DNA from: Algibacter marinivivus
Lineage (GTDB): Bacteria; Bacteroidota; Bacteroidia; Flavobacteriales; Flavobacteriaceae
DNA: 64,000 nt
NCBI RefSeq assembly: GCF_003143755.1
Contig: NZ_QFRI01000003.1
Span: 186,001 to 250,000, forward strand
Direction: 5' to 3'
Positions 1 to 64,000 of this stretch are shown one piece after another. The notes beneath the pieces were generated by a model, which saw only the letters and a list, made by a program, of their open reading frames with translations, was not told the origin of the DNA and did no database searches. Within the stretch, counting starts at the first letter, position 1; every line of letters begins with the position of its first letter. A program made the translations under genes and the position numbers.

Positions 1-147
1 GAAATAATACAACACAAGATAAAGGTTATTCTTTTCATAGGTGAAATTGACTTTATCAAATTTATGTCAGCTTTTAAAAAATTAAAAGAGATAATGAGTG
101 AATTGTTCTTTTGGATTAGTAAATGGGTTAATTTCGAGTTCGCTTAA
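1..147 (+). CDS. C-terminal end of an unidentified protein (partial)
   Basis: The plus-strand frame is open from the first base of the window to a TAA at 145-147, giving 48 codons. The peptide is basic and hydrophobic (contains KVILFIGEID and SAFKKLKEIMSELFFW). I recognise no family. It is followed at 176-196 by a repeat that recurs beside the cassette-like gene near 19.1 kb, so it may be the end of a similar acquired gene. A chance open frame of this length is also possible. Confidence 0.35.
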   Translation, partial: EIIQHKIKVILFIGEIDFIKFMSAFKKLKEIMSELFFWISKWVNFEFA

Positions 148-175
148 ATTACTGGCAATGTTTTTACGGATATGT

Positions 176-196
176 GTCGTTTTAATGACTTTTATC
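176..196 (+). repeat. 21-bp flank repeat, copy 1
   Basis: This stretch begins GTCGTTTTAATGACTT and ends TATC. The reverse complement of 19133-19153 matches it at 20 of 21 positions. The second copy lies just inside the terminal repeat of the cassette-like unit at 19123-19883. The rest of 148-316 is AT-rich, and I see no gene or clear promoter in it. Confidence 0.6.
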
Positions 197-328
197 CTAT
201 GTTAAACGAAGCTAGCTGAAATTTTTTACAAAATCAAGTAATTATATAAAACAAAATTTCAATTCAATACTTAAATTCGCATAAATCATTTATTCAAATT
301 AACTTTACCAAATTAAATACAACAAGCT

Positions 329-1906
329 ATAAACTCAAACGCAAAATATCTTATTTCCATAGTTGGCCCTACAGCTATTGGTAAAACTGCGCTAAGCATA
401 AAACTAGCACAACACTTTAAAACGGAGATAATCTCCGCAGATTCGCGTCAGTTTTTTAAAGAGATGCAAATTGGTACTGCAGCTCCAACCCCAGAGGAAT
501 TGGCAGGTGCAAAACACCATTTTATTCATCATAAATCTATAAAAGACAATTACAATGTAGGTGCTTTCGAGAAAGATGCTTTACAATGCTTAGAAACGCT
601 TTTTAAAACGCATAACATTTTGGTTATGGTTGGCGGTTCAGGTTTATATGTTGATGCGCTTACCAAAGGGTTGGATCATTTTCCAGAAGTAGATCCAGAA
701 ATTCGTAAAACATTAAACAAAAAACTAGAGCAAGATGGTTTAGAAACACTTCAAAACCAATTACAAACCTTAGACCCAATATCTTTTAACACAATAGCCA
801 TAGATAATCCTCACCGTGTTATTCGCGCTTTAGAAATTTGCATAGGTACAGGAAAACCCTATTCATCTTTCTTAAATAAAGACAAAGAAAAACGCCATTT
901 TAAAGCCATTACCATAGGTTTAACTGCAGATAGAGACTTAATATATCAGCGCATCAATCAACGCGTAGATATAATGATGCAAGAAGGCTTACTTGACGAA
1001 GTAAAAGGTTTACTAGAGCATAAAAATTTAAATGCACTTAACACTGTTGGCTATAAAGAACTCTTTAATCATCTTTCTGGAGCATGGGATCTAGATTTTG
1101 CCATTTCAGAAATTAAAAAAAATACAAGACGTTTTGCAAAACGCCAACTCACTTGGTTTAAACGAAATGATAAAACATTGTGGTTCGATTATAAATCTCA
1201 AACCCTGGACATTATAAATAAAATAAATTCCAGAATTAAAGAAGCTGTTTTAGACAATCCAGTATGGTTTTCTTTAACAGAAATACATACTGATAAATGC
1301 ATAAACTATGATAAAGTAAAATTTTATAAAACTGATTATGCGCCCTTTGGTGCTTTTATAGATGGTGCTGATACTGCTCAAGCCATAGAAAAATACTCCA
1401 AACTAATAGATACCTTTTTTGTAGTTGGAAAGCAACCTAAGCTACCAACAGAGTTTAAACCTGCTATTAAGTATATAGGATTGCAAATGATACTTCGTAA
1501 AAAAACACAATTTCCTATTACGGAAACTATTATTGAACTTCAAGAAAAACACCTTGAAGATTTAATGGGTTTAATTAAACTTGTATACCCGCATTTTTTC
1601 AAAGAAAAAACGAGCACTTTAGGCAGATACTATGGCATCTACAAAAATAATTTACTAGTGGCAGCATTAGGAGAACGCATGCAAACCAAACACTTTACTG
1701 AAATTAGTGCTGTAGCAACACATCCCGATTATTTAGGTAATGGTTATGCAAAACAGCTTTTAACGCATGCTTCTAATAAAATATTTGAGGATAATAAAGT
1801 TCCGTTTTTGCATGTAGATGAAACAAACCTTGGACCAATACATTTATATAAAAAGCTTGGTTTTATTACGAGAATAAAAATTGAGTATTGGAAAATAAGT
1901 GGTTAA
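329..1906 (+). CDS. miaA: tRNA dimethylallyltransferase MiaA fused to a GNAT acetyltransferase domain
   Basis: MiaA transfers a dimethylallyl group to A37 of tRNAs that read UNN codons. Counting from the ATA at 329, the P-loop GPTAIGKT is at residues 13-20 and DSRQ at 38-41, followed by VGGSGLY and the basic RRFAKRQLTWFKR segment. The first ATG (464) lies downstream of the P-loop, so it cannot be the true start. The frame opens at 317 after a TAA and contains no ATG, GTG or TTG before the P-loop; ATA at 329 is my best guess. After the normal MiaA end (about residue 306) the frame runs on without a stop into about 219 residues of GNAT acetyltransferase with the acetyl-CoA-binding pattern HPDYLGNGYAKQLL and a C-terminal LYKKLGF. 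Single-domain MiaA is about 300 aa. The acetyltransferase substrate is unknown. Confidence 0.85.
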   Translation: MNSNAKYLISIVGPTAIGKTALSIKLAQHFKTEIISADSRQFFKEMQIGTAAPTPEELAGAKHHFIHHKSIKDNYNVGAFEKDALQCLETLFKTHNILVMVGGSGLYVDALTKGLDHFPEVDPEIRKTLNKKLEQDGLETLQNQLQTLDPISFNTIAIDNPHRVIRALEICIGTGKPYSSFLNKDKEKRHFKAITIGLTADRDLIYQRINQRVDIMMQEGLLDEVKGLLEHKNLNALNTVGYKELFNHLSGAWDLDFAISEIKKNTRRFAKRQLTWFKRNDKTLWFDYKSQTLDIINKINSRIKEAVLDNPVWFSLTEIHTDKCINYDKVKFYKTDYAPFGAFIDGADTAQAIEKYSKLIDTFFVVGKQPKLPTEFKPAIKYIGLQMILRKKTQFPITETIIELQEKHLEDLMGLIKLVYPHFFKEKTSTLGRYYGIYKNNLLVAALGERMQTKHFTEISAVATHPDYLGNGYAKQLLTHASNKIFEDNKVPFLHVDETNLGPIHLYKKLGFITRIKIEYWKISG

Positions 1907-1942
1907 AAGCGAAGAAATAGAAAAGGACAATTAAAGTAGTTT

Positions 1943-3562
1943 TTACTCCATAGTTACGTTACTATATTTAGCGTTAATCACAATGTTTTTTGCACTAGAT
2001 AAATCACCTGTAGAAAAGTTAGTTACATGACCATTTTCAGTGTGCTCTGAGTGATTTAAATGAGAACGCGTGCCTTTATATCTTAAATTGTAATCTGTAT
2101 TAGGTAATTTGATGAATGTATCATTATTCTGAAGAATCATATTCAAACTAATAAAGTTATCATCAATATTAAAAATTTTCACATCGCCAATATTGCCATC
2201 AATAATAGCACTACCAAATAAGTTTTCCACATCAATATTTGATGATACAGCGTTTAAAACCAAATGCTCAACATTTTCTAATTCAACGTTTTTTACATGG
2301 TTCAGATTCAATTCACCTAAATTCCAATTTGCTACATAAATTGGCGAATAAGAAGCATTAATGGAAGTTAAACTTCCATTAATGCTTTCTGCTGTAAATT
2401 TTGTGTATTGCAAATCGGCTTCTAAATTATCAATATTAGCAGCAAATTGTATTTCGCCATGCTTAACATTAACCTTTAATTTAGCGCCTTTTGGCATCTT
2501 TATTTTAATCGTTTTCTTAACATCTGGATGAGAACTTCTATGGAACAAACTCTCCACTTCTCGTTCTCTATCCTTTATTAATATTGCTCGCTCTTTAACA
2601 CGCTTCTTGTGCTCCTCAGCACGAACCTTAGCTCTTACTTTCATAGCCTCTGCTCTAGCCTTATGTGCTTCTGCACGCACTTTAGCTCTTTCTTTCATGG
2701 CTTCTGCTCTAGCTTTGTGTGCTTCTGCACGCTCTACTTGTGCTGTTGCTTGTTTAGCTTGACTTTCCATACGTTTAGCAAAATTTTCTCCCCATGCTTC
2801 CATTTGTTTAGCGTACTTTTCTCCCCATTCTTTTCCAAACTTCTCGCCCCAAGCTTCCATCTTTTTAGCATAATCTTTTCCATATTTATCTTCCCATTCT
2901 TCACCAAATTTTTTGCCCCATGCTTCCATCTTTTTAGCATAGTCCTTCCCGTATCGAGATTCGAAATTTTGAGACCACTCTTCTAAATATTTTTCGCCAT
3001 TCTTTTGGTAAGCATCATAATCAAATTTAATAGCATTTACACCCTCTGGCAATTCAGGTAACTCTGGCATCTCTGGCATTTCAGGCATTTCAGGCATTTC
3101 AGGGAAATCAAAATCAAAGTCAAAATCCATTTCTGGTATATCAGCCAATTCAAACTTCAACTCGTTTAATATAGCACCTACTGAATGATTATGATTATCA
3201 TGGTCACAACCTTCACAATCATGAGAATCTCGGTGTACCCATAAAGAATTAGAATGTCCGCCTCTAGTCGATATAGAAACTTCTTTATTACTTGCGTCAA
3301 TATCAACATCCCAGTGTTTTAAAGCTTCCTCCAAATCTTCTTTACTCAACTTTTCGCCTTCAATATAAGCTTCAACTTCAATAGTATTCTTATTCCATGT
3401 ATCAATAATAATATTGCTATAGCTTGTATTTAAATCTACAACAACATCTTTATCTACTTTAATAGATTGAGATACTTTGGTTAATTTCTGTTGTGCCATT
3501 ATCCCTCCTGTTATAAAGAAGCATAATGCCAATAATTTGATTTTTATAATAGTCTTGTTCAT
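1943..3562 (-). CDS. Secreted repeat-rich protein with a DUF4097-like adhesin domain
   Basis: This 539-aa protein starts with a signal peptide ending near MAQQ (residue 24). An N-terminal beta-rich part (about 25-100) precedes a His/Cys patch (103-126, with CEGCDHDNHNH). An acidic DFDF and PEMP tract follows (145-174). Then comes a 23-residue repeat around MEAWG (204-265) and an 18-residue charged repeat around HKARAEAMK (280-325), likely helical or coiled coil. The C-terminal 190 residues look like the beta-strand repeats of DUF4097 or adhesin-like proteins. It is the last gene after the sigma and anti-sigma-like genes, 11 bp downstream. The role is unknown; a surface or periplasmic product controlled by that sigma factor is an inference. 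Confidence 0.75.
   Translation of the reverse strand: MNKTIIKIKLLALCFFITGGIMAQQKLTKVSQSIKVDKDVVVDLNTSYSNIIIDTWNKNTIEVEAYIEGEKLSKEDLEEALKHWDVDIDASNKEVSISTRGGHSNSLWVHRDSHDCEGCDHDNHNHSVGAILNELKFELADIPEMDFDFDFDFPEMPEMPEMPEMPELPELPEGVNAIKFDYDAYQKNGEKYLEEWSQNFESRYGKDYAKKMEAWGKKFGEEWEDKYGKDYAKKMEAWGEKFGKEWGEKYAKQMEAWGENFAKRMESQAKQATAQVERAEAHKARAEAMKERAKVRAEAHKARAEAMKVRAKVRAEEHKKRVKERAILIKDREREVESLFHRSSHPDVKKTIKIKMPKGAKLKVNVKHGEIQFAANIDNLEADLQYTKFTAESINGSLTSINASYSPIYVANWNLGELNLNHVKNVELENVEHLVLNAVSSNIDVENLFGSAIIDGNIGDVKIFNIDDNFISLNMILQNNDTFIKLPNTDYNLRYKGTRSHLNHSEHTENGHVTNFSTGDLSSAKNIVINAKYSNVTME
2588..2953 (-). repeat. Coding tandem repeats (69-bp and 54-bp units)
   Basis: Inside the secreted protein gene, 2768-2953 encodes about 2.7 units of a 23-residue repeat (core YAKKMEAWG followed by KFG and EW). 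Positions 2588-2725 encode about 2.5 units of an 18-residue repeat (core AEAHKARAEAMK). A shorter PEMP/PELP triplet-residue tract lies at 3044-3103. Units are similar at DNA level, so copy number could vary between strains. Confidence 0.75.
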
Positions 3563-3573
3563 TTTTTGATTTT

Positions 3574-4155
3574 TTAGATTGATTGTACAACTTCATCAGC
3601 CAAGGCATCAGAAGTGTTAAACTCTTGCAATTGTGCTCTTAATCGATACAATAAATTCAAACGTAATTTTAAATTGTCAATTAAAGCATTAACTGTTAAT
3701 TCACTAGGTCCAGATTCTGTTAACTCTAATGATAATTTTTGATACTCTTTATCAAGTGCATTTAGTTGTATTAAATACCCATCAAACAACTCTTTGGTTT
3801 CTGGTGTGTATTCCATTTTAGACAACTCTAAATTAATACTCGCTAAATAATAATCTTCTACCTTTTTTAATCCAGGAGAAATATCGCCTAAGGTTTTTGT
3901 ATCAACCGCTTTATTGGTTACAACCTCAGGATTATCATCACCTAAAGCAACAGGCTGAAAATACTTAAACACACCAAAACTCAAACCTAAAAGCACAACA
4001 ACACTAGCTGCAATTTGCATCCAACTAAATTTTGATTGTTTCTGCTCTGGTAAAGCAGCGTCTAACTTGTCAAGAAAACGCTCTTGATGGTTTTTAGGCA
4101 TCTTTTCGTTCGTTATCTTGTCATTTTTAAATAACTCTCTAAGATCTTGTGCCAT
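3574..4155 (-). CDS. Membrane anti-sigma-factor-like protein
   Basis: This 193-aa protein has a charged cytoplasmic N-terminus (residues 1-42), one transmembrane segment (about 47-65, IAASVVVLLGLSFGVFKYF) and an extracytoplasmic helical C-terminal domain. That is the layout of single-pass anti-sigma factors. No zinc-binding HxxxCxxC motif is visible, so it is not a ZAS-type anti-sigma factor. Its start overlaps the end of the ECF sigma gene by 17 bp, which implies translational coupling. The anti-sigma role is inferred from topology and context. Confidence 0.65.
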   Translation of the reverse strand: MAQDLRELFKNDKITNEKMPKNHQERFLDKLDAALPEQKQSKFSWMQIAASVVVLLGLSFGVFKYFQPVALGDDNPEVVTNKAVDTKTLGDISPGLKKVEDYYLASINLELSKMEYTPETKELFDGYLIQLNALDKEYQKLSLELTESGPSELTVNALIDNLKLRLNLLYRLRAQLQEFNTSDALADEVVQSI

Positions 4156-4690
4156 TTTTTTTAAGTGTTAACAGTTTTTGTAATTTTACTTTTCCTCTAG
4201 ATAGTTGTGTTCTTGAAGCCACTTCAGAAATATCTAGAATCTCCGAAATCTCTTGATGGTCATACCCTTCAATTAAGTACAACATCACAACGTACTGATA
4301 CTTTTCTGGCAACTCATTAATAGCTACCTTAACATCATCCAATGTTATTGTATCTTCCACTAACCATTTGTCGTCTTTAGGCATATCAACTACTTTCAGG
4401 TGCACCTCTTCAAGCTCTACCAGCTGTTGCTTTCTAGCTTTTAAAAAGTCAATACTTTTATTAACAACAATACGTTTTAACCAAGCCCCAAAAGTTACTT
4501 CCGCTTTATATTGATGCAGTTTTGTAAAAGCCTTAATAAAAGCTTCCTGTACTACATCTTCAGCATCAGCAGCATCTTTCAAAAACCGTTTAGCCACAAT
4601 ATACATCCCGTCGCAGTACTGGTTGTATAACTGCAATTGCGCTTTACGGTTGTTCTGTTTACATTGTTCAATAATGTCAACTTGAAACAT
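4139..4690 (-). CDS. ECF-type RNA polymerase sigma-70 factor
   Basis: This 183-aa protein has region 2 (about 20-90, with KRFLKDAADAEDVVQEAFIKA) and region 4 (about 120-175, with LPEKYQYVVMLYLIEGYDHQEIS and a helix-turn-helix). It lacks regions 1 and 3, as expected of extracytoplasmic-function sigma factors. It heads a three-gene operon with a membrane anti-sigma-like protein and a secreted repeat protein. The likely role is envelope-responsive transcription, possibly autoregulating the operon. I find no exact TAnnTTTG upstream. Confidence 0.9.
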   Translation of the reverse strand: MFQVDIIEQCKQNNRKAQLQLYNQYCDGMYIVAKRFLKDAADAEDVVQEAFIKAFTKLHQYKAEVTFGAWLKRIVVNKSIDFLKARKQQLVELEEVHLKVVDMPKDDKWLVEDTITLDDVKVAINELPEKYQYVVMLYLIEGYDHQEISEILDISEVASRTQLSRGKVKLQKLLTLKKNGTRS

Positions 4691-4790
4691 GCTTGTTCTA
4701 CTTTTGGTTTAAGTTAGTTCGTTTTAAAGACGATTAAAAAAATACAGTGTTGCAAAAATTAAATGTTTTTTTAAAATTATTTTTATTTGG

Positions 4791-4912
4791 GCGTTACCCA
4801 AGGGTCGGGCTATCCGCTACAAGTCCTCGTTCCTGCGGGCTTTCCTCTGCAAATGCAACGCATTCATGATTTCATTAATTTAAAATAGTAACCAATGAAT
4901 AATCCCTAACGC
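4791..4912 (-). repeat. GCGTTAGGG...GGTAACGC dispersed repeat, copy A (with insert)
   Basis: On the minus strand this reads GCGTTAGGGATT, then about 50 bp of unrelated AT-rich sequence, then a part resembling copies B and D: AGGAAAGCCC, CGAGGACTTGTAGCGG, ATAGCCCGACCC and a terminal GGTAACGC. Both ends match the two complete copies at 24962-25074 and 63482-63575. It fills the first part of the gap between the sigma factor gene and the DUF2911 gene. Confidence 0.75.
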
Positions 4913-4980
4913 GGGCATGTCTGCTAAATTAAGTTTGCAACCACTCTCTAAGTTCCAGTTTACAAATTATTACCTAACTT

Positions 4981-5061
4981 TTCCTCATTTCTCTTGTCAC
5001 TTATCCCTTTCCCCTTTTCACTACTCCCTTTTCCCTTTTACCTATTCCATATTCCATCTTC
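4981..5061. repeat. Pyrimidine-rich low-complexity tract
   Basis: The plus strand is nearly all C and T with short near-repeats such as CCCTTTTCCCTTTT and ATTCCATATTCCAT. The rest of the 4691-5154 gap holds repeat copy A and AT-rich sequence, with no gene visible. It has no evident coding potential. Confidence 0.5.
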
Positions 5062-5154
5062 TAGCTCCACAACAACAAAGCTAAATAAATAACCGTTAGT
5101 CCTTTACTAGTTATCCCAATTAAATTATATTTATACTTTATTAAATTGCTGTAT

Positions 5155-5709
5155 ATGAATACCTTTTTAAAACGCGTTTTAATCCTATTATCAATAATAG
5201 CATTAGGCCTATTTTTATATTCCACTTTCGTTGAAAATATTTTTGCAAAACGGTTAAGTCCTAAAGATACTGTGGAGTTTAAGCTTAACGATTTAAAACT
5301 TGAAGTGTTTTACAACAGACCCTTTAAAAAAGAACGTGATATCTTTGGTGCACTAGTACCATTCAATCAAGTATGGCGTACTGGAGCAAACGAAGCAACC
5401 ACATTTGAAACAAACACACCTTTAGAAATAAAAGGCATGCCATTACCAGCAGGGAAATATACACTCTGGACGGTTCCAAAAGATTCAACATGGAATGTTA
5501 TTTTCAACACCAAACAATATTCTTGGGGCGTAAATGCCGAAATGAAACCCATGTGGGATCCAAACTATGATGCTATTAATATAGAAGTCCCTGTTCAAAA
5601 ATTAGACAATGCTGTAGAACAGTTTACTATTGCTTTTGATAACTCTACAGATAATCTCTTTTTAACCATGGCCTGGGATGATGTTAAGGTAGCTGTTCCT
5701 TTAAAGTAA
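5155..5709 (+). CDS. DUF2911 family protein
   Basis: This 184-aa protein has an N-terminal hydrophobic anchor (about residues 5-25) followed by the DUF2911 domain. Recognisable segments are RTGANEATTFETN, the LPAGKYTLWTVP strand and a C-terminal MAWDDVKVAVPL. A TTG exists three codons upstream, but the ATG at 5155 gives the usual MNTFLKR start. DUF2911 proteins are common, envelope-located and functionally uncharacterised in Bacteroidota. Confidence 0.85.
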   Translation: MNTFLKRVLILLSIIALGLFLYSTFVENIFAKRLSPKDTVEFKLNDLKLEVFYNRPFKKERDIFGALVPFNQVWRTGANEATTFETNTPLEIKGMPLPAGKYTLWTVPKDSTWNVIFNTKQYSWGVNAEMKPMWDPNYDAINIEVPVQKLDNAVEQFTIAFDNSTDNLFLTMAWDDVKVAVPLK

Positions 5710-5721
5710 GTTACCATCAAT

Positions 5722-6240
5722 TTGAAAAAACTCGGAACATTCATAATAATCGTTTTTATTTCAATAGCATTAGCTGCAATTTATGGAGTTACACACGATT
5801 TTATTACGTCAAAAATATCGCCTGAATTTTACACTAAACTGATATTTTTTAATTTTGGAATTTTAGATGATTATGCACGAGAATTTAACGGAAACTGGAC
5901 TTTTTCCCTGATTTGGGTTGGATTTTTCTCAACTTGGTGGTTTGGTCTTTTAACTGGAATAGTTCTCGGAATATTCGGACTGAAATATAGTGACAGACAA
6001 ATAATGTTGAATAAATCGCTAAAATCCATATTCATCGTTATCGGAATTACAATATTGTTCGGATTTGTTGGTTATGGAATTGCGGAATTAAATCCATCAG
6101 AAATTATTGCGAATTATGATTTGCCATTTGAAATTGAGCACAAAGCGGAATTTAATAAAGTTGCAAAAATCCATAATTTCTCTTATTTCGGAGGAATTTT
6201 TGGACTAATAATCGGAACGTTGAACCAAATAAAAAACTGA
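5722..6240 (+). CDS. Hypothetical membrane protein
   Basis: This 172-aa protein starts at TTG, 12 bp after the DUF2911 stop. It has about four transmembrane segments (near residues 5-22, 62-88, 100-122 and 152-168). I recognise no family. Glycine is encoded by GGA in 15 of 17 cases, while the adjacent DUF2911 gene uses GGA once in six. This suggests a different origin. It is followed after 4 bp by the DUF3784 gene. Confidence 0.65.
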   Translation: MKKLGTFIIIVFISIALAAIYGVTHDFITSKISPEFYTKLIFFNFGILDDYAREFNGNWTFSLIWVGFFSTWWFGLLTGIVLGIFGLKYSDRQIMLNKSLKSIFIVIGITILFGFVGYGIAELNPSEIIANYDLPFEIEHKAEFNKVAKIHNFSYFGGIFGLIIGTLNQIKN

Positions 6241-6244
6241 ATTT

Positions 6245-6550
6245 ATGATTATAGTAGCAATTCTTTTTATTGTTCTCGGAATTTTAATAAAATACGGAAA
6301 AATGTATTGGTTGGTTGCTGGCTATAATACAATGCCGAAAGAAGAAAAAGAAAAATACAATATAGAGGGAATAGCAAATGTATTTCGAAACGTGATGTTC
6401 GGAATGGCTTTAATTATAATTTTTGGATACTTAATTACAAAATTGACTGAGAACCCAAATTTTCAAAATTATGTTTTTTGGACTTCAATAATTATTGGAA
6501 TACCATACTTACTAATTCAATCGAATTCTAAAAAATATAAAAAGAATTAA
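6245..6550 (+). CDS. DUF3784-like small membrane protein
   Basis: This 101-aa protein has an N-terminal membrane helix, then the signature WLVAGYNTMPKEEKEKYNIE typical of DUF3784, then two more membrane helices (about 48-66 and 76-91). DUF3784 has no known function. Glycine codons are GGA in six of seven. It lies 4 bp after the preceding membrane gene and 11 bp before a broken reading frame. Confidence 0.75.
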   Translation: MIIVAILFIVLGILIKYGKMYWLVAGYNTMPKEEKEKYNIEGIANVFRNVMFGMALIIIFGYLITKLTENPNFQNYVFWTSIIIGIPYLLIQSNSKKYKKN

Positions 6551-6561
6551 GAAAAAACAGA

Positions 6562-6663
6562 TTGAAAAACCTTATAAAAATAATTGCAGTTTTAGGACTA
6601 ATCAAATGTCGTAAGAAAATTGCAACTATTCTTATACATAAACATTCTCAGTCTCATTTGTAA
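6562..6663 (+). pseudogene. Truncated lipoprotein-like remnant
   Basis: A TTG-initiated 33-codon frame encodes LKNLIKIIAVLGLIKC, which resembles a lipoprotein signal peptide with its cysteine, then 17 residues that do not continue as a domain before TAA. It follows the two acquired-looking membrane genes. It is best read as the 5' end of a third gene that was truncated. A short chance frame cannot be excluded. Confidence 0.4.
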
Positions 6664-6716
6664 TTTACAGCTCACTAAAAATAAAATCGTAATTTTAAAA
6701 AAACATTCGTGCATTA

Positions 6717-7793
6717 GTGTCAAAACAAAAAAAATCCGCATTACAAGAAAAAAAAGGTGTTTCTATTTCAGAAATTACTAACTCCTCTTCTATTGAATCT
6801 ATTAAAGATAAGCGTAAAGCAAAAATTGACACAAATGCATTAGTAACATCTATCCTAAAAAAAAACATTACAGCATTAAGTCGAGCTATTACTTTGGTTG
6901 AAAGTAAAAACCAAAAACATAAAACTCAAGCCAATGCTATATTAAAAGCTTGTTTACCGCATGCTAACAACTCTATTAGAATTGGCATTACAGGTGTTCC
7001 TGGTGTTGGAAAAAGCACTTTTATAGAAGCCTTCGGAAAACACTTAACAGCTATTGGAAAACGTGTTGCTGTCTTAGCTATAGACCCAAGCAGCACTATA
7101 ACAAAAGGCAGTATTTTAGGCGACAAAACCAGAATGGAAGATTTAGTAAAAGATAAAAATGCGTTTATACGTCCTTCCGCTTCTGGTGAATCTTTAGGTG
7201 GTGTAGCGAGAAAAACCAGAGAAACCATTATACTTTGTGAAGCAGCTGGCTTTGATGTGATTATTATAGAAACCGTTGGTGTGGGTCAAAGTGAAACCAC
7301 CGTACACAGTATGGTCGATTTCTTTTTACTATTGAAATTAGCTGGTGCTGGTGATGAGCTTCAAGGTATAAAACGAGGCATTATAGAAATGGCAGACACT
7401 ATAGCTATTAACAAAGCTGATGGTGATAACCTAAAAAAAGCTAAACTTGCCAAAGTAGAATTTAATAGAGCGCTTCACCTCTACCCAGAAAAAGAATCGC
7501 ATTGGCAACCAAAAGTTATGCTTTGTAGCGCACTTAAAAACGAAGGTATAGATGCCATTTGGAACATCATTTTAGAATACGTAAAAACCACTTCTAAAAA
7601 TAAGTTCTTTAATAATAAGCGAAGTGAACAGAATAAATTTTGGCTTATTCAAACCATAGAAGAACAATTGAAATCGGATTTCTTCAACACACCAAAAATC
7701 AAAAAAGCATTAGCAAATCAAATTCAACTTATAGAAAACAACGAAACATCTCCTTTTGCAGCAGCTGATTATCTCTTAAATCTCAGCAGGTAA
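6717..7793 (+). CDS. meaB: Methylmalonyl-CoA mutase-associated GTPase MeaB
   Basis: MeaB is a G3E-family GTPase that loads and protects the cobalamin cofactor of methylmalonyl-CoA mutase. Visible motifs are the P-loop GVPGVGKST (about residue 92), DPSS, ETVGVGQSE (about 190) and the guanine-binding INKADGDN. The protein is 358 aa, with an N-terminal extension of about 40 residues that is Lys- and Ser-rich. The start is GTG at 6717. No mutase gene is in the window. Its end overlaps the PAP2 gene on the other strand by 18 bp. Confidence 0.93.
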   Translation: MSKQKKSALQEKKGVSISEITNSSSIESIKDKRKAKIDTNALVTSILKKNITALSRAITLVESKNQKHKTQANAILKACLPHANNSIRIGITGVPGVGKSTFIEAFGKHLTAIGKRVAVLAIDPSSTITKGSILGDKTRMEDLVKDKNAFIRPSASGESLGGVARKTRETIILCEAAGFDVIIIETVGVGQSETTVHSMVDFFLLLKLAGAGDELQGIKRGIIEMADTIAINKADGDNLKKAKLAKVEFNRALHLYPEKESHWQPKVMLCSALKNEGIDAIWNIILEYVKTTSKNKFFNNKRSEQNKFWLIQTIEEQLKSDFFNTPKIKKALANQIQLIENNETSPFAAADYLLNLSR

Positions 7794-8351
7794 AAAACGC
7801 TTCAAAGCGTATTTAGCTATTTTATAAAACATAAATCCAGACATAGCTCCAAAGGTCATTCCACATAAAATATCTATAGGGTAATGTACACCAACATATA
7901 TTCTACTATAAGCCACAACAGCACTCCAAAATAATAAAACAAAAATCAAATTCTTATAGTATGGCTTCAACAACAGTCCTGTTAAAACTGCTGCAGCCAT
8001 AGAATTAGATGAATGCCCTGAAAAGAAACCATATTTACCACAACGTACAGCAATAAAACGAATCTGTTCTTCTAACTCATCTACACCACAAGGTCTTGAA
8101 CGCATAAAACCACGTTTAAAAACGTTTGTTATTTGATCGGTAAAAGTTATCATTAAAGCTATTACGACTACAAAAATTAACATAGATTTTAATCCATAGT
8201 GCTTATAAAGCAAAAACAGTAAAACAGCATACAAAGGAATAAATGTTAGTTTATCAGTAATAACCAACCACAAACCATCCCAAGTTGTTGACCCTAGATT
8301 ATTCAATAATATGAAAAGTTCAGTATCGTATTGTAAAAGCTGATCAATCAT
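7776..8351 (-). CDS. PAP2-family membrane phosphatase
   Basis: This 191-aa integral membrane protein carries the three PAP2 motifs: KRGFMRSRP (about residue 107), SGHSSNS (about 131) and SRIYVGVHYPID (about 165). It has five or so membrane helices. The family removes phosphate from lipid phosphates such as undecaprenyl pyrophosphate or phosphatidic acid; the substrate here is not determined. It ends inside the 3' end of meaB on the opposite strand. Confidence 0.9.
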   Translation of the reverse strand: MIDQLLQYDTELFILLNNLGSTTWDGLWLVITDKLTFIPLYAVLLFLLYKHYGLKSMLIFVVVIALMITFTDQITNVFKRGFMRSRPCGVDELEEQIRFIAVRCGKYGFFSGHSSNSMAAAVLTGLLLKPYYKNLIFVLLFWSAVVAYSRIYVGVHYPIDILCGMTFGAMSGFMFYKIAKYALKRFLPAEI

Positions 8352-8367
8352 TTATTAGGAATTAATT

Positions 8368-8595
8368 TTACTCATCATATTTAGCTACCTCAGCATCATA
8401 AAATGCAGTGGCTTCACTAATAGCAGTCTCCGTTTCTGCCTCTAATTCTTTTTGATCTTCAGCATCAAAATCTTCAAACCATTCAACCTCATCATTTTCA
8501 AGATTAATTATAAACCTCGGAAACTCCGTATGAATCACGTAAATCGCATTTGGAAATTCTGTATTATCACCTAATATAAATTTTGGAAGACTCAT
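8368..8595 (-). CDS. Small acidic hypothetical protein
   Basis: This 75-aa very acidic protein has a beta-rich N-terminal half (PKFILGDNTEFPNAIYVIHT) and a Glu/Ala-rich helical C-terminal half. It sits between the MATE exporter (8 bp upstream) and the PAP2 gene (16 bp downstream), all on the minus strand, so the three are probably cotranscribed. I recall similar small proteins in other flavobacteria but no function. Confidence 0.7.
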   Translation of the reverse strand: MSLPKFILGDNTEFPNAIYVIHTEFPRFIINLENDEVEWFEDFDAEDQKELEAETETAISEATAFYDAEVAKYDE

Positions 8596-8603
8596 AAAGT
8601 AAG

Positions 8604-9983
8604 TTATTTATTGTTTGACAAAATTAACCTTTTAGTTAAATAATTAAACCTTATGTATAATAAAATTGCAGCTGTAGTTAAACCTGCTAGAAGTCCAAGC
8701 CAAATACCAAAACTTCCGTATGCATCTTCTTTACCTAAAAACCAACTAATTGGAAAACCAACTAACCAATAAGAAATAAATGTAATTATAGTTGGTATTT
8801 TAACATCTTGTAAACCCCGTAAAGCTCCTAAAACAACAACTTGTATACTATCACTAATTTGAAAAATAGCAGCTGCAAGTAATAGTTTTGAAGCGATACC
8901 AACCACTTCCATATTATCAATTAAGTTTACTGCATCATCATAATCTACATATATTTTTGGCAATTGGTTGTGAAAGAAAAAGAAAATTAAAGCAAACCCA
9001 GTAGCTAATAATGTGCCCATTAAAAATAATGAAAACGCAATTCGTCGCAATTCAAAATACGCTTTCAATCCCTTTTGGTTTCCCACACGTATCATAGCAG
9101 CAACACTTAAACCCATAGCCACCATAAACGTCATAGAACTTAAATTTAATGCTATTTGATTTGCAGCTTGAGGGTTTTTACCTAACAATCCGCTAAGCCA
9201 TATAGCAGCAGTAAATATGGCTACCTCAAAAAACATTTGCATCGCACTAGGTGCTCCTAAATTGATAATCTTATTCAACATAAACTTATCAAGCACAAAA
9301 AACTTAATATTTGTAACAAAGGCTTTAGACTTTTCTTTTCCTTTTAACAAAAACCATAAATACCAAACCATTACAAGTCTTGAAACCAATGTTCCATAAG
9401 CAGCTCCAACAATACCTAATTCTGGAAAACCAAATTTTCCAAAAATTAAAATGTAGTTTAAAATGATGTTTATGATATTTGCCAGAAGCGTAGCATACAT
9501 AGGATATTTGGTCATTGATAAACCATCACTAAATTGCTTAAAACCTTGAAAAACAATTAACGGAATTAAAGAAAACGCAACTAAATCTAGATACGGAATA
9601 GCCAACTCAACAACCTCAACAGGTTGTTTCATAAAATACATTAAAGGTTTAGCAAAAAACACAAGTAAAAACAAAAGTACCCCTAAAACAGTACATAAAA
9701 ACAAACCATGCTTAAATGACGATTTTCCTTTAATAAAATCTTGAGCTGAATCAGCTTCAGCAATTAAAGGCGTTATAGCTGTTGAAAAACCTATCCCTAA
9801 AGACATGGCTATAAACATAAAGCTATTCCCCAAGGAAACAGCAGCTAATTCTGCGGTTCCTAATTGCCCTACCATAATATTATCAATAAAACTTACAAAG
9901 GTGTGTCCGAGCATGCCTAACATAACCGGAGCTGCTAATTGCCAGTTGTATTTAAATTCCTTTGTATAATTTGATAATTGCAT
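8604..9983 (-). CDS. MATE-family multidrug efflux transporter
   Basis: This 459-aa protein has about 12 transmembrane segments and the MATE features: an N-terminal LAAPVMLGMLGHTFVSFIDN helix, GTAELAAVSLGNS, and a central repeat with GAPSAMQMFFEV. The family exports cationic drugs in exchange for Na+ or H+. Length matches NorM-type MATE proteins. An exact -7 motif (minus-strand TACTTTTG at 9988-9995) lies close to the start codon. Confidence 0.93.
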   Translation of the reverse strand: MQLSNYTKEFKYNWQLAAPVMLGMLGHTFVSFIDNIMVGQLGTAELAAVSLGNSFMFIAMSLGIGFSTAITPLIAEADSAQDFIKGKSSFKHGLFLCTVLGVLLFLLVFFAKPLMYFMKQPVEVVELAIPYLDLVAFSLIPLIVFQGFKQFSDGLSMTKYPMYATLLANIINIILNYILIFGKFGFPELGIVGAAYGTLVSRLVMVWYLWFLLKGKEKSKAFVTNIKFFVLDKFMLNKIINLGAPSAMQMFFEVAIFTAAIWLSGLLGKNPQAANQIALNLSSMTFMVAMGLSVAAMIRVGNQKGLKAYFELRRIAFSLFLMGTLLATGFALIFFFFHNQLPKIYVDYDDAVNLIDNMEVVGIASKLLLAAAIFQISDSIQVVVLGALRGLQDVKIPTIITFISYWLVGFPISWFLGKEDAYGSFGIWLGLLAGLTTAAILLYIRFNYLTKRLILSNNK

Positions 9984-10079
9984 TAAGCAAAAGTAAACTT
10001 TAGCTATTACTTTTTAGAAATTTGATAATTATCTTTTCATAAAAAAATCAAATTAACAAATGTTAATATATCTAACTTT

Positions 10080-10115
10080 TTGTAGGTATTTATTGCTATT
10101 TATTTTATAAATTTG
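10080..10115 (+). promoter_or_regulatory. Promoter for the putative small RNA
   Basis: A TAAATTTG -7 element (10108-10115) fits the Bacteroidota TAnnTTTG consensus. A TTG at 10080-10082 lies 25 bp upstream, slightly farther than the usual 17-23 bp. No plus-strand gene follows before 13399, so this promoter has no obvious protein-coding target. Confidence 0.5.
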
Positions 10116-10121
10116 CATCGC

Positions 10122-10245
10122 CTTAAATCGTTCTCACTAAAACTAGAAATAGCACTGTAGAAACATTTAGCTTTTTATAGGGATAAATAAACAAGTGCTG
10201 AGGTTTCTAAACGAAAAGGAGGAAAATATTTTCCTCCTTTTCTAA
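10122..10245 (+). ncRNA. Putative small noncoding RNA
   Basis: About 125 bp lie between a plus-strand promoter and a strong hairpin terminator, with no reading frame of note. The body can fold: TAGAAA (10150-10155) can pair with TTTCTA (10204-10209), and GCACT just inside with AGTGC, separated by a small internal loop and closed by a large loop. The long hairpin with internal bubbles resembles 6S-type RNAs, and flavobacterial 6S or Flavo-1 RNA are candidate families. I cannot assign it from sequence alone. Confidence 0.45.
10214..10241. terminator. Perfect 28-bp palindromic terminator
   Basis: The half-site AAAAGGAGGAAAAT is followed directly by its exact reverse complement, giving a stem that works on both strands. 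On the plus strand it would end the putative small RNA. On the minus strand it lies 25 bp after the stop of the FkbM methyltransferase gene. Confidence 0.8.
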
Positions 10246-10265
10246 TTAAATATAAATAAAATCTA

Positions 10266-11039
10266 TTATTTATAAAATGTTAGATTCTTTCCTGCTTGAG
10301 ATATTTTAAAATTATACTCTTTTAATTTTGTATTGATAGTTTCTGTAACTCCATTGGCATAAACCTCATGCAATTCTATAATGCCATACTTAATTTTTGG
10401 CAGCCAATTTTTATAATTCTCAGTAAAAACTATTTTTTCAGAGCCTTCTATATCCATTTTCAAAAAATCTATTGAGTTTAAATTATTTAAATTCATTATT
10501 TCATCTATTGAATAACCTTTAAACTCCCCATCTTTCTCATTAACTTCTTGCACTTGGAACGCCCATTTTCCTGCATTTTTATTTTTAATTGATAAGTTTG
10601 TACTTCTATGCCAAACACCTCCTTGCATAAGTCTAACATTTCTATAATTCAAAGTATTCTTCCGAATCATTTCACAATTTGATTCATCAGGTTCAATAGC
10701 AACAATAATAGCTCTCTCAAATTTTTTAGCAAAATATAACACAGAATAACCACAATTAGAACCCGCATCAATTACAGATTTAACAGGAAATTCAATATCC
10801 AAATTATGGTCCTCTTCAATAAAAATCTGTTTAAAAATTTTATAATCACTAGTATTTCCTCTTAAATAAATAGGATTATTATAGCCTTTAACCCTTAATT
10901 CCGAAAGATCCTTCTTTTTTAATATATCATTTATTAATAATAAAGCGAATTGATTTACACCTAATAAATATATCCACTTAGGAAACCATTTAATCTGATA
11001 TATCCTCAAGGCTAATTTGTAAATAAATGTTTTATTCAA
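10266..11039 (-). CDS. FkbM-family methyltransferase
   Basis: This 257-aa protein has the SAM-binding segment VIDAGSNCGYSVLYFAK (about residues 89-105), the acidic IEPDESN after strand 2, and DFLKMDIEGSE (about 193), all typical of FkbM methyltransferases. These enzymes usually O-methylate sugars or secondary metabolites; the substrate here is unknown. No glycan cluster surrounds it. It lies upstream of the perfect palindromic terminator and 25 bp downstream of the flavin oxidoreductase gene. Confidence 0.85.
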   Translation of the reverse strand: MNKTFIYKLALRIYQIKWFPKWIYLLGVNQFALLLINDILKKKDLSELRVKGYNNPIYLRGNTSDYKIFKQIFIEEDHNLDIEFPVKSVIDAGSNCGYSVLYFAKKFERAIIVAIEPDESNCEMIRKNTLNYRNVRLMQGGVWHRSTNLSIKNKNAGKWAFQVQEVNEKDGEFKGYSIDEIMNLNNLNSIDFLKMDIEGSEKIVFTENYKNWLPKIKYGIIELHEVYANGVTETINTKLKEYNFKISQAGKNLTFYK

Positions 11040-11064
11040 ATCTTTAATTAGCTTTTAACTATTT

Positions 11065-12009
11065 CTATATTAATTTTTTGATACTTAATTCAGCTTCATG
11101 ATATTCGTTTACTAAATCCTCGACAATTTCAGAAACAGATTTAATATCGTCAATTAATCCAGAAATTTGTCCTATTTCCAATTCACCTTCCTCTAAATCA
11201 CCTTCAAACATGCCTCTTTTTGCTCTTGCTCTACCTAAAAGTTCACGAAGCTCCTCAATAGTTGGAGCTTTCTTATACAAATCTTGAACTTGCTTATAAA
11301 AATCGTTTTTTATTAATCTAACTGGTGCCAATTCTTTTAAAGTTAATTGAGTATCTCCCTCTTTTGCATTAACAACAGCTGCTTTAAATGCTTCATGCGC
11401 AGAGCTTTCTACACTAGCAACAAACCTGCTTCCAATTTGAACACCATCAGCTCCTAAAACCATAGTTGCCAACATTGCTCTACCAGTTGCAATGCCTCCA
11501 GCAGCAATTAACGGAATTTTTATTTGCTCTTTAACCATTGGTATCAGAGTTAGTGTAGTTGTTTCATCTCTTCCATTATGTCCACCTGCTTCAAAACCTT
11601 CGGCAACTATAGCATCAACACCTGCTTCTTGAGCTTTTAATGCAAATTTTACACTACTTACAACATGCACTACAGTTATATTTCGCTCTTTTAACCATGA
11701 TGTCCATGTTTTTGGATTTCCAGCAGAAGTGAAAACAATTTTCACACCTTCTTCAACTATAATATCCATAATTTCTTGGATGTTTGGATATAGCATTGGC
11801 ACATTTACTCCAAAAGGTTTGTCTGTAGCTTTTTTACATTTTTGAATGTGCTCTCTTAATACTTCTGGATACATAGAACCTGCACCAATAAGTCCTAAAA
11901 TACCCGAATTGCTTGAAGCGGAAGCTAAACGCCATCCACTATTCCAAATCATTCCTGCTTGTATAATTGGATATTTAATATTGAATAAATCAGTTATTCT
12001 ATTTTCCAT
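11065..12009 (-). CDS. Nitronate monooxygenase / FMN-dependent oxidoreductase
   Basis: This 314-aa TIM-barrel protein begins with FNIKYPIIQAGM and carries the family pattern GFEAGGHNG (about residues 140-148), PLIAAGGIATG and GADGVQIGSRF, which bind FMN. The family includes 2-nitropropane dioxygenases and FabK-type enoyl reductases. FabI is present elsewhere in the window, so a fatty-acid role is not required. It lies 23 bp after mnmA on the minus strand. Confidence 0.85.
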   Translation of the reverse strand: MENRITDLFNIKYPIIQAGMIWNSGWRLASASSNSGILGLIGAGSMYPEVLREHIQKCKKATDKPFGVNVPMLYPNIQEIMDIIVEEGVKIVFTSAGNPKTWTSWLKERNITVVHVVSSVKFALKAQEAGVDAIVAEGFEAGGHNGRDETTTLTLIPMVKEQIKIPLIAAGGIATGRAMLATMVLGADGVQIGSRFVASVESSAHEAFKAAVVNAKEGDTQLTLKELAPVRLIKNDFYKQVQDLYKKAPTIEELRELLGRARAKRGMFEGDLEEGELEIGQISGLIDDIKSVSEIVEDLVNEYHEAELSIKKLI

Positions 12010-12032
12010 GAAATTTTGAAATATATTATGAA

Positions 12033-13220
12033 TTAAGAAATGACACCAGAACCAATAAGCTCATCATTTATGTACCAAGCTACAAATTGACCTTCTGCCA
12101 TTGCAGACTGAAATTCTTCAAACTCAACATACATACCACTATCAACTTTATGTAATGTAGCTTTTTGTAAAGATTGTCGGTATCTAATTCTTGCCAAAAC
12201 CTCTAAAGTTTCATCTAGCTCAAGTTTTAAATCCTCTCTAACCCAGTGCAATTCTTCATTAGAGACAAATAAGGCTTTCTTTAAAAGTCCAGGATGTTCT
12301 TTTCCTTGGCCAGTATAAATTACATTTTCTTTTACATCTGTATCTATTACAAATAGAGGTTCAACTGTTCCTCCAACACCAAGACCTTTTCTTTGCCCCT
12401 TAGTAAAGTAATGAGCACCTTGATGCTTTCCAACAACTTTACCTAAATCTACTTTATAATCTATTTTCCTGGATAAATACTCTAACTTTTCTTCTTCTGA
12501 ATTAAAATCAGTTTGAATATCATTATAAATATCTTGCTCTTTAGAAACTTCTACAATTACACCTTCTTTAGGTTTTAACTGTTGCTGTAAAAAATCTGGT
12601 AGTTTTACTTTACCAATAAAACACAAACCTTGCGAATCTTTTTTCTCTGCAGTTATTAAATCTAATTCTGTTGCTATGTCTCTAACCTCAGGTTTTGTTA
12701 ATTCTCCTATAGGAAATAATGATTTAGCTAATTGCTCTTGAGACAACTGACATAAAAAATATGATTGATCTTTATTATCATCAACTCCAGCAAGAAGCTG
12801 GTAAATCTCTTTACCATCCTTTTTAATAGTTCCTTTTCTACAATAATGACCAGTAGCTACATAATCAGCACCAAGTTCTAATGCAATCTTCATAAAAACA
12901 TCAAACTTAATTTCTCTATTACAAAGTACATCCGGATTTGGTGTCCTTCCCCTTTCATATTCATTAAACATGTAATCAACAATACGTTCTTTGTATTGCT
13001 CACTTAAATCTACAGTTTGAAAAGGAATACCAAGCTTTTCCGCAACAAGCATCGCATCATTACTATCATCCAGCCAAGGGCATTCGTTAGAAATAGTAAC
13101 AGAATCATCATGCCAGTTTTTCATAAACAGCCCAATAACCTCATAACCCTGCTGTTTAAGTAAATAAGCAGCTACGCTAGAATCAACACCCCCAGAAAGT
13201 CCTACAATTACACGTTTCAT
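12033..13220 (-). CDS. mnmA: tRNA-specific 2-thiouridylase MnmA
   Basis: MnmA puts sulfur on U34 of Lys, Glu and Gln tRNAs. The 395-aa protein has the PP-loop GLSGGVDSS (about residues 6-14), [22 protein letters not shown] with the first catalytic Cys, and DSQGLCFIG with the second. The ATG at 13220 (MKRVIVG) is preferred over one seven codons upstream, because the promoter -7 motif at 13239-13246 would overlap the longer version. The C-terminal beta-barrel domains are intact. Confidence 0.96.
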
Positions 13221-13238
13221 TACTAAAAAATTAGTGCA

Positions 13239-13273
13239 CAAAGATACATATTATACTACGATTTTTATACAAA
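13239..13273 (-). promoter_or_regulatory. mnmA promoter
   Basis: On the minus strand, TTTG (13270-13273) and TATCTTTG (13239-13246) are separated by 23 bp and match the Bacteroidota -33/-7 consensus. The -7 element lies 18 bp upstream of the ATG at 13220, which implies a very short leader. Confidence 0.6.
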
Positions 13274-13340
13274 TAACTATTTCTAAAAAATCGATGAAAT
13301 ACACTTTTGTTTAATTATTTTAAAATTTTATTAAACATTA

Positions 13341-13373
13341 TTTGGAACTTTGTTTAATTATTTTATATTTTTG
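13341..13373 (+). promoter_or_regulatory. Promoter of the fasciclin lipoprotein gene
   Basis: TTTG at 13341-13344 and TATTTTTG at 13366-13373 are 21 bp apart and match the Bacteroidota -33/-7 consensus. The start codon lies 25 bp beyond the -7 element. Confidence 0.6.
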
Positions 13374-13398
13374 TTGAACAAAATAAAACCTTACAAAA

Positions 13399-14382
13399 AT
13401 GAAAAAATTAAATTCTATGAAAAAATTAGCAGTAATTCTAGTAACATTAGTAGCTTTCACATCATGTAGTAATGATGATGACAACACTACACCAACACCA
13501 GATCCTTTAAACATTGTTGAAACAGCTCAATCAGTTGGAGACCTTAGTCTTCTTGTAGATGCTGTAATACAAGCAGGTTTAGTTGATGCTCTATCAGCTC
13601 CTGGTAACAGAACAGTATTAGCTCCTACAAATGCAGCATTCACAGCTTTTTTACAAGCTAAAGGTTTTGCATCTCTATCCGATGTACCAAATGATGTTTT
13701 AACTCAAATACTTCTAAATCACGTTATTGCTGATGCAAATATTGCTTCAACAGACCTTATTGGTAATACTGGGTATACAAACACTATGGCAGATGGACCA
13801 AACGGAACAAAATTAAGTCTTTACTATAATGGAACAAACGGTGTGGTTTTCAATGGAGGAGCTACAGTTTCAATGCCTGATGTAAGTACAGAAAATGGTG
13901 TTGTGCATATAGTTAACGAAGTTATTGATCTTCCAACAATAGCTACATTTGCAACAACAAATGATGCATTATCAATCTTAGTTGATGCGTTAGCTTACGC
14001 AGATACAGGAAGCCCAACAGTACCTTATATTACTACTGTTTCTGATGGAGAAGCTGGACCTTTTACTGTATTTGCTCCAACAAACGACGCTTTTGTTTCA
14101 TTGTTAGCAGAATTAGAAGTATCTGCATTAACAGAGATAGAAACTTCAACGGTAGATGCTGTTTTATTAAATCATATTGTGAGTGCTAATGTACAATCAA
14201 GTGGATTAGCAAGTGGAGAAGTTGGAACTTTAGGAGGACCTATTACAGCTGATGCAACTGCATTTACTTTAACTGATGGTAATGGAAGAGTTAGCAATAT
14301 TATTACAAGCTTAGTAGACATTCAAGGAACAAATGGTGTTGTACATGTTATAGATAAAGTAATACTTCCTAACATGCAATAA
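13399..14382 (+). CDS. Lipoprotein with two fasciclin (FAS1) domains
   Basis: This 327-aa protein has a lipoprotein signal (LVAFTSC, lipid-modified Cys at about residue 23) and a short Asp/Thr/Pro linker. Two FAS1 domains follow (about 38-175 and 185-326), each with a TVLAPTNAAF or TVFAPTNDAF H1-type motif and a closing NGVVHVID-type strand. FAS1 proteins mediate adhesion or matrix binding. An internal ATG six codons later (13417) is an alternative start. The gene has its own promoter and terminator, so it is monocistronic. Confidence 0.93.
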   Translation: MKKLNSMKKLAVILVTLVAFTSCSNDDDNTTPTPDPLNIVETAQSVGDLSLLVDAVIQAGLVDALSAPGNRTVLAPTNAAFTAFLQAKGFASLSDVPNDVLTQILLNHVIADANIASTDLIGNTGYTNTMADGPNGTKLSLYYNGTNGVVFNGGATVSMPDVSTENGVVHIVNEVIDLPTIATFATTNDALSILVDALAYADTGSPTVPYITTVSDGEAGPFTVFAPTNDAFVSLLAELEVSALTEIETSTVDAVLLNHIVSANVQSSGLASGEVGTLGGPITADATAFTLTDGNGRVSNIITSLVDIQGTNGVVHVIDKVILPNMQ

Positions 14383-14453
14383 GAAATTAGTTTGGTTTGT
14401 TGATTTGTAGGCAAACATTAGTATTCCCACTAAAAATTGTCTATGAAAAAGGG

Positions 14454-14481
14454 CGCCTTAAGAAATTAAGGCGTTTTTTTT
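14454..14481 (+). terminator. Intrinsic terminator after the fasciclin gene
   Basis: CGCCTTAA and TTAAGGCG form an 8-bp stem around GAAA, followed by eight T residues. It overlaps the stop codon of the convergent MORN-repeat gene and may end both transcripts. Confidence 0.85.
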
Positions 14482-15170
14482 ATGTATTTAGGTTTATATG
14501 TGAAGTCTTTTTGGTTTATTAATTCTCCATCTTCGTAATATTTCCAAACACCATCTTTCTTTCCTCTTTTATATTGCCCCTCAGAAAGTAATTCTCCTTT
14601 AGGATTATAAAATTTTGCTAAACCATGTAATTCGCCATTTTCATAAATATACGTTTTAAGAACCACATTTTTTTCTGATAACCAACATGACTCTCCATGT
14701 AATTTACCATTAACATAGTTTTGCTTTTCAGCTATTTGTCCGCTAGGGTAATACACTAATCGCTCTCCTACCAACTGCCCTTCATCATTATAATTTTCTA
14801 GGGTTAAGAGTTTATCTGAGTTTTTTTGATAGTATTTCCAAGTACCAATATATGTTTTACCATTCATTTCACCTTCGCTTATAACACGCCCATTTGAAGC
14901 TAAAAATTTAACCTCTACAATATTGTTATTTTCATTAAACAATTTAGTTGCAGATAAAATAGCTTTTTTCTTATAAGCCTTATAAAATTTAAATAAGCCT
15001 ATTTCTTTCCCATGAGAAAACTGGCCTTCATATCTTAGAATATCAGTATCTTCAAAATTCTTTTTCCAAACCCCATGACGCTTTCCATTAGCATCAAACT
15101 GATTTATACTTTGAGCAATCAAAACATTACTGAACAGCAATAAAAATAGAATACTATAAAACCTTTTCAT
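14466..15170 (-). CDS. Secreted MORN-repeat-variant protein
   Basis: This 234-aa protein has a signal peptide (about 1-19) and a string of MORN-variant repeats such as GKRHGVWKKN, GTWKYYQ, GKLHGESCW, GELHGLAKFYNPKGELLSEG and KKDGVWKYY. Such proteins are often named YwqK-type antitoxins in automatic annotation, but that name is not supported here: there is a signal peptide and no neighbouring toxin. The function is unknown; it is probably periplasmic or surface-exposed. Confidence 0.8.
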   Translation of the reverse strand: MKRFYSILFLLLFSNVLIAQSINQFDANGKRHGVWKKNFEDTDILRYEGQFSHGKEIGLFKFYKAYKKKAILSATKLFNENNNIVEVKFLASNGRVISEGEMNGKTYIGTWKYYQKNSDKLLTLENYNDEGQLVGERLVYYPSGQIAEKQNYVNGKLHGESCWLSEKNVVLKTYIYENGELHGLAKFYNPKGELLSEGQYKRGKKDGVWKYYEDGELINQKDFTYKPKYIKKTP

Positions 15171-15263
15171 TTTTAAAAATTTAATAATAATGAATTCATA
15201 AATCTTACGATTTCCTGGAAATTATACTTAGGTAACGAATAAACTATAAATTTGTTATAGCAA

Positions 15264-15300
15264 AAAAGCTGCCAAAATATGTATTGACAGCTTTTGTTTT
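15264..15300 (-). terminator. Terminator downstream of yidC
   Basis: AAAAGCTG and CAGCTTTT (15264-15271, 15288-15295) pair with an extended CAA/TTG inner stem. A T-rich run follows on either strand. On the minus strand it lies about 45 bp after the yidC stop. Confidence 0.65.
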
Positions 15301-15312
15301 TTTATAATAACC

Positions 15313-15337
15313 TTTCGTCTGTGCTCAAGGTGACAAA
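15313..15337. repeat. Short degenerate repeat related to 17283-17307
   Basis: Twenty of 25 bases match the right part of the element upstream of yidC (shared core CTGTGCTC followed by TGACAAA). The two pieces flank the yidC gene in the same orientation. This looks like a relic of a dispersed palindromic element. Confidence 0.45.
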
Positions 15338-15342
15338 AGTAT

Positions 15343-17229
15343 TTATTTGCGTTTTTGTTGCGCTTGTTTTTGTTTTTCAGCTTGCTCCATCATTTCAGCC
15401 ATTTTCTTCTGAAAACGATTTTGTTTTTTAGGCTGTTTCTTCTTCTCTTGAATCTGAGCATGAATTTTATCTTCGTCAAGAATAAAGTTTTTTATAACTA
15501 ATATAATTCCGATACTAATGACATTAGATATAAAATAGTACAAACTCAAACCTGAAGCATAGTTATTAAAGAAAAACAACATCATTATAGGAGAGAAATA
15601 CATCATATATTTCATCATTTTCGCCATATCTGGCATACCTTCTTGCTGAGGTTGAGATTGCATATTCTGTCCTGTAGTTAAACGCATGTAAAAGAAAATA
15701 GCAATAGACGCTAATATTGGAAATAAACTCACATGGTTTCCATAAAAAGGAATATTAAACGGTAAGTTCGCAATAACATCATAAGAAGATAAATCATCAA
15801 CCCAAAGGAAAGATTTCTGTCTTAAATCAAACGCAGAAGGGAAAAACTGAAACAACGCATAAAATACGGGCAACTGAATTAAAGCTGGTAAGCATCCTGC
15901 CATTGGGCTTGCTCCTGCTTTAGTTTGCAACGCCATGGTTTCTTGTTGCGCTTTCATTTTATTGTTCTTATGCTTTTCTCTAATAGCATCAAGCTCTGGC
16001 TTTAAAATTTTCATTTTAGCCTGAGATAAAAACTGCTTATACTGCACAAATGATAATAATATTTTTACTAAAATTGTCATTACTACAATAGCAATTCCGT
16101 AAGGCATAAAACCGCCTAAGAAACCAAACAATGGCATAAAGATGTATCGGTTTATCCAACCAAATAATCCCCAACCAAATGGTACTAATTCATCTAAATT
16201 TCTATCGTATTTATTAAGTACTTTAAAATCACTTGGTCCATAATACCAATCCATAGATTGATTGATTTCTCCACCTTGCAATTCTAAAGGTATTGTAGTT
16301 GCAAAACTTTTAGTGTAAACTGTATCTACAGTTTCTTCTTTTACTAAGTTTTCAGTTTTAACCTTTACATTTTTAAAACGTGAGTCTGTTAATAATGCAG
16401 ACGAAAAGAAATGCTGCTTATAACCAATCCAAGCTACATCTTCAATATCATCTTCACCATCTCTTGTGTAATCTGCTTTTCCGCCTTCATAATCGTAATG
16501 GATATCAGTATATCTGTTTTCATAAGAAATACTTTTTGCATGACGATACCCTTTCAATTTCCAATCTAAATTAATGGCTTGAGAACTATTAATCACATTA
16601 CTCAATCCTTGAGAACGGATAGCAAAATCAATCATATAATCATTTTGCTTCAACTCATAACGGTATTCTAAAAATTGACTTTCAGATACCTTAAGCTTCA
16701 TAGAAACTACAGTAACATCTCCATTTTTAGTAACCTGAGGAACAAATGGCAAATCTTTAGTGTTTAATATTCTACTATCATTTGTTCCGAAGTTAATATT
16801 AAAAGATGCGTTGTTATCTTTTATTAAATAGATAGGAATAGAATCATAATCTACAAATTGCTTTAAACGTACTTCTGAAAGATAGCCTCCTTTATTATTA
16901 AAAGTAAGTGCTAATAAATCGCTTTCAACAACCGTTTCTTTATCTGAAGATTGCATCGCTGAATATGCAAATGCTCCCAATTTATTTTTTAACTGAATGA
17001 CTTGAAGTGAATCTGCTCCAGAACCGATAGCATAATCTTCAGCTGTAGTTACTAAAGTTTCCTCTTGAGCTTTCGCTTTTTGTTCTGCTTCAACTTGTTC
17101 TTGCTTTGCTTTTTCTTGAGCTTCTAATTCCTCTGGCGAAGGCTGGTTTTGCCAAAGCATATATGCTAAAATTCCAAAGATAAGTACAAAACCTATAATC
17201 GAATTTAAGTCTAATTTTTTTTCTTCCAT
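15343..17229 (-). CDS. yidC: Membrane protein insertase YidC
   Basis: YidC inserts proteins into the inner membrane, alone or with SecYEG. This 628-aa protein has an N-terminal membrane anchor (about 10-24), a large periplasmic beta domain, and the conserved membrane core from about residue 365. The core includes the cytoplasmic hairpin EKHKNNKMKAQQE and MAGCLPALIQLPVFYALF. The C-terminus is a Lys/Gln-rich tail, as usual. It follows pyrG on the same strand; this pyrG-yidC order is common in Bacteroidota. Confidence 0.97.
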   Translation of the reverse strand: MEEKKLDLNSIIGFVLIFGILAYMLWQNQPSPEELEAQEKAKQEQVEAEQKAKAQEETLVTTAEDYAIGSGADSLQVIQLKNKLGAFAYSAMQSSDKETVVESDLLALTFNNKGGYLSEVRLKQFVDYDSIPIYLIKDNNASFNINFGTNDSRILNTKDLPFVPQVTKNGDVTVVSMKLKVSESQFLEYRYELKQNDYMIDFAIRSQGLSNVINSSQAINLDWKLKGYRHAKSISYENRYTDIHYDYEGGKADYTRDGEDDIEDVAWIGYKQHFFSSALLTDSRFKNVKVKTENLVKEETVDTVYTKSFATTIPLELQGGEINQSMDWYYGPSDFKVLNKYDRNLDELVPFGWGLFGWINRYIFMPLFGFLGGFMPYGIAIVVMTILVKILLSFVQYKQFLSQAKMKILKPELDAIREKHKNNKMKAQQETMALQTKAGASPMAGCLPALIQLPVFYALFQFFPSAFDLRQKSFLWVDDLSSYDVIANLPFNIPFYGNHVSLFPILASIAIFFYMRLTTGQNMQSQPQQEGMPDMAKMMKYMMYFSPIMMLFFFNNYASGLSLYYFISNVISIGIILVIKNFILDEDKIHAQIQEKKKQPKKQNRFQKKMAEMMEQAEKQKQAQQKRK

Positions 17230-17243
17230 CTAGTTTTAGTTGG

Positions 17244-17305
17244 TGTCATTCTGAATATCATGAAGCATCTTTTTTAGAGATATTTCGACTGTGCTCATTA
17301 TGACA
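17244..17305. repeat. Small imperfect palindromic element
   Basis: TGTCAT at 17244 and ATGACA at 17300 form the ends of a 62-bp element containing TTTCGACTGTGCTC. It sits between pyrG and yidC. Part of it recurs at 15313-15337. Confidence 0.45.
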
Positions 17306-17360
17306 AATGTTATTTGTTATAAAGTTTATTGAATAATCAAAAAACTATCCAATTTTATTT

Positions 17361-19028
<1,668 letters not shown>

Positions 19029-19132
19029 TTAAAATAGTTATTTTGGTGGGACTTGTTAACAATTTTCCAATTCATTTAATCCTACAAAATACTTGAATTC
19101 GTAAAAAAATTCTACTAAATTCGCTAACGGCT

Positions 19133-19153
19133 GATATAAGTCATTAAAACGAC
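19133..19153 (-). repeat. 21-bp flank repeat, copy 2
   Basis: On the minus strand this reads GTCGTTTTAATGACTT and ends TATC, matching 176-196 at 20 of 21 positions. It lies 2 bp inside the left terminal repeat of the cassette-like unit. Confidence 0.6.
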
Positions 19154-19196
19154 GTCATATCATCTAAGTTGTAACATATTTGACCAAATCAAGAAA

Positions 19197-19742
19197 ATGC
19201 AGGAATTCAGAAATTGGAAAGAGCTTATCAACCAAGTTTTAATTGACAGTGGCCAATTTGAAAACTCAACTTCTGAATTGATAAATCAAACCGAAATCGA
19301 AACATTTAAATCGACTGACCAAAACTCTCTGACTGAAATTAGAGTTGGATATTTAGAAGAAGACCTTTTAATCTACTTACAAGTCTTCAATCCAAAAATT
19401 GTCGGATATAATAAGTTTGTTGAAGGAGATTATTTTCGCCAACACGATTTTAATGAAAATGGAAAGAGTTATGGAAATCCTGGTTTGGAATTTATAGATT
19501 TTAACAAAAATAGAGTTATTACTATTTTAAAAAATGGTTTAGCTGGAACAGAAATACAGTATGTTTTGAATGGAAAAATATTAAAATCCATTGTTGATAC
19601 TTATGACGAATCTCAATATATATGTAGGTATGATTTTACTAATAGAAACTTTTTCCAAAAATTATTCTCAAAAAGCATTGAAAAAACGGAAGGAATTGAA
19701 AAACGGGAAATTAAATTGAATGAAATTTTTGGTGGAATATAA
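19197..19742 (+). CDS. Hypothetical protein carried by the cassette-like unit
   Basis: This 181-aa soluble protein starts with MQEFRNWKELINQVL and has no signal peptide or membrane helix. The middle part is beta-rich and includes GYLEEDLLIYLQVFNPK. I recognise no family. Glycine is GGA in 9 of 12 cases, a bias shared with the acquired-looking genes at 5.7-6.5 kb and unlike most core genes here. Inverted repeats lie 20 bp upstream and just downstream, as expected for a mobile cassette cargo gene. Confidence 0.7.
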   Translation: MQEFRNWKELINQVLIDSGQFENSTSELINQTEIETFKSTDQNSLTEIRVGYLEEDLLIYLQVFNPKIVGYNKFVEGDYFRQHDFNENGKSYGNPGLEFIDFNKNRVITILKNGLAGTEIQYVLNGKILKSIVDTYDESQYICRYDFTNRNFFQKLFSKSIEKTEGIEKREIKLNEIFGGI

Positions 19743-19894
19743 AAAACGTATTACAACAATGTATAATCGCAATTACGGCGGATTCGACTACGTCCGAATC
19801 CACTCGGAATTACTAAGGCTAGTGCTGAACCTAAAATAATCGCTAATTTAACCCGTAACTGACGGTTATACGAGACCGTTAGCAAAAACCAATC

Positions 19895-20167
19895 CTAAAC
19901 CTCCAAAATCTCCTCTTCCTCTTTCTGGAATACATAGGTTAAAAACCACATGATGGTAAAGGTTGGAATAATATCAAAACCTGGAATAATCTCTTCTATA
20001 AAAGACACTACACCAGCAATTTTACCTTTAGTACCTTTATACATTTTACTCATTATATAACCAGATGCTGGCGCCCAAATAATATCGAAGATGGTGAGCA
20101 TACCAATAGCATCAAACACAAGGCTTAATCCTAGTTTTTTATATTTACTTAAGTTTTCTAAATTCAT
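19895..20167 (-). CDS. Small conserved membrane protein
   Basis: This 90-aa protein has two hydrophobic stretches (about 13-32 and 63-80) separated by SKMYKGTKGKIAGVVSFIEE, and an acidic C-terminus. I recall similar proteins in other flavobacteria without a function. It lies 42 bp after folE on the minus strand, and its stop is 12 bp from the right end of the cassette-like unit. Confidence 0.7.
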   Translation of the reverse strand: MNLENLSKYKKLGLSLVFDAIGMLTIFDIIWAPASGYIMSKMYKGTKGKIAGVVSFIEEIIPGFDIIPTFTIMWFLTYVFQKEEEEILEV

Positions 20168-20209
20168 TGTTATTGTTTTACTAAAAATATAACAAGAAAC
20201 ATACCAAAT

Positions 20210-20797
20210 TTATTTCCCTATAAGCTTTAAAAATTCGTTTCTAGTTTCAATTTTTTCAAACTGCCCTCTAAACCCAGACGTGGTTGTAATTGAGTTTTGC
20301 TTTTGTACACCACGCATCATCATACACATATGCGATGCTTCAATAACAACAGCAACACCTTGAGGTTTTAAAGTATCATTTATACAATCTAACACTTGTT
20401 CTGTTAAGCGCTCTTGCACTTGTAGTCGTCTTGCAAAAACATCAACAATTCTTGGTAATTTACTCAATCCAACAATTTGTCCATTAGGGATATAAGCAAT
20501 ATGTGCCTTTCCGAAAAATGGCAAAATATGATGCTCACAAAGTGAATACAACTCAATATCTTTTACAATAACCATTTCGTTATAAGACTCCTTAAACATG
20601 GCGCCTTTAAGAATTTCAACAGGATCTTGATCATAGCCTTGTGTTAAAAATTGCATTGCTTTGGCTGCACGTTCTGGTGTTTTTATAAGGCCATCCCGTT
20701 TTGTATCCTCGCCTAAATCTTTAATGATGTTTTTATATCTGTCTTTAACATCATCAGTTACTTTCATATTGTACTCTTCAAAACTCTTATATGGCAT
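20210..20797 (-). CDS. folE: GTP cyclohydrolase I
   Basis: FolE converts GTP to dihydroneopterin triphosphate, the first step of tetrahydrofolate synthesis. The 195-aa protein has the zinc ligands in [10 protein letters not shown] (Cys and His, about residue 85) and HMCMMMRGV (Cys, about 156), plus the QERLTEQ and SGFRGQF signatures. Length is typical for the bacterial type IA enzyme. A near-consensus -7 (TACCTTTA on the minus strand) lies just upstream. Confidence 0.97.
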
Positions 20798-20886
20798 AGT
20801 AATTTTTAATTTTAAATTAAAGGTAATTAAAAAAACATATCGAAAATTGATTATTTAATAAACTCATGAAAATTTTTAACTTTTTA

Positions 20887-20920
20887 TTGTGAATAATAAA
20901 AGATAACAAATTTAGTTTTG
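20887..20920 (+). promoter_or_regulatory. Promoter of the DUF5916 gene
   Basis: TTG (20887-20889) and TAGTTTTG (20913-20920) are 23 bp apart and fit the Bacteroidota consensus. The chosen ATG at 20976 leaves a leader of about 50 bases. Confidence 0.55.
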
Positions 20921-20975
20921 TTATTGTTAAGTGACTAATAACAAGCATACTTTCATCATCAATCAAATCCAAATT

Positions 20976-23468
20976 ATGAGGCAATCAACCTTCTTAATCT
21001 TTTTCTTGTGCATTATTATGCAACTAGAAGCACAAACCAAAAAAACGTATCAAATAACTAGAACTCAAACGCCTCCAACTATAGATGGAGTTCTTAATGA
21101 AAGTACTTGGGATAATTTACAGATAGCTACAGATTTTATTCAATTTAGACCAGATGTTGGTAAATCGCCAGTTAAAGAAAAACGATCTGAAGTAAAAATG
21201 TGTTATGATAATAATGCTATTTATATTTCTGCATATTTATACGATAATCCAGAAGATATCATGCGGCAATTTACACAGCGTGACAATTTTGGACAGTCAG
21301 ATTTTTTTGGAATAATATTCAACCCCAATAATGATGCTCAAAACAACACTGAGTTTTTCGTGTTTAGCTCTGGAACCCAAGCTGATGCTGTTGAAAGCCC
21401 TAGCAATGGTGAGGATTTTGGATGGAATGCTGTTTGGGAAAGTGCGGTTAAACTTGTTGATGATGGTTGGATTGTTGAAGTAAAAATACCTTATAGAGCA
21501 TTACGTTTTACACAACAAGAAGACCCAACTTGGGGTATTCAATTCCATAGACATTTTAGACAAACAAGAGCGCAATACACATGGAATGCCATTGATGTTA
21601 CTAAAGGGAACTTTGGTTTATACAATGCAGAATTAAAAGGTTTGGAAAACATTGTTCCGCCAACACGCCTGAGTTTTTATCCTTATGCATCAGGTTTAGT
21701 AAGTACATTTGACGGTGAAACTGACACTGATTTTGCAGCAGGTTTAGATGTTAAATATGGCATTACAGAAAACATCACTTTAGATGCTACACTAGTTCCT
21801 GATTTTAGTCAAGCTGGATTTGATAATGTTGAATTGAATCTTGGTCCTTTTGAACAGCAATTTGCAGAACAACGTCAGTTTTTTACAGAAGGGGTAGATT
21901 TATTTAACAAAGGGCGTCTTTTTTATTCAAGACGTATTGGTGATAATCCTTCAGTAACCCCAGAAGTAGATGATGATGAAGAAATTATTGATTACCCAGA
22001 CAAAGTACAAATGATTAACGCCGTAAAAATATCTGGCAGAACAAAAAAAGGCTTGGGTATTGGTTTCTTTAATGCCATTACTGAAAAAACATCAACAACT
22101 ATTGAAAAAACTGAAATAATAAACGAAAATACACCCAACGAAGAAACTGTAAAATCTAGAAGAAAAGAAGTTGTAGAGCCACTTGCAAACTATAATATTA
22201 TGGTTTTAGACCAACAGTTTAATAAAAATTCGTCTGTCACTTTAATAAATACAAATGTTACTAGAAATGGTGATTTTAAGGATGCAAATGTTACAGGTTT
22301 ATTATTAGATTTAATAAACAAAAAAAACACCTACGGCGCTATAGGTGAAGTAAAAATGAGCACGTTTAATGATGTTGCTGACAAAGAAAATGGCTATAGT
22401 GCCAGAATTGGAGCAGGGAAAAATAGCGGCAAATTTAGATATACTGTTTTATATGATTATGCTGATGAAAATTTTGATATTAATGACTTAGGAATACAGT
22501 TTAGAAATAACTTTAGCAATTTTGGTGCAGAAATGAGTTATAGAATTTTTGAACCAACTGAAAAACTAAATAGTTACCGTTTTAATGCTTGGTTTAATTA
22601 CAACCATTTGGCAAACCCCAATACCTTTACAGGAACGCATTTGGGCCTAAATTTTAATGCAACTAATAAAAAATTACATTCTTTTGGAATAAATGGTAAT
22701 TGGAATATTGGTAAACGCTTTGATTATTTTGAACCAAGAAACGGCTTTGATAGTTATTTTATAACAAAAAACTATGCACAAACAAATCTTTGGATTTCAT
22801 CTAACTACAATAACTTTTTTGCCATAAATGCAAATGTAGGATATGGTTGTTTCTTTGATGAGGAACGAGATAATTTCAATAATTATTGGTATGCCGTTAG
22901 GCCTCGTTTTAAATTTAACGACAAATTATTAGTTGTTATAGGTTATGAATATGATGATTATACTGCTGATAGAGGTTATATTAATGGGCAAGATGTTGAT
23001 GGTGAAATTATTTTTGGTCAACGAGAGCGTATTGAAACAGAAGTAAGTATTTCAGGAAGTTACAACTTCAATCCTTTTAATGCTCTTACCTTAAGTTTTA
23101 GGAATTATTTGAGTCGCGTAACTTATGATGACCAAGTTTATAACTTACAAGATGATGGAACGCTATTAGTCTCTAACACAAATACAAAAACTACCATTGG
23201 AACAGATTCTGATTTTAATCCTGATGCTAATTTTAACACTTGGAATCTAGATTTTAGCTACACATGGCAATTTGCTCCAGGTAGCCAACTTACTGCCTTA
23301 TATAGAAATCAGATTTTTAACTTTTCAAATAATTCTCAAGACGGCTTTTTTGATAGTTTGGATAATTTATTTGACCAAGAAAAAAGAAATACATTTTCAT
23401 TAAGACTTGTTTATTTTATTGATTACAATGATGTTAAAAATGTATTTAGCAACAAAAACAGCTCTTAA
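20976..23468 (+). CDS. DUF5916 outer-membrane-type protein with CBM9-like N-terminal domain
   Basis: This 830-aa protein has a signal peptide (to about residue 20), then a CBM9-like domain (about 30-220) with TIDGVLNESTW and VEVKIPYRALRF. A DUF5916 region follows, rich in alternating beta strands (GLDVKYGITENITLDATLVPDFSQ) that look like an outer-membrane barrel and end in LRLVYF. The ATG at 20976 is preferred to a GTG at 20931, because it directly precedes the signal peptide. The function is unknown. Confidence 0.88.
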   Translation: MRQSTFLIFFLCIIMQLEAQTKKTYQITRTQTPPTIDGVLNESTWDNLQIATDFIQFRPDVGKSPVKEKRSEVKMCYDNNAIYISAYLYDNPEDIMRQFTQRDNFGQSDFFGIIFNPNNDAQNNTEFFVFSSGTQADAVESPSNGEDFGWNAVWESAVKLVDDGWIVEVKIPYRALRFTQQEDPTWGIQFHRHFRQTRAQYTWNAIDVTKGNFGLYNAELKGLENIVPPTRLSFYPYASGLVSTFDGETDTDFAAGLDVKYGITENITLDATLVPDFSQAGFDNVELNLGPFEQQFAEQRQFFTEGVDLFNKGRLFYSRRIGDNPSVTPEVDDDEEIIDYPDKVQMINAVKISGRTKKGLGIGFFNAITEKTSTTIEKTEIINENTPNEETVKSRRKEVVEPLANYNIMVLDQQFNKNSSVTLINTNVTRNGDFKDANVTGLLLDLINKKNTYGAIGEVKMSTFNDVADKENGYSARIGAGKNSGKFRYTVLYDYADENFDINDLGIQFRNNFSNFGAEMSYRIFEPTEKLNSYRFNAWFNYNHLANPNTFTGTHLGLNFNATNKKLHSFGINGNWNIGKRFDYFEPRNGFDSYFITKNYAQTNLWISSNYNNFFAINANVGYGCFFDEERDNFNNYWYAVRPRFKFNDKLLVVIGYEYDDYTADRGYINGQDVDGEIIFGQRERIETEVSISGSYNFNPFNALTLSFRNYLSRVTYDDQVYNLQDDGTLLVSNTNTKTTIGTDSDFNPDANFNTWNLDFSYTWQFAPGSQLTALYRNQIFNFSNNSQDGFFDSLDNLFDQEKRNTFSLRLVYFIDYNDVKNVFSNKNSS

Positions 23469-23518
23469 TTGTGCATCACATTTTAAAGTAGTAAATTCAC
23501 ATCTGTTATTTTTTATAA

Positions 23519-24184
23519 ATGATTCAAGCAAAAAATATTCATAAGTATTACGGCGATTTACAAGTTTTAAAAGGTGTAGATATCCAAATTAATAAAGGAG
23601 AAATAGTCTCCATTGTAGGTGCTTCTGGTGCTGGAAAAACAACTTTGCTTCATATTTTAGGTACACTTGATAAAGCTACATCCAAAGATAATTCTGAGTT
23701 AATTATAAATAATACCAATATAAACACTCTTAAAGACAAAGCTTTAGCTAAGTTTAGAAATGAGCATCTTGGTTTCATTTTTCAGTTTCATCAGTTATTA
23801 CCTGAGTTTACAGCTATAGAAAATGTTTGTTTACCTGCTTTTATAAAAGGTACCAAAAAAACTGATGCCGGAACTCGTGCTAAAGAACTTTTAGATTTTT
23901 TAGGGTTATCTCATCGCTACGATCATAAACCAAATGAACTTTCTGGAGGAGAACAACAACGCGTAGCTGTTGCTAGAGCCTTAATTAATAATCCAGATTT
24001 AATTTTTGCCGATGAACCTTCTGGGAATTTAGATAGTGAATCTGCTGAGAATTTACACAACTTATTCTTTAAACTTAGAGATGAATTTGGTCAAACTTTT
24101 GTTATTGTTACACATAATGAAGATTTAGCAAATATGGCTGACAGAAAGCTAACTATGGTTGATGGTTTAATTGTAAATCTGTAA
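23519..24184 (+). CDS. LolD-like ABC transporter ATP-binding protein
   Basis: This 221-aa ATPase has Walker [10 protein letters not shown] (about residue 34), the Q-loop [10 protein letters not shown], signature [15 protein letters not shown] (about 141) and Walker [10 protein letters not shown]. It belongs to the LolD/MacB group that drives lipoprotein release or MacB-type export. No permease gene is adjacent, so the partner is encoded elsewhere. The TIGR02757 gene starts 8 bp downstream. Confidence 0.9.
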
Positions 24185-24191
24185 GCTTATT

Positions 24192-24956
24192 TTGAAAAAA
24201 GCTGAACTTAAAGAATTTCTAGACGCTAAAGTTTCTCAATACAACAACCCTAAATTTATAGAAAGCGACCCAATACAAATTCCACATAAATTCAGTAAAA
24301 AAGAGGATATTGAAATTGCTGGATTTTTAACTGCTACAATTTCTTGGGGAAACAGAAAGAGTATTATAAACAATGCAAATAGATTAGTAGAATTACTTGA
24401 CAATTCGCCTTATGATTTTATTATTAATCATAAAGCATCTGATTTAGAAAAACTGCAACCTTTTGTCCATAGAACGTTTAATGGTAATGATTGTATGCAG
24501 TTTATAAAATCACTTCAACATATTTACATTAATCATAATGGATTAGAAGCTGTTTTTGAGAAACATGCTGAAAAAGATTCTCTGCAAGAATCTATCTCAA
24601 AATTTAAATCTATTTTCTTTGAAATTGAACACTTACATCGGACCCTAAAACATGTGAGCGACCCGTTAAAAAACTCTGCTGCGAAACGTATTAATATGTT
24701 TTTACGTTGGATGGTTAGAAATGATAATACTGGTGTTGATTTTGGTATTTGGGAATCAATTTCTCCAAGCCTTCTCTCCTGCCCTTTAGATGTGCATTCT
24801 GGTAATGTAGCCAGAAAACTAGGACTATTAAAGCGAAAACAAAATGATGCCAAAGCTTTATTAGAATTAGATACTTCTTTAAGAAAACTAGACGCTAAAG
24901 ATCCTGTAAAATATGATTTTGCTTTATTTGGATTAGGTGTTTTTGAAGGGTTTTAA
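24192..24956 (+). CDS. TIGR02757 family protein
   Basis: This 254-aa protein of the TIGR02757 family starts at TTG. Conserved parts include EIAGFLTATISWGNRKSI (about residues 40-57), a MFLRWMVRND segment and the C-terminal PVKYDFALFGLGVFEGF. It looks helical and soluble. The family is widespread in Bacteroidota; I know of no established biochemical role. It probably shares a transcript with the LolD-like gene. Confidence 0.88.
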   Translation: MKKAELKEFLDAKVSQYNNPKFIESDPIQIPHKFSKKEDIEIAGFLTATISWGNRKSIINNANRLVELLDNSPYDFIINHKASDLEKLQPFVHRTFNGNDCMQFIKSLQHIYINHNGLEAVFEKHAEKDSLQESISKFKSIFFEIEHLHRTLKHVSDPLKNSAAKRINMFLRWMVRNDNTGVDFGIWESISPSLLSCPLDVHSGNVARKLGLLKRKQNDAKALLELDTSLRKLDAKDPVKYDFALFGLGVFEGF

Positions 24957-24961
24957 AGTCT

Positions 24962-25074
24962 GCGTTAGGGATAGTAGTGGATAGCCCACAGCCTGATCCC
25001 GACCCCGATAGTTATCGGGGTTAAGGGAGAAGTGCGAGGACTTGTAACGGATAGCCCGACCCTTGTGGTAACGC
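24962..25074 (+). repeat. GCGTTAGGG...GGTAACGC dispersed repeat, copy B
   Basis: The copy starts GCGTTAGGGAT and ends CCCTTGTGGTAACGC. Internal landmarks are GTGGATAGCCCAC, a palindrome at 25003-25020 (CCCCGATA, GT, TATCGGGG) and CGAGGACTTGTAACGGATAG. It lies just after the TIGR02757 stop codon. Confidence 0.85.
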
Positions 25075-25083
25075 CATAAAAAA

Positions 25084-25116
25084 AACGATTGACGAACATA
25101 ATATTCATCAATCGTT
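25084..25116. terminator. Hairpin terminator between convergent genes
   Basis: AACGATTGA (25084-25092) pairs with TCAATCGTT (25108-25116), with GAA/TTC inside. An A-run precedes it, so it is best oriented for the minus-strand M61 peptidase gene that ends at 25145. Confidence 0.7.
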
Positions 25117-25144
25117 AATTTAAATTTATAAGCTGTAAATTATT

Positions 25145-27037
25145 TTAGCCTTTTAACCAAGCTTCGCGTAATGCATTTTGAGCATCTGTTGCGTTTTCTT
25201 TTACCTTTATGGCTTTACCGGTAGTATAGCCTTGTGTGGTAGTGGTTTTGATTACAACTTCTTTCCCGTCTCTTTCTAAAACAACTTCGATATCTCTACC
25301 AGGTTTCCAACCAAAAACTTCTCCTAAAACCGCATTGGCATTTTGAAGTGTTACCTCTTTTCCATCTACAGATTTAATAATATCATTAGGTTGTGCACCT
25401 TGTTCTTTCCAAAAACTATTTTCTAAAACGCTGTCTATAAAAAAGATGCCTTTATCTGGTGCTCCACTTACTATAGGCGCGCCATTTATAAGAATATAAT
25501 TTGCTTCTACCTTACCTTCTGCTATTTCTAAACCTACTTTATCAAAGAATTTACTGTAATCAATAGGAATATCTCCTACTACATGCGTGTTTAAAAATTC
25601 GCCTACAGAAGGGTAAGTCATAGCAGTAATTTCTCCAATTAACTTATCGTCTTCAAAAGGTTTATTTTTTCCATATTTATTTGAAAGTTCTTTCATTAAA
25701 GATAATATACCTCTATTACCGTTGCTTTCCTCTCTCATTAAAATATCAATACACATCCCTATTAATGCACCTTTTTGATATACATTTAAATATTGATCTT
25801 TATAAGGGTCTTTTAAAATGTTTTCACTCATTATAGTGAAACTCATAGCATCGTTTAATTTTTTAGAGCGTTCAATTTTGCTCATTACTTTATCGTAAAA
25901 AGCCTTCTCTTTTACTAAACCTTGATCAATTTGAAATAAAGTTGCAAAATATTCTGTTACCCCTTCGTACATCCATAAATGCTTAGAAAATGTTGGGTTG
26001 TTATAATCAAAATAATGTACATCTTCTGAATGAACACTTAACGGTGTTACAATATGAAAGAACTCATGAGATACTACATCTGTCATACTAGATGCTATTG
26101 CTGCTTCGTCCATAGATTCTGGTAATACCACAACAGTAGATGTGTGATGTTCTAGGGCACCAAACCCCTTTGGAGAATCTTCTTTCCCTTCTGACAAGTA
26201 TAAGTAAATATCATATCGTGGGGTAGAATTAATATCTCCTAAATAAGCCTTTTGAGCTTTCATCATCTTAAAAACAACGTCCTTAAGAGATTTAGCGGTG
26301 TGCACTTTATTTGGAGAATATACACTTAAAACAATTTTAATATCACCAACTTGAAACTCTTCAACATCAAGTTTACCATACATCATTGGATTGTCTGTAA
26401 TATCAAAATATCTAGGTGCAAAATAACTTGTTGTTGTTGTTTTACCATCTTCACTCGTTTTTGAGCTTACATTTTGCAATGCAGAAGTACGTACAAAATC
26501 TGATGCAGCTGTAACATCTAATTTGTATTGATTATTTTTTAAAGAGTCAAAATACCCAATAAAACCATGTAAATTTAAAACGTAGTTATTAGTCTCTAAA
26601 TTTGTACCTGATGGTGAAAATGGCGTGTCTTTTCCAATACCTCCACTCTTTTCAATATCATAAGTATCATTTACTAAATAGGTAATCTTATCTAATTCTT
26701 TGGCATTAGCAATGGTCCAAGTATTAGTATCCACATTAGTAACTGTCATTTCATTTCCTTTGTAATCAAAGGCTTTGAAGTCATCTACATATTTACCAAA
26801 ATCACTCACAGAATATGTACCTTGAACTACTCTTGGTAGTCTGTAAGTTACAGTTTCAACAGTAAAACGTCCTGGATTAATTGTTACAGGAGCTTTATCA
26901 TCAGAGATATTAGATAAATTTATTGAAGTTTCAATAGGTAAGCTTGTTGCTAAATCGTTACTAGCATTTTTAGTTGACCCACAGCCAACTAACAAAGCAC
27001 CAGCAAAAAAAGCGAATAGTGTTTTTGTAGTCATCAA
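25145..27037 (-). CDS. M61-family metallopeptidase lipoprotein with PDZ domain
   Basis: This 630-aa protein has a lipoprotein signal (ALLVGCG, Cys at about residue 19). An N-terminal beta domain is followed by the gluzincin core with VVSHEFFHIVTP (HExxH type, about residue 323) and the downstream Glu ligand in MYEGVTEY. A PDZ domain near the C-terminus contains GAQPNDIIKSVDGKEV. M61 peptidases include glycyl aminopeptidases. The lipid anchor suggests periplasmic or surface location. Confidence 0.92.
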   Translation of the reverse strand: MMTTKTLFAFFAGALLVGCGSTKNASNDLATSLPIETSINLSNISDDKAPVTINPGRFTVETVTYRLPRVVQGTYSVSDFGKYVDDFKAFDYKGNEMTVTNVDTNTWTIANAKELDKITYLVNDTYDIEKSGGIGKDTPFSPSGTNLETNNYVLNLHGFIGYFDSLKNNQYKLDVTAASDFVRTSALQNVSSKTSEDGKTTTTSYFAPRYFDITDNPMMYGKLDVEEFQVGDIKIVLSVYSPNKVHTAKSLKDVVFKMMKAQKAYLGDINSTPRYDIYLYLSEGKEDSPKGFGALEHHTSTVVVLPESMDEAAIASSMTDVVSHEFFHIVTPLSVHSEDVHYFDYNNPTFSKHLWMYEGVTEYFATLFQIDQGLVKEKAFYDKVMSKIERSKKLNDAMSFTIMSENILKDPYKDQYLNVYQKGALIGMCIDILMREESNGNRGILSLMKELSNKYGKNKPFEDDKLIGEITAMTYPSVGEFLNTHVVGDIPIDYSKFFDKVGLEIAEGKVEANYILINGAPIVSGAPDKGIFFIDSVLENSFWKEQGAQPNDIIKSVDGKEVTLQNANAVLGEVFGWKPGRDIEVVLERDGKEVVIKTTTTQGYTTGKAIKVKENATDAQNALREAWLKG

Positions 27038-27123
27038 AAATCGATTTTATAGTTTTTTTAATTGACGTGCAAATTACCATATTGTTACGGGGTGCTTTCT
27101 TAAGGTTTTGTTAAATTCGCGAT

Positions 27124-28131
27124 ATGCAGAACCCATTAGTTAGTATTTTAATTCCATTTAAAAACACAGAAACGTTTATTGACGCGTGTATACAGTCGAT
27201 TATAAAGCAAACTTATACACATTGGGAACTTGTTATTATTGACGACAACTCAACTGATAAAAGTTATTCTATAGTTAAAAATCTAGCACATCAAGATGAC
27301 AGAATTAAGCTTTTTAAAAATTCTGGTAGCGGAATTATTGATGCATTACAATTGGCATTTACTAAAAGTTCTGGTAAATTAATCACTAGAATGGATAGTG
27401 ATGATAGTATGCAGCCTAACAAAATAGAGGTTTTAGCTAACAATTTAATGACTTACGGTAAACATCATGTTGCTTTGGGTTTAGTTAATTATTTTTCTGA
27501 ACAAGGTATAAAAGCGGGTTATAAAAGCTATGAGACTTGGTTAAATAAACTAACTAAAAATGGTACTAATTATTCTGAAATATATAAAGAGTGTGTTATC
27601 CCCTCGCCTTGTTGGATGATGCATCGGGAGGATTTAATAACTTGTGACGCCTTTAATCCTGAAAGATATCCAGAAGACTACGATTTAGCATTTCGGTTTT
27701 ATAAACACAAATTTATATGTATTCCTTGTAATATTGTTTTGCATGATTGGAGAGATTATAGCCATCGAACCTCTAGGACTAATGAACATTACGCTGAAAA
27801 TCACTTTATACCTTTAAAACTAGATTATTTTTTAGAGTTAGATTATAACCCAAAAAAAACACTAGTGGTTTGGGGTGCCGGTAATAAAGGGAAGTTTATT
27901 GCAAAATCGCTTATTGAAAAAAAATTACCTTTTGAATGGATTTGCGATAATCCAAAGAAAATTGGAAAAGATATTTACGGCACCGTTTTAAGGCCTTTTA
28001 ATGATTTAGAAATCATTAAAAATCCGCAAAGTATTATTACTGTTGCCAACAAAACCGAACAAATAGCTATTAAAAACTACTTGAATAAATTAAAAATGAC
28101 CTCTATTGAAGATTATGTTTTCTTTTGTTAG
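27124..28131 (+). CDS. Family 2 glycosyltransferase with C-terminal Rossmann-like domain
   Basis: The 335-aa protein has an N-terminal GT-A domain (SILIPFKNTETFIDACI, IIDDNSTDKS) with the metal-binding DSDD in TRMDSDDSMQP (about residue 95). The C-terminal 90 residues look separate: LVVWGAGNKGKFIAKSL has a GxGxxG nucleotide-binding turn and is followed by alternating strands. The acceptor is unknown. It stands alone between the M61 gene and the BatA-type operon. Confidence 0.88.
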   Translation: MQNPLVSILIPFKNTETFIDACIQSIIKQTYTHWELVIIDDNSTDKSYSIVKNLAHQDDRIKLFKNSGSGIIDALQLAFTKSSGKLITRMDSDDSMQPNKIEVLANNLMTYGKHHVALGLVNYFSEQGIKAGYKSYETWLNKLTKNGTNYSEIYKECVIPSPCWMMHREDLITCDAFNPERYPEDYDLAFRFYKHKFICIPCNIVLHDWRDYSHRTSRTNEHYAENHFIPLKLDYFLELDYNPKKTLVVWGAGNKGKFIAKSLIEKKLPFEWICDNPKKIGKDIYGTVLRPFNDLEIIKNPQSIITVANKTEQIAIKNYLNKLKMTSIEDYVFFC

Positions 28132-28153
28132 TCAAAAAAATTATATAGATTTG
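28124..28153 (+). promoter_or_regulatory. Promoter of the BatA-type operon
   Basis: TTTG (28124-28127) and TAGATTTG (28146-28153) are 18 bp apart, a very good match to the Bacteroidota consensus. The -33 element overlaps the end of the glycosyltransferase gene. Confidence 0.65.
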
Positions 28154-28169
28154 CTCAATCTAAATCAAT

Positions 28170-30095
28170 ATGCAGTTTAAACACCCCGAACTTCTTTACG
28201 CATTATTTTTACTGCTTATCCCCATTATTGTTCATTTATTTCAACTTCGTAAATTTCAAAAAGTCGATTTTACTAATGTGGCATTTTTAAAAGAAGCAAC
28301 TCTACAAACTCGTAAAAGTTCGCAAATAAAAAAGTGGCTGATTCTTTTAACTAGAATGCTATTACTTACAGCTTTAGTCTTTGCTTTTGCTCAACCTTTT
28401 ACTTCTAAATCTGACGCTTTTAAAAAAGAAAAAGAAACAGTTATTTATTTAGATAATTCGTTTAGTATGCAAGCTAAAGGAAACCAAGGCGAATTACTAA
28501 AACGTGCCATACAAGATATTATAGTTAATGTACCTGAGAATGAAAATATATCGTTAATTACAAATGATGCTATTTTTAAAAACACTACAATAAAGGCAAT
28601 TAAAAATGATTTACTAGGGCTCAACTATTGTTCTGAAATATTAACGTCTGAAGCTGCTTTATTAAAAACCAAGACTTTAATAAATAAAAAAACTAATACT
28701 TTAAATAATATTATTTTAATATCTGATTTTCAAGAAGATGAATCATTATTAAAAAACATAAAAGATACTTCAATAAATTTAAATTTAGTAAATCTAGAAC
28801 CAATCAATAAAAACAACGTAGCTATTGATAGTGTTTATATTTCTGAAACGAATCCTACGTCTATTGAGTTAAAAGTACGCTTAAAAAACAGTGGCATTCC
28901 TATTGAGAATTTGCCAGTTTCATTATACAATAACGATGAGCTAATCGCTAAGACTTCTGTATTTATTGAAGATGAAACTGAAACTATTTTCACCTTACCG
29001 GTAAACCAAATCATTCATGGAAAAATAAGTATTAACGATGCTAATTTACAGTTTGATAATGAGTTATTTTTTAACATCAATAAGGCTTCAAAAATTAATG
29101 TATTAGTAATTAACGGTAATAACGATAACTTCCTAAAACGTATCTATACAGATACTGAGTTTAACTATACCTCTACACCAGAACGCCAACTAAATTATAA
29201 TTTAATTGATGCCCAACATCTTATTATTCTGAATGAGTTAAATAGTATTCCTGTAGCTTTAAATGCTGCTTTAAAACAATTTACTAATCAAGGAGGTTCC
29301 TTGGTTGTTGTACCTTCTAATTCTATTAATACTGCTTCATATAACCAATTATTAACAAATTACAGAGGTAGTTTTAAAGATTTTGTTTCTTCAGAAAAGC
29401 GTATTACAACAATAAATTATTCACATCCTTTATACAATACTGGCGTTTTTGAAAAGCAAGTAAAAAACTTTCAATACCCAAAAATTACTAGTTTTTACAA
29501 TGTAAATACCAACGGCCTTTCAAATGTTTTGAACTTTGAAGATGGCAAATTGTTTTTAGGCCAGTTTAAAAACACATTTGTTTTTACATCCGCTTTAAAT
29601 CAGAAAAATTCAAGTTTTCAAAACTCTCCCTTAATTGTTCCGACGCTTTACAATATTGCAAAACAAAGTTTTAAAATCCCTGATTTATACTACACAATTG
29701 GAAAAGAAAACAGTTTTGATGTGGAAACAAAAATGCAGCAAGATGCCGTTTTATCTTTAGTTAATGAAGATATAAACATCATCCCGAAACAACAGTATTT
29801 TAATAACAAAGTTGTTGTAAACACATCAGAACAGCCATCAATAGCAAAAACTTACGCTATTAAAAACAAGACAGAAACCGTTAAACACGTGAGTTATAAT
29901 TACAGCAGACAAGAGAGTCAACTCACGTATAAAGACCTTTCTAATATAGAGCATGCTACTGTTAGCAATTCTATCACTAAAGTTTTCGATACTATAAAAA
30001 GTGACACAAAAGTTAACGTGCTATGGAAATGGTTTGTTATTTTTGCACTAGCGTTATTGATTATTGAAATGCTCATCTTAAAATTCTTTAAATGA
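28170..30095 (+). CDS. BatA-domain membrane protein with von Willebrand A-like region
   Basis: This 641-aa protein begins with the BatA domain (FKHPELLYALFLLLIPIIVH, then a second membrane helix at about 57-75). A VWA-like region follows with the MIDAS-type start YLDNSFSMQAKG (about residue 93). The protein ends in a C-terminal membrane helix. Related Bacteroidota proteins belong to the Bat (aerotolerance) group, but other bat genes and the MoxR ATPase are absent here. It overlaps the next gene by 4 bp (ATGA). Confidence 0.85.
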   Translation: MQFKHPELLYALFLLLIPIIVHLFQLRKFQKVDFTNVAFLKEATLQTRKSSQIKKWLILLTRMLLLTALVFAFAQPFTSKSDAFKKEKETVIYLDNSFSMQAKGNQGELLKRAIQDIIVNVPENENISLITNDAIFKNTTIKAIKNDLLGLNYCSEILTSEAALLKTKTLINKKTNTLNNIILISDFQEDESLLKNIKDTSINLNLVNLEPINKNNVAIDSVYISETNPTSIELKVRLKNSGIPIENLPVSLYNNDELIAKTSVFIEDETETIFTLPVNQIIHGKISINDANLQFDNELFFNINKASKINVLVINGNNDNFLKRIYTDTEFNYTSTPERQLNYNLIDAQHLIILNELNSIPVALNAALKQFTNQGGSLVVVPSNSINTASYNQLLTNYRGSFKDFVSSEKRITTINYSHPLYNTGVFEKQVKNFQYPKITSFYNVNTNGLSNVLNFEDGKLFLGQFKNTFVFTSALNQKNSSFQNSPLIVPTLYNIAKQSFKIPDLYYTIGKENSFDVETKMQQDAVLSLVNEDINIIPKQQYFNNKVVVNTSEQPSIAKTYAIKNKTETVKHVSYNYSRQESQLTYKDLSNIEHATVSNSITKVFDTIKSDTKVNVLWKWFVIFALALLIIEMLILKFFK

Positions 30096-31348
30096 ACATA
30101 CTTATAAAATCGGCCACAATTATAGATTCTAAAAGCGAGTTTCACAATACAACTCAAGACATCTTAATTGAAAATGGCGTGATTACTAAGATTTCCAGCA
30201 GCATTAAAAATCCTAAAAACTATAAAGAAGTTAAACGTGATAACCTTCATATATCTCAAGGTTGGTTTGATAGTAGTGTGAGTTTTGGAGAACCTGGATA
30301 CGAAGAACGCGAAACTATAAAAAACGGTCTTAAAACTGCTGCCTACTCTGGATATACTGCTGTAGCTGTAAATGCTAACACCAATCCAGTAATAGATTCC
30401 AACTCAGATATTACATTTTTAAATTCTAAAGCCAGTAATAATGCGGTAAGCTTATTTCCAATAGGTGCCTTAACCGTTGGAAGTAAAGGTGAAGATTTAG
30501 CAGAACTGTTTGACATGAATACTGCTGGAGCTGTTGCATTTTACGATTATAAGAAACCCATTTCTAACCCAAACTTAATGAAGATTGCACTGCAATATGC
30601 CAGCAATTTTGATGGTTTGGTTTGCTCATTTCCTCAGGAAAATAAAATTTCTGGAAATGGTGTTATGAATGAAAACATAACGAGCACCAAATTAGGTTTA
30701 AAAGGTATTCCTGCATTAGCAGAAGAACTTCAAGTTGCAAGAGATTTGTTTTTATTGGAATACACAGGCGGGAAATTACATATCCCAACAATTTCAACAG
30801 CTACATCTGTAACACTTATCAAAGAAGCGAAAAAGAAGAAACTGGATGTTACTTGTAGCGTCGCTATCCATAACTTATACTTTACTGATGACGTTTTAAC
30901 GGATTTTAACACCAATTTTAAGGTATTACCCCCATTACGAACGCAAACTGATATAGAGGCTTTAATTGAAGGTGTTAAAGATGGTACTATTGATATGGTT
31001 ACCACTGACCACAATCCTATTGATATTGAAGACAAAAAAATAGAATTTGACCATGCTAGCTACGGTACTATTGGTTTAGAAAGTGCTTTAGGAGCTTTAC
31101 AAAACTTATTTACCATAAAAAAAACTATTGAGGTTTTAACAAAAGGAAAAACACGATTTGGAATTGAATCCTCTTCTATAGCGGTTGGAAACAGAGCAGA
31201 CATCTCACTTTTTGATCCGGATAGTAAATACACATTCTCTAAAGCAGATATTGTTTCAAGATCTAAAAACGCGATTTTTGAAAATGAAACTTTAAAAGGA
31301 AAAGCTTACGGAATTATTGCTAATAATAAAGCCGTTTTAAATTCTTAA
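30092..31348 (+). CDS. Dihydroorotase-like amidohydrolase lacking the metal-binding HxH
   Basis: The 418-aa protein follows the PyrC fold throughout. The usual DxHVHLREPG motif reads DSSVSFGEPG (about residues 61-70), so both His ligands are replaced by Ser. VAIHNL and TTDHNP retain one His and the Asp of later metal sites. Non-catalytic PyrC-like partners are known in other bacteria; here the lack of activity is inferred from the lost ligands. It is coupled to the BatA-type gene by a 4-bp overlap. Confidence 0.85.
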   Translation: MNILIKSATIIDSKSEFHNTTQDILIENGVITKISSSIKNPKNYKEVKRDNLHISQGWFDSSVSFGEPGYEERETIKNGLKTAAYSGYTAVAVNANTNPVIDSNSDITFLNSKASNNAVSLFPIGALTVGSKGEDLAELFDMNTAGAVAFYDYKKPISNPNLMKIALQYASNFDGLVCSFPQENKISGNGVMNENITSTKLGLKGIPALAEELQVARDLFLLEYTGGKLHIPTISTATSVTLIKEAKKKKLDVTCSVAIHNLYFTDDVLTDFNTNFKVLPPLRTQTDIEALIEGVKDGTIDMVTTDHNPIDIEDKKIEFDHASYGTIGLESALGALQNLFTIKKTIEVLTKGKTRFGIESSSIAVGNRADISLFDPDSKYTFSKADIVSRSKNAIFENETLKGKAYGIIANNKAVLNS

Positions 31349-31351
31349 TTA

Positions 31352-31690
31352 ATGACTGAACAAGATATAGATAAAGGGCGCCAAAACGCTATTATTAGTT
31401 ACATTACCATTTTTGGCGTTATTATAGCTTATTATTTAAATAATGAAGATGCTAAAAAAAGTGCGTTTGCTAGTTTTCATATTAGACAATCTTTAGGGCT
31501 TTGGCTTACTTTTTTTGCTTTAGGATATATAATAGGAAGCTTTAATAGTTGGCTAATTACGTCTTCTTTTTATTTGTTTTTTGCAGTCCTTTTTATTTAT
31601 GGCTTTACAAATGCCATTGGAAGAAAAGAACAGCCTGTACCTTTAGTTGGTAACTTATACCAAAAAATATTTTCAAATCTCGGATCTTAA
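31352..31690 (+). CDS. DUF4870-like small membrane protein
   Basis: This 112-aa protein has about three transmembrane segments (near 15-30, 50-68 and 72-88) with SAFASFHIRQSLGLWL between the first two, a pattern seen in DUF4870/Tic20-like proteins. The function is unknown. It starts 3 bp after the dihydroorotase-like gene and its stop abuts the esterase start, so all are one operon. Confidence 0.8.
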   Translation: MTEQDIDKGRQNAIISYITIFGVIIAYYLNNEDAKKSAFASFHIRQSLGLWLTFFALGYIIGSFNSWLITSSFYLFFAVLFIYGFTNAIGRKEQPVPLVGNLYQKIFSNLGS

Positions 31691-32347
31691 ATGTTACATA
31701 CCTCGCTCGCTCTAGATCATCTTATTCGTGAATCTAGCCTAACTGAAAACGCACCACTTTTAATACTTCTACATGGTTATGGTAGTGATGAAAACGACTT
31801 ATTTTCTTTTGCTGCTGAATTACCAGAAGAGCTTTTTATTATTTCAGTTAAAGCGCCCTACCAGATGCAACCTTATGGAAATGCTTGGTATGCCATTAAT
31901 TTTGATGAAGTGAAAGGTAAATGGAGTGATAACGAACAAGCTAAAAGTTCTCGTGATTTAATTGCTACGTTTATTGATGAAGCTGTAGCTGAATATCCTG
32001 TAAATAAAAACAATGTATCGCTTCTTGGATTTAGCCAAGGTTCTATCTTAAGTTACGCTGTTGCTTTAACATACCCTGAGAAAGTAAAAAACATAGTAGC
32101 ACTTAGCGGCTACATTAATAAAGATATTTTTCCTGAGAATATAGAAAATCGAGATTACTCTAACTTAGATTTTTACTGCTCTCATGGAAGTGCAGACCAA
32201 GTAATTCCTGTTAATTGGGCTAGACTTACACCTCCTTTTTTAGATAGTCTACATATTAAACACCAATACTCTGAGTTTCCTGTGGAACATGGTGTAGCCC
32301 CTCAAAACTTTTATCAGCTTAAAGATTGGATAGAAAAACGTATTTAA
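31691..32347 (+). CDS. Carboxylesterase/phospholipase-type alpha/beta hydrolase
   Basis: This 218-aa protein is a compact alpha/beta hydrolase of the acyl-protein thioesterase/carboxylesterase group. Visible are the oxyanion-loop LLILLHGYGSDEND (about 21-34), the nucleophile elbow GFSQGS (Ser near 119), Asp in GSADQVIP and His in VEHGVAP. No signal peptide is present, so it is cytoplasmic. It is the fourth gene of the BatA-type operon. Confidence 0.9.
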   Translation: MLHTSLALDHLIRESSLTENAPLLILLHGYGSDENDLFSFAAELPEELFIISVKAPYQMQPYGNAWYAINFDEVKGKWSDNEQAKSSRDLIATFIDEAVAEYPVNKNNVSLLGFSQGSILSYAVALTYPEKVKNIVALSGYINKDIFPENIENRDYSNLDFYCSHGSADQVIPVNWARLTPPFLDSLHIKHQYSEFPVEHGVAPQNFYQLKDWIEKRI

Positions 32348-32384
32348 TAAATTTCATATATTAAACCTTTAAATTCAGGTTCAT

Positions 32385-32906
32385 ATGAAAACGCTTTCAT
32401 CTATCACATTTTGTTTATTTCTTTTTACAGGAACTTCTTTATTTTCTCAAGACGCAACACAGCTTAAAGCTATAAATACAGATTTATGGGAAAATTTCAC
32501 CAAAGCTTTTGAGGATCTGGATTACAATTTATTTTCCAGCTTACATTCAAATGATTTAGTTAGAGTTAGCGGAAACTCACAAAGTATTAAAGACTTAACT
32601 GAATATATAGAAAGTTATAAGAATCACTGGAAAGACAAAGCCATAAATCAGACTATCTCTTTTAGGTTTTTAGAACGCATTTGTAATAATTATAAAGCCT
32701 CTGAGCGTGGTATTTATAAATTAACTAGAAACCCAAATACTGCAAACGAAAAATCTTATTATGGTAAATTCCATGTGATTTTGAAAAAGGAAAATGGCAT
32801 CTGGAAAATATTAGTGGATTATGATTCATCAGAAAATAATACAATTGATGAAGCATCATATCAAAAAGCATTTGATATTGAGGATTTTGATAAATACAAG
32901 AAATAA
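32385..32906 (+). CDS. Secreted NTF2/SnoaL-like protein
   Basis: This 173-aa protein has a signal peptide (about 1-21, ending SLFSQD) and then an alpha+beta domain. The pattern of LWENFTKAFEDLDYNLFSSL followed by KFHVILKKENGIWKILVDYD resembles DUF4440/SnoaL-like proteins of the NTF2 fold. No catalytic residues can be assigned. A terminator directly follows. Confidence 0.75.
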   Translation: MKTLSSITFCLFLFTGTSLFSQDATQLKAINTDLWENFTKAFEDLDYNLFSSLHSNDLVRVSGNSQSIKDLTEYIESYKNHWKDKAINQTISFRFLERICNNYKASERGIYKLTRNPNTANEKSYYGKFHVILKKENGIWKILVDYDSSENNTIDEASYQKAFDIEDFDKYKK

Positions 32907-32908
32907 AA

Positions 32909-32936
32909 AAATCCAGCTAAATGCTGGATTTTTTTT
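32909..32936. terminator. Intrinsic terminator after the NTF2-like gene
   Basis: AAATCCAGC and GCTGGATTT form a 9-bp stem around TAAAT, followed by more T residues. It may also serve the convergent response-regulator gene. Confidence 0.88.
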
Positions 32937-32956
32937 ATATCATAAATTAGGTTTTC

Positions 32957-33661
32957 CTAACTGTTTACTACTAACCTAAAGCCTTCTCCGTGAATATTAA
33001 GTATTTCTACTTTTTCATCAAGTTTCATATACTTACGAAGTTTTGCAATATACACATCCATACTACGTGATGTAAAATAATTATCATCGCGCCATATTTT
33101 AGTAAGTGCCAATTCACGTGGCATTAAATCATTTTCATGTAAAGCTAACAAACGTAATAATTCATTTTCTTTCGGAGATAATTTAACAGGATCTCCACCA
33201 TCAAATTTCAAGAAACGGAGTTTTGAATTTAAATCGAATCGTCCAATTTTAAACTCAAATTGCTTACTATCTGAAATAGTTTCTGTAGCTTTTCTTTGAA
33301 TGATAGCTTTAATCTTCATTAAAAGCACCTCGCTATCAAAGGGTTTATTTAAGTAGTCATCCGCACCTACTTTATAACCTTTTAAAACGTCTTCTTTCAT
33401 CGTTTTAGCAGTTAAGAATATGATTGGTACGTCTGTATTTTTTTCTCTTATTTCTTTAGCTAAAGTAAACCCGTCTTTATAAGGCATCATAACATCAAGG
33501 ATACATAAATCAAAATCGTCTTTCTTGAATTTTTCGAAACCTTCCATACCGTTTTTAGCATGTGTAACTTCATACTCATTCATCATTAAATAATCCTTAA
33601 GAACGGTTCCAAAATTCGGATCGTCTTCTACTAATAATATTCTTTTTTTAAACTCTTCCAT
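32957..33661 (-). CDS. OmpR/PhoB-type response regulator
   Basis: This 234-aa protein has a receiver domain (DD pair in LVEDDPN, phospho-acceptor Asp in LCILDVMMP at about 56, Lys in YLNKPFD). A winged-helix DNA-binding domain follows (about 135-232, with SPKENELLRLLALHEND and TSRSMDVYIAKLRKYM). It lies 2 bp downstream of its sensor kinase. The regulon is unknown. Confidence 0.95.
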   Translation of the reverse strand: MEEFKKRILLVEDDPNFGTVLKDYLMMNEYEVTHAKNGMEGFEKFKKDDFDLCILDVMMPYKDGFTLAKEIREKNTDVPIIFLTAKTMKEDVLKGYKVGADDYLNKPFDSEVLLMKIKAIIQRKATETISDSKQFEFKIGRFDLNSKLRFLKFDGGDPVKLSPKENELLRLLALHENDLMPRELALTKIWRDDNYFTSRSMDVYIAKLRKYMKLDEKVEILNIHGEGFRLVVNS

Positions 33662-33663
33662 AA

Positions 33664-35226
33664 TTATGATATTAACGGAAGCTTAATAATAAATGTGCTT
33701 CCTTTTTCTTTTTCTGTTTCTACTGATACATGACCTTGATGGTCTTCTACAATTCTTTTAACGTAAGCCAAACCTAATCCGTGACCTTTAACGTTATGAA
33801 TATTTCCCGTGTGCTCTCTATAAAACTTTTCGAACACTTTTTTGGCAGCCGCTTTACTCATACCGCTACCATGATCTTTAATTTTTAATATAATATTTGT
33901 TCCTGCATTTTCAGTATAAACTTCTATTTTAGGAGCGTCTGGAGAATATTTAATAGCATTGTCCAGAATATTTACTATAACATTGGTAAAGTGTGTTTCG
34001 TTAGCTAAAATTGACGATTTATCAGCATTTAAAAACGTTTTCATAGAACCGCCTCTATCTTCAACAATAAGTTCTACGTGTGTTAAAGCATCTTCTACTA
34101 AGTCGTGTAACTTGACTCTATCCTTACTAATGTTTAATTCATTTTTTTCTAGTTTAGATATTCTTAAGACATTTTCAACTTGCGCGTGCATACGCTTGTT
34201 TTCTTCTTTTATCATTCTGAGATAACGCTTCACCTTCTCTTTATCATCAATAACCTTAGGATTCTTTATAGCATCAAGAGCTAAGTTTATTGTTGCTATT
34301 GGCGTTTTAAACTCATGCGTCATATTATTTATAAAATCTGTTTTAATTTCAGAAATTTTACGTTGCTTAACTAACTGAAATAATGCACTTGTATATGCTA
34401 ATATGATAATAGAAGTGAAAATTATCGATAATAAAATCATGCCTATTATACCAGATAAAATAAATTTACCATCATCAGGAAAATTAACAAGCAGCCTGTA
34501 AGGTGTTTGATTGTTTTCATCATAGAAAACCGGCACTTTGAAATTTGAATTGGGTTCATATTCAAAGTTATCACTTCTTACTTTTGTTGCTAAATCGTTA
34601 CTGTAAATAGCAAATTCAAAATCGATATCTATATTATCTTTTTTAAGTTTTTCTGATAAAAGCGTTTTAATTTCTGCTTCAGAAACACGCTTATGAATTG
34701 GCGTGCGTTTTGAAATCTCTTTAAAACTTTTGTCAAAACTTAAGCGTTGTGCTTCATCTATAGTACCACTTCTAATAATTTTTGAAATAGGGCTTTTTAT
34801 ATCTCTATTCCCTGTGTTATTATATATTTCAGCGGTTGATTTTGCTGTGATGTTTTTAATATCGAGGCTATCTAAACCAATGTCAAAGAGCGAAGAAGAT
34901 AGTTTATAGTTCTCTTCTAAAACATTACTTCTGTAAATGAGCGTTTCTTTAGTGCTATTATTCTTTTGATAAATGAGTAACTGCGAAACTGCATCTTCAT
35001 CTGCTTTTTTATCACTATCTAAGTTTAAAAACTTAGCAAAATACTTTTCCGATTCGTTTTCTTCTATAGTGTTTGAAACATAATTTAACGCCTTTACAAC
35101 ATTGAATTTGAAGCGTTCCTTTTCGTTTTCAACAGAATCATTAATATAATAAGCTTGAATAGCAATAATACCAACTAAAGACAAGCTCATGAGTATTATC
35201 AATAGAATGAATAATCTTTTGCCCAT
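33664..35226 (-). CDS. Two-component sensor histidine kinase
   Basis: This 520-aa protein has two membrane helices (about 5-25 and 258-282) enclosing a periplasmic sensor of about 230 residues. The H-box is MTHEFKTPIA (His near 306). The N-box region NILDNAIKYSP, G1 DHGSGMS and G2 GHGLGLAYV complete the ATPase. The sensor domain matches nothing I recognise. A minus-strand TAATTTTG at 35231-35238 lies just upstream. It is cotranscribed with the response regulator. Confidence 0.95.
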   Translation of the reverse strand: MGKRLFILLIILMSLSLVGIIAIQAYYINDSVENEKERFKFNVVKALNYVSNTIEENESEKYFAKFLNLDSDKKADEDAVSQLLIYQKNNSTKETLIYRSNVLEENYKLSSSLFDIGLDSLDIKNITAKSTAEIYNNTGNRDIKSPISKIIRSGTIDEAQRLSFDKSFKEISKRTPIHKRVSEAEIKTLLSEKLKKDNIDIDFEFAIYSNDLATKVRSDNFEYEPNSNFKVPVFYDENNQTPYRLLVNFPDDGKFILSGIIGMILLSIIFTSIIILAYTSALFQLVKQRKISEIKTDFINNMTHEFKTPIATINLALDAIKNPKVIDDKEKVKRYLRMIKEENKRMHAQVENVLRISKLEKNELNISKDRVKLHDLVEDALTHVELIVEDRGGSMKTFLNADKSSILANETHFTNVIVNILDNAIKYSPDAPKIEVYTENAGTNIILKIKDHGSGMSKAAAKKVFEKFYREHTGNIHNVKGHGLGLAYVKRIVEDHQGHVSVETEKEKGSTFIIKLPLIS

Positions 35227-35296
35227 TATTCAAAATTAACATTTTAACATTTAGGGTTATTACCTTTTAACCTTACATTAACAAAAATGTTAAATT

Positions 35297-35890
35297 TTAA
35301 GATACTTTAGCCTTAACAAGAAGTTTCTTATGAATTTTTAAGACTTGTTTTTTAGTTTCATCTAAGTCTATATTTTCAATAACAAAATGAGAACGTTTTA
35401 TTTTCTCTTCATCTGACCATTGATTTTTCATAATAGCTTCAATTTTGTCTTTTGAAGTATTATCACGCTTAAGTAAGCGTTTTATTCTTGTTTCTATTGG
35501 AGATATAACGGTTATAACATAATCGCATGCCTTATGTCCATTGTTTTCAAATAAAATAGCAACCTCTTTTATAACATATTGAGAATCTTGCTTTAAAACC
35601 CATTTCTCAAAATGTCTAGCAACTTTCGGGTGGACTATTGCATTCATCTTAGCCAAATAATTTTTATCATTAAAAATGATGTTAGCTATAAATGGCTTAT
35701 TTAATTCATTACCTAAATAGGCTTTATCTCCAAATAATTTGATAAGCTTTCTTTTAATAATTTTTGAGCGCCTCATTAAAGCTTTAGCTTCTTCATCCGC
35801 AATATAAACGGGAACACCCAAATCAGAAAACTGTTTTGCTACAGTTGTCTTTCCACTACCAATACCACCTGTAAGTCCTACTATAATCAT
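35297..35890 (-). CDS. coaE: Dephospho-CoA kinase
   Basis: CoaE makes the last step of coenzyme A synthesis. The 197-aa protein has the P-loop GGIGSGKTT (about residues 8-16), the CoA-binding ADEEAKAL segment, and HPKVARHFEKW with its typical His-Pro. Its start overlaps the YbbR-type gene by 4 bp (ATGA). CoaBC is also in this window but in a separate cluster. Confidence 0.95.
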   Translation of the reverse strand: MIIVGLTGGIGSGKTTVAKQFSDLGVPVYIADEEAKALMRRSKIIKRKLIKLFGDKAYLGNELNKPFIANIIFNDKNYLAKMNAIVHPKVARHFEKWVLKQDSQYVIKEVAILFENNGHKACDYVITVISPIETRIKRLLKRDNTSKDKIEAIMKNQWSDEEKIKRSHFVIENIDLDETKKQVLKIHKKLLVKAKVS

Positions 35891-36843
35891 TTTGTAACAA
35901 TAAATTCTATATGTTGTTGACCTAGTCTAGCATTCTTAACAACCTTTGGATACTTAACAAGTTCTGGGTTTAAAAAAGACTGATTTTTACTAGTTTTATT
36001 ATAATCACAGACTACTTTAAAATGTGAGGGTTGAATTTTATTAAAATCACTCAAACTGACATAATAAGAAACTGTAACAGTTTTTGGGAAATATTTTAAT
36101 TCAATATCTGAAGGAGTGTTAATTACTGAAACCGGAATAGTAAGTGTACCTTCAGTAAATTTTTCAACCAAACCTTTTAATAATATTATTTCAGAAGAAA
36201 ATTTTAAATCTGATAGATTTTTAGGTAACTTGAGGCTTACTCGTTCTGCTATATCTGCTCTTATATCACTCAAAATAACGTCTTCTGTTTCAATAAGGTT
36301 AACTTCAGAGACCAATAAATCTGGCCCAACTACTGTTATAGAATCTGGCTCTGACACAATATTACTTGACATATCAAAACCTGGAACAAAATTGATTTCA
36401 GCATTAATCTTAACTGGAACTTTTTTTACCATATTTACACCATAACGAAATGTTATAGGGTCAGGAGAGATATTTAAAAGCTCTACTTGCTTACCAAACT
36501 GTGTATTATTTAAATATGATTTTGATTTATTCCAAACAAAGATGCCATCATTTCTATACACATCATTACTGAAATCTATTTTGATTTTTGGTGGTGCAAA
36601 ATAATATTTCAACCATTTAAAACCATGTGTTTTTAGAGTGATATTAAAATAGGTTGAATCATTTAAAATTACATTCTCTTGAGGTACATTTAGCTTTTCA
36701 ATTTCAAAAGACATGGTTTTAGTATACTCTTTTGATAGCTTAGTGAATATCAAAATAACAAACGCAGACAGTAAAAACAAAATGAACACGTTGATTCTTT
36801 TATTTTTAAATGATGCTAAAATATCTGCTTTTAACTTCTTCAT
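35887..36843 (-). CDS. YbbR-like domain protein
   Basis: This 318-aa protein has one N-terminal membrane helix (about 20-37) and then extracytoplasmic YbbR-like beta repeats, recognised from VPVKINAEI with the later PDSITVVGPDLLVSEVNLI. YbbR proteins are linked to cyclic-di-AMP synthases in Firmicutes; no such cyclase is here, so the role is open. It overlaps coaE by 4 bp and the glycosyltransferase gene by 1 bp. Confidence 0.8.
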   Translation of the reverse strand: MKKLKADILASFKNKRINVFILFLLSAFVILIFTKLSKEYTKTMSFEIEKLNVPQENVILNDSTYFNITLKTHGFKWLKYYFAPPKIKIDFSNDVYRNDGIFVWNKSKSYLNNTQFGKQVELLNISPDPITFRYGVNMVKKVPVKINAEINFVPGFDMSSNIVSEPDSITVVGPDLLVSEVNLIETEDVILSDIRADIAERVSLKLPKNLSDLKFSSEIILLKGLVEKFTEGTLTIPVSVINTPSDIELKYFPKTVTVSYYVSLSDFNKIQPSHFKVVCDYNKTSKNQSFLNPELVKYPKVVKNARLGQQHIEFIVTK

Positions 36844-37850
36844 TATTTCAATTTAAAAAATAATTTAGGAAAATACGCTTCAGGATTCTTATTTAATATT
36901 AAAATCGCAAAGGTTGATTTTAGAAATCCGTAACCATAACCAAAAAATTGTATTAAAATTGCGGGAATAACTAATATAGAAACTATTAGACTTTTAGTGT
37001 TTGTTAAAGCTAATACAAATGCAATTGCGAAATACACTCCATAAGCAAATAATAGCCATTTAATACCGAATACAAAACATATAACTGCTAATATTAAGCC
37101 AATACTAAATAGCGTTGGAAACCAATATGTTACTTTTTTTGTTGATGGATGCCATTTGTTTAATATAGGGCGAACCACACCAAATTTATTAACTTGGGTG
37201 TAAAAATTATTCCAAGAAATTCTACGTTTATGATACACATAAGCTTCTAGTATTAGTTTTGTTTTATAACCTAAATTCCATAATCTGATTGATAAATCGG
37301 GATCTTCTCCAGGATGAATTCTTCCGAAGCCTTGAGAGTCTTCAAATGCTTTTTTTGAAAGTCCCATGTTGAAACTTCTGGGTTGAAATTTACCAACACT
37401 GTTTTTGCTCCCTCTAATACCTCCTGTGGTTATAAATGAAGTCATAGAAAAATTAATTGCTTTTTGTAGGTTTGAAAACGAATGATGTGCAGCATCTGGA
37501 CCGCCAAAACAATCTACAAATTCTGATTTTAAGCTTTTTTCTACTTCTATTAAGTATTGTTTAGGAAGAATACAATCTGAATCTAAAATGATAAAATAAT
37601 TGCCTTTAGCATGTTGCATTCCAAAATTTCTAGAATCTCCCGGACCTGAATTTTCTTTAAAGAAATAGGATATATTTAGATTTTTGTTGAATGCTTCAAC
37701 AACATCTTTTGATGTGTTTTTTGAACCATCTTCAATAATTACAATTTCAAAAGGTATATTCCCTTCTAAGGCATCAAAACTTTCTAAAAGTTCTTGAATT
37801 TCATCAGGACGATTATATACAGGAATAATAAATGAATATTGTAATTGCAT
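36843..37850 (-). CDS. Family 2 membrane glycosyltransferase
   Basis: This 335-aa protein has a GT-A domain (FIIPVYNRPDEIQELLESF, VIIEDGS, and DSDC as the DxD-type motif at about residue 93). ED at GRIHPGEDPDLSIR and two or three C-terminal membrane helices (about 240-315) complete it. It is the first gene of a three-gene unit with the YbbR-type protein and coaE. A minus-strand TACATTTG at 37855-37862 lies immediately upstream. The product is unknown. Confidence 0.9.
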   Translation of the reverse strand: MQLQYSFIIPVYNRPDEIQELLESFDALEGNIPFEIVIIEDGSKNTSKDVVEAFNKNLNISYFFKENSGPGDSRNFGMQHAKGNYFIILDSDCILPKQYLIEVEKSLKSEFVDCFGGPDAAHHSFSNLQKAINFSMTSFITTGGIRGSKNSVGKFQPRSFNMGLSKKAFEDSQGFGRIHPGEDPDLSIRLWNLGYKTKLILEAYVYHKRRISWNNFYTQVNKFGVVRPILNKWHPSTKKVTYWFPTLFSIGLILAVICFVFGIKWLLFAYGVYFAIAFVLALTNTKSLIVSILVIPAILIQFFGYGYGFLKSTFAILILNKNPEAYFPKLFFKLK

Positions 37851-37920
37851 AACACAAATGTAACTAATCCTTTCACAATTTTTAGCATACTTGCAATTGC
37901 TTTTTGATTGTACTCTTTAT

Positions 37921-38003
37921 TGGCGGACACGTGCAAGAGCGATAGAAGTGGTTAGCTTTTGGCGAGGCGAGCATCGAGCCAAAACTAGTAACGGATAGCG
38001 CGG
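37921..38003 (+). repeat. Diverged relative of the GCGTTAGGG repeat, copy C
   Basis: The core GATAGAAGTGGTTAGC ... CTAGTAACGGATAGC parallels the GTGGATAGCCC ... CTTGTAACGGATAGCCC of copy B, but the outer ends are lost. Its centre is a different hairpin: TTTTGGC (37957-37963) pairs with GCCAAAA (37978-37984). Confidence 0.55.
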
Positions 38004-38030
38004 TTTTTATTTCAAAAACTTGCCATAAAA

Positions 38031-38055
38031 AAAGCCGCCTTTTTCAAGGCAGCTT
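38031..38055 (-). terminator. fabI terminator
   Basis: On the minus strand a stem of AAAGC, GCCTT against AAGGC, GCTTT (one mismatch) is followed by a T-run. It lies about 20 bp after the fabI stop. Confidence 0.8.
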
Positions 38056-38075
38056 TATTGTATTAAAAGTTTTAT

Positions 38076-38891
38076 TTATTCTTCTCCTGTAAAGGTTGAC
38101 ATTACGGCATCACTTACGCCCATATTGCTAAATCCTCCGTCATTATATAAGTTTTGCAACGTTACACGCTTAGTTAAATCACTAAATAATGACACTGTAT
38201 AATTAGCACAATCCATTGCAGTTGCATTACCAAGCGGCGACATTTTATCTGCGTAAGCTATAAATCCATCAAAGCCTTTTACACCACTACCAGCAGTTGT
38301 TGGTGTTGGTGATTGTGAAATGGTGTTAACACGAACGTTTTTATCACGCCCAAAGAAGTAACCAAAGCTACGTGCAATACTTTCTAAATATGCTTTATTA
38401 TCTGCCATATCATTATAATCAGGAAAAACACGTTGTGCAGCCATATAGGTTAATGCCACAATACTTCCCCATTCATTCATGGCATCAGACTTATATAAAG
38501 TTTGCATCAATTTATGAAAAGACATTGCCGAAACATCAGTTCCCTTTTGAGTCCAAGCATAGTTTTGATCAGTATAATGTTTTCCTTTTCTAACATTAAT
38601 AGACATACCAATAGAATGCAATACAAAATCAATTTTACCTCCTAAAATCTCCATAGACTGGTCAATTAAATTTTGTAAATCTTCTTCAGAAGTAGCATCA
38701 GCAGGAATAACTTGAGAACCAGTTTTTTCTGCAAGCTCATTAATTTGCCCCATTCGCATTGCAACTGGCGCATTGGTAAGCACAAATTGACCTCCTTCTT
38801 CATGAACACGTTCTGCAGTTTTCCAAGCAATAGAATTTGAATCTAATGCTCCGAAAATAATTCCTTTTTTTCCTTTTAGTAAGTTATACAT
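38076..38891 (-). CDS. fabI: Enoyl-[acyl-carrier-protein] reductase (NADH)
   Basis: FabI reduces trans-2-enoyl-ACP in fatty acid elongation. The 271-aa short-chain dehydrogenase starts with the NADH-binding GKKGIIFGALDSNSIAWK. The catalytic Tyr lies in ALTYMAAQRV and the Lys in NDMADNKAYLES (Y-x6-K type spacing of FabI). Length is normal. It is monocistronic, with a hairpin upstream and a terminator downstream. Confidence 0.95.
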   Translation of the reverse strand: MYNLLKGKKGIIFGALDSNSIAWKTAERVHEEGGQFVLTNAPVAMRMGQINELAEKTGSQVIPADATSEEDLQNLIDQSMEILGGKIDFVLHSIGMSINVRKGKHYTDQNYAWTQKGTDVSAMSFHKLMQTLYKSDAMNEWGSIVALTYMAAQRVFPDYNDMADNKAYLESIARSFGYFFGRDKNVRVNTISQSPTPTTAGSGVKGFDGFIAYADKMSPLGNATAMDCANYTVSLFSDLTKRVTLQNLYNDGGFSNMGVSDAVMSTFTGEE

Positions 38892-38975
38892 ATGTATTGG
38901 TTTATATGTTGATTAATTATTTGTTTAATATTGGGTGTAAAGATAATATTAAAATTATGATTTTTAATAATTAAG

Positions 38976-38995
38976 ATTCCTGCCTTCGCAGGAAT
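38976..38995. repeat. Short perfect hairpin (ATTCCTGC/GCAGGAAT)
   Basis: ATTCCTGC, a CTTC loop and GCAGGAAT lie between the recN stop and the fabI gene. The sequence resembles small dispersed palindromes often seen in flavobacteria and may end the recN transcript. It has no T-run on the minus strand. Confidence 0.5.
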
Positions 38996-39001
38996 GACAA
39001 G

Positions 39002-40654
39002 CTAATTGAGTAATTCTTTAGCATGTGCAATAGCAGATGAAGACATTTCTGAACCTCCAAGCATTTGTGCAATTTCAACAATTCTATCATCATGATTAAG
39101 CTTAATCAAATTGGTTTGAGTTACCTCATTAACATCTTCTTTATATACCTTAAAATGCGAATGCCCTTTAGCAGCAATTTGTGGCAAATGTGTAATTGAA
39201 AACACTTGCATTGTTTTACTCATTTGCAACATGATATCTCCCATTTTATTAGAAATCTCGCCAGAAACGCCTGTATCAATTTCATCAAACATAATTGTTG
39301 GCAATTGAATATAACCAGCTAAAATAGATTTTATAGCTAACATAATTCTAGAAAGCTCACCTCCAGATGCAGCTTTTTTCAATTCGTTAAAACTACCGCC
39401 TTTATTTGCTGAAAATAAAAATGAAAGTTCATCTTTTCCATTTGTATAGTAAGTATCACTTTCTATAACATCAATTTTAAATTGCGCATTTGGCATTCCT
39501 AAATCTATCAAAATAGTTTCCAGATGTGCTTTTAACTGAGGAATAATTTTAGAACGGTTTTTATGAATGGTTTGGGAAATAGCGTTTAATATTTTTTCTT
39601 TTGAATTGATTTCCGATTGCTTTTCCTGAATGGTTTCATCTAAGTTTTCAGTAACAGAAACTTGTTCTTCAAGTTGGTTTTTTATTGAAATTAATTCTGA
39701 AACATCTGATGCTACATGCTTTTGCATCAAACTATGAATAGTTTTTAATTTTCCATTTACAAATTCTAACCTGTTAGGGTCAGCATCTAAACCATCTTGT
39801 AAATCGTTAACTTCTGAGAATAAGTCGTCCATTTCAATCAGACTGCTATTTACTCTTTCAAATAATTCTTCATATTTAGATGCGAAACCAGATAGCGTTT
39901 GAAAAGTGTTTTTTAGAGCCGTCAACGTTGATAGTACGCCAATTTGTTCATCATCTAATAGATGATAAGCTTCTGCTAACTTTTCTTTAATGCCTTCAAT
40001 ATTATTTAAGGTTTCATATTCCTCCTCAAGAGTTTTTATGTCTCCTTCAACTAAATTAGCCTCAATTAGTTCATTTAATAAAAAGGAGTTGTAGTCGTGC
40101 TCTTTGATAGCTTCTGATTGAAAAGCTATAAGCTCTTTATATTCTTTTTGGAGATTTTTATAAACCCCCAATTCTTCTTTATAATTTTGGAGAACCTCAT
40201 CATGCTTTGCTAAAGCATCAATAATTTGAAATTGAAAATCATTACTAGTAAGCTGCAATGTTTGATGTTGCGAATGAATATCTATTAATCGTTCTCCTAA
40301 CAATTGTAAACTCGAAAGGTTTACCGGAGAGTCATTAACAAAAGCTCTAGATTTTCCAGAAGGTAATATTTCTCTTCTAATTATTGTCTGCGGTTCATAA
40401 TCAAAATCTTCTGACTCAAAAAGTGACTTTAAATTATAATTCGAAATATTAAAAACAGCTTCAATAATGCATTTTTGTGTTTCATCTTTTAAACTACTTA
40501 AATCGGCACGTTTTCCTAAAATTAATGATAAACCACCAAGTAGTATTGATTTTCCTGCTCCGGTTTCACCTGTAATTATAGACAAGCCATTGTTAAAATC
40601 CACATTGAGGTTATCAATTAATGCGTAGTTTTTTATGGAGAGGGAAGTAAGCAT
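39002..40654 (-). CDS. recN: DNA repair protein RecN
   Basis: RecN is an SMC-like ATPase acting in double-strand break repair. The 550-aa protein has Walker A GETGAGKSI (about residue 29), a long coiled coil (about 150-370), signature GGELSRIMLAIK and Walker B IMFDEIDTGVSG (about 460). Length is standard. It is last in the bamD-rpoZ-coaBC-porD-recN cluster. Confidence 0.96.
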   Translation of the reverse strand: MLTSLSIKNYALIDNLNVDFNNGLSIITGETGAGKSILLGGLSLILGKRADLSSLKDETQKCIIEAVFNISNYNLKSLFESEDFDYEPQTIIRREILPSGKSRAFVNDSPVNLSSLQLLGERLIDIHSQHQTLQLTSNDFQFQIIDALAKHDEVLQNYKEELGVYKNLQKEYKELIAFQSEAIKEHDYNSFLLNELIEANLVEGDIKTLEEEYETLNNIEGIKEKLAEAYHLLDDEQIGVLSTLTALKNTFQTLSGFASKYEELFERVNSSLIEMDDLFSEVNDLQDGLDADPNRLEFVNGKLKTIHSLMQKHVASDVSELISIKNQLEEQVSVTENLDETIQEKQSEINSKEKILNAISQTIHKNRSKIIPQLKAHLETILIDLGMPNAQFKIDVIESDTYYTNGKDELSFLFSANKGGSFNELKKAASGGELSRIMLAIKSILAGYIQLPTIMFDEIDTGVSGEISNKMGDIMLQMSKTMQVFSITHLPQIAAKGHSHFKVYKEDVNEVTQTNLIKLNHDDRIVEIAQMLGGSEMSSSAIAHAKELLN

Positions 40655-40710
40655 ATAATAATGTTCAGTAATTAGCTGATGTGATTAGAACTAAAAATAC
40701 TAATAAATAA

Positions 40711-41598
40711 TTAATACTTTATGTTTTGCCATTTGCTACTATGCATAGGTGCAATTCGCTGTAAAGCTTCTTTTAAGGTGGCAATATTAACACTAGGGCC
40801 GTCTGTAAAAATCTGCTCAACTTCTTCAGCTTTTGCATCAAAAAATGTTCGCAATAAGAATGAATTTGGTCTGCGGCTATTCATAGCTTGAAATTTCACT
40901 AAAGAAGTTGCTACTTCTTCTTTACCTGCTTTAACATCGTTACTCATAACATCTAAACCATTTCTATGGTAAGAATAAATTACATTCCTAAATTCTTTGA
41001 ATGTTGGAGAGAGCACATTATCTATTAATGTAAAACGACTTTGTAATCCGTCTTCTAATTTCCAGCCTTGAAAATTCCCTTGTTGTGAATAATTTGTGAT
41101 GATTTGAGCTTGTTTATAATATTCATCCCCACCATTTTCCTGAAATGAATCTGCATCTAAGGCTAAAATCATATTCACATGAAAAGCTAAAACTGATATT
41201 AAATTAGATTCAAATTGTGTAGGATTATAAATTAAATTTTGAAACTCTAAATATTTAAAATTGAAATCCTTGTCGTTAAAATTATAAATTGGTGTGCTAA
41301 ACGATGAACCATAAATTGGTCTTGAAGATTGCACTTGTAACGTAGCCTGAAAAGATTCTCCACTGTATTGAATAACATTCACAAACATATTGCAATTAAT
41401 ACGTTCTTGATCTTTAAATGTTTTTTTTGTCCATTTAGTGTTATTGATAAACTCGTTAAGTTGCTTTTCTAAGGTTTTAAAAATGGGAAAGTTTTCATTT
41501 CCTGTTTGTTCTGCGTTTACAACCACATTACAATTTAACTCTTGAGTAAACCCTTTTAAACTAAGGCAAATTAATAGTACAACTAGAATATTACGCAT
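40711..41598 (-). CDS. porD: PorD-like (DUF4835) periplasmic protein
   Basis: This protein of about 295 aa has a signal peptide (about 1-18, ending FTQEL) and begins the mature part with LNCNVVVNAEQTGN, as DUF4835 proteins do. DUF4835 includes PorD, linked to the type IX secretion system. Two adjacent ATGs (41601 and 41598) are possible starts, overlapping the coaBC end by 11 or 8 bp. A T9SS cargo protein is encoded at 57218-58633, so the system is present. Confidence 0.82.
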   Translation of the reverse strand: MRNILVVLLICLSLKGFTQELNCNVVVNAEQTGNENFPIFKTLEKQLNEFINNTKWTKKTFKDQERINCNMFVNVIQYSGESFQATLQVQSSRPIYGSSFSTPIYNFNDKDFNFKYLEFQNLIYNPTQFESNLISVLAFHVNMILALDADSFQENGGDEYYKQAQIITNYSQQGNFQGWKLEDGLQSRFTLIDNVLSPTFKEFRNVIYSYHRNGLDVMSNDVKAGKEEVATSLVKFQAMNSRRPNSFLLRTFFDAKAEEVEQIFTDGPSVNIATLKEALQRIAPMHSSKWQNIKY

Positions 41599-42802
41599 CA
41601 ATTTCTGATATAATTTTATTTAATAAATCCGAAGCTACTTCAGACTTTGACTTTAATTGAAACTCGGAAACATTTTCTTTATCATCAATAAAAGTGACTT
41701 TATTAGTATCTGTTTTAAAACCAGCTCCTTTGTCATTTAACGAATTTAATACAATTAAATTTAAATTCTTTCTTTTTAATTTCCCTTTAGCATTTTCTAA
41801 CTCGTTATTTGTTTCTAAGGCAAACCCAACAAGGTATTGTTGTTTTTTAATCTCGCCTAAAGAAGCTAAGATATCTTTAGTTTTTTCTAACTCTAAAGTT
41901 AACGTATCTGACTTCTTTTTTATTTTCTGAGAAGCAACTTCTTTTGGTTTGAAATCTGCAACGGCAGCTGAAAGTATACCTATATCTGATGCTTTAAAAT
42001 ATTTATGCACCTCATCATACATATTTTGCGCACTTACAACAGGTTTGATACTAATTAAACTATTTGAAACATTTTGATGTGTTGGTCCAGTAACCAAAAT
42101 AACCTCTGCGCCCATGTTAGCTGCAGCTTTGGCTATTTCAAACCCCATTTTCCCACTAGAATGGTTTCCAATAAAGCGAACAGGATCAATAGCTTCGTAA
42201 GTTGGTCCAGCAGTAATTAATACTGTTTTACCACGTAGTGGAAGTTTTCCTAAAATATCTTTTTCTATAAATGAAACTATATCTTCAGGTTCTGCCATTC
42301 TACCCTCGCCTACCAATCCACTGGCAAGCTCACCACTTGTTGCAGGAATCATAATATTACCAAACTCATTCAACTTTTTAAATGACTCTAAAGTTGAAGG
42401 ATGCTTATACATATCTAAATCCATTGCTGGCGCAAAATACACAGGACATTTTGCTGATAGGTATGTTGCTAATAGTAAATTATCACTGGCTCCATTTGAC
42501 ATCTTAGACAATGTATTGGCTGTAGCAGGAGCTATAACAAACAAATCTGCCCAAAGGCCTAAATCTACATGATTATTCCAAACAGCATTATCATCATCTT
42601 CATTAGTAAATGAGGAATAAACAGGATGCTTGGATAAGGTTGATAAAGTTAATGGTGTTATAAAATCTTTAGCAGCGGGCGTCATAACAACTTTTACTTC
42701 AGATCCAGATTTTATAAACAACCTAACTAACGAAGCCGTTTTATAAGCTGCAATGCCTGCGGTAATGCCAAGTAGTACTTTTTTTCCACTTAATATACTC
42801 AT
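41591..42802 (-). CDS. coaBC: Phosphopantothenoylcysteine decarboxylase / phosphopantothenate-cysteine ligase
   Basis: This bifunctional CoA-pathway enzyme has an N-terminal flavodoxin-like CoaC domain (GITAGIAAYK near residue 15, PAMDLDMYKHP) and a C-terminal CoaB ligase domain (VLITAGPTYEAIDPVRFI, NHSSGKMG, KIKKK). It is 403 aa from the ATG at 42802. An upstream ATG at 42847 is rejected because a terminator-like hairpin lies between the two. It is translationally coupled to porD. Confidence 0.95.
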   Translation of the reverse strand: MSILSGKKVLLGITAGIAAYKTASLVRLFIKSGSEVKVVMTPAAKDFITPLTLSTLSKHPVYSSFTNEDDDNAVWNNHVDLGLWADLFVIAPATANTLSKMSNGASDNLLLATYLSAKCPVYFAPAMDLDMYKHPSTLESFKKLNEFGNIMIPATSGELASGLVGEGRMAEPEDIVSFIEKDILGKLPLRGKTVLITAGPTYEAIDPVRFIGNHSSGKMGFEIAKAAANMGAEVILVTGPTHQNVSNSLISIKPVVSAQNMYDEVHKYFKASDIGILSAAVADFKPKEVASQKIKKKSDTLTLELEKTKDILASLGEIKKQQYLVGFALETNNELENAKGKLKRKNLNLIVLNSLNDKGAGFKTDTNKVTFIDDKENVSEFQLKSKSEVASDLLNKIISEIDA

Positions 42803-42828
42803 ATAAAGACTTTGTTTAATAACCAAAC

Positions 42829-42866
42829 AAACTCCAACACCATTCATTAAAACGGTATTGGAGTTT
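42829..42866 (-). terminator. Hairpin between rpoZ and coaBC
   Basis: AAACTCCAA and TTGGAGTTT pair with an inner ACC/GGT, an imperfect 13-bp stem around a 12-base loop. It lies between the rpoZ stop and the coaBC start on the minus strand and may terminate or attenuate read-through into coaBC. Confidence 0.6.
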
Positions 42867-42891
42867 ATTTAATGGTGTTTAAATTTAGAAA

Positions 42892-43221
42892 TTATTCTTG
42901 AGAATCTTCCTCTGTATTTCTAAAATAAATTTTATCTGTCAACCATTCTTGAACAGCTAACGCATGAGGCTTAGGCAATTTCTCATAAAATTTTGAAACC
43001 TCAATTTGCTCTTTGTTTTCAAAGATTTCTTCAAGACTATCATTATAAGTAGCAAATTCTTCTAACTTATCAATAAGCTCTTTTTTAATCTCAGTGTTAA
43101 TTTGTTCTGCACGTCTAGATATGATTGAAATTGACTCGTAGATGTTTTCTGTTGGCTCATCTATTTGATTTCTATCATACGTTACCGTATTAACTGGAGC
43201 ATTGGTTTTTTTTAAATCCAT
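42892..43221 (-). CDS. rpoZ: RNA polymerase omega subunit (Bacteroidota type)
   Basis: Omega helps assemble RNA polymerase. This 109-aa protein has the Bacteroidota-specific form: YESISIISRRAEQIN (about 29-43), an acidic middle and EWLTDKIYFRN near the C-terminus. It lies 11 bp after bamD, which is its usual neighbour in the phylum. Confidence 0.9.
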   Translation of the reverse strand: MDLKKTNAPVNTVTYDRNQIDEPTENIYESISIISRRAEQINTEIKKELIDKLEEFATYNDSLEEIFENKEQIEVSKFYEKLPKPHALAVQEWLTDKIYFRNTEEDSQE

Positions 43222-43232
43222 TATATTATAAT

Positions 43233-44072
43233 TTAACTTTTGGTGCTGTAACTTTTTAGTTCACTATTTATTTCTGAAGACATTTTATTAACATCTTCAA
43301 TATGTTTTGAGCTAGAATAGGCTTGCTTAAAAGCTTCAGAATACTCTTTAGCTGTTTCTAAACGTTCCTTTTTCAAATGTACCAATCCATTTCGCAATGT
43401 GTTTTTATACTCAACACTATTTATTGCGAGTTTATAAGCTGAATCTAATCTATAAAACAAAGCATCTTCTCTTAGTTTAGATCCAGGAAATTCAAATATA
43501 AAATTATCAAATGATCTTACCGATGCTGGATAATCTGAAATTTGGTTGTATTGCTTAGCTACCTCATATGCTTTTTTCTCAAGTTTAAAATCTAATTCTT
43601 GAATTAGCTTATTGGCATCAGCTACATATTTAGAATTAGGAAATAAATTGATAAATTCTTGTAGTTTTTCAATAGCTTCCTTTGTTTCCTTTTGGTCTTT
43701 ACTATAAATTGGTGATAATTGATAATAGCTTTTTGCACCTAAAAAAGATGCTTCTTCTAGTTTTTCACTTTTAGGATAACTTGAAGCAAATCGTTCAAAC
43801 TGATAACCAGCCACATAATAATCCTTCATTTGGTAAAATGTATTTGAATATAAATACATTAATTTTTCAGCTTGTGGTTTTCCTCTGTAATTTGGAACAA
43901 TTTGAGCAAAAAGCCTATTAGCTTTATCAAATTTACCTTCGTCATACAAAGCTTCACCCAGTTTAAATTTTTTAGCTATTGCCCCTTCCCCATCAGCTTT
44001 TAAAACTTTTTGGTACTCACTACAACTACTTAAAACAGCAAAAACTAATAGAATGTAAAAAAATTTGTTCAT
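43233..44072 (-). CDS. bamD: Outer membrane assembly lipoprotein BamD
   Basis: BamD is the essential lipoprotein of the BAM complex that folds outer-membrane barrels. The 279-aa protein has a lipobox (VLSSCSEY, Cys at about 17) and tandem TPR-like repeats (YDEGKFDKANRLFAQIVPNY, YYVAGYQFERFASSYPKSE, INLFPNSKYVADA). A minus-strand TATTTTTG (44092-44099) is a likely -7 element. It is first in the cluster with rpoZ, coaBC, porD and recN. Confidence 0.93.
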   Translation of the reverse strand: MNKFFYILLVFAVLSSCSEYQKVLKADGEGAIAKKFKLGEALYDEGKFDKANRLFAQIVPNYRGKPQAEKLMYLYSNTFYQMKDYYVAGYQFERFASSYPKSEKLEEASFLGAKSYYQLSPIYSKDQKETKEAIEKLQEFINLFPNSKYVADANKLIQELDFKLEKKAYEVAKQYNQISDYPASVRSFDNFIFEFPGSKLREDALFYRLDSAYKLAINSVEYKNTLRNGLVHLKKERLETAKEYSEAFKQAYSSSKHIEDVNKMSSEINSELKSYSTKS

Positions 44073-44190
44073 AGATTTTTAATACAGCATGCAAAAATAC
44101 GCTATTAATATGGATTTTAAAAATATTATTTCTCAGCTAAAATAATGGCAAAAAGTAAGTAATTATAAGGTTTAAGTAATATTTAACACA

Positions 44191-45069
44191 CTAAAAAGCA
44201 TTAACAAAATCTTTAATTTTAGATTTTAAACCATTTGAAGCTGGAACCAATGGTAACCTAACACTATCATTACATAAATTTAAAGCCTCAAAAACAGCTT
44301 TTATTCCTGCAGGGTTATTTTCTTCAAAAATATAATTTACAACATCCATAAGTTTATAATGGAGCTTATATGCTTCACTTGACTCTCCCTTCAAACCAAA
44401 ACGAATCATACTAGAAAACTCTTTTGGAAAAGCTTGCCCAATTACTGAAATAACTCCAGAACCACCGGCCAAAGTAACTCCAAGGGCTAAATCATCATCT
44501 CCAGAAATAATTAAGAAATCTTCTGGCTTATCTTTTATAAGTTCTAAATATTGCGCCATATTATTACCTGCTTCTTTTACGGCAATAACATTATCAAAAT
44601 CGTTTGCTAATCTTAAAGTTGTATCTACATCTACATTTTTGGAAGTTCTTCCTGGTACATTATATAAAATAATATCTATTGGAGACGTCTCTGCAATGGC
44701 TTTAAAATGCTGATAAATGCCCTCTTGAGTTGGTTTGCTATAATAAGGAGATACAGATAAAATGGCATCAATGTTACTTAAATCTGTAGTTTTTATCTCT
44801 TCCAAAACAGCCATGGTATTATTTCCGCCAATACCAAGAACTAGAGGTAATCTACCGTTATTAGCTTTAGAAATAGTTTCAACCACATCCTTTTTTTCTT
44901 GTTTATTTAGTGTTACACTTTCTCCTGTTGTTCCACATATTACAAGATAATCAGTACCATTATCAATATTATAATTTACAATATTAGTTAATGCTTCATG
45001 ATCAATAGTTAAATCAGAATTAAATGGTGTAACCAATGCAACTCCAGTACCTACAAACTTATTACTCAT
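44191..45069 (-). CDS. dapA: 4-hydroxy-tetrahydrodipicolinate synthase
   Basis: DapA condenses pyruvate with aspartate semialdehyde in the lysine and diaminopimelate pathway. The 292-aa TIM barrel shows GTTGESVTL (about 46), the catalytic Tyr in LYNVPGRTS and the Schiff-base Lys in IAVKEAGNN (near 165). DapF, later in the same pathway, is encoded at 62602-63375. It lies 2 bp after the DUF6913-type gene, so the two are cotranscribed. Confidence 0.96.
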
Positions 45070-45071
45070 TA

Positions 45072-45593
45072 TTACTTAATTTTTTTAAAAATGGTTAGAT
45101 ATTTAAAAACTTCTTCTTTAAAAAGACTAAACTGTTTCAAATTAGTTTTTATAATTAAATCATTTAAACGTTCATCAGATTGTAAAATCCCTATTTTAAA
45201 TTTTGCTATAGATTCAGCAGTTATTAATTTAAGCTCTAAAATTTCTTTTTGATAATAACTAATTAAAACATCAAATTCGGTTTCTAAAAAAGCTTTTAAT
45301 TCCATATTCTTTATAGCACCATTCCAACCAAAATCTTTTGGATTATAGCATTCATCCCAAGAGTGTATGTCATCCTTTTTGCTGGATGAAAATGCTATAA
45401 TCTTGAGTTTATTAGGTCTAACTTTAATATGGTCTGCTAATTCTCTTAGAGATTCAAAATCGTTTATTTCATCAATATTCAAGATAATACCTAAACTAAT
45501 AACCTTGTCCGCATTAACATTAACCTTGCGTTCTGTTAATAATTTGTTTAAGTACTTTTTATTAGATTTTTCTTTAAAACCCTTTAAAATCAT
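45072..45593 (-). CDS. DUF6913-like hypothetical protein
   Basis: This 173-aa soluble protein is basic at its start ([20 protein letters not shown]) and carries [21 protein letters not shown]. The C-terminal half contains [13 protein letters not shown] and [14 protein letters not shown]. Similar proteins next to dapA occur in other flavobacteria, as I recall, and are grouped as DUF6913. No function is known. It heads the transcript that continues into dapA. Confidence 0.75.
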
Positions 45594-45611
45594 TTATCTT
45601 TAAACTTTGCG

Positions 45612-45628
45612 CAAAGGTAGCAAAAGTA
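45612..45628 (-). promoter_or_regulatory. Two -7 elements for the DUF6913-dapA operon
   Basis: Minus-strand TACTTTTG (45621-45628) and TACCTTTG (45612-45619) both match TAnnTTTG exactly, 1 bp apart, 19-28 bp from the start codon. No clear -33 element was identified. Confidence 0.45.
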
Positions 45629-45650
45629 CATTCAAATTTTACGCTTTAAT

Positions 45651-46409
45651 ATGAGGTTTACACATTTCTTTATTTTGTTATATTTTTTAACTTTTCTTAA
45701 TTGTAAACATGAAAAATCAAATCTTTATAAAATTGAAGGAAAACAAATTCAAGTAACAGATTCTATAGCTTTAGATTCTGAAATTGAAGCTTTCATAAAG
45801 CCTTTTAGAGATAATATTCAAAAAGATTTAGATAGTACTTTAGCATATTCTGCAGGCACTTATTCTAAAAATGATGGTGATTTTAATACAGCTGTTGGTA
45901 ACTTTATGGCTGATGCTGTTTACTCTGAAGCTAATCCAATTTTTAAAAGTAGAACTGGTAAGGATATTGATTTAGTATTGTTAAATCATGGTGGTATACG
46001 AGCACCCTTAAACAAGGGAAGCGTATCCAAAAGAACTGCTTTTCAATTAATGCCTTTTGAAAATAGTATCGTTGTAATTGCTCTTAAAACTTCTCAAATA
46101 AATAGTTTAATTGATTATTTACTTAAGGCGAAAAGAGCACACCCTATTTCAAAACTTAAATTAACTATAGATGAAAATTTCAACCTTGTTGATGCTAAGA
46201 TTAAAGATGAACACATAAAAAATAATCACACATATTATGTTGCTACAAGTGATTATTTGTATAATGGAGGTGATAATATGTCTTTCTTTAAACCAAATGA
46301 TAGTATTTATAGAATTAACTATAAAATCAGGAATGCTTTAATTGATAAATTCAATAAGCTAGACACCATAAAACCAGTTATTGACGATAGATTTATTCAA
46401 ATTAAGTAA
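45651..46409 (+). CDS. 5'-nucleotidase C-terminal-domain lipoprotein
   Basis: This 252-aa protein has a lipoprotein signal (FLTFLNCKH, Cys near 18) and is then only the 5'-nucleotidase C-terminal (substrate-binding) domain. Visible are GNFMADA (about 83), LLNHGGIRAPLNKG (about 105), FQLMPFEN and SDYLYNGGDNM. The matching catalytic domain is the next gene. Together they make up a UshA-type enzyme divided in two, with the domain order reversed. Confidence 0.9.
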   Translation: MRFTHFFILLYFLTFLNCKHEKSNLYKIEGKQIQVTDSIALDSEIEAFIKPFRDNIQKDLDSTLAYSAGTYSKNDGDFNTAVGNFMADAVYSEANPIFKSRTGKDIDLVLLNHGGIRAPLNKGSVSKRTAFQLMPFENSIVVIALKTSQINSLIDYLLKAKRAHPISKLKLTIDENFNLVDAKIKDEHIKNNHTYYVATSDYLYNGGDNMSFFKPNDSIYRINYKIRNALIDKFNKLDTIKPVIDDRFIQIK

Positions 46410-46412
46410 ACT

Positions 46413-47327
46413 ATGAAACGTAGAGATTTTATTCAACAAGCATCAGCTGGAACAGCATTAGTTACATTAGGAAGTTTAGGCTTACAATCTTTTACAAATA
46501 AACCGAAAACAACAAAAGTAACCATACTTCACACAAACGATGTGCATAGTCATATTGATACTTTTGGTCCTGAAGATGGTAGAAATGCAAATAAAGGAGG
46601 TGTAGCAAGACGAGCTAGTTTAATTGATTCCATTAGAAAAGAAAACCCAAATACGTTATTATTAGATGCTGGAGATATTTTTCAAGGCACCCCTTATTTT
46701 AATTATTACGGTGGCGAGTTGGAATTTAAACTTATGAGTAAACTTAAATATGATGCTGCAACTATTGGTAATCATGATTTTGATAATGGTATTGATGGTT
46801 TATATGCACAATTACCCCATGCAAATTTTCAATTTTTATCTGCTAACTATGATTTTTCAAATACTATAATGGATACACATACCAAGCCTTATCAAATATT
46901 CATTAAAGATGGAATTAAGATAGGTGTTTTCGGTTTGGGTATTAAATTAGATGGTTTAGTAGCTCCTAAAATGTTTAAAGAGACAAAATATTTAAATCCT
47001 GTAGAGATTAGCCAAGACATGTCTAGGATATTAAAAACGGAAGAAAAATGTGATTTGGTTATCTGTTTGTCTCACTTAGGATATCACTACCGAAACTCAA
47101 ATAAAATTAGTGATTTATCTTTAGCAAAAGCAACGAAAGATATTGATTTAATTATTGGAGGCCACACACACACATTTCTTCCAAAACCGACGGTTGTTAA
47201 GAATAAAGAAAATAAAAACATGCTAGTAAACCAAGTAGGCTGTTATGGTATAAACCTTGGGAAAATTGATTTTTATTTTGATTCTGACAAGAATAAATCA
47301 GCAAATGGCACATCTATTATTGTGTAA
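46413..47327 (+). CDS. 5'-nucleotidase catalytic-domain metallophosphoesterase (Tat-exported)
   Basis: This 304-aa protein has a twin-arginine signal (MKRRDFIQQASAG) and then the UshA-type metallophosphoesterase domain. Metal ligands are visible in LHTNDVHSHI (about 36), LDAGDIFQG (about 73), GNHDFDNG (about 113), LSHLGYH and GGHTHTFL. It stops after the catalytic domain; the substrate-binding domain is encoded 3 bp upstream. Likely a periplasmic nucleotide phosphatase. Confidence 0.92.
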   Translation: MKRRDFIQQASAGTALVTLGSLGLQSFTNKPKTTKVTILHTNDVHSHIDTFGPEDGRNANKGGVARRASLIDSIRKENPNTLLLDAGDIFQGTPYFNYYGGELEFKLMSKLKYDAATIGNHDFDNGIDGLYAQLPHANFQFLSANYDFSNTIMDTHTKPYQIFIKDGIKIGVFGLGIKLDGLVAPKMFKETKYLNPVEISQDMSRILKTEEKCDLVICLSHLGYHYRNSNKISDLSLAKATKDIDLIIGGHTHTFLPKPTVVKNKENKNMLVNQVGCYGINLGKIDFYFDSDKNKSANGTSIIV

Positions 47328-47392
47328 AAAATATTTAGAATGTTAAGAAACATAGCTATTTGCGTCTAAGCATTTAACTAAATAACTATATT

Positions 47393-47776
47393 ATGAAAAA
47401 ATATATACCTCTTGCATTAAGAATAATTGTTGCTGTAATTTTAATTCAAACCTTACGTTTTAAATTTTCTGCTCATCCAGATAGTGTTTACATATTTGAA
47501 ACTGTTGGATTAGAGCCAATTGGAAGAATAGGCATAGGTGTCTTAGAACTTATAGCTGGTATTTTATTACTTATACCTAAAACAGTATGGATTGGGGCTG
47601 GTTTAACTTTAGGATTAATTGGTGGCGCTATTATGATGCACTTAACGCAATTAGGAATAGAAGTAAAAGGTGATGGAGGTTTACTTTTTGGAACTGCAGT
47701 ATTAACTTTTATTCTTTCTGCAATTATTCTTTATTTATACAAAAATGACATTCCGTTCTTAAAGAAGAAAGCCTAA
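47393..47776 (+). CDS. DoxX-family membrane protein
   Basis: This 127-aa protein has four membrane helices: about 5-20, 45-62, 68-87 and 98-118. The sequence GIGVLELIAGILLLIPKT is the typical second helix of DoxX-type proteins. The family has diverse, poorly defined redox or quinone-related roles. Its stop overlaps the next, convergent gene by 4 bp. Confidence 0.85.
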   Translation: MKKYIPLALRIIVAVILIQTLRFKFSAHPDSVYIFETVGLEPIGRIGIGVLELIAGILLLIPKTVWIGAGLTLGLIGGAIMMHLTQLGIEVKGDGGLLFGTAVLTFILSAIILYLYKNDIPFLKKKA

Positions 47777-48513
47777 TTATGTTCAGCTACTAAATACTTC
47801 TCTTCTTGATTAGAAACATTTAATAACTTTGACTGTTGATAGAAGAAATAAAATGCGCTTAGAGCTAGCGTTGTAGATAGAAAATTTAAAAAACTCCTTT
47901 GGTCTATATAAATATAAGCTATATCCATTACCTCTGCAAAAACAATACATAACGCACCCAAGAACAGGTAAAGTGATTTTTTATTGTCTTTATAAAAATA
48001 GTTTAAAAGTGACATCGACAACAATAACAGCACCACTATGTTATAAGTTAACTCAATATAATAATCACTCTCAATAACTAAATTTGGATCGATTATAGCA
48101 TGTAATACATACAACAGGTATACATTTAAGATACTCAAGACTAATAAATGCAATTTGAAATGTTTAATAATATGAGAAAAGCATATAGATTTACTAATTT
48201 TTATTACTAGAAATAAATACGATAATATATAAAGTGAATTTCCAAAATAATATGAAAAATCGTAAATCCAAGATGGCCCATTAGGGATGCTACCTATTAC
48301 TAACCCTAAAATGTCAGCCAAGGAATAACTCAATAAAAACCATAAAAATAATTTGCTTTTTCTTTTTATTAATAAAAAGTATAGCACAGTTATTATTGGT
48401 ACAATTAAAGAATTAAAGTAATAAGCTACATCTTGATATCCGCTAAATTCAAAAATAGCAAATAAGATGTAACATATTAAAACAAATCCTACCAAGACTT
48501 TCGACTTGTACAT
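47773..48513 (-). CDS. Polytopic membrane protein, possibly YhhN-like
   Basis: This 246-aa protein has about eight membrane helices throughout. The pattern SLADILGLVIG followed by SYYFGNSLYILSYLFL loosely resembles YhhN/lysoplasmalogenase-type proteins, but key residues cannot be confirmed. The assignment is weak. It overlaps the DoxX gene end by 4 bp on the opposite strand. Confidence 0.6.
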   Translation of the reverse strand: MYKSKVLVGFVLICYILFAIFEFSGYQDVAYYFNSLIVPIITVLYFLLIKRKSKLFLWFLLSYSLADILGLVIGSIPNGPSWIYDFSYYFGNSLYILSYLFLVIKISKSICFSHIIKHFKLHLLVLSILNVYLLYVLHAIIDPNLVIESDYYIELTYNIVVLLLLSMSLLNYFYKDNKKSLYLFLGALCIVFAEVMDIAYIYIDQRSFLNFLSTTLALSAFYFFYQQSKLLNVSNQEEKYLVAEHN

Positions 48514-48600
48514 GAGAGTAATTTAGTGTTCAAGTACAAATATAAACAATTTTTACAATTAAACGTAAAAAAAATACATTTTATCGATAAAAAAATAGAT

Positions 48601-51448
<2,848 letters not shown>

Positions 51449-51452
<4 letters not shown>

Positions 51453-51940
51453 AAATCCTTTATCATCCATACTCCACATGAATAATGTCCTGTATTTCCA
51501 AGGGCATTATCTAAATGCTTAAATCCATAACTTTCATAAATATGAATTGCAGCTTTAAGTTGTGAAGCTGATTCTAAATAACATTTTTTAAATCCTAAAT
51601 CTTTAGCAGCTTGCATGCATTTTTCAAATAACTTTCTACCATAGCCGGCACCTCTTACTTTAGGAGAGAAATACATTTTTTGGATTTCACACACATCACC
51701 TTCAAAATCTGCTAAAGGTTTAACGCCGCCGCCACCTAAAACTTTTCCGTTTTCAACAATTACAAAATACACATCATTAGTATTTTGATAAGACTCATAC
51801 ATTCTAGGTGTTTCATTATCAGAATATGCAGTGCCTTTCAACGGAATTTTAAATTCATGGAAACACGCCCTTATAACCTGCTCTAATTCCGCATTGTCTT
51901 GAGGTTCAATTTCTCGAATAACTATAGTATCTTTACTCAC
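51449..51940 (-). CDS. GNAT-family N-acetyltransferase
   Basis: This 163-aa protein has the acetyl-CoA-binding core: VLGGGGVKPL, VCEIQKMYFSPKVRGAGYGRKLF (QxxGxG/A type, about 95-117) and IYESYGFKHLDN. The substrate is unknown. It is translationally coupled to prmC by a 4-bp overlap, which could mean a link to translation factors, but that is only a suggestion. Confidence 0.92.
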
Positions 51941-51993
51941 TTTAATTGCTGCTTTTGAAGTAGTGAAGATACGTTAAATCGAAAAAAAACATC

Positions 51994-52449
51994 ATGCGTA
52001 AACTTATAATCTTATCAACAATTTGTTTAGTTTTTTTAAGCTGTTCTGTAAATGAAAAACCTCAATTTATTGGTTTAGAAAACATCAAGGTTTTAGAATC
52101 AACTTCTAAACATGTCACTTTTACCGCTGAAGCAAAATTTATCAACCCAAATGATATAGGCGGCGAGTTACAAACAGATGAGATAAAAGTTTTTATAAAT
52201 GATAATGAAATGGCTTCAGTTTCTACTGAAAGTTTTAAAGTGCCTGCTAAAAAAGAATTTTCTGTACCATTAAAAACAAATGTACCAACAGATAGTATTT
52301 TTAGCAATAAGAGTATTGGCGGATTAATTGGAAGTTTATTTAGTAAGAAAGTTAAAGTGCAATATAAAGGTGATATTAAATATAAGGTACTGGGATTCTC
52401 TTATACTTATGACATTGACCAAACCGAAGATGTTAAAATTAAATTTTAA
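51994..52449 (+). CDS. LEA type-2 family lipoprotein
   Basis: This 151-aa protein has a lipoprotein signal (CLVFLSCSV, Cys at about 17) and a single LEA-14/WHy-like beta domain (TFTAEAKFINPNDIGGELQ). Such domains occur in stress and envelope proteins; the specific role here is unknown. It lies 2 bp before the ribD start, so the two may be cotranscribed. Confidence 0.82.
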   Translation: MRKLIILSTICLVFLSCSVNEKPQFIGLENIKVLESTSKHVTFTAEAKFINPNDIGGELQTDEIKVFINDNEMASVSTESFKVPAKKEFSVPLKTNVPTDSIFSNKSIGGLIGSLFSKKVKVQYKGDIKYKVLGFSYTYDIDQTEDVKIKF

Positions 52450-52451
52450 AA

Positions 52452-53456
52452 TTGACACTACACGAAACTTACATAAAGCGCTGTCTTCAGATTGCTAAAA
52501 ATGGTTTAGGAAGCACCAGACCTAATCCTATGGTTGGTAGCGTAATTGTTCATGATAATAAAATTATTGGCGAAGGTTTTACTAGTCCTTACGGAGGAAA
52601 TCATGCAGAAGTAAATGCAATAAACTCTGTCTTAAATAAAGATTTACTCAAAGAAGCCACAATTTATGTAACGCTTGAACCTTGCTCGCACTTTGGAAAA
52701 ACACCACCTTGTAGCGATCTTATAATACAGCATAAAATTCCGAATATTGTTATTGGATGTGTTGATGATAATGAAAAAGTAGCGGGTAAAGGCATAAAAA
52801 AACTTATGGGCGCAGGTTGTACCGTAACTGTTGGTATTCTAGAAAATGAATGTAAAGAACATCATAAACGCTTTTTTACGTTTCATAATAAAAAACGACC
52901 CTATATTATTTTAAAATGGGCAGAGACTAGTGATGGATTTATTGCTCCAGAAACAAAAAATGAACAAAAACCAGTGTGGATTACTAATACCTATTCTAGA
53001 CAATTAGTACATAAATGGAGAGCAGAAGAACAAGCCATTTTAGTTGGAACAAATACCATTATAGAAGACAACCCTAGCTTAACCACAAGAGATTGGGCAG
53101 GTAAAAACCCTATAAGAATTGTTATTGATAAAGATGAAGAGCTATCAAAAAAGCTTCATGTTTTTAATAAAGATTCTGAGATTATAATAATCTCAAAAAA
53201 CAATATAGATTTTACTAAACCTAAAGGAAAACAAATTACTTATATATTATTTGAAAATGATATAAACTCAGTAATAATTGAAGGTGGTGCGAAAACACTT
53301 CAAACTTTTATAGATGAAAATCTTTGGGATGAAGCAAGAATCTTTACAAGACAAAATACTTTTAAAAATGGAGTTAAAGCACCTAGTTTTAAAGGGAAAT
53401 TAATATCTGAGACATCTATACTTACAGATACTCTTAAAATTTACAAAAATGATTAA
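52452..53456 (+). CDS. ribD: Bifunctional riboflavin deaminase/reductase RibD
   Basis: RibD performs the second and third steps of riboflavin synthesis. The 334-aa protein has the deaminase zinc site (NHAEVNA at about 49 and EPCSHFGKTPPCSDLI at about 75) and the C-terminal reductase domain (ILKWAETSDGFIAP, LVGTNTI, IIEGGAKTLQTFI). The start is TTG at 52452. It overlaps the next gene by 8 bp. No other rib gene is in the window. Confidence 0.95.
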   Translation: MTLHETYIKRCLQIAKNGLGSTRPNPMVGSVIVHDNKIIGEGFTSPYGGNHAEVNAINSVLNKDLLKEATIYVTLEPCSHFGKTPPCSDLIIQHKIPNIVIGCVDDNEKVAGKGIKKLMGAGCTVTVGILENECKEHHKRFFTFHNKKRPYIILKWAETSDGFIAPETKNEQKPVWITNTYSRQLVHKWRAEEQAILVGTNTIIEDNPSLTTRDWAGKNPIRIVIDKDEELSKKLHVFNKDSEIIIISKNNIDFTKPKGKQITYILFENDINSVIIEGGAKTLQTFIDENLWDEARIFTRQNTFKNGVKAPSFKGKLISETSILTDTLKIYKND

Positions 53457-54060
53457 AACCATCATTTTCGATTTTGGAAACATATTTATCAATTTAAATA
53501 TTGAAGCTGCTCATAAACATGCCTTAGAAACATTTGAAATTGAGAGACTTTCAGAAGAAATGTTAGCATTCAATAGCTTTTATGAACAAGGATTAATTTC
53601 TACTGATGAATTTCTTCAATTTTATATTGAAAATTTTCCAAAATTATCTAGAGAAGACCTTATTGATATTTGGAATTATATGTTAAAACATTTTCCTAAA
53701 AAACGTTTAGAGTTTTTAAAGAAACTTAAATCATCTTCAAAATATGAATTGATTTTATTGAGCAACACCAATGAACTTCATATCAATTACATAAAAGATA
53801 ATGTTTCATTTTATGAGGACTTCAAAAATTGTTTCGATGCGTTTTATCTTTCACATGAAATAAACTTAGTTAAACCTAATCAAGATATTTTTGAATTTGT
53901 TTTGAATGAAAACAAGCTCAAAGCTGAAGAATGTCTTTTTATAGATGATAACACAGATAACATTGAAACTGCAAAGCGGTTGAATATTAATACCTGGCAT
54001 ATCAACCCTGAAAATGAAGATGTTGTAAATCTTTTTGAAACCAAAAAACATCTCTTCTAA
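53449..54060 (+). CDS. HAD-family phosphatase (YihX-like)
   Basis: This 203-aa HAD hydrolase has motif I IIFDFGNIFINL (Asp at 9), motif II LLSNTNE (about 106), the Lys in VKPN and motif III CLFIDDNTDNIE. The DxGN form of motif I resembles YihX-type sugar-phosphate phosphatases. It overlaps ribD by 8 bp. A dephosphorylation step is still needed after RibD in riboflavin synthesis, so it is a candidate, but this is inference. Confidence 0.9.
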   Translation: MIKTIIFDFGNIFINLNIEAAHKHALETFEIERLSEEMLAFNSFYEQGLISTDEFLQFYIENFPKLSREDLIDIWNYMLKHFPKKRLEFLKKLKSSSKYELILLSNTNELHINYIKDNVSFYEDFKNCFDAFYLSHEINLVKPNQDIFEFVLNENKLKAEECLFIDDNTDNIETAKRLNINTWHINPENEDVVNLFETKKHLF

Positions 54061-54065
54061 ATAGT

Positions 54066-54674
54066 TTGACTGAAAAAGACACATATAAAACTATTGAAGT
54101 TACTCCTGACCCAACTTTGTTTAAAGATAAAAACAGTAAGTTTTTTGGATATGCTTTTCCTGTTTTAAATGAAGAACATATAAAAAAGCACTTAGAGCAA
54201 TTAAAAAAAGAACATCATACAGCAAGACATTGGTGTTACGCTTACCAGTTAGGAACAGAAACTCTTACTTACCGCGTAAATGACGATGGTGAACCTAGCA
54301 ATTCTGCAGGTATGCCAATTTATGGACAAATACAATCGTTTGATGTTACAAATGTTTTAATTGTTGTAGTGCGCTATTTTGGTGGTGTAAAACTGGGGGT
54401 TGGTGGTTTAATTAATGCTTACAGAACTGCAGCGCAAATGGTTCTTGAGAATTCTGCTATAATTGAGAAGACTATCAATACAGATTACCTTATTTCTTTT
54501 GAATATAAGAATATGAACACTGTAATGCGTGTCATCAAAGAAAAACAACTCAAAATAATCAATCAAAAATTAGAAATGAGTTGTGAGATAACTATAACGG
54601 TAAGAAAAAATGAAGCAGAATCTGTTTTTGAAATTTTTAATCGTCTTTATGAAATAGACATAAAAAAATTATAA
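54066..54674 (+). CDS. YigZ/IMPACT family protein
   Basis: This 202-aa protein starts at TTG and contains the IMPACT domain (FKDKNSKFFGYAFPV, then HHTARHWCYAY at about 50, NDDGEPSNSAGMPI and VVVRYFGGVKLGVGGLINAYR). The C-terminal part is the DUF1949-type fold. The bacterial role is unclear. It is the last gene of the LEA-ribD-HAD-yigZ unit and is convergent with the thioesterase gene. Confidence 0.92.
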   Translation: MTEKDTYKTIEVTPDPTLFKDKNSKFFGYAFPVLNEEHIKKHLEQLKKEHHTARHWCYAYQLGTETLTYRVNDDGEPSNSAGMPIYGQIQSFDVTNVLIVVVRYFGGVKLGVGGLINAYRTAAQMVLENSAIIEKTINTDYLISFEYKNMNTVMRVIKEKQLKIINQKLEMSCEITITVRKNEAESVFEIFNRLYEIDIKKL

Positions 54675-55073
54675 TTAAGCCCCTAAAAGATCCAAAAGAT
54701 ACTGAGGCGCTCTTGTTGGTCTATTAGTTTTCATATCTATAAATACTAAAGTTGTGCTAGCTGTAGTTAAAATTTCATCGTTTTCATTTGTAATTTCATA
54801 TTCAAATTCAATTTTTGCAGTAGGCTTACTTTTTAGTTGAGTTTTTACATTAATTACATCATCATAACCTGCTGATTTTTTATAGTTTATATTTAAAGAA
54901 ACTACTGGTAACATAATACCATTTTCTTCCATTAATTTATATGAAACTCCTAGTTTACGTAACCACTCAATTCTCCCCATTTCAAGATATAGCGCATAAT
55001 TACCATGATATACCACTCCCATTTGGTCAGTTTCACCATATCTCACTCTTATTTGTATTTCATCGAATTTCAT
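54675..55073 (-). CDS. YbgC/FadM-type acyl-CoA thioesterase
   Basis: This 132-aa hot-dog-fold protein has the 4HBT signature with the Asp in RYGETDQMGVVYHGNYALYLE (residue 16) and later TKIEFEYEI-type strands. It hydrolyses acyl-CoA thioesters; the chain length is not determined. The gene ends 1 bp after the yigZ stop on the other strand. Confidence 0.9.
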   Translation of the reverse strand: MKFDEIQIRVRYGETDQMGVVYHGNYALYLEMGRIEWLRKLGVSYKLMEENGIMLPVVSLNINYKKSAGYDDVINVKTQLKSKPTAKIEFEYEITNENDEILTTASTTLVFIDMKTNRPTRAPQYLLDLLGA

Positions 55074-55268
55074 AAGTTTTATTGAATATTTTTTTGTAGT
55101 TTCGGCAAGAGGATAAACATGAGGAAAAATTTCTAAAAATTCAATAGTAAATCATTTTTTTTTTAAGAATTTTGTTCACATATTTGCTCCTCGATAAAAG
55201 GGGGATGGCATTTTATTGTCTCGTATCGAATACAACAAACTTTAAAAACCAAAAATTAAAACTAACAA

Positions 55269-56696
55269 ATGAGTGTAACTGCGCAATCGGTATGGGATAA
55301 TTGTCTTGAATTCATAAAGGATAATATTCAACCGCAAGCATACAAAACTTGGTTTGAACCAATCAAAGCAGTTAAACTTTCTGATACAGCATTAAGCGTT
55401 CAAGTACCTAGTAAGTTTTTTTACGAATGGCTTGAAGAGCATTATGTTAAAATCTTAAAAGTTGCTCTTACCAAACAATTAGGAGAAACTGCCAAACTTG
55501 TTTACATTATTAAAATGGAAAACACTTATGGCAACAAACAACCTTTTACAGAAAAAATTCCTAGTTCAAATAGAGGAGCTCTTAAATCACAAGATGTTGA
55601 TGTTCCATTGAACAATAAAAACCCAGAATTACGTAATCCATTTGTAATCCCTGGTATTAGAAATGTAAAAATCGAATCTCAACTTAATCCAAATTATAGT
55701 TTTGAAAATTTTTTAGAAGGAGATTCTAATAGATTAGCACGTAGTGCAGGGTTAGCAGTTGCAAACAAACCAGGAGGCACTTCTTTCAATCCATTATTAA
55801 TATTTGGTGGTGTTGGCCTAGGAAAAACACATTTAGCTCATGCTATTGGTGTTGATATAAAAGATAAATATCCAGAAAAAACAGTTTTATATATTTCTGC
55901 TGAAAAGTTTACGCAACAATATATAGATGCTGTAAAAAAGAATAATAGAAATGATTTTATTCATTTTTATCAAATCATAGATGTTCTAATCATTGATGAT
56001 GTTCAGTTCCTATCAGGAAAATCAGGAACACAAGATGTATTTTTCCATATTTTCAATCACTTACATCAAAACGGAAAGCAAGTTATTTTAACTAGTGACA
56101 AAGCACCTGTTGATATGCAAGATATTGAACAACGTCTTTTATCACGTTTTAAATGGGGGTTATCTGCTGAATTACAGAATCCGGATTTTGAAACTCGTGT
56201 ATCAATACTTAAAAACAAATTATATCGTGATGGTGTTGAAATGCCAGATGATATTATTGAATATGTAGCAAAGAACATCAAAACTAATGTTAGAGAGCTT
56301 GAAGGTGCTATCATTTCTTTAATTGCACAATCTTCTTTCAATAAAAAAGAAATTACAATTGATTTAGCTAGAATTATAGTTGAGAAGTTTGTTAAAAATA
56401 CCAAACGCGAAGTATCTATTGACTATATCCAAAAAGTAGTTTCAGATTATTTTCAAATGGATATTGACACTTTACAGTCTAAAACAAGAAAGCGTCATAT
56501 TGTTCAAGCACGTCAATTAGCTATGTTTTTTGCTAAAAAATTCACCAAAGCTTCACTTGCAAGTATTGGATCTCAAATAGGAAAAAGAGATCATGCAACA
56601 GTATTACATGCTTGCAAAACAGTAGACAATTTATCTTCAACTGATAAACAATTCAGAAAATATGTTGAAGATATTACCAAAAAACTTTCTGTTTAA
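55269..56696 (+). CDS. dnaA: Chromosomal replication initiator DnaA
   Basis: DnaA opens the replication origin. The 475-aa protein has domain I (1-85, VWDNCLEFIKDNIQPQAYKTW), a linker and the AAA+ domain (Walker A GGVGLGKTH at about 180, Walker B LIIDDVQF at about 241). The C-terminal DNA-binding domain contains GKRDHATVLHACKTV. I see no clear DnaA-box cluster in the 195 bp upstream, so the origin need not be here. Confidence 0.97.
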   Translation: MSVTAQSVWDNCLEFIKDNIQPQAYKTWFEPIKAVKLSDTALSVQVPSKFFYEWLEEHYVKILKVALTKQLGETAKLVYIIKMENTYGNKQPFTEKIPSSNRGALKSQDVDVPLNNKNPELRNPFVIPGIRNVKIESQLNPNYSFENFLEGDSNRLARSAGLAVANKPGGTSFNPLLIFGGVGLGKTHLAHAIGVDIKDKYPEKTVLYISAEKFTQQYIDAVKKNNRNDFIHFYQIIDVLIIDDVQFLSGKSGTQDVFFHIFNHLHQNGKQVILTSDKAPVDMQDIEQRLLSRFKWGLSAELQNPDFETRVSILKNKLYRDGVEMPDDIIEYVAKNIKTNVRELEGAIISLIAQSSFNKKEITIDLARIIVEKFVKNTKREVSIDYIQKVVSDYFQMDIDTLQSKTRKRHIVQARQLAMFFAKKFTKASLASIGSQIGKRDHATVLHACKTVDNLSSTDKQFRKYVEDITKKLSV

Positions 56697-56708
56697 ATAG
56701 TTTACACC

Positions 56709-57158
56709 ATGACTAAAATTTTGATGGTTTGCTTAGGAAACATTTGCCGTTCTCCTCTAGCTGAAGGTATTCTAAAATCAAAACTTTCAAACGACTTTAT
56801 TATAGATTCTGCCGGAACTGCTAATTACCATTCTGGAAGTTCACCAGATAAACGCTCGGTAGCTGTTGCCAGAAAATACGGATTAGATATTTCGAATTTA
56901 AGAGGGCGTCAATTCGATGTTTCGGATTTTGACACTTTTGATGTCATTTACGTTATGGATAAATCTAATTTTCAGAATGTTCTTAAACTAGCTAGACATG
57001 ATAAAGATATCGCAAAAGTTAAAATGATTTTAAACGAAGTTCATCCGAATAAAAATTATGAAGTTCCAGACCCATATTATGGTGGTGATAATGGTTTTGA
57101 AAATGTCTATCAAATGTTAGACGAAGCATGTAAGAGCATCGCAAAACAACTTATTTGA
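56709..57158 (+). CDS. Low-molecular-weight protein-tyrosine phosphatase
   Basis: This 149-aa protein has the CX5R active-site loop VCLGNICRSPLAEG (Cys 8, Arg 14) and the general-acid Asp in PDPYYGG (about 120). Its targets are unknown. It starts 12 bp after dnaA. Confidence 0.94.
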   Translation: MTKILMVCLGNICRSPLAEGILKSKLSNDFIIDSAGTANYHSGSSPDKRSVAVARKYGLDISNLRGRQFDVSDFDTFDVIYVMDKSNFQNVLKLARHDKDIAKVKMILNEVHPNKNYEVPDPYYGGDNGFENVYQMLDEACKSIAKQLI

Positions 57159-57217
57159 TTTTTAGGCTAAATACTTATTAGCGTCTTATTTATTAACTTT
57201 ACATAAAAAGATACGCT

Positions 57218-58633
57218 ATGAAACCCCAATTCTTTATTTTCGCCTTTTACCTATTTAGCACTTTTTGTATTTCACAAACTGTAAGTCTTACTAGTTTTGC
57301 CTCTGGCTTTTCACAACCTGTAGAGATTACAAACACAGGTGTTACAAATGACACAAGACTCTTTATTGTCGAAAAATCAGGAATTATCAAAATTTTAAAC
57401 TCTGATGGTACTGTAAATTCAACACCCTTTTTAAATATATCAAGTATAGTTGGCTCTGGAGGAGAGCGTGGACTACTAGGACTAGCATTTGCTAATGATT
57501 ACGATTCTACTGGTCGTCTCTACGTAAACTATACTGATAATTCAAGTACTACTGAGCCTAATACAATTATTGCTAGATATACGGTAAGTACAAATCCAGA
57601 TATTGCAAATACAAATGGCACCATATTATTATCCTACCAGCAACCCTTTGATAATCATAATGGTGGTAAAATAGCCTTTGATCAAGATAATTTTTTGTAC
57701 ATCGCTTCAGGTGATGGTGGAAGTGGTGGCGATCCTGGAGATAGAGCACAGAATACAACTACACTTTTGGGTAAACTTTTAAGAATTGACGTTAGTGGAA
57801 CCAATTATTCCATACCAACTTCAAACCCTTTTTCAACATCTGCTAATGGACCTAACGATCCAAGACCAGAAATTTACGCAGTAGGCTTAAGAAATCCTTG
57901 GAAATTTTCTTTTGACAAAAATAATGGCGATTTATGGATTGCTGATGTAGGTCAGCAACTAATAGAAGAAATTAATAGAGTAAATGGTTCTGGAACACCT
58001 GGTGACAACTATGGCTGGCGATGTTTTGAAGGTAGTATGTCTTTTAATTCAACAGGAAACTGCCCTTCAGGAGGTTTAAATGATACCGTTGCTCCTGTTG
58101 CAGAATATGGACACTCTGGCGGGAAATGTTCTATTACTGGTGGTTACATTTATAGAGGAAATATTTATGGTGCTTTTGGTGGGAAATACTTTTTTGCTGA
58201 CTTTTGCTCTGGTGAAATTGGATTTCTAACTGATACTGGTGCTGGTTGGTCAATTACACTACAAACACCTAATATAACTGGAGGTTGGACTACTTTTGGT
58301 GAAGACATAAATGGTGAATTATATATAGCTGGAGGTTCAACGGTTTATAAAATTTTTGATTCTAATTTAAGTATTACTGAAAATAACTTTTTCAACTTTA
58401 CCTTATACCCTAATCCATCAAAATCTTTTGTAAATATTGATTTAACAGATAATTTTGCAAATGTAGAAACGATTTCAATAACAAATATTCAAGGTCAGTT
58501 GATTAAAACTATTAAAAAACCAAATCAGAAAATTATTCGAATACCAACTGAAAATTTTAATAGCGGTTTATATCTAATACAAGTTGAAACTAATAACTAT
58601 AACAAAGCAATAAAAAAAATCATAATAGAATAA
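57218..58633 (+). CDS. Secreted PQQ-type sugar dehydrogenase with T9SS sorting tail
   Basis: This 471-aa protein has a signal peptide (about 1-19). The glucose/sorbosone-dehydrogenase beta-propeller (about 25-380) contains GGERGLLGLAF, FDNHNGGKIAFDQDNFLYI, GDGGSGGDPGDRAQN and GLRNPWKFSFD. The C-terminal 75 residues (FTLYPNPSKSFVNI ... LIQVETNNY) are a type A T9SS sorting domain. It is therefore secreted by the type IX system. Cofactor use is inferred from the fold. Confidence 0.94.
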   Translation: MKPQFFIFAFYLFSTFCISQTVSLTSFASGFSQPVEITNTGVTNDTRLFIVEKSGIIKILNSDGTVNSTPFLNISSIVGSGGERGLLGLAFANDYDSTGRLYVNYTDNSSTTEPNTIIARYTVSTNPDIANTNGTILLSYQQPFDNHNGGKIAFDQDNFLYIASGDGGSGGDPGDRAQNTTTLLGKLLRIDVSGTNYSIPTSNPFSTSANGPNDPRPEIYAVGLRNPWKFSFDKNNGDLWIADVGQQLIEEINRVNGSGTPGDNYGWRCFEGSMSFNSTGNCPSGGLNDTVAPVAEYGHSGGKCSITGGYIYRGNIYGAFGGKYFFADFCSGEIGFLTDTGAGWSITLQTPNITGGWTTFGEDINGELYIAGGSTVYKIFDSNLSITENNFFNFTLYPNPSKSFVNIDLTDNFANVETISITNIQGQLIKTIKKPNQKIIRIPTENFNSGLYLIQVETNNYNKAIKKIIIE

Positions 58634-59350
58634 ATGAACAACAAAAAAGGTAAATTATACCTTATTCCAACTACATTAGGAGACAATGACCCATTAGAAG
58701 TTTTACCTATTTCTGTAAAACAAACTATTGATAAAATAAACACATTTATTGTTGAAAATGATAAAACAGCGCGACGTTTTATAAAAAGAATTAGCCCTGA
58801 AAAATCTCAACCGTCATTAAATATGTTTCATTTAAATAAATTTACTGATGAAGCAGACATACCTTCTTTTTTAAACCCTTGTTTAAATGGAACCGATGTT
58901 GGCTTATTATCTGAAGCTGGTTGCCCTGGTGTAGCAGATCCAGGTGCTGATGTTGTTAAAATTGCTCATGAAAAGAATATAAAGGTTGTACCTCTTGTTG
59001 GTCCCTCTTCTATTTTAATGGCGATAATGAGTTCTGGTATGAATGGGCAAAGTTTTGCTTTTAATGGCTATTTACCGATTGATAAAAGCGAGCGTAAAAA
59101 TGAAATAAAGCGCTTAGAACGTTTATCGTTTGAACAAAACCAATCTCAAATATTTATTGAAACCCCATATAGGAATAATAAAATGTTAGAAGATTTATAT
59201 AATGTTTTAGAAAATAATACAGATGTTTCTGTAGCATGTGATATTACTTTAGAAAATGAGTTTATTAAAACACTAACAGCAAACCAATGGAAAAAAAATA
59301 AGGTAGACCTCCACAAGAGACCTACCATATTTATCATTCATAAAAGCTAA
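58634..59350 (+). CDS. RsmI-like SAM-dependent methyltransferase
   Basis: This 238-aa tetrapyrrole-methylase-fold protein shows LYLIPTTLGD (about 8), GLLSEAGCPGVADPGADVV (about 90) and LVGPSSILMAI (about 118), the layout of RsmI, which 2'-O-methylates C1402 of 16S rRNA. The motif has SEAGCPG where classical RsmI has SDAGTPG, so it may be the divergent Bacteroidota paralogue with another target. It directly abuts the sugar dehydrogenase gene. Confidence 0.85.
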   Translation: MNNKKGKLYLIPTTLGDNDPLEVLPISVKQTIDKINTFIVENDKTARRFIKRISPEKSQPSLNMFHLNKFTDEADIPSFLNPCLNGTDVGLLSEAGCPGVADPGADVVKIAHEKNIKVVPLVGPSSILMAIMSSGMNGQSFAFNGYLPIDKSERKNEIKRLERLSFEQNQSQIFIETPYRNNKMLEDLYNVLENNTDVSVACDITLENEFIKTLTANQWKKNKVDLHKRPTIFIIHKS

Positions 59351-59360
59351 GAGATAATAA

Positions 59361-60011
59361 TTAAATTGCTTTAGCTTTCTTATTCGGTTTTACAAAAGAT
59401 GTATCATATCCAGAGAAACGCTTCATATAATAATGAACTGTAGTTCCGTATCCATCAGCGAAATTATCTAAACCATAACTTCTTAAATATTTTTTCACAC
59501 TTCCTGGACCAGCTAAATGTGCTGCTGCTAATATCCCAGATTCAGTAACAATAATACCGTTAATACGTTTACCAACGAAATTCTTAATATCACGTCTTAA
59601 AATCCATTTATTACGAGCTGCATTAGCAATAAATGCTTTTTCTTGCAATTTAGGATTCTTCAAAAACTTTGCAGGATTGTTAATACCAATCATCTTTAAA
59701 GTTTCTGTTCCAAACTGATATTTACCAAGGTAACCGTAAGTGTTAACTGAATTGTAATCTCCACCAGATTCCTTAAAAGCAATAGCCTCTTTAAAACCAA
59801 CAAAAGATTTACCTAAATAAGGTGAAAACGAATCATTAGACTCTTTCTTTAGTTCAGTTTGACTAACATCAATACTGACAGTATAATTTAAGTCTAAGCC
59901 TTCCGTAGAGTACTTACTTAAATCAATCGTTTCATTAGATTGAAACGATACATACAATAGTGTTAATATTGTAAGCGTCAGGGTACTGTAACTTGCAATA
60001 TTTCTCAACAT
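59361..60011 (-). CDS. Lysozyme-like transglycosylase-fold protein
   Basis: This 216-aa protein has an N-terminal hydrophobic signal or anchor (about 6-24), a linker and a lysozyme-like domain from about 70. The segment FKEAIAFKESGGDYNSVNT holds the likely catalytic Glu (about residue 82), followed by GYLGKYQFGTETL. It may cut peptidoglycan. Its stop is 10 bp from the RsmI-like stop on the opposite strand. Confidence 0.78.
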   Translation of the reverse strand: MLRNIASYSTLTLTILTLLYVSFQSNETIDLSKYSTEGLDLNYTVSIDVSQTELKKESNDSFSPYLGKSFVGFKEAIAFKESGGDYNSVNTYGYLGKYQFGTETLKMIGINNPAKFLKNPKLQEKAFIANAARNKWILRRDIKNFVGKRINGIIVTESGILAAAHLAGPGSVKKYLRSYGLDNFADGYGTTVHYYMKRFSGYDTSFVKPNKKAKAI

Positions 60012-60069
60012 AATTTTAAATTTTTTCAGCGTATTTTCAATACAAAATACACCTTGAAATTTGAGCGTG

Positions 60070-60100
60070 CAAAATTAAGCTTTTTTTCAATAAATTCAAA
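60070..60100 (-). promoter_or_regulatory. Promoter of the lysozyme-like gene
   Basis: On the minus strand TTTG (60097-60100) and TAATTTTG (60070-60077) are 19 bp apart and match the Bacteroidota consensus, about 58 bp upstream of the ATG. Confidence 0.6.
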
Positions 60101-60122
60101 ATTAATCGATTATCAGCTTTTA

Positions 60123-61034
60123 TTAGTTGTAGAATAGATGAAATACACTCCCTTTTTTATTAAATTCTAAGGTAGGAAATGGTATTTTTATCATATCAAT
60201 AACATCAAAAATAGACCTCAATAACTTCGAGTTTGTCTTAATTTTATTCAAATTTAAATCAAAACTCAAATAGTACTGTCTATATCTGGAATTACTTGTT
60301 AACACTTGATTGTCAATATCTTTTTCACCTGTAAGCATCCCTTGTCCTCCATAGCCTACAGCTATATTTAACCATTTAGGAATTTTACTGTCTTTGAAAA
60401 AGGAGTGTAAATTTGCGCTAAGCCAATAGGTTTGCCCATTATAGTCTTTCAAAATTTGTTCAAGATGGGTTTCTCCGAGTTTATCTGGACGCTGTTTTGC
60501 ATATTTAGTATGGTGAAAAGAGTACTTTAAGGCAATTCTCTGTTCTTTCCATAATAATTCTTGCCCAATATAAAGACCTGTTCCTGCGCCATTTGCTAAA
60601 ATGTCTCCCCAAGAAAACCCCCATTCTTCTGAATACCCATCAAGTACTTCTACAGCTGTTAAAAAAGTAAAACCTAATGTAGCTCCATATAGCAATTGAT
60701 CACGCTTGCTGACACCACTCCAATTTAAAAGTTGCGCTCCATGCTTACCTAATTGATAAGATGTAAATACGTGTCCTAACTTATCCATTTGCAACCACTC
60801 ATTATTATCATTAATAGTATGAAATTTTGAACGTTCAAAATCCGCATACCACAATTGATTTAAACCAACAAGTGTTATGGCTCCTATAGAAGCTTCTGTA
60901 ATAACTACAGCATTTCTTCTTGGTTTGTTAAGTGTATCACTAGGTGTCAAAAATAAATCTAGTTTAGATTGCGAAAAAGAAACGACTGGTAATAAAACAA
61001 AAATGATAATATGTCTTATTACATATAAACGCAC
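60123..61034 (-). CDS. DUF2279 family protein
   Basis: This 303-aa protein has a signal peptide (about 1-21) and the DUF2279 core: DKLGHVFTSYQLGKHGAQLL (about 85), then YSEEWGFSWGDILANGAGTG (about 134). These His, Asp and Glu residues recall the YfiM-type fold. The C-terminus is beta-rich and may sit in the outer membrane. Its start overlaps the mltG stop by 1 bp. Confidence 0.85.
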   Translation of the reverse strand: MRLYVIRHIIIFVLLPVVSFSQSKLDLFLTPSDTLNKPRRNAVVITEASIGAITLVGLNQLWYADFERSKFHTINDNNEWLQMDKLGHVFTSYQLGKHGAQLLNWSGVSKRDQLLYGATLGFTFLTAVEVLDGYSEEWGFSWGDILANGAGTGLYIGQELLWKEQRIALKYSFHHTKYAKQRPDKLGETHLEQILKDYNGQTYWLSANLHSFFKDSKIPKWLNIAVGYGGQGMLTGEKDIDNQVLTSNSRYRQYYLSFDLNLNKIKTNSKLLRSIFDVIDMIKIPFPTLEFNKKGSVFHLFYN

Positions 61035-62080
61035 TATTTATTTATCCCTTGAGATGATAAATACCGTTGATATTCTCTAGCATTTACATTATGTTGTGCC
61101 AAAGTTTTTGCAAATTTATGAAAGCCAAAACGCTTTGCATCAGCAGCAAAATACAAGTATTTATGCTTCTCGTAATTCAAAACGGCTTTAATCGCTGAAA
61201 TATCTGGCATTGCAATTAACCCCGGAGGTAATCCTCTATTTTTGTATGTATTATAAGGTGATTCAATCTCTTTATGAACGTTTAAAACACGCTTAATTAC
61301 GGTGTTTTTATATTTTGGCAATTTATATGCTGCAAATTTTAAAGTAGGATCTGCTTGAAGTGGTATTCCAACACGTAAACGATTTATGTAAACGCCTGCA
61401 ATTCTTGGTTGTTCTGAAGCTTGTTTAGACTCTTCATAAACAATAGATGCTAATGCAATCACCTGATTTTGAGACAATCCAATATCGTGAGCTTTTTTAA
61501 TTCGTGCATCTGTCCAAAAACGCTTATATTCTTTAAGCATTCTATTTCTAAAAGTTTCTGCAGATGAATTCCAAAAGAATTCATAACTGTTTGGTAAATA
61601 CATTCCCAAAGCCGTGGCTTCATTAAATTTATTTTCTTCTAAAAAAGCTTTATCGGTCATGGCATTTAAAAGCGATATACTATCTGCTTCTATTTCTTTT
61701 GAAATACGTCCCGCTAATTTTTCTAAAGTACTTTGATTATTGAAAGACACTTTTATTGGCAAGTTTTTACTTCTTATAGAATTGATAATATCATTATTAG
61801 TCATTCCTTTTTTAATTTCGAAACGACCAGCTTTTATATTCGTGGTGTATTTTTTTTGTTCAGCTAAATCATCAAAAGACTCAATATCCTCTAATAAAGG
61901 TTCTAATTGCTCTCTAACTTCAGTATACTTAGCATTTGTAGGTACAAAAATATAAGCCGCTTCATTATTAAAAGCCGTATTGGGTTTTAACATGGCTTTG
62001 TATACAAAATTTGCAAAAAAAGCAGCTACAACAAGACCTATAATGACTATAACTAAAAGTATTTTTTTTATGTAATTCAT
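61034..62080 (-). CDS. mltG: Endolytic transglycosylase MltG
   Basis: MltG cuts nascent glycan strands. The 348-aa protein has one N-terminal membrane helix (about 5-27), a LysM-like region (about 40-110) and the YceG domain. The catalytic Glu lies in ASIVYEESKQASEQPRIAGV (about 218), followed by LQADPTLKFA and PYNTYKNRGLPPGLIAMP. Length is typical. It directly abuts the GNAT gene upstream and overlaps the DUF2279 gene by 1 bp. Confidence 0.95.
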   Translation of the reverse strand: MNYIKKILLVIVIIGLVVAAFFANFVYKAMLKPNTAFNNEAAYIFVPTNAKYTEVREQLEPLLEDIESFDDLAEQKKYTTNIKAGRFEIKKGMTNNDIINSIRSKNLPIKVSFNNQSTLEKLAGRISKEIEADSISLLNAMTDKAFLEENKFNEATALGMYLPNSYEFFWNSSAETFRNRMLKEYKRFWTDARIKKAHDIGLSQNQVIALASIVYEESKQASEQPRIAGVYINRLRVGIPLQADPTLKFAAYKLPKYKNTVIKRVLNVHKEIESPYNTYKNRGLPPGLIAMPDISAIKAVLNYEKHKYLYFAADAKRFGFHKFAKTLAQHNVNAREYQRYLSSQGINK

Positions 62081-62605
62081 CTATTTATTAATGAGTTGAA
62101 ATAAATATTCGTTTTTATAAGCACCATTAACGTGGTTCCAATCTTTTTTTAGGCCGATTTGTTTAAAACCTTCTTTTGAAAACAATTTAATACTAGCATC
62201 ATTTTCTTCAGAAATATTACAATATAACAGGTGCAAATCTAAATGCGTAAAACTATAATTTATTAAAAGTTTAAGGGCTTCGCGACCGTAACCCTTTAAT
62301 CTGTCGTTAGGTTCTTTAACTAAAATGCCAACACCTGCTCTTTTATTTTTAAAATCGAAATCGAATAAATCTATCATACCTATGGCAACATCATCATAAC
62401 TTGAAATGACCAAACGTAATTGCTTGACTTCAAAAATATCTTTGTGGGCATGCTCTAAATACTGTTTGATAAGAAATTTAGAATATGGTGTTTGTGTATT
62501 ACTGATTTCCCAGATAGATTCATCGTTTTCAATGGTATGTATGAAGTCTAAATCTTCTGGCTCTAAGGCTCTTAAGTATATATTATCGCCTTTTAGAGTT
62601 ATCAT
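62081..62605 (-). CDS. GNAT-family N-acetyltransferase (RimJ-like)
   Basis: This 174-aa protein starts MITLKGDNIYLRALEPEDLD, the beginning of the RimJ/RimL-like acetyltransferase group, and has AGVGILVKEPNDRLKGYGREAL (acetyl-CoA loop, about 89-110) and LFSKEGFKQIG. The substrate is unknown. It overlaps dapF by 4 bp (ATGA) and abuts mltG. Confidence 0.92.
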   Translation of the reverse strand: MITLKGDNIYLRALEPEDLDFIHTIENDESIWEISNTQTPYSKFLIKQYLEHAHKDIFEVKQLRLVISSYDDVAIGMIDLFDFDFKNKRAGVGILVKEPNDRLKGYGREALKLLINYSFTHLDLHLLYCNISEENDASIKLFSKEGFKQIGLKKDWNHVNGAYKNEYLFQLINK

Positions 62606-63375
62606 ATTGTTCCTTTAAAAACAAATTTTGCAGGACCAATAAGCCATACATTATTATAAGTATTATTTTCAACATCGAAACATACTTCTAGCTTTCCGCC
62701 TTCAACATTTAAAGTTACGTGGTTTTTTTCGGTTTCTCCTATGTAATGCATTGCTAATGCCACTGCTGTAACACCTGTACCACAAGATAAGGTTTCCCCT
62801 TCTACTCCACGTTCATAGGTTCTTACCCTAAATTCGTTATCAGATTGCTTTTTTACGAAATTAACATTGCTCCCAGCTTCATTATATGGTGCTCCATATC
62901 TAATTTCTGCGCCTTTTGATTTTATATTAAAATCTTCAATATTTTCTTCAAATTGCACGTGATGTGGCGACCCAGTATCTAAAAAGACATGGTTTTCATG
63001 TTTTTCAACCGTATTAACATCTACCATTTGAAGTTTCACAATATCACCTTCAATAGTGGCATGATGCAAACCATCAATAGCTTCAAAAACTGCTTTATCT
63101 GAAATAACGCCTAATTGCTTAGCAAAGGCAACTAAACAACGCCCACCGTTACCACACATAGAACTTTCATTACCATCTGCATTGTAGTAAACCATTTTAA
63201 AATCGTGTTCTAGATGGTTTTCTAAAAGAATGAGTCCGTCAGCGCCTATGCCAAAACGTCTGTCGCATAAAAACGCTACTTGTTTGGTATTATTTTTGTC
63301 GAATGTTTGTTGACGATTATCAATCATCACAAAATCATTTCCTGTGCCTTGGTATTTGTAAAAGGTGTGTTGCAT
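62602..63375 (-). CDS. dapF: Diaminopimelate epimerase
   Basis: DapF converts LL- to meso-diaminopimelate for lysine and peptidoglycan. The 257-aa protein has FYKYQGTGNDFVMID (about 4), the catalytic Cys in SSMCGNGGRC (about 70) and the second in SCGTGVTAVA (about 200). The ATG at 63375 (MQHTFYKY) is preferred over one four codons upstream. A minus-strand TATCTTTG (63385-63392) lies immediately before it; this would leave almost no leader. Confidence 0.96.
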   Translation of the reverse strand: MQHTFYKYQGTGNDFVMIDNRQQTFDKNNTKQVAFLCDRRFGIGADGLILLENHLEHDFKMVYYNADGNESSMCGNGGRCLVAFAKQLGVISDKAVFEAIDGLHHATIEGDIVKLQMVDVNTVEKHENHVFLDTGSPHHVQFEENIEDFNIKSKGAEIRYGAPYNEAGSNVNFVKKQSDNEFRVRTYERGVEGETLSCGTGVTAVALAMHYIGETEKNHVTLNVEGGKLEVCFDVENNTYNNVWLIGPAKFVFKGTI

Positions 63376-63481
63376 AATATGCTGCAAAGATAAAGAAGTG
63401 ATTTAAATTTTTTGATGCTTAGCGATAATTTTGGCGGGTTGAAAAAAAGCTTATTTTTTTGGCAGATGTTTACAAGGAAGT

Positions 63482-63575
63482 GCGTTAGGGATTGCAGTGG
63501 AAAGCCCACAGCGATCCCGATAGCTATCGGGAGAGCGAGGACTTGTAACGTAAAGCCCGACCCTTGTGGTAACGC
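63482..63575 (+). repeat. GCGTTAGGG...GGTAACGC dispersed repeat, copy D
   Basis: The copy starts GCGTTAGGGATTG and ends CCCTTGTGGTAACGC. It includes GTGGAAAGCCCAC, the perfect palindrome CCCGATAGCTATCGGG (63516-63531) and CGAGGACTTGTAACG. It is the most compact copy, at 94 bp. The rest of the 63376-63682 gap carries the dapF -7 element and AT-rich sequence upstream of the protease gene; I see no gene there. Confidence 0.85.
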
Positions 63576-63682
63576 CCAAATAATTAAACGTAAGTGGATT
63601 GTTAAATCGTCGTTAAAGTTGAATTAAGAATTCAATATTTATTTAATTTTAATCGTTAATAAATAAAACTTAAACTCAAATT

Positions 63683-64000
63683 ATGAAGAAGATTTTGACA
63701 TTAGTATTGGTTTCGGCTTTAGGTGGTATTTTTACTTTAGGAGCCTACAAACTTTTTTTAGAAGAAGAAAAAACAGTTTTGATTGCTGCAGAAAACTCCA
63801 ACCCAGCATTTCTACCAACAAATAACTTTAATACATTATTAGCTAATGAGGAAGCTCCAGATTTTACAGTAGCTGCTGAAAACACTGTAAATGCGGTTGT
63901 ACACGTAAAAAATGTAACACTAAGTTCTGGACAATATACTTTACAAGATTTATTTTCTGGTAGAAGCTCGCAACGTGCGCAAATGGGTACAGGATCTGGT
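63683..64000 (+). CDS. DegP/HtrA-type serine protease (N-terminal part)
   Basis: The frame runs from ATG at 63683 off the window end (106 codons). It has a signal or anchor segment (KKILTLVLVSALGGIFTLGAY) and the start of the Do-family domain (AAENTVNAVVHVKNV, and the flexible loop before MGTGSG, which leads into the protease core). The catalytic triad and PDZ domains lie outside the window. The family is a periplasmic quality-control protease and chaperone. Confidence 0.85.
   Translation, partial: MKKILTLVLVSALGGIFTLGAYKLFLEEEKTVLIAAENSNPAFLPTNNFNTLLANEEAPDFTVAAENTVNAVVHVKNVTLSSGQYTLQDLFSGRSSQRAQMGTGSG

Follow-up and report, generated by a model that had tools for sequence, protein, structure and literature searches.

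Integrons are the textbook gene-collecting platform, and a better fold of the bottom strand is a known property of their attC sites. Promoterless single-gene cassettes stand in one orientation in the integron array, with a hairpin site at each 3' end, and the integrase gene with attI is located at the array head. Single cassettes far from any integrase are known as CALINs or lone attC sites. Xer proteins of the cell act at dif, where they resolve chromosome dimers. Surveys give almost no integrons for Bacteroidetes proper; IntegronFinder 2.0 reported one complete integron there, in Salinibacter ruber M1 (PMC9024848). In a paper on archaeal integrons, the IntI-specific additional domain is treated as defining (PMC9668308).

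A stretch of 64,000 nucleotides of the Algibacter marinivivus genome (NZ_QFRI01000003.1, positions 186,001–250,000; hereafter the window) was analyzed. The unit under study lies next to pyrG. With a probability of roughly 85%, it was taken to be a mobile gene cassette that belongs to an integron-like system and is moved between sites by a tyrosine recombinase. As judged from its sequence, the unit is a 710-bp promoterless single-gene cassette that carries an attC-like hairpin of 126 bp and has been inserted at N^TT (Table 1). An earlier note on this DNA had compared it with the cassettes of integrons and suggested that it may be a mobile gene unit, and the analysis of relatives bore this out. 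The positions given in that note for all features were confirmed on re-reading the sequence. In the following, G, C and L numbers denote genomes, contigs and loci.

Table 1. Features of the cassette and of its insertion site (positions in the window)
Feature	Position	Strand	Basis
Promoter-like part of receptor: TTG (19093-19095), 20 nt, TAAATTCG (19116-19123)	19093-19123	+	Fits TTG-N17..22-TANNTT(T/C)G
Left part of receptor: arm TTCGCTAAC, spacer, TGATAT...ATATCA stem with inner TAAGTCATTAAAACGACG, crossover after G19168	19120-19168	+	Alignment of copies, fold
Cassette, TT...G, 710 bp	19169-19878	+	Exactly this interval is absent from the G006 empty site; same junction type in L150/L178
Cassette 5' arm TTGTAACAT	19169-19177	+	Complementary to own 3' arm save two changes
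Cargo ORF	19197-19742	+	181 aa; start 28 nt past crossover
Cassette 3' arm CGTATTACAAC, left end of attC-like site	19747-19757	+	Sequence and own-end rule
attC-like site: AAC - AAT - L'' GTATAATCG (19761-19769) - loop with GGATTCG/CGAATCC hairpin - L' CGGTTATAC (19863-19871) - GAGACC - GTT	19755-19880	+	Recurs in relatives; covariance model R1, E 2.6e-16
Right part of insertion site TTAGCAAAA	19879-19887	+	Complementary to the 19120-19127 arm, one mismatch; abuts left part in G006

Two nested pairs of inverted repeats surround the gene. The inner pair is GTTGTAACA (19168–19176) and GTATTACAAC (19748–19757), and the outer one is GCTAACGG (19123–19130) and CCGTTAGC (19876–19883). Both were found as described in the earlier note, but they are not two sets of transposon-like ends. 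The inner pair can be identified as the arms of the site that belongs to the cassette itself and the outer pair as the split arms of the insertion site, an arrangement that is the integron topology. By themselves the repeats are no rarer than chance: when intervals of 546 bp were drawn at random from the window, 40% had a matching 8-bp inverted pair in equal flanks and 19% had at least two matching inverted words, and a listing of inverted repeats contains 201 pairs. They gain significance only through related sequences. The glycine codon GGA, to which a bias of the gene had been ascribed, is indeed the commonest in the ORF (9 of 13); this means little since it is also the commonest one in pyrG (19 of 43).

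The sequence of the joined flanks without the unit was predicted beforehand, and the genus relative G006 has it (...GATAACGACTGAAATAAGTCTTTAAAACGATATCATACTATTAAAG^TTAGCAAAAATTAAC) at the same position relative to pyrG; an empty site in a relative was one of the checks proposed earlier. In other members of the genus, the pyrG interval contains other genes. A second exact pair was found at a locus that is empty in this genome (C6:175149, L150) and occupied in G008 (L178). The occupant of L178 is a cassette of about 600 bp whose flanks are 80–92% identical to L150 and whose junction is at N^TT. In both comparisons of empty and occupied sites the breakpoints are exact at N^TT, with almost no shared homology there. 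The 5' end of the window unit was taken from the empty site and the homologs; the automated own-end search misplaced it, giving a wrong 7/9 end, because two bases in the arms of this unit have decayed. A resident gene with chance repeats on both sides would agree with the frequencies of the pairs taken alone. However, the empty allele of G006, the presence of the same site in many genomes and the occurrence of the cargo, again with these arms, in arrays of other genomes leave this explanation practically no weight.

The search for further copies of such ends, also proposed in the earlier note, was positive. The non-coding 126-bp element recurs in 14 of the 40 genomes searched, this genome included, and is clustered in some of them; the clusters in G018 and G023 are long rows of small same-strand genes with one site behind each. 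In the aligned copies the inner sequence is common, and about 9 nt outside AAC...GTT vary from copy to copy. The sites share one plan: AAC is preceded by a variable arm and followed by 3 nt and L'' (about 7 nt); after a loop, mostly of about 100 nt, come L', which is the complement of L'', a stretch of 5 to 7 nt, GTT and a second variable arm. In 82 cassettes, each delimited by two successive sites, GTT and the next 7 nt at the 5' end were compared with the reverse complement of the 3' end of the same cassette, and the mean match was 6.39/7, versus 2.79/7 for the two arms of one linear site and 2.52/7 for random pairs. Four loci fetched later and unused in finding this rule served as a held-out set: a match of at least 6/7 was found in 27 of their 31 cassettes against 5.7% of random pairs. 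The sites and cassettes are mutually related, so these counts are not independent. As the arms are complementary across the ends of one cassette, the full stem exists only in the circular cassette, which is expected if the cassette spans from the TT after one crossover to the G before the next.

The fold of single sites in the window was not significant; hence, the comparison was made over many sites. According to computed energies, the bottom strand folds better than the top one in 72 of 73 verified cassettes, and in 68 of them the site has a better fold in its circular form than in its linear form. With regard to membership among attC sites, the site is thus an imperfect palindrome with a better-folding bottom strand, and the crossover falls between the first base and TT. 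The verified cassettes have a median length of 746 bp. Their main ORF lies on the cassette strand in 59 of 62 cases (59:3) and starts at a median of 27 nt past the crossover, so that most cassettes have no room for a promoter. Among additional observations, the sites of L012 (G020:C34) share a long extra insert (CCCGAAACAAGTTCGGG... GGTCGATGATACCTCCGGCCCG), which shows that the hairpin loop can itself carry repeats. Cassettes identical in arms and length recur within one array in L191 and L189 (520 bp three times, 584 bp twice), and this suggests duplication.

The hairpin that follows the gene (GGATTCG at 19780, CGAATCC at 19795) is present at the place given in the earlier note. As a separate terminator it was rejected, since it sits within the conserved 126-bp site and forms a part of it. 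A broader version of this explanation is that all the sites are terminators or RNA elements and that gene mobility is due to ordinary homologous recombination, given that strong hairpins do lie behind genes and related repeats could recombine. This is hardly credible: no known RNA family was found for the site in Rfam, the complementarity of a cassette's own ends would have no role in termination, and the breakpoints described above are too exact and share too little homology.

A transposon-like unit was also considered, in which the variable ends would be terminal inverted repeats, the transposase would act in trans and TT would be a target duplication. The unit does have inverted ends of its own, TT on both sides and, as had been noted earlier, no transposase or integrase inside. 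Nevertheless, the ends differ from one cassette to another, the insertion always occurs at one point of one palindromic type of site, and the units are chained head to tail behind a tyrosine recombinase. The shared ends, transposase and variable target expected of a DDE transposon or MITE were not found, and we know of no transposase requiring cassette-specific ends. We therefore regard this reading as very unlikely, though slightly less so than that of terminators, and the unit is further treated as an integron-like cassette.

No family match was found for the 181-aa cargo protein. Modeling of its structure led to a model with low confidence (pLDDT 57) and no significant fold match. Homologs with 54–59% identity were found in G052, G068 and G233, and all of them are encoded in cassettes with GTTGTAACAC...GTGTTACAAC arms (GTTGTAACAC / GTGTTACAAC). 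Those of G052 and G068 are located in arrays, and the hairpin types and neighbours of the homologs differ from those of the unit in the window. Thus, arrays of other genera hold the same gene that occupies a dispersed receptor, or dock, in this genome.

The left side of the unit is such a receptor, which consists of a promoter and a site, covers about 95 bp and has about 21 copies in the genome, mostly holding single cassettes. The receptor carries the promoter pattern of Bacteroidota, TTG / TANNTTTG (TTG-N17..22-TANNTT(T/C)G). The repeated element found to the left of many scattered cassettes reads TTGACTTTGTAAAAAATTTCAGC-TACCTTCG-TTTAACGTCGGATATAAGTCATTAAAACGACGCATATCCGTAAAAACA^TTAAACGAACC. 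The inner core of the receptor listed in Table 1 has 21 copies in the genome, 16 of them exact, against one for the reversed-pattern control. Four receptor copies are empty (L137, L147, L150 and L155), nearly all of the others are followed by an apparent cassette 5' end, and the window unit occupies a diverged copy. Promoter and hairpin are kept together in records of Algibacter, Winogradskyella, Lacinutrix, Hyunsoonleella, Gaetbulibacter, Flaviramulus and Tenacibaculum, and the promoter pattern is strict in 21 of 33 receptor copies from these genera. The receptor promoter would drive the captured gene.

The covariance model gave 36 matches in this genome, namely an array of 7 sites on C6 and about 29 scattered sites, some of them weak, on C1, C4, C5, C6 and C7. 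A perfect own-end match was found upstream in 9 of 20 scattered cassettes, compared with 5 of 364 with foreign arms. In 12 of the 20, the receptor lies directly to the left of the best own-end match, although it was not a search criterion. Most left junctions of scattered cassettes read ATT; a search for the 5' arm that required GTT mostly failed and one with N^TT worked. Since receptors with A before TT give A^TT on the left and G^TT on the right, the crossover point is fixed. Like CALINs, these single cassettes lie far from any integrase; unlike them, they are found in one repeated promoter-patterned receptor and not in random places.

Several other elements of this kind were observed. A second occupied receptor with promoter pattern and hairpin is located within the window at 145–260 on the minus strand. 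Its cassette (5' arm TTGCCAGTA) begins near 158, leaves the window below position 1 and ends in the site G000:C5:184991-185127, which is followed by TTAAACGAAC. Another part of the window (5710–6652, plus strand) is probably a decayed cassette: at 5710 it has GTTACCATCAATTTG, which resembles a cassette 5' end, and it contains small ORFs and, at 6559–6652, the truncated remnant of a site. One short sequence, TTGGTATGTAATTGCCTGCGGCACGTAGAATCGCG..., stands behind several docks (L138, L143, L221) and in the right flanks of C7:44588 and C4:670506; it is possibly a gene-less or RNA cassette.

Site matches were found in 106 of 120 sampled genomes of the family, and most of the genomes that lacked them are small. 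Across the phylum, 66 of 198 genomes gave matches, many of them few and weak. Canonical IntI was found in 84 of 296 genomes of the wide GTDB phylum and in none of the family sample. The inner core of the site had no exact match in viral contigs that would indicate a phage origin, and the site of the window was not matched in plasmids. No description of such arrays in Flavobacteriaceae was found in the open-access literature. Thus, the system is widespread in this family and apparently undescribed.

The earlier note had recorded no recombinase. None lies in the unit, yet a recombinase family accompanies the system. A search with the IntI profile showed that proteins in nearly all family genomes match it up to position ~180 and again from ~239; the unmatched part corresponds to the IntI-specific insertion. 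Proteins related to one of them stand at the head of arrays. The array-linked recombinases have about 370–395 aa and consist of a XerA/IntI-like core and an N-terminal part of about 100 aa, which has no counterpart in IntI or Xer chains and is predicted to be a folded domain in the structure model. The catalytic residues Arg, Lys, His, Arg, His and Tyr are invariant. Phylogenetic analysis placed 24 array-linked recombinases (support 94/95) apart from 20 IntI (100/100) and from two Xer-like proteins, which are those of this genome; with only two Xer-like proteins in the tree, the order of the deeper branches is not settled by it. XerA, XerC and XerD are the closest to the recombinase core in sequence and fold, but the recombinases analyzed here, unlike cellular Xer, head cassette arrays.

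The linkage of recombinases and arrays has a clear polarity. Fifteen listed loci with more than 1 kb downstream were compared; they had been chosen by the recombinase match and a few also for known sites. Same-strand sites lie downstream of the recombinase gene in 12 of them, and upstream sites in none (0/15). Among the exceptions, L042 and L045 share a branch with only one other member, L017, which diverges from its array, and the protein of L054 has no N-terminal part. In nine loci a candidate attI was found, i.e., a GTT with an arm matching the first cassette, 26–135 bp past the stop codon; in several loci it is preceded by an inverted repeat such as GATAAACACACTAGTGTGTTTATC. The co-oriented array, recombinase gene and attI are thus present together in relatives, and the window unit stands alone. 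In this genome the recombinase gene adjoining the C6 array is broken by a frameshift and a stop. As it is the only array-linked recombinase gene here, either the insertion is older or another enzyme acted.

These properties make the system integron-like in nearly every feature visible in the sequence, including the layout of the cassettes and the array head, the N^TT crossover, the cassette 5' end that completes its own site in the circle and the preferred fold of the bottom strand. By the features tested, it is still not an integron in the strict sense. The arms are about 9 nt long and cassette-specific, the recombinase is mostly co-oriented with the array and carries the extra N-terminal domain, and many dispersed promoter-bearing receptors hold single cassettes. 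In addition, the arms of linear sites do not pair, unlike those of integrons, which means that a cassette must leave an array either despite unpaired outer arms or by another route.

It may be asked whether this is a true but divergent integron, whose IntI lost the insertion and whose attC sites were missed by survey tools. The same layout, the G^TT crossover and the bottom-strand bias agree with this, Vibrio IntI (2a3v) is among the closest solved structures, and NCBIfam labels close relatives as 'site-specific tyrosine recombinase/integron integrase'. On the other hand, no protein exceeded the TIGR02249 cut-off for IntI in 150 family genomes, the insertion is missing from all 24 array-linked recombinases, also in the alignment to 2a3v, and XerA scores equal those of IntI or exceed them. 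Moreover, as the earlier note had remarked for the unit, the cores do not follow GTTRRRY (R', with R'' = RYYYAAC), which fits 6 of 113, below the 11 expected from the base composition of the positions. A divergent integron is therefore a possible but rather doubtful reading. We lean instead, with some reserve, towards a separate gene-capture system common to the Flavobacteriaceae and distinct from integrons, with a non-IntI tyrosine recombinase, cassettes with self-complementary 'barcode' ends and about 20 dispersed promoter docks beside the array, so that the genome could express many captured genes simultaneously from different places (a 'distributed integron').

The following mechanism can be proposed. 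A cassette consists of a promoterless gene and, behind it, an attC-like site. The ~9 nt at its start (TT and 7 nt) are complementary to ~9 nt ending in AA of its own site, and the full hairpin closes only in the excised circle. The tyrosine recombinase, which we infer to perform the reaction on a single-stranded substrate, most likely recognises the folded bottom strand of the site, with the exchange at N^TT. One target would be the attI beside the recombinase gene, giving rise to arrays. The other would be the dispersed receptors of about 95 bp with a promoter and a short hairpin, where single genes would come to lie right behind the promoter. In the window, the receptor between pyrG and a 90-aa ORF upstream of folE has taken up one cassette. 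The sequences themselves show the ends of the cassettes, their exact junctions, the empty and occupied alleles, the linkage and polarity of arrays and recombinases and the shared cargo in arrays of other genera. Points against the mechanism are the broken recombinase gene of this genome, the unpaired arms of linear sites, the different hairpin types behind homologous cargo genes and the relatedness of the sites and cassettes counted.

If this is true, most Flavobacteriaceae hold arrays or dispersed cassettes missed by the usual definitions, and cassette capture needs neither the IntI insertion nor GTTRRRY. It would also mean a second recombinase lineage for recombination at hairpin sites and would open a large reservoir of uncharacterised cassette genes. 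With the promoter docks, the expression of captured genes that are not first in an array would become directly testable.

Two further observations concern the surroundings of the recombinase genes. A divergent gene encoding about 120–155 aa with a zinc-ribbon-like motif (CxxC...GRSDK..C) was found beside many array recombinases (L053:5276-5653, L029:3430-3786, L049, L052, L056, L057, L047 and L039); it had no family match above the cut-off. In L081, which belongs to a plasmid of Chryseobacterium sp. SNU WT5 (NZ_CP041688.1), small genes in the same orientation come after a recombinase gene whose product has 38% identity, as does a gene for a group II intron reverse transcriptase, which is reminiscent of integron-associated group II introns.
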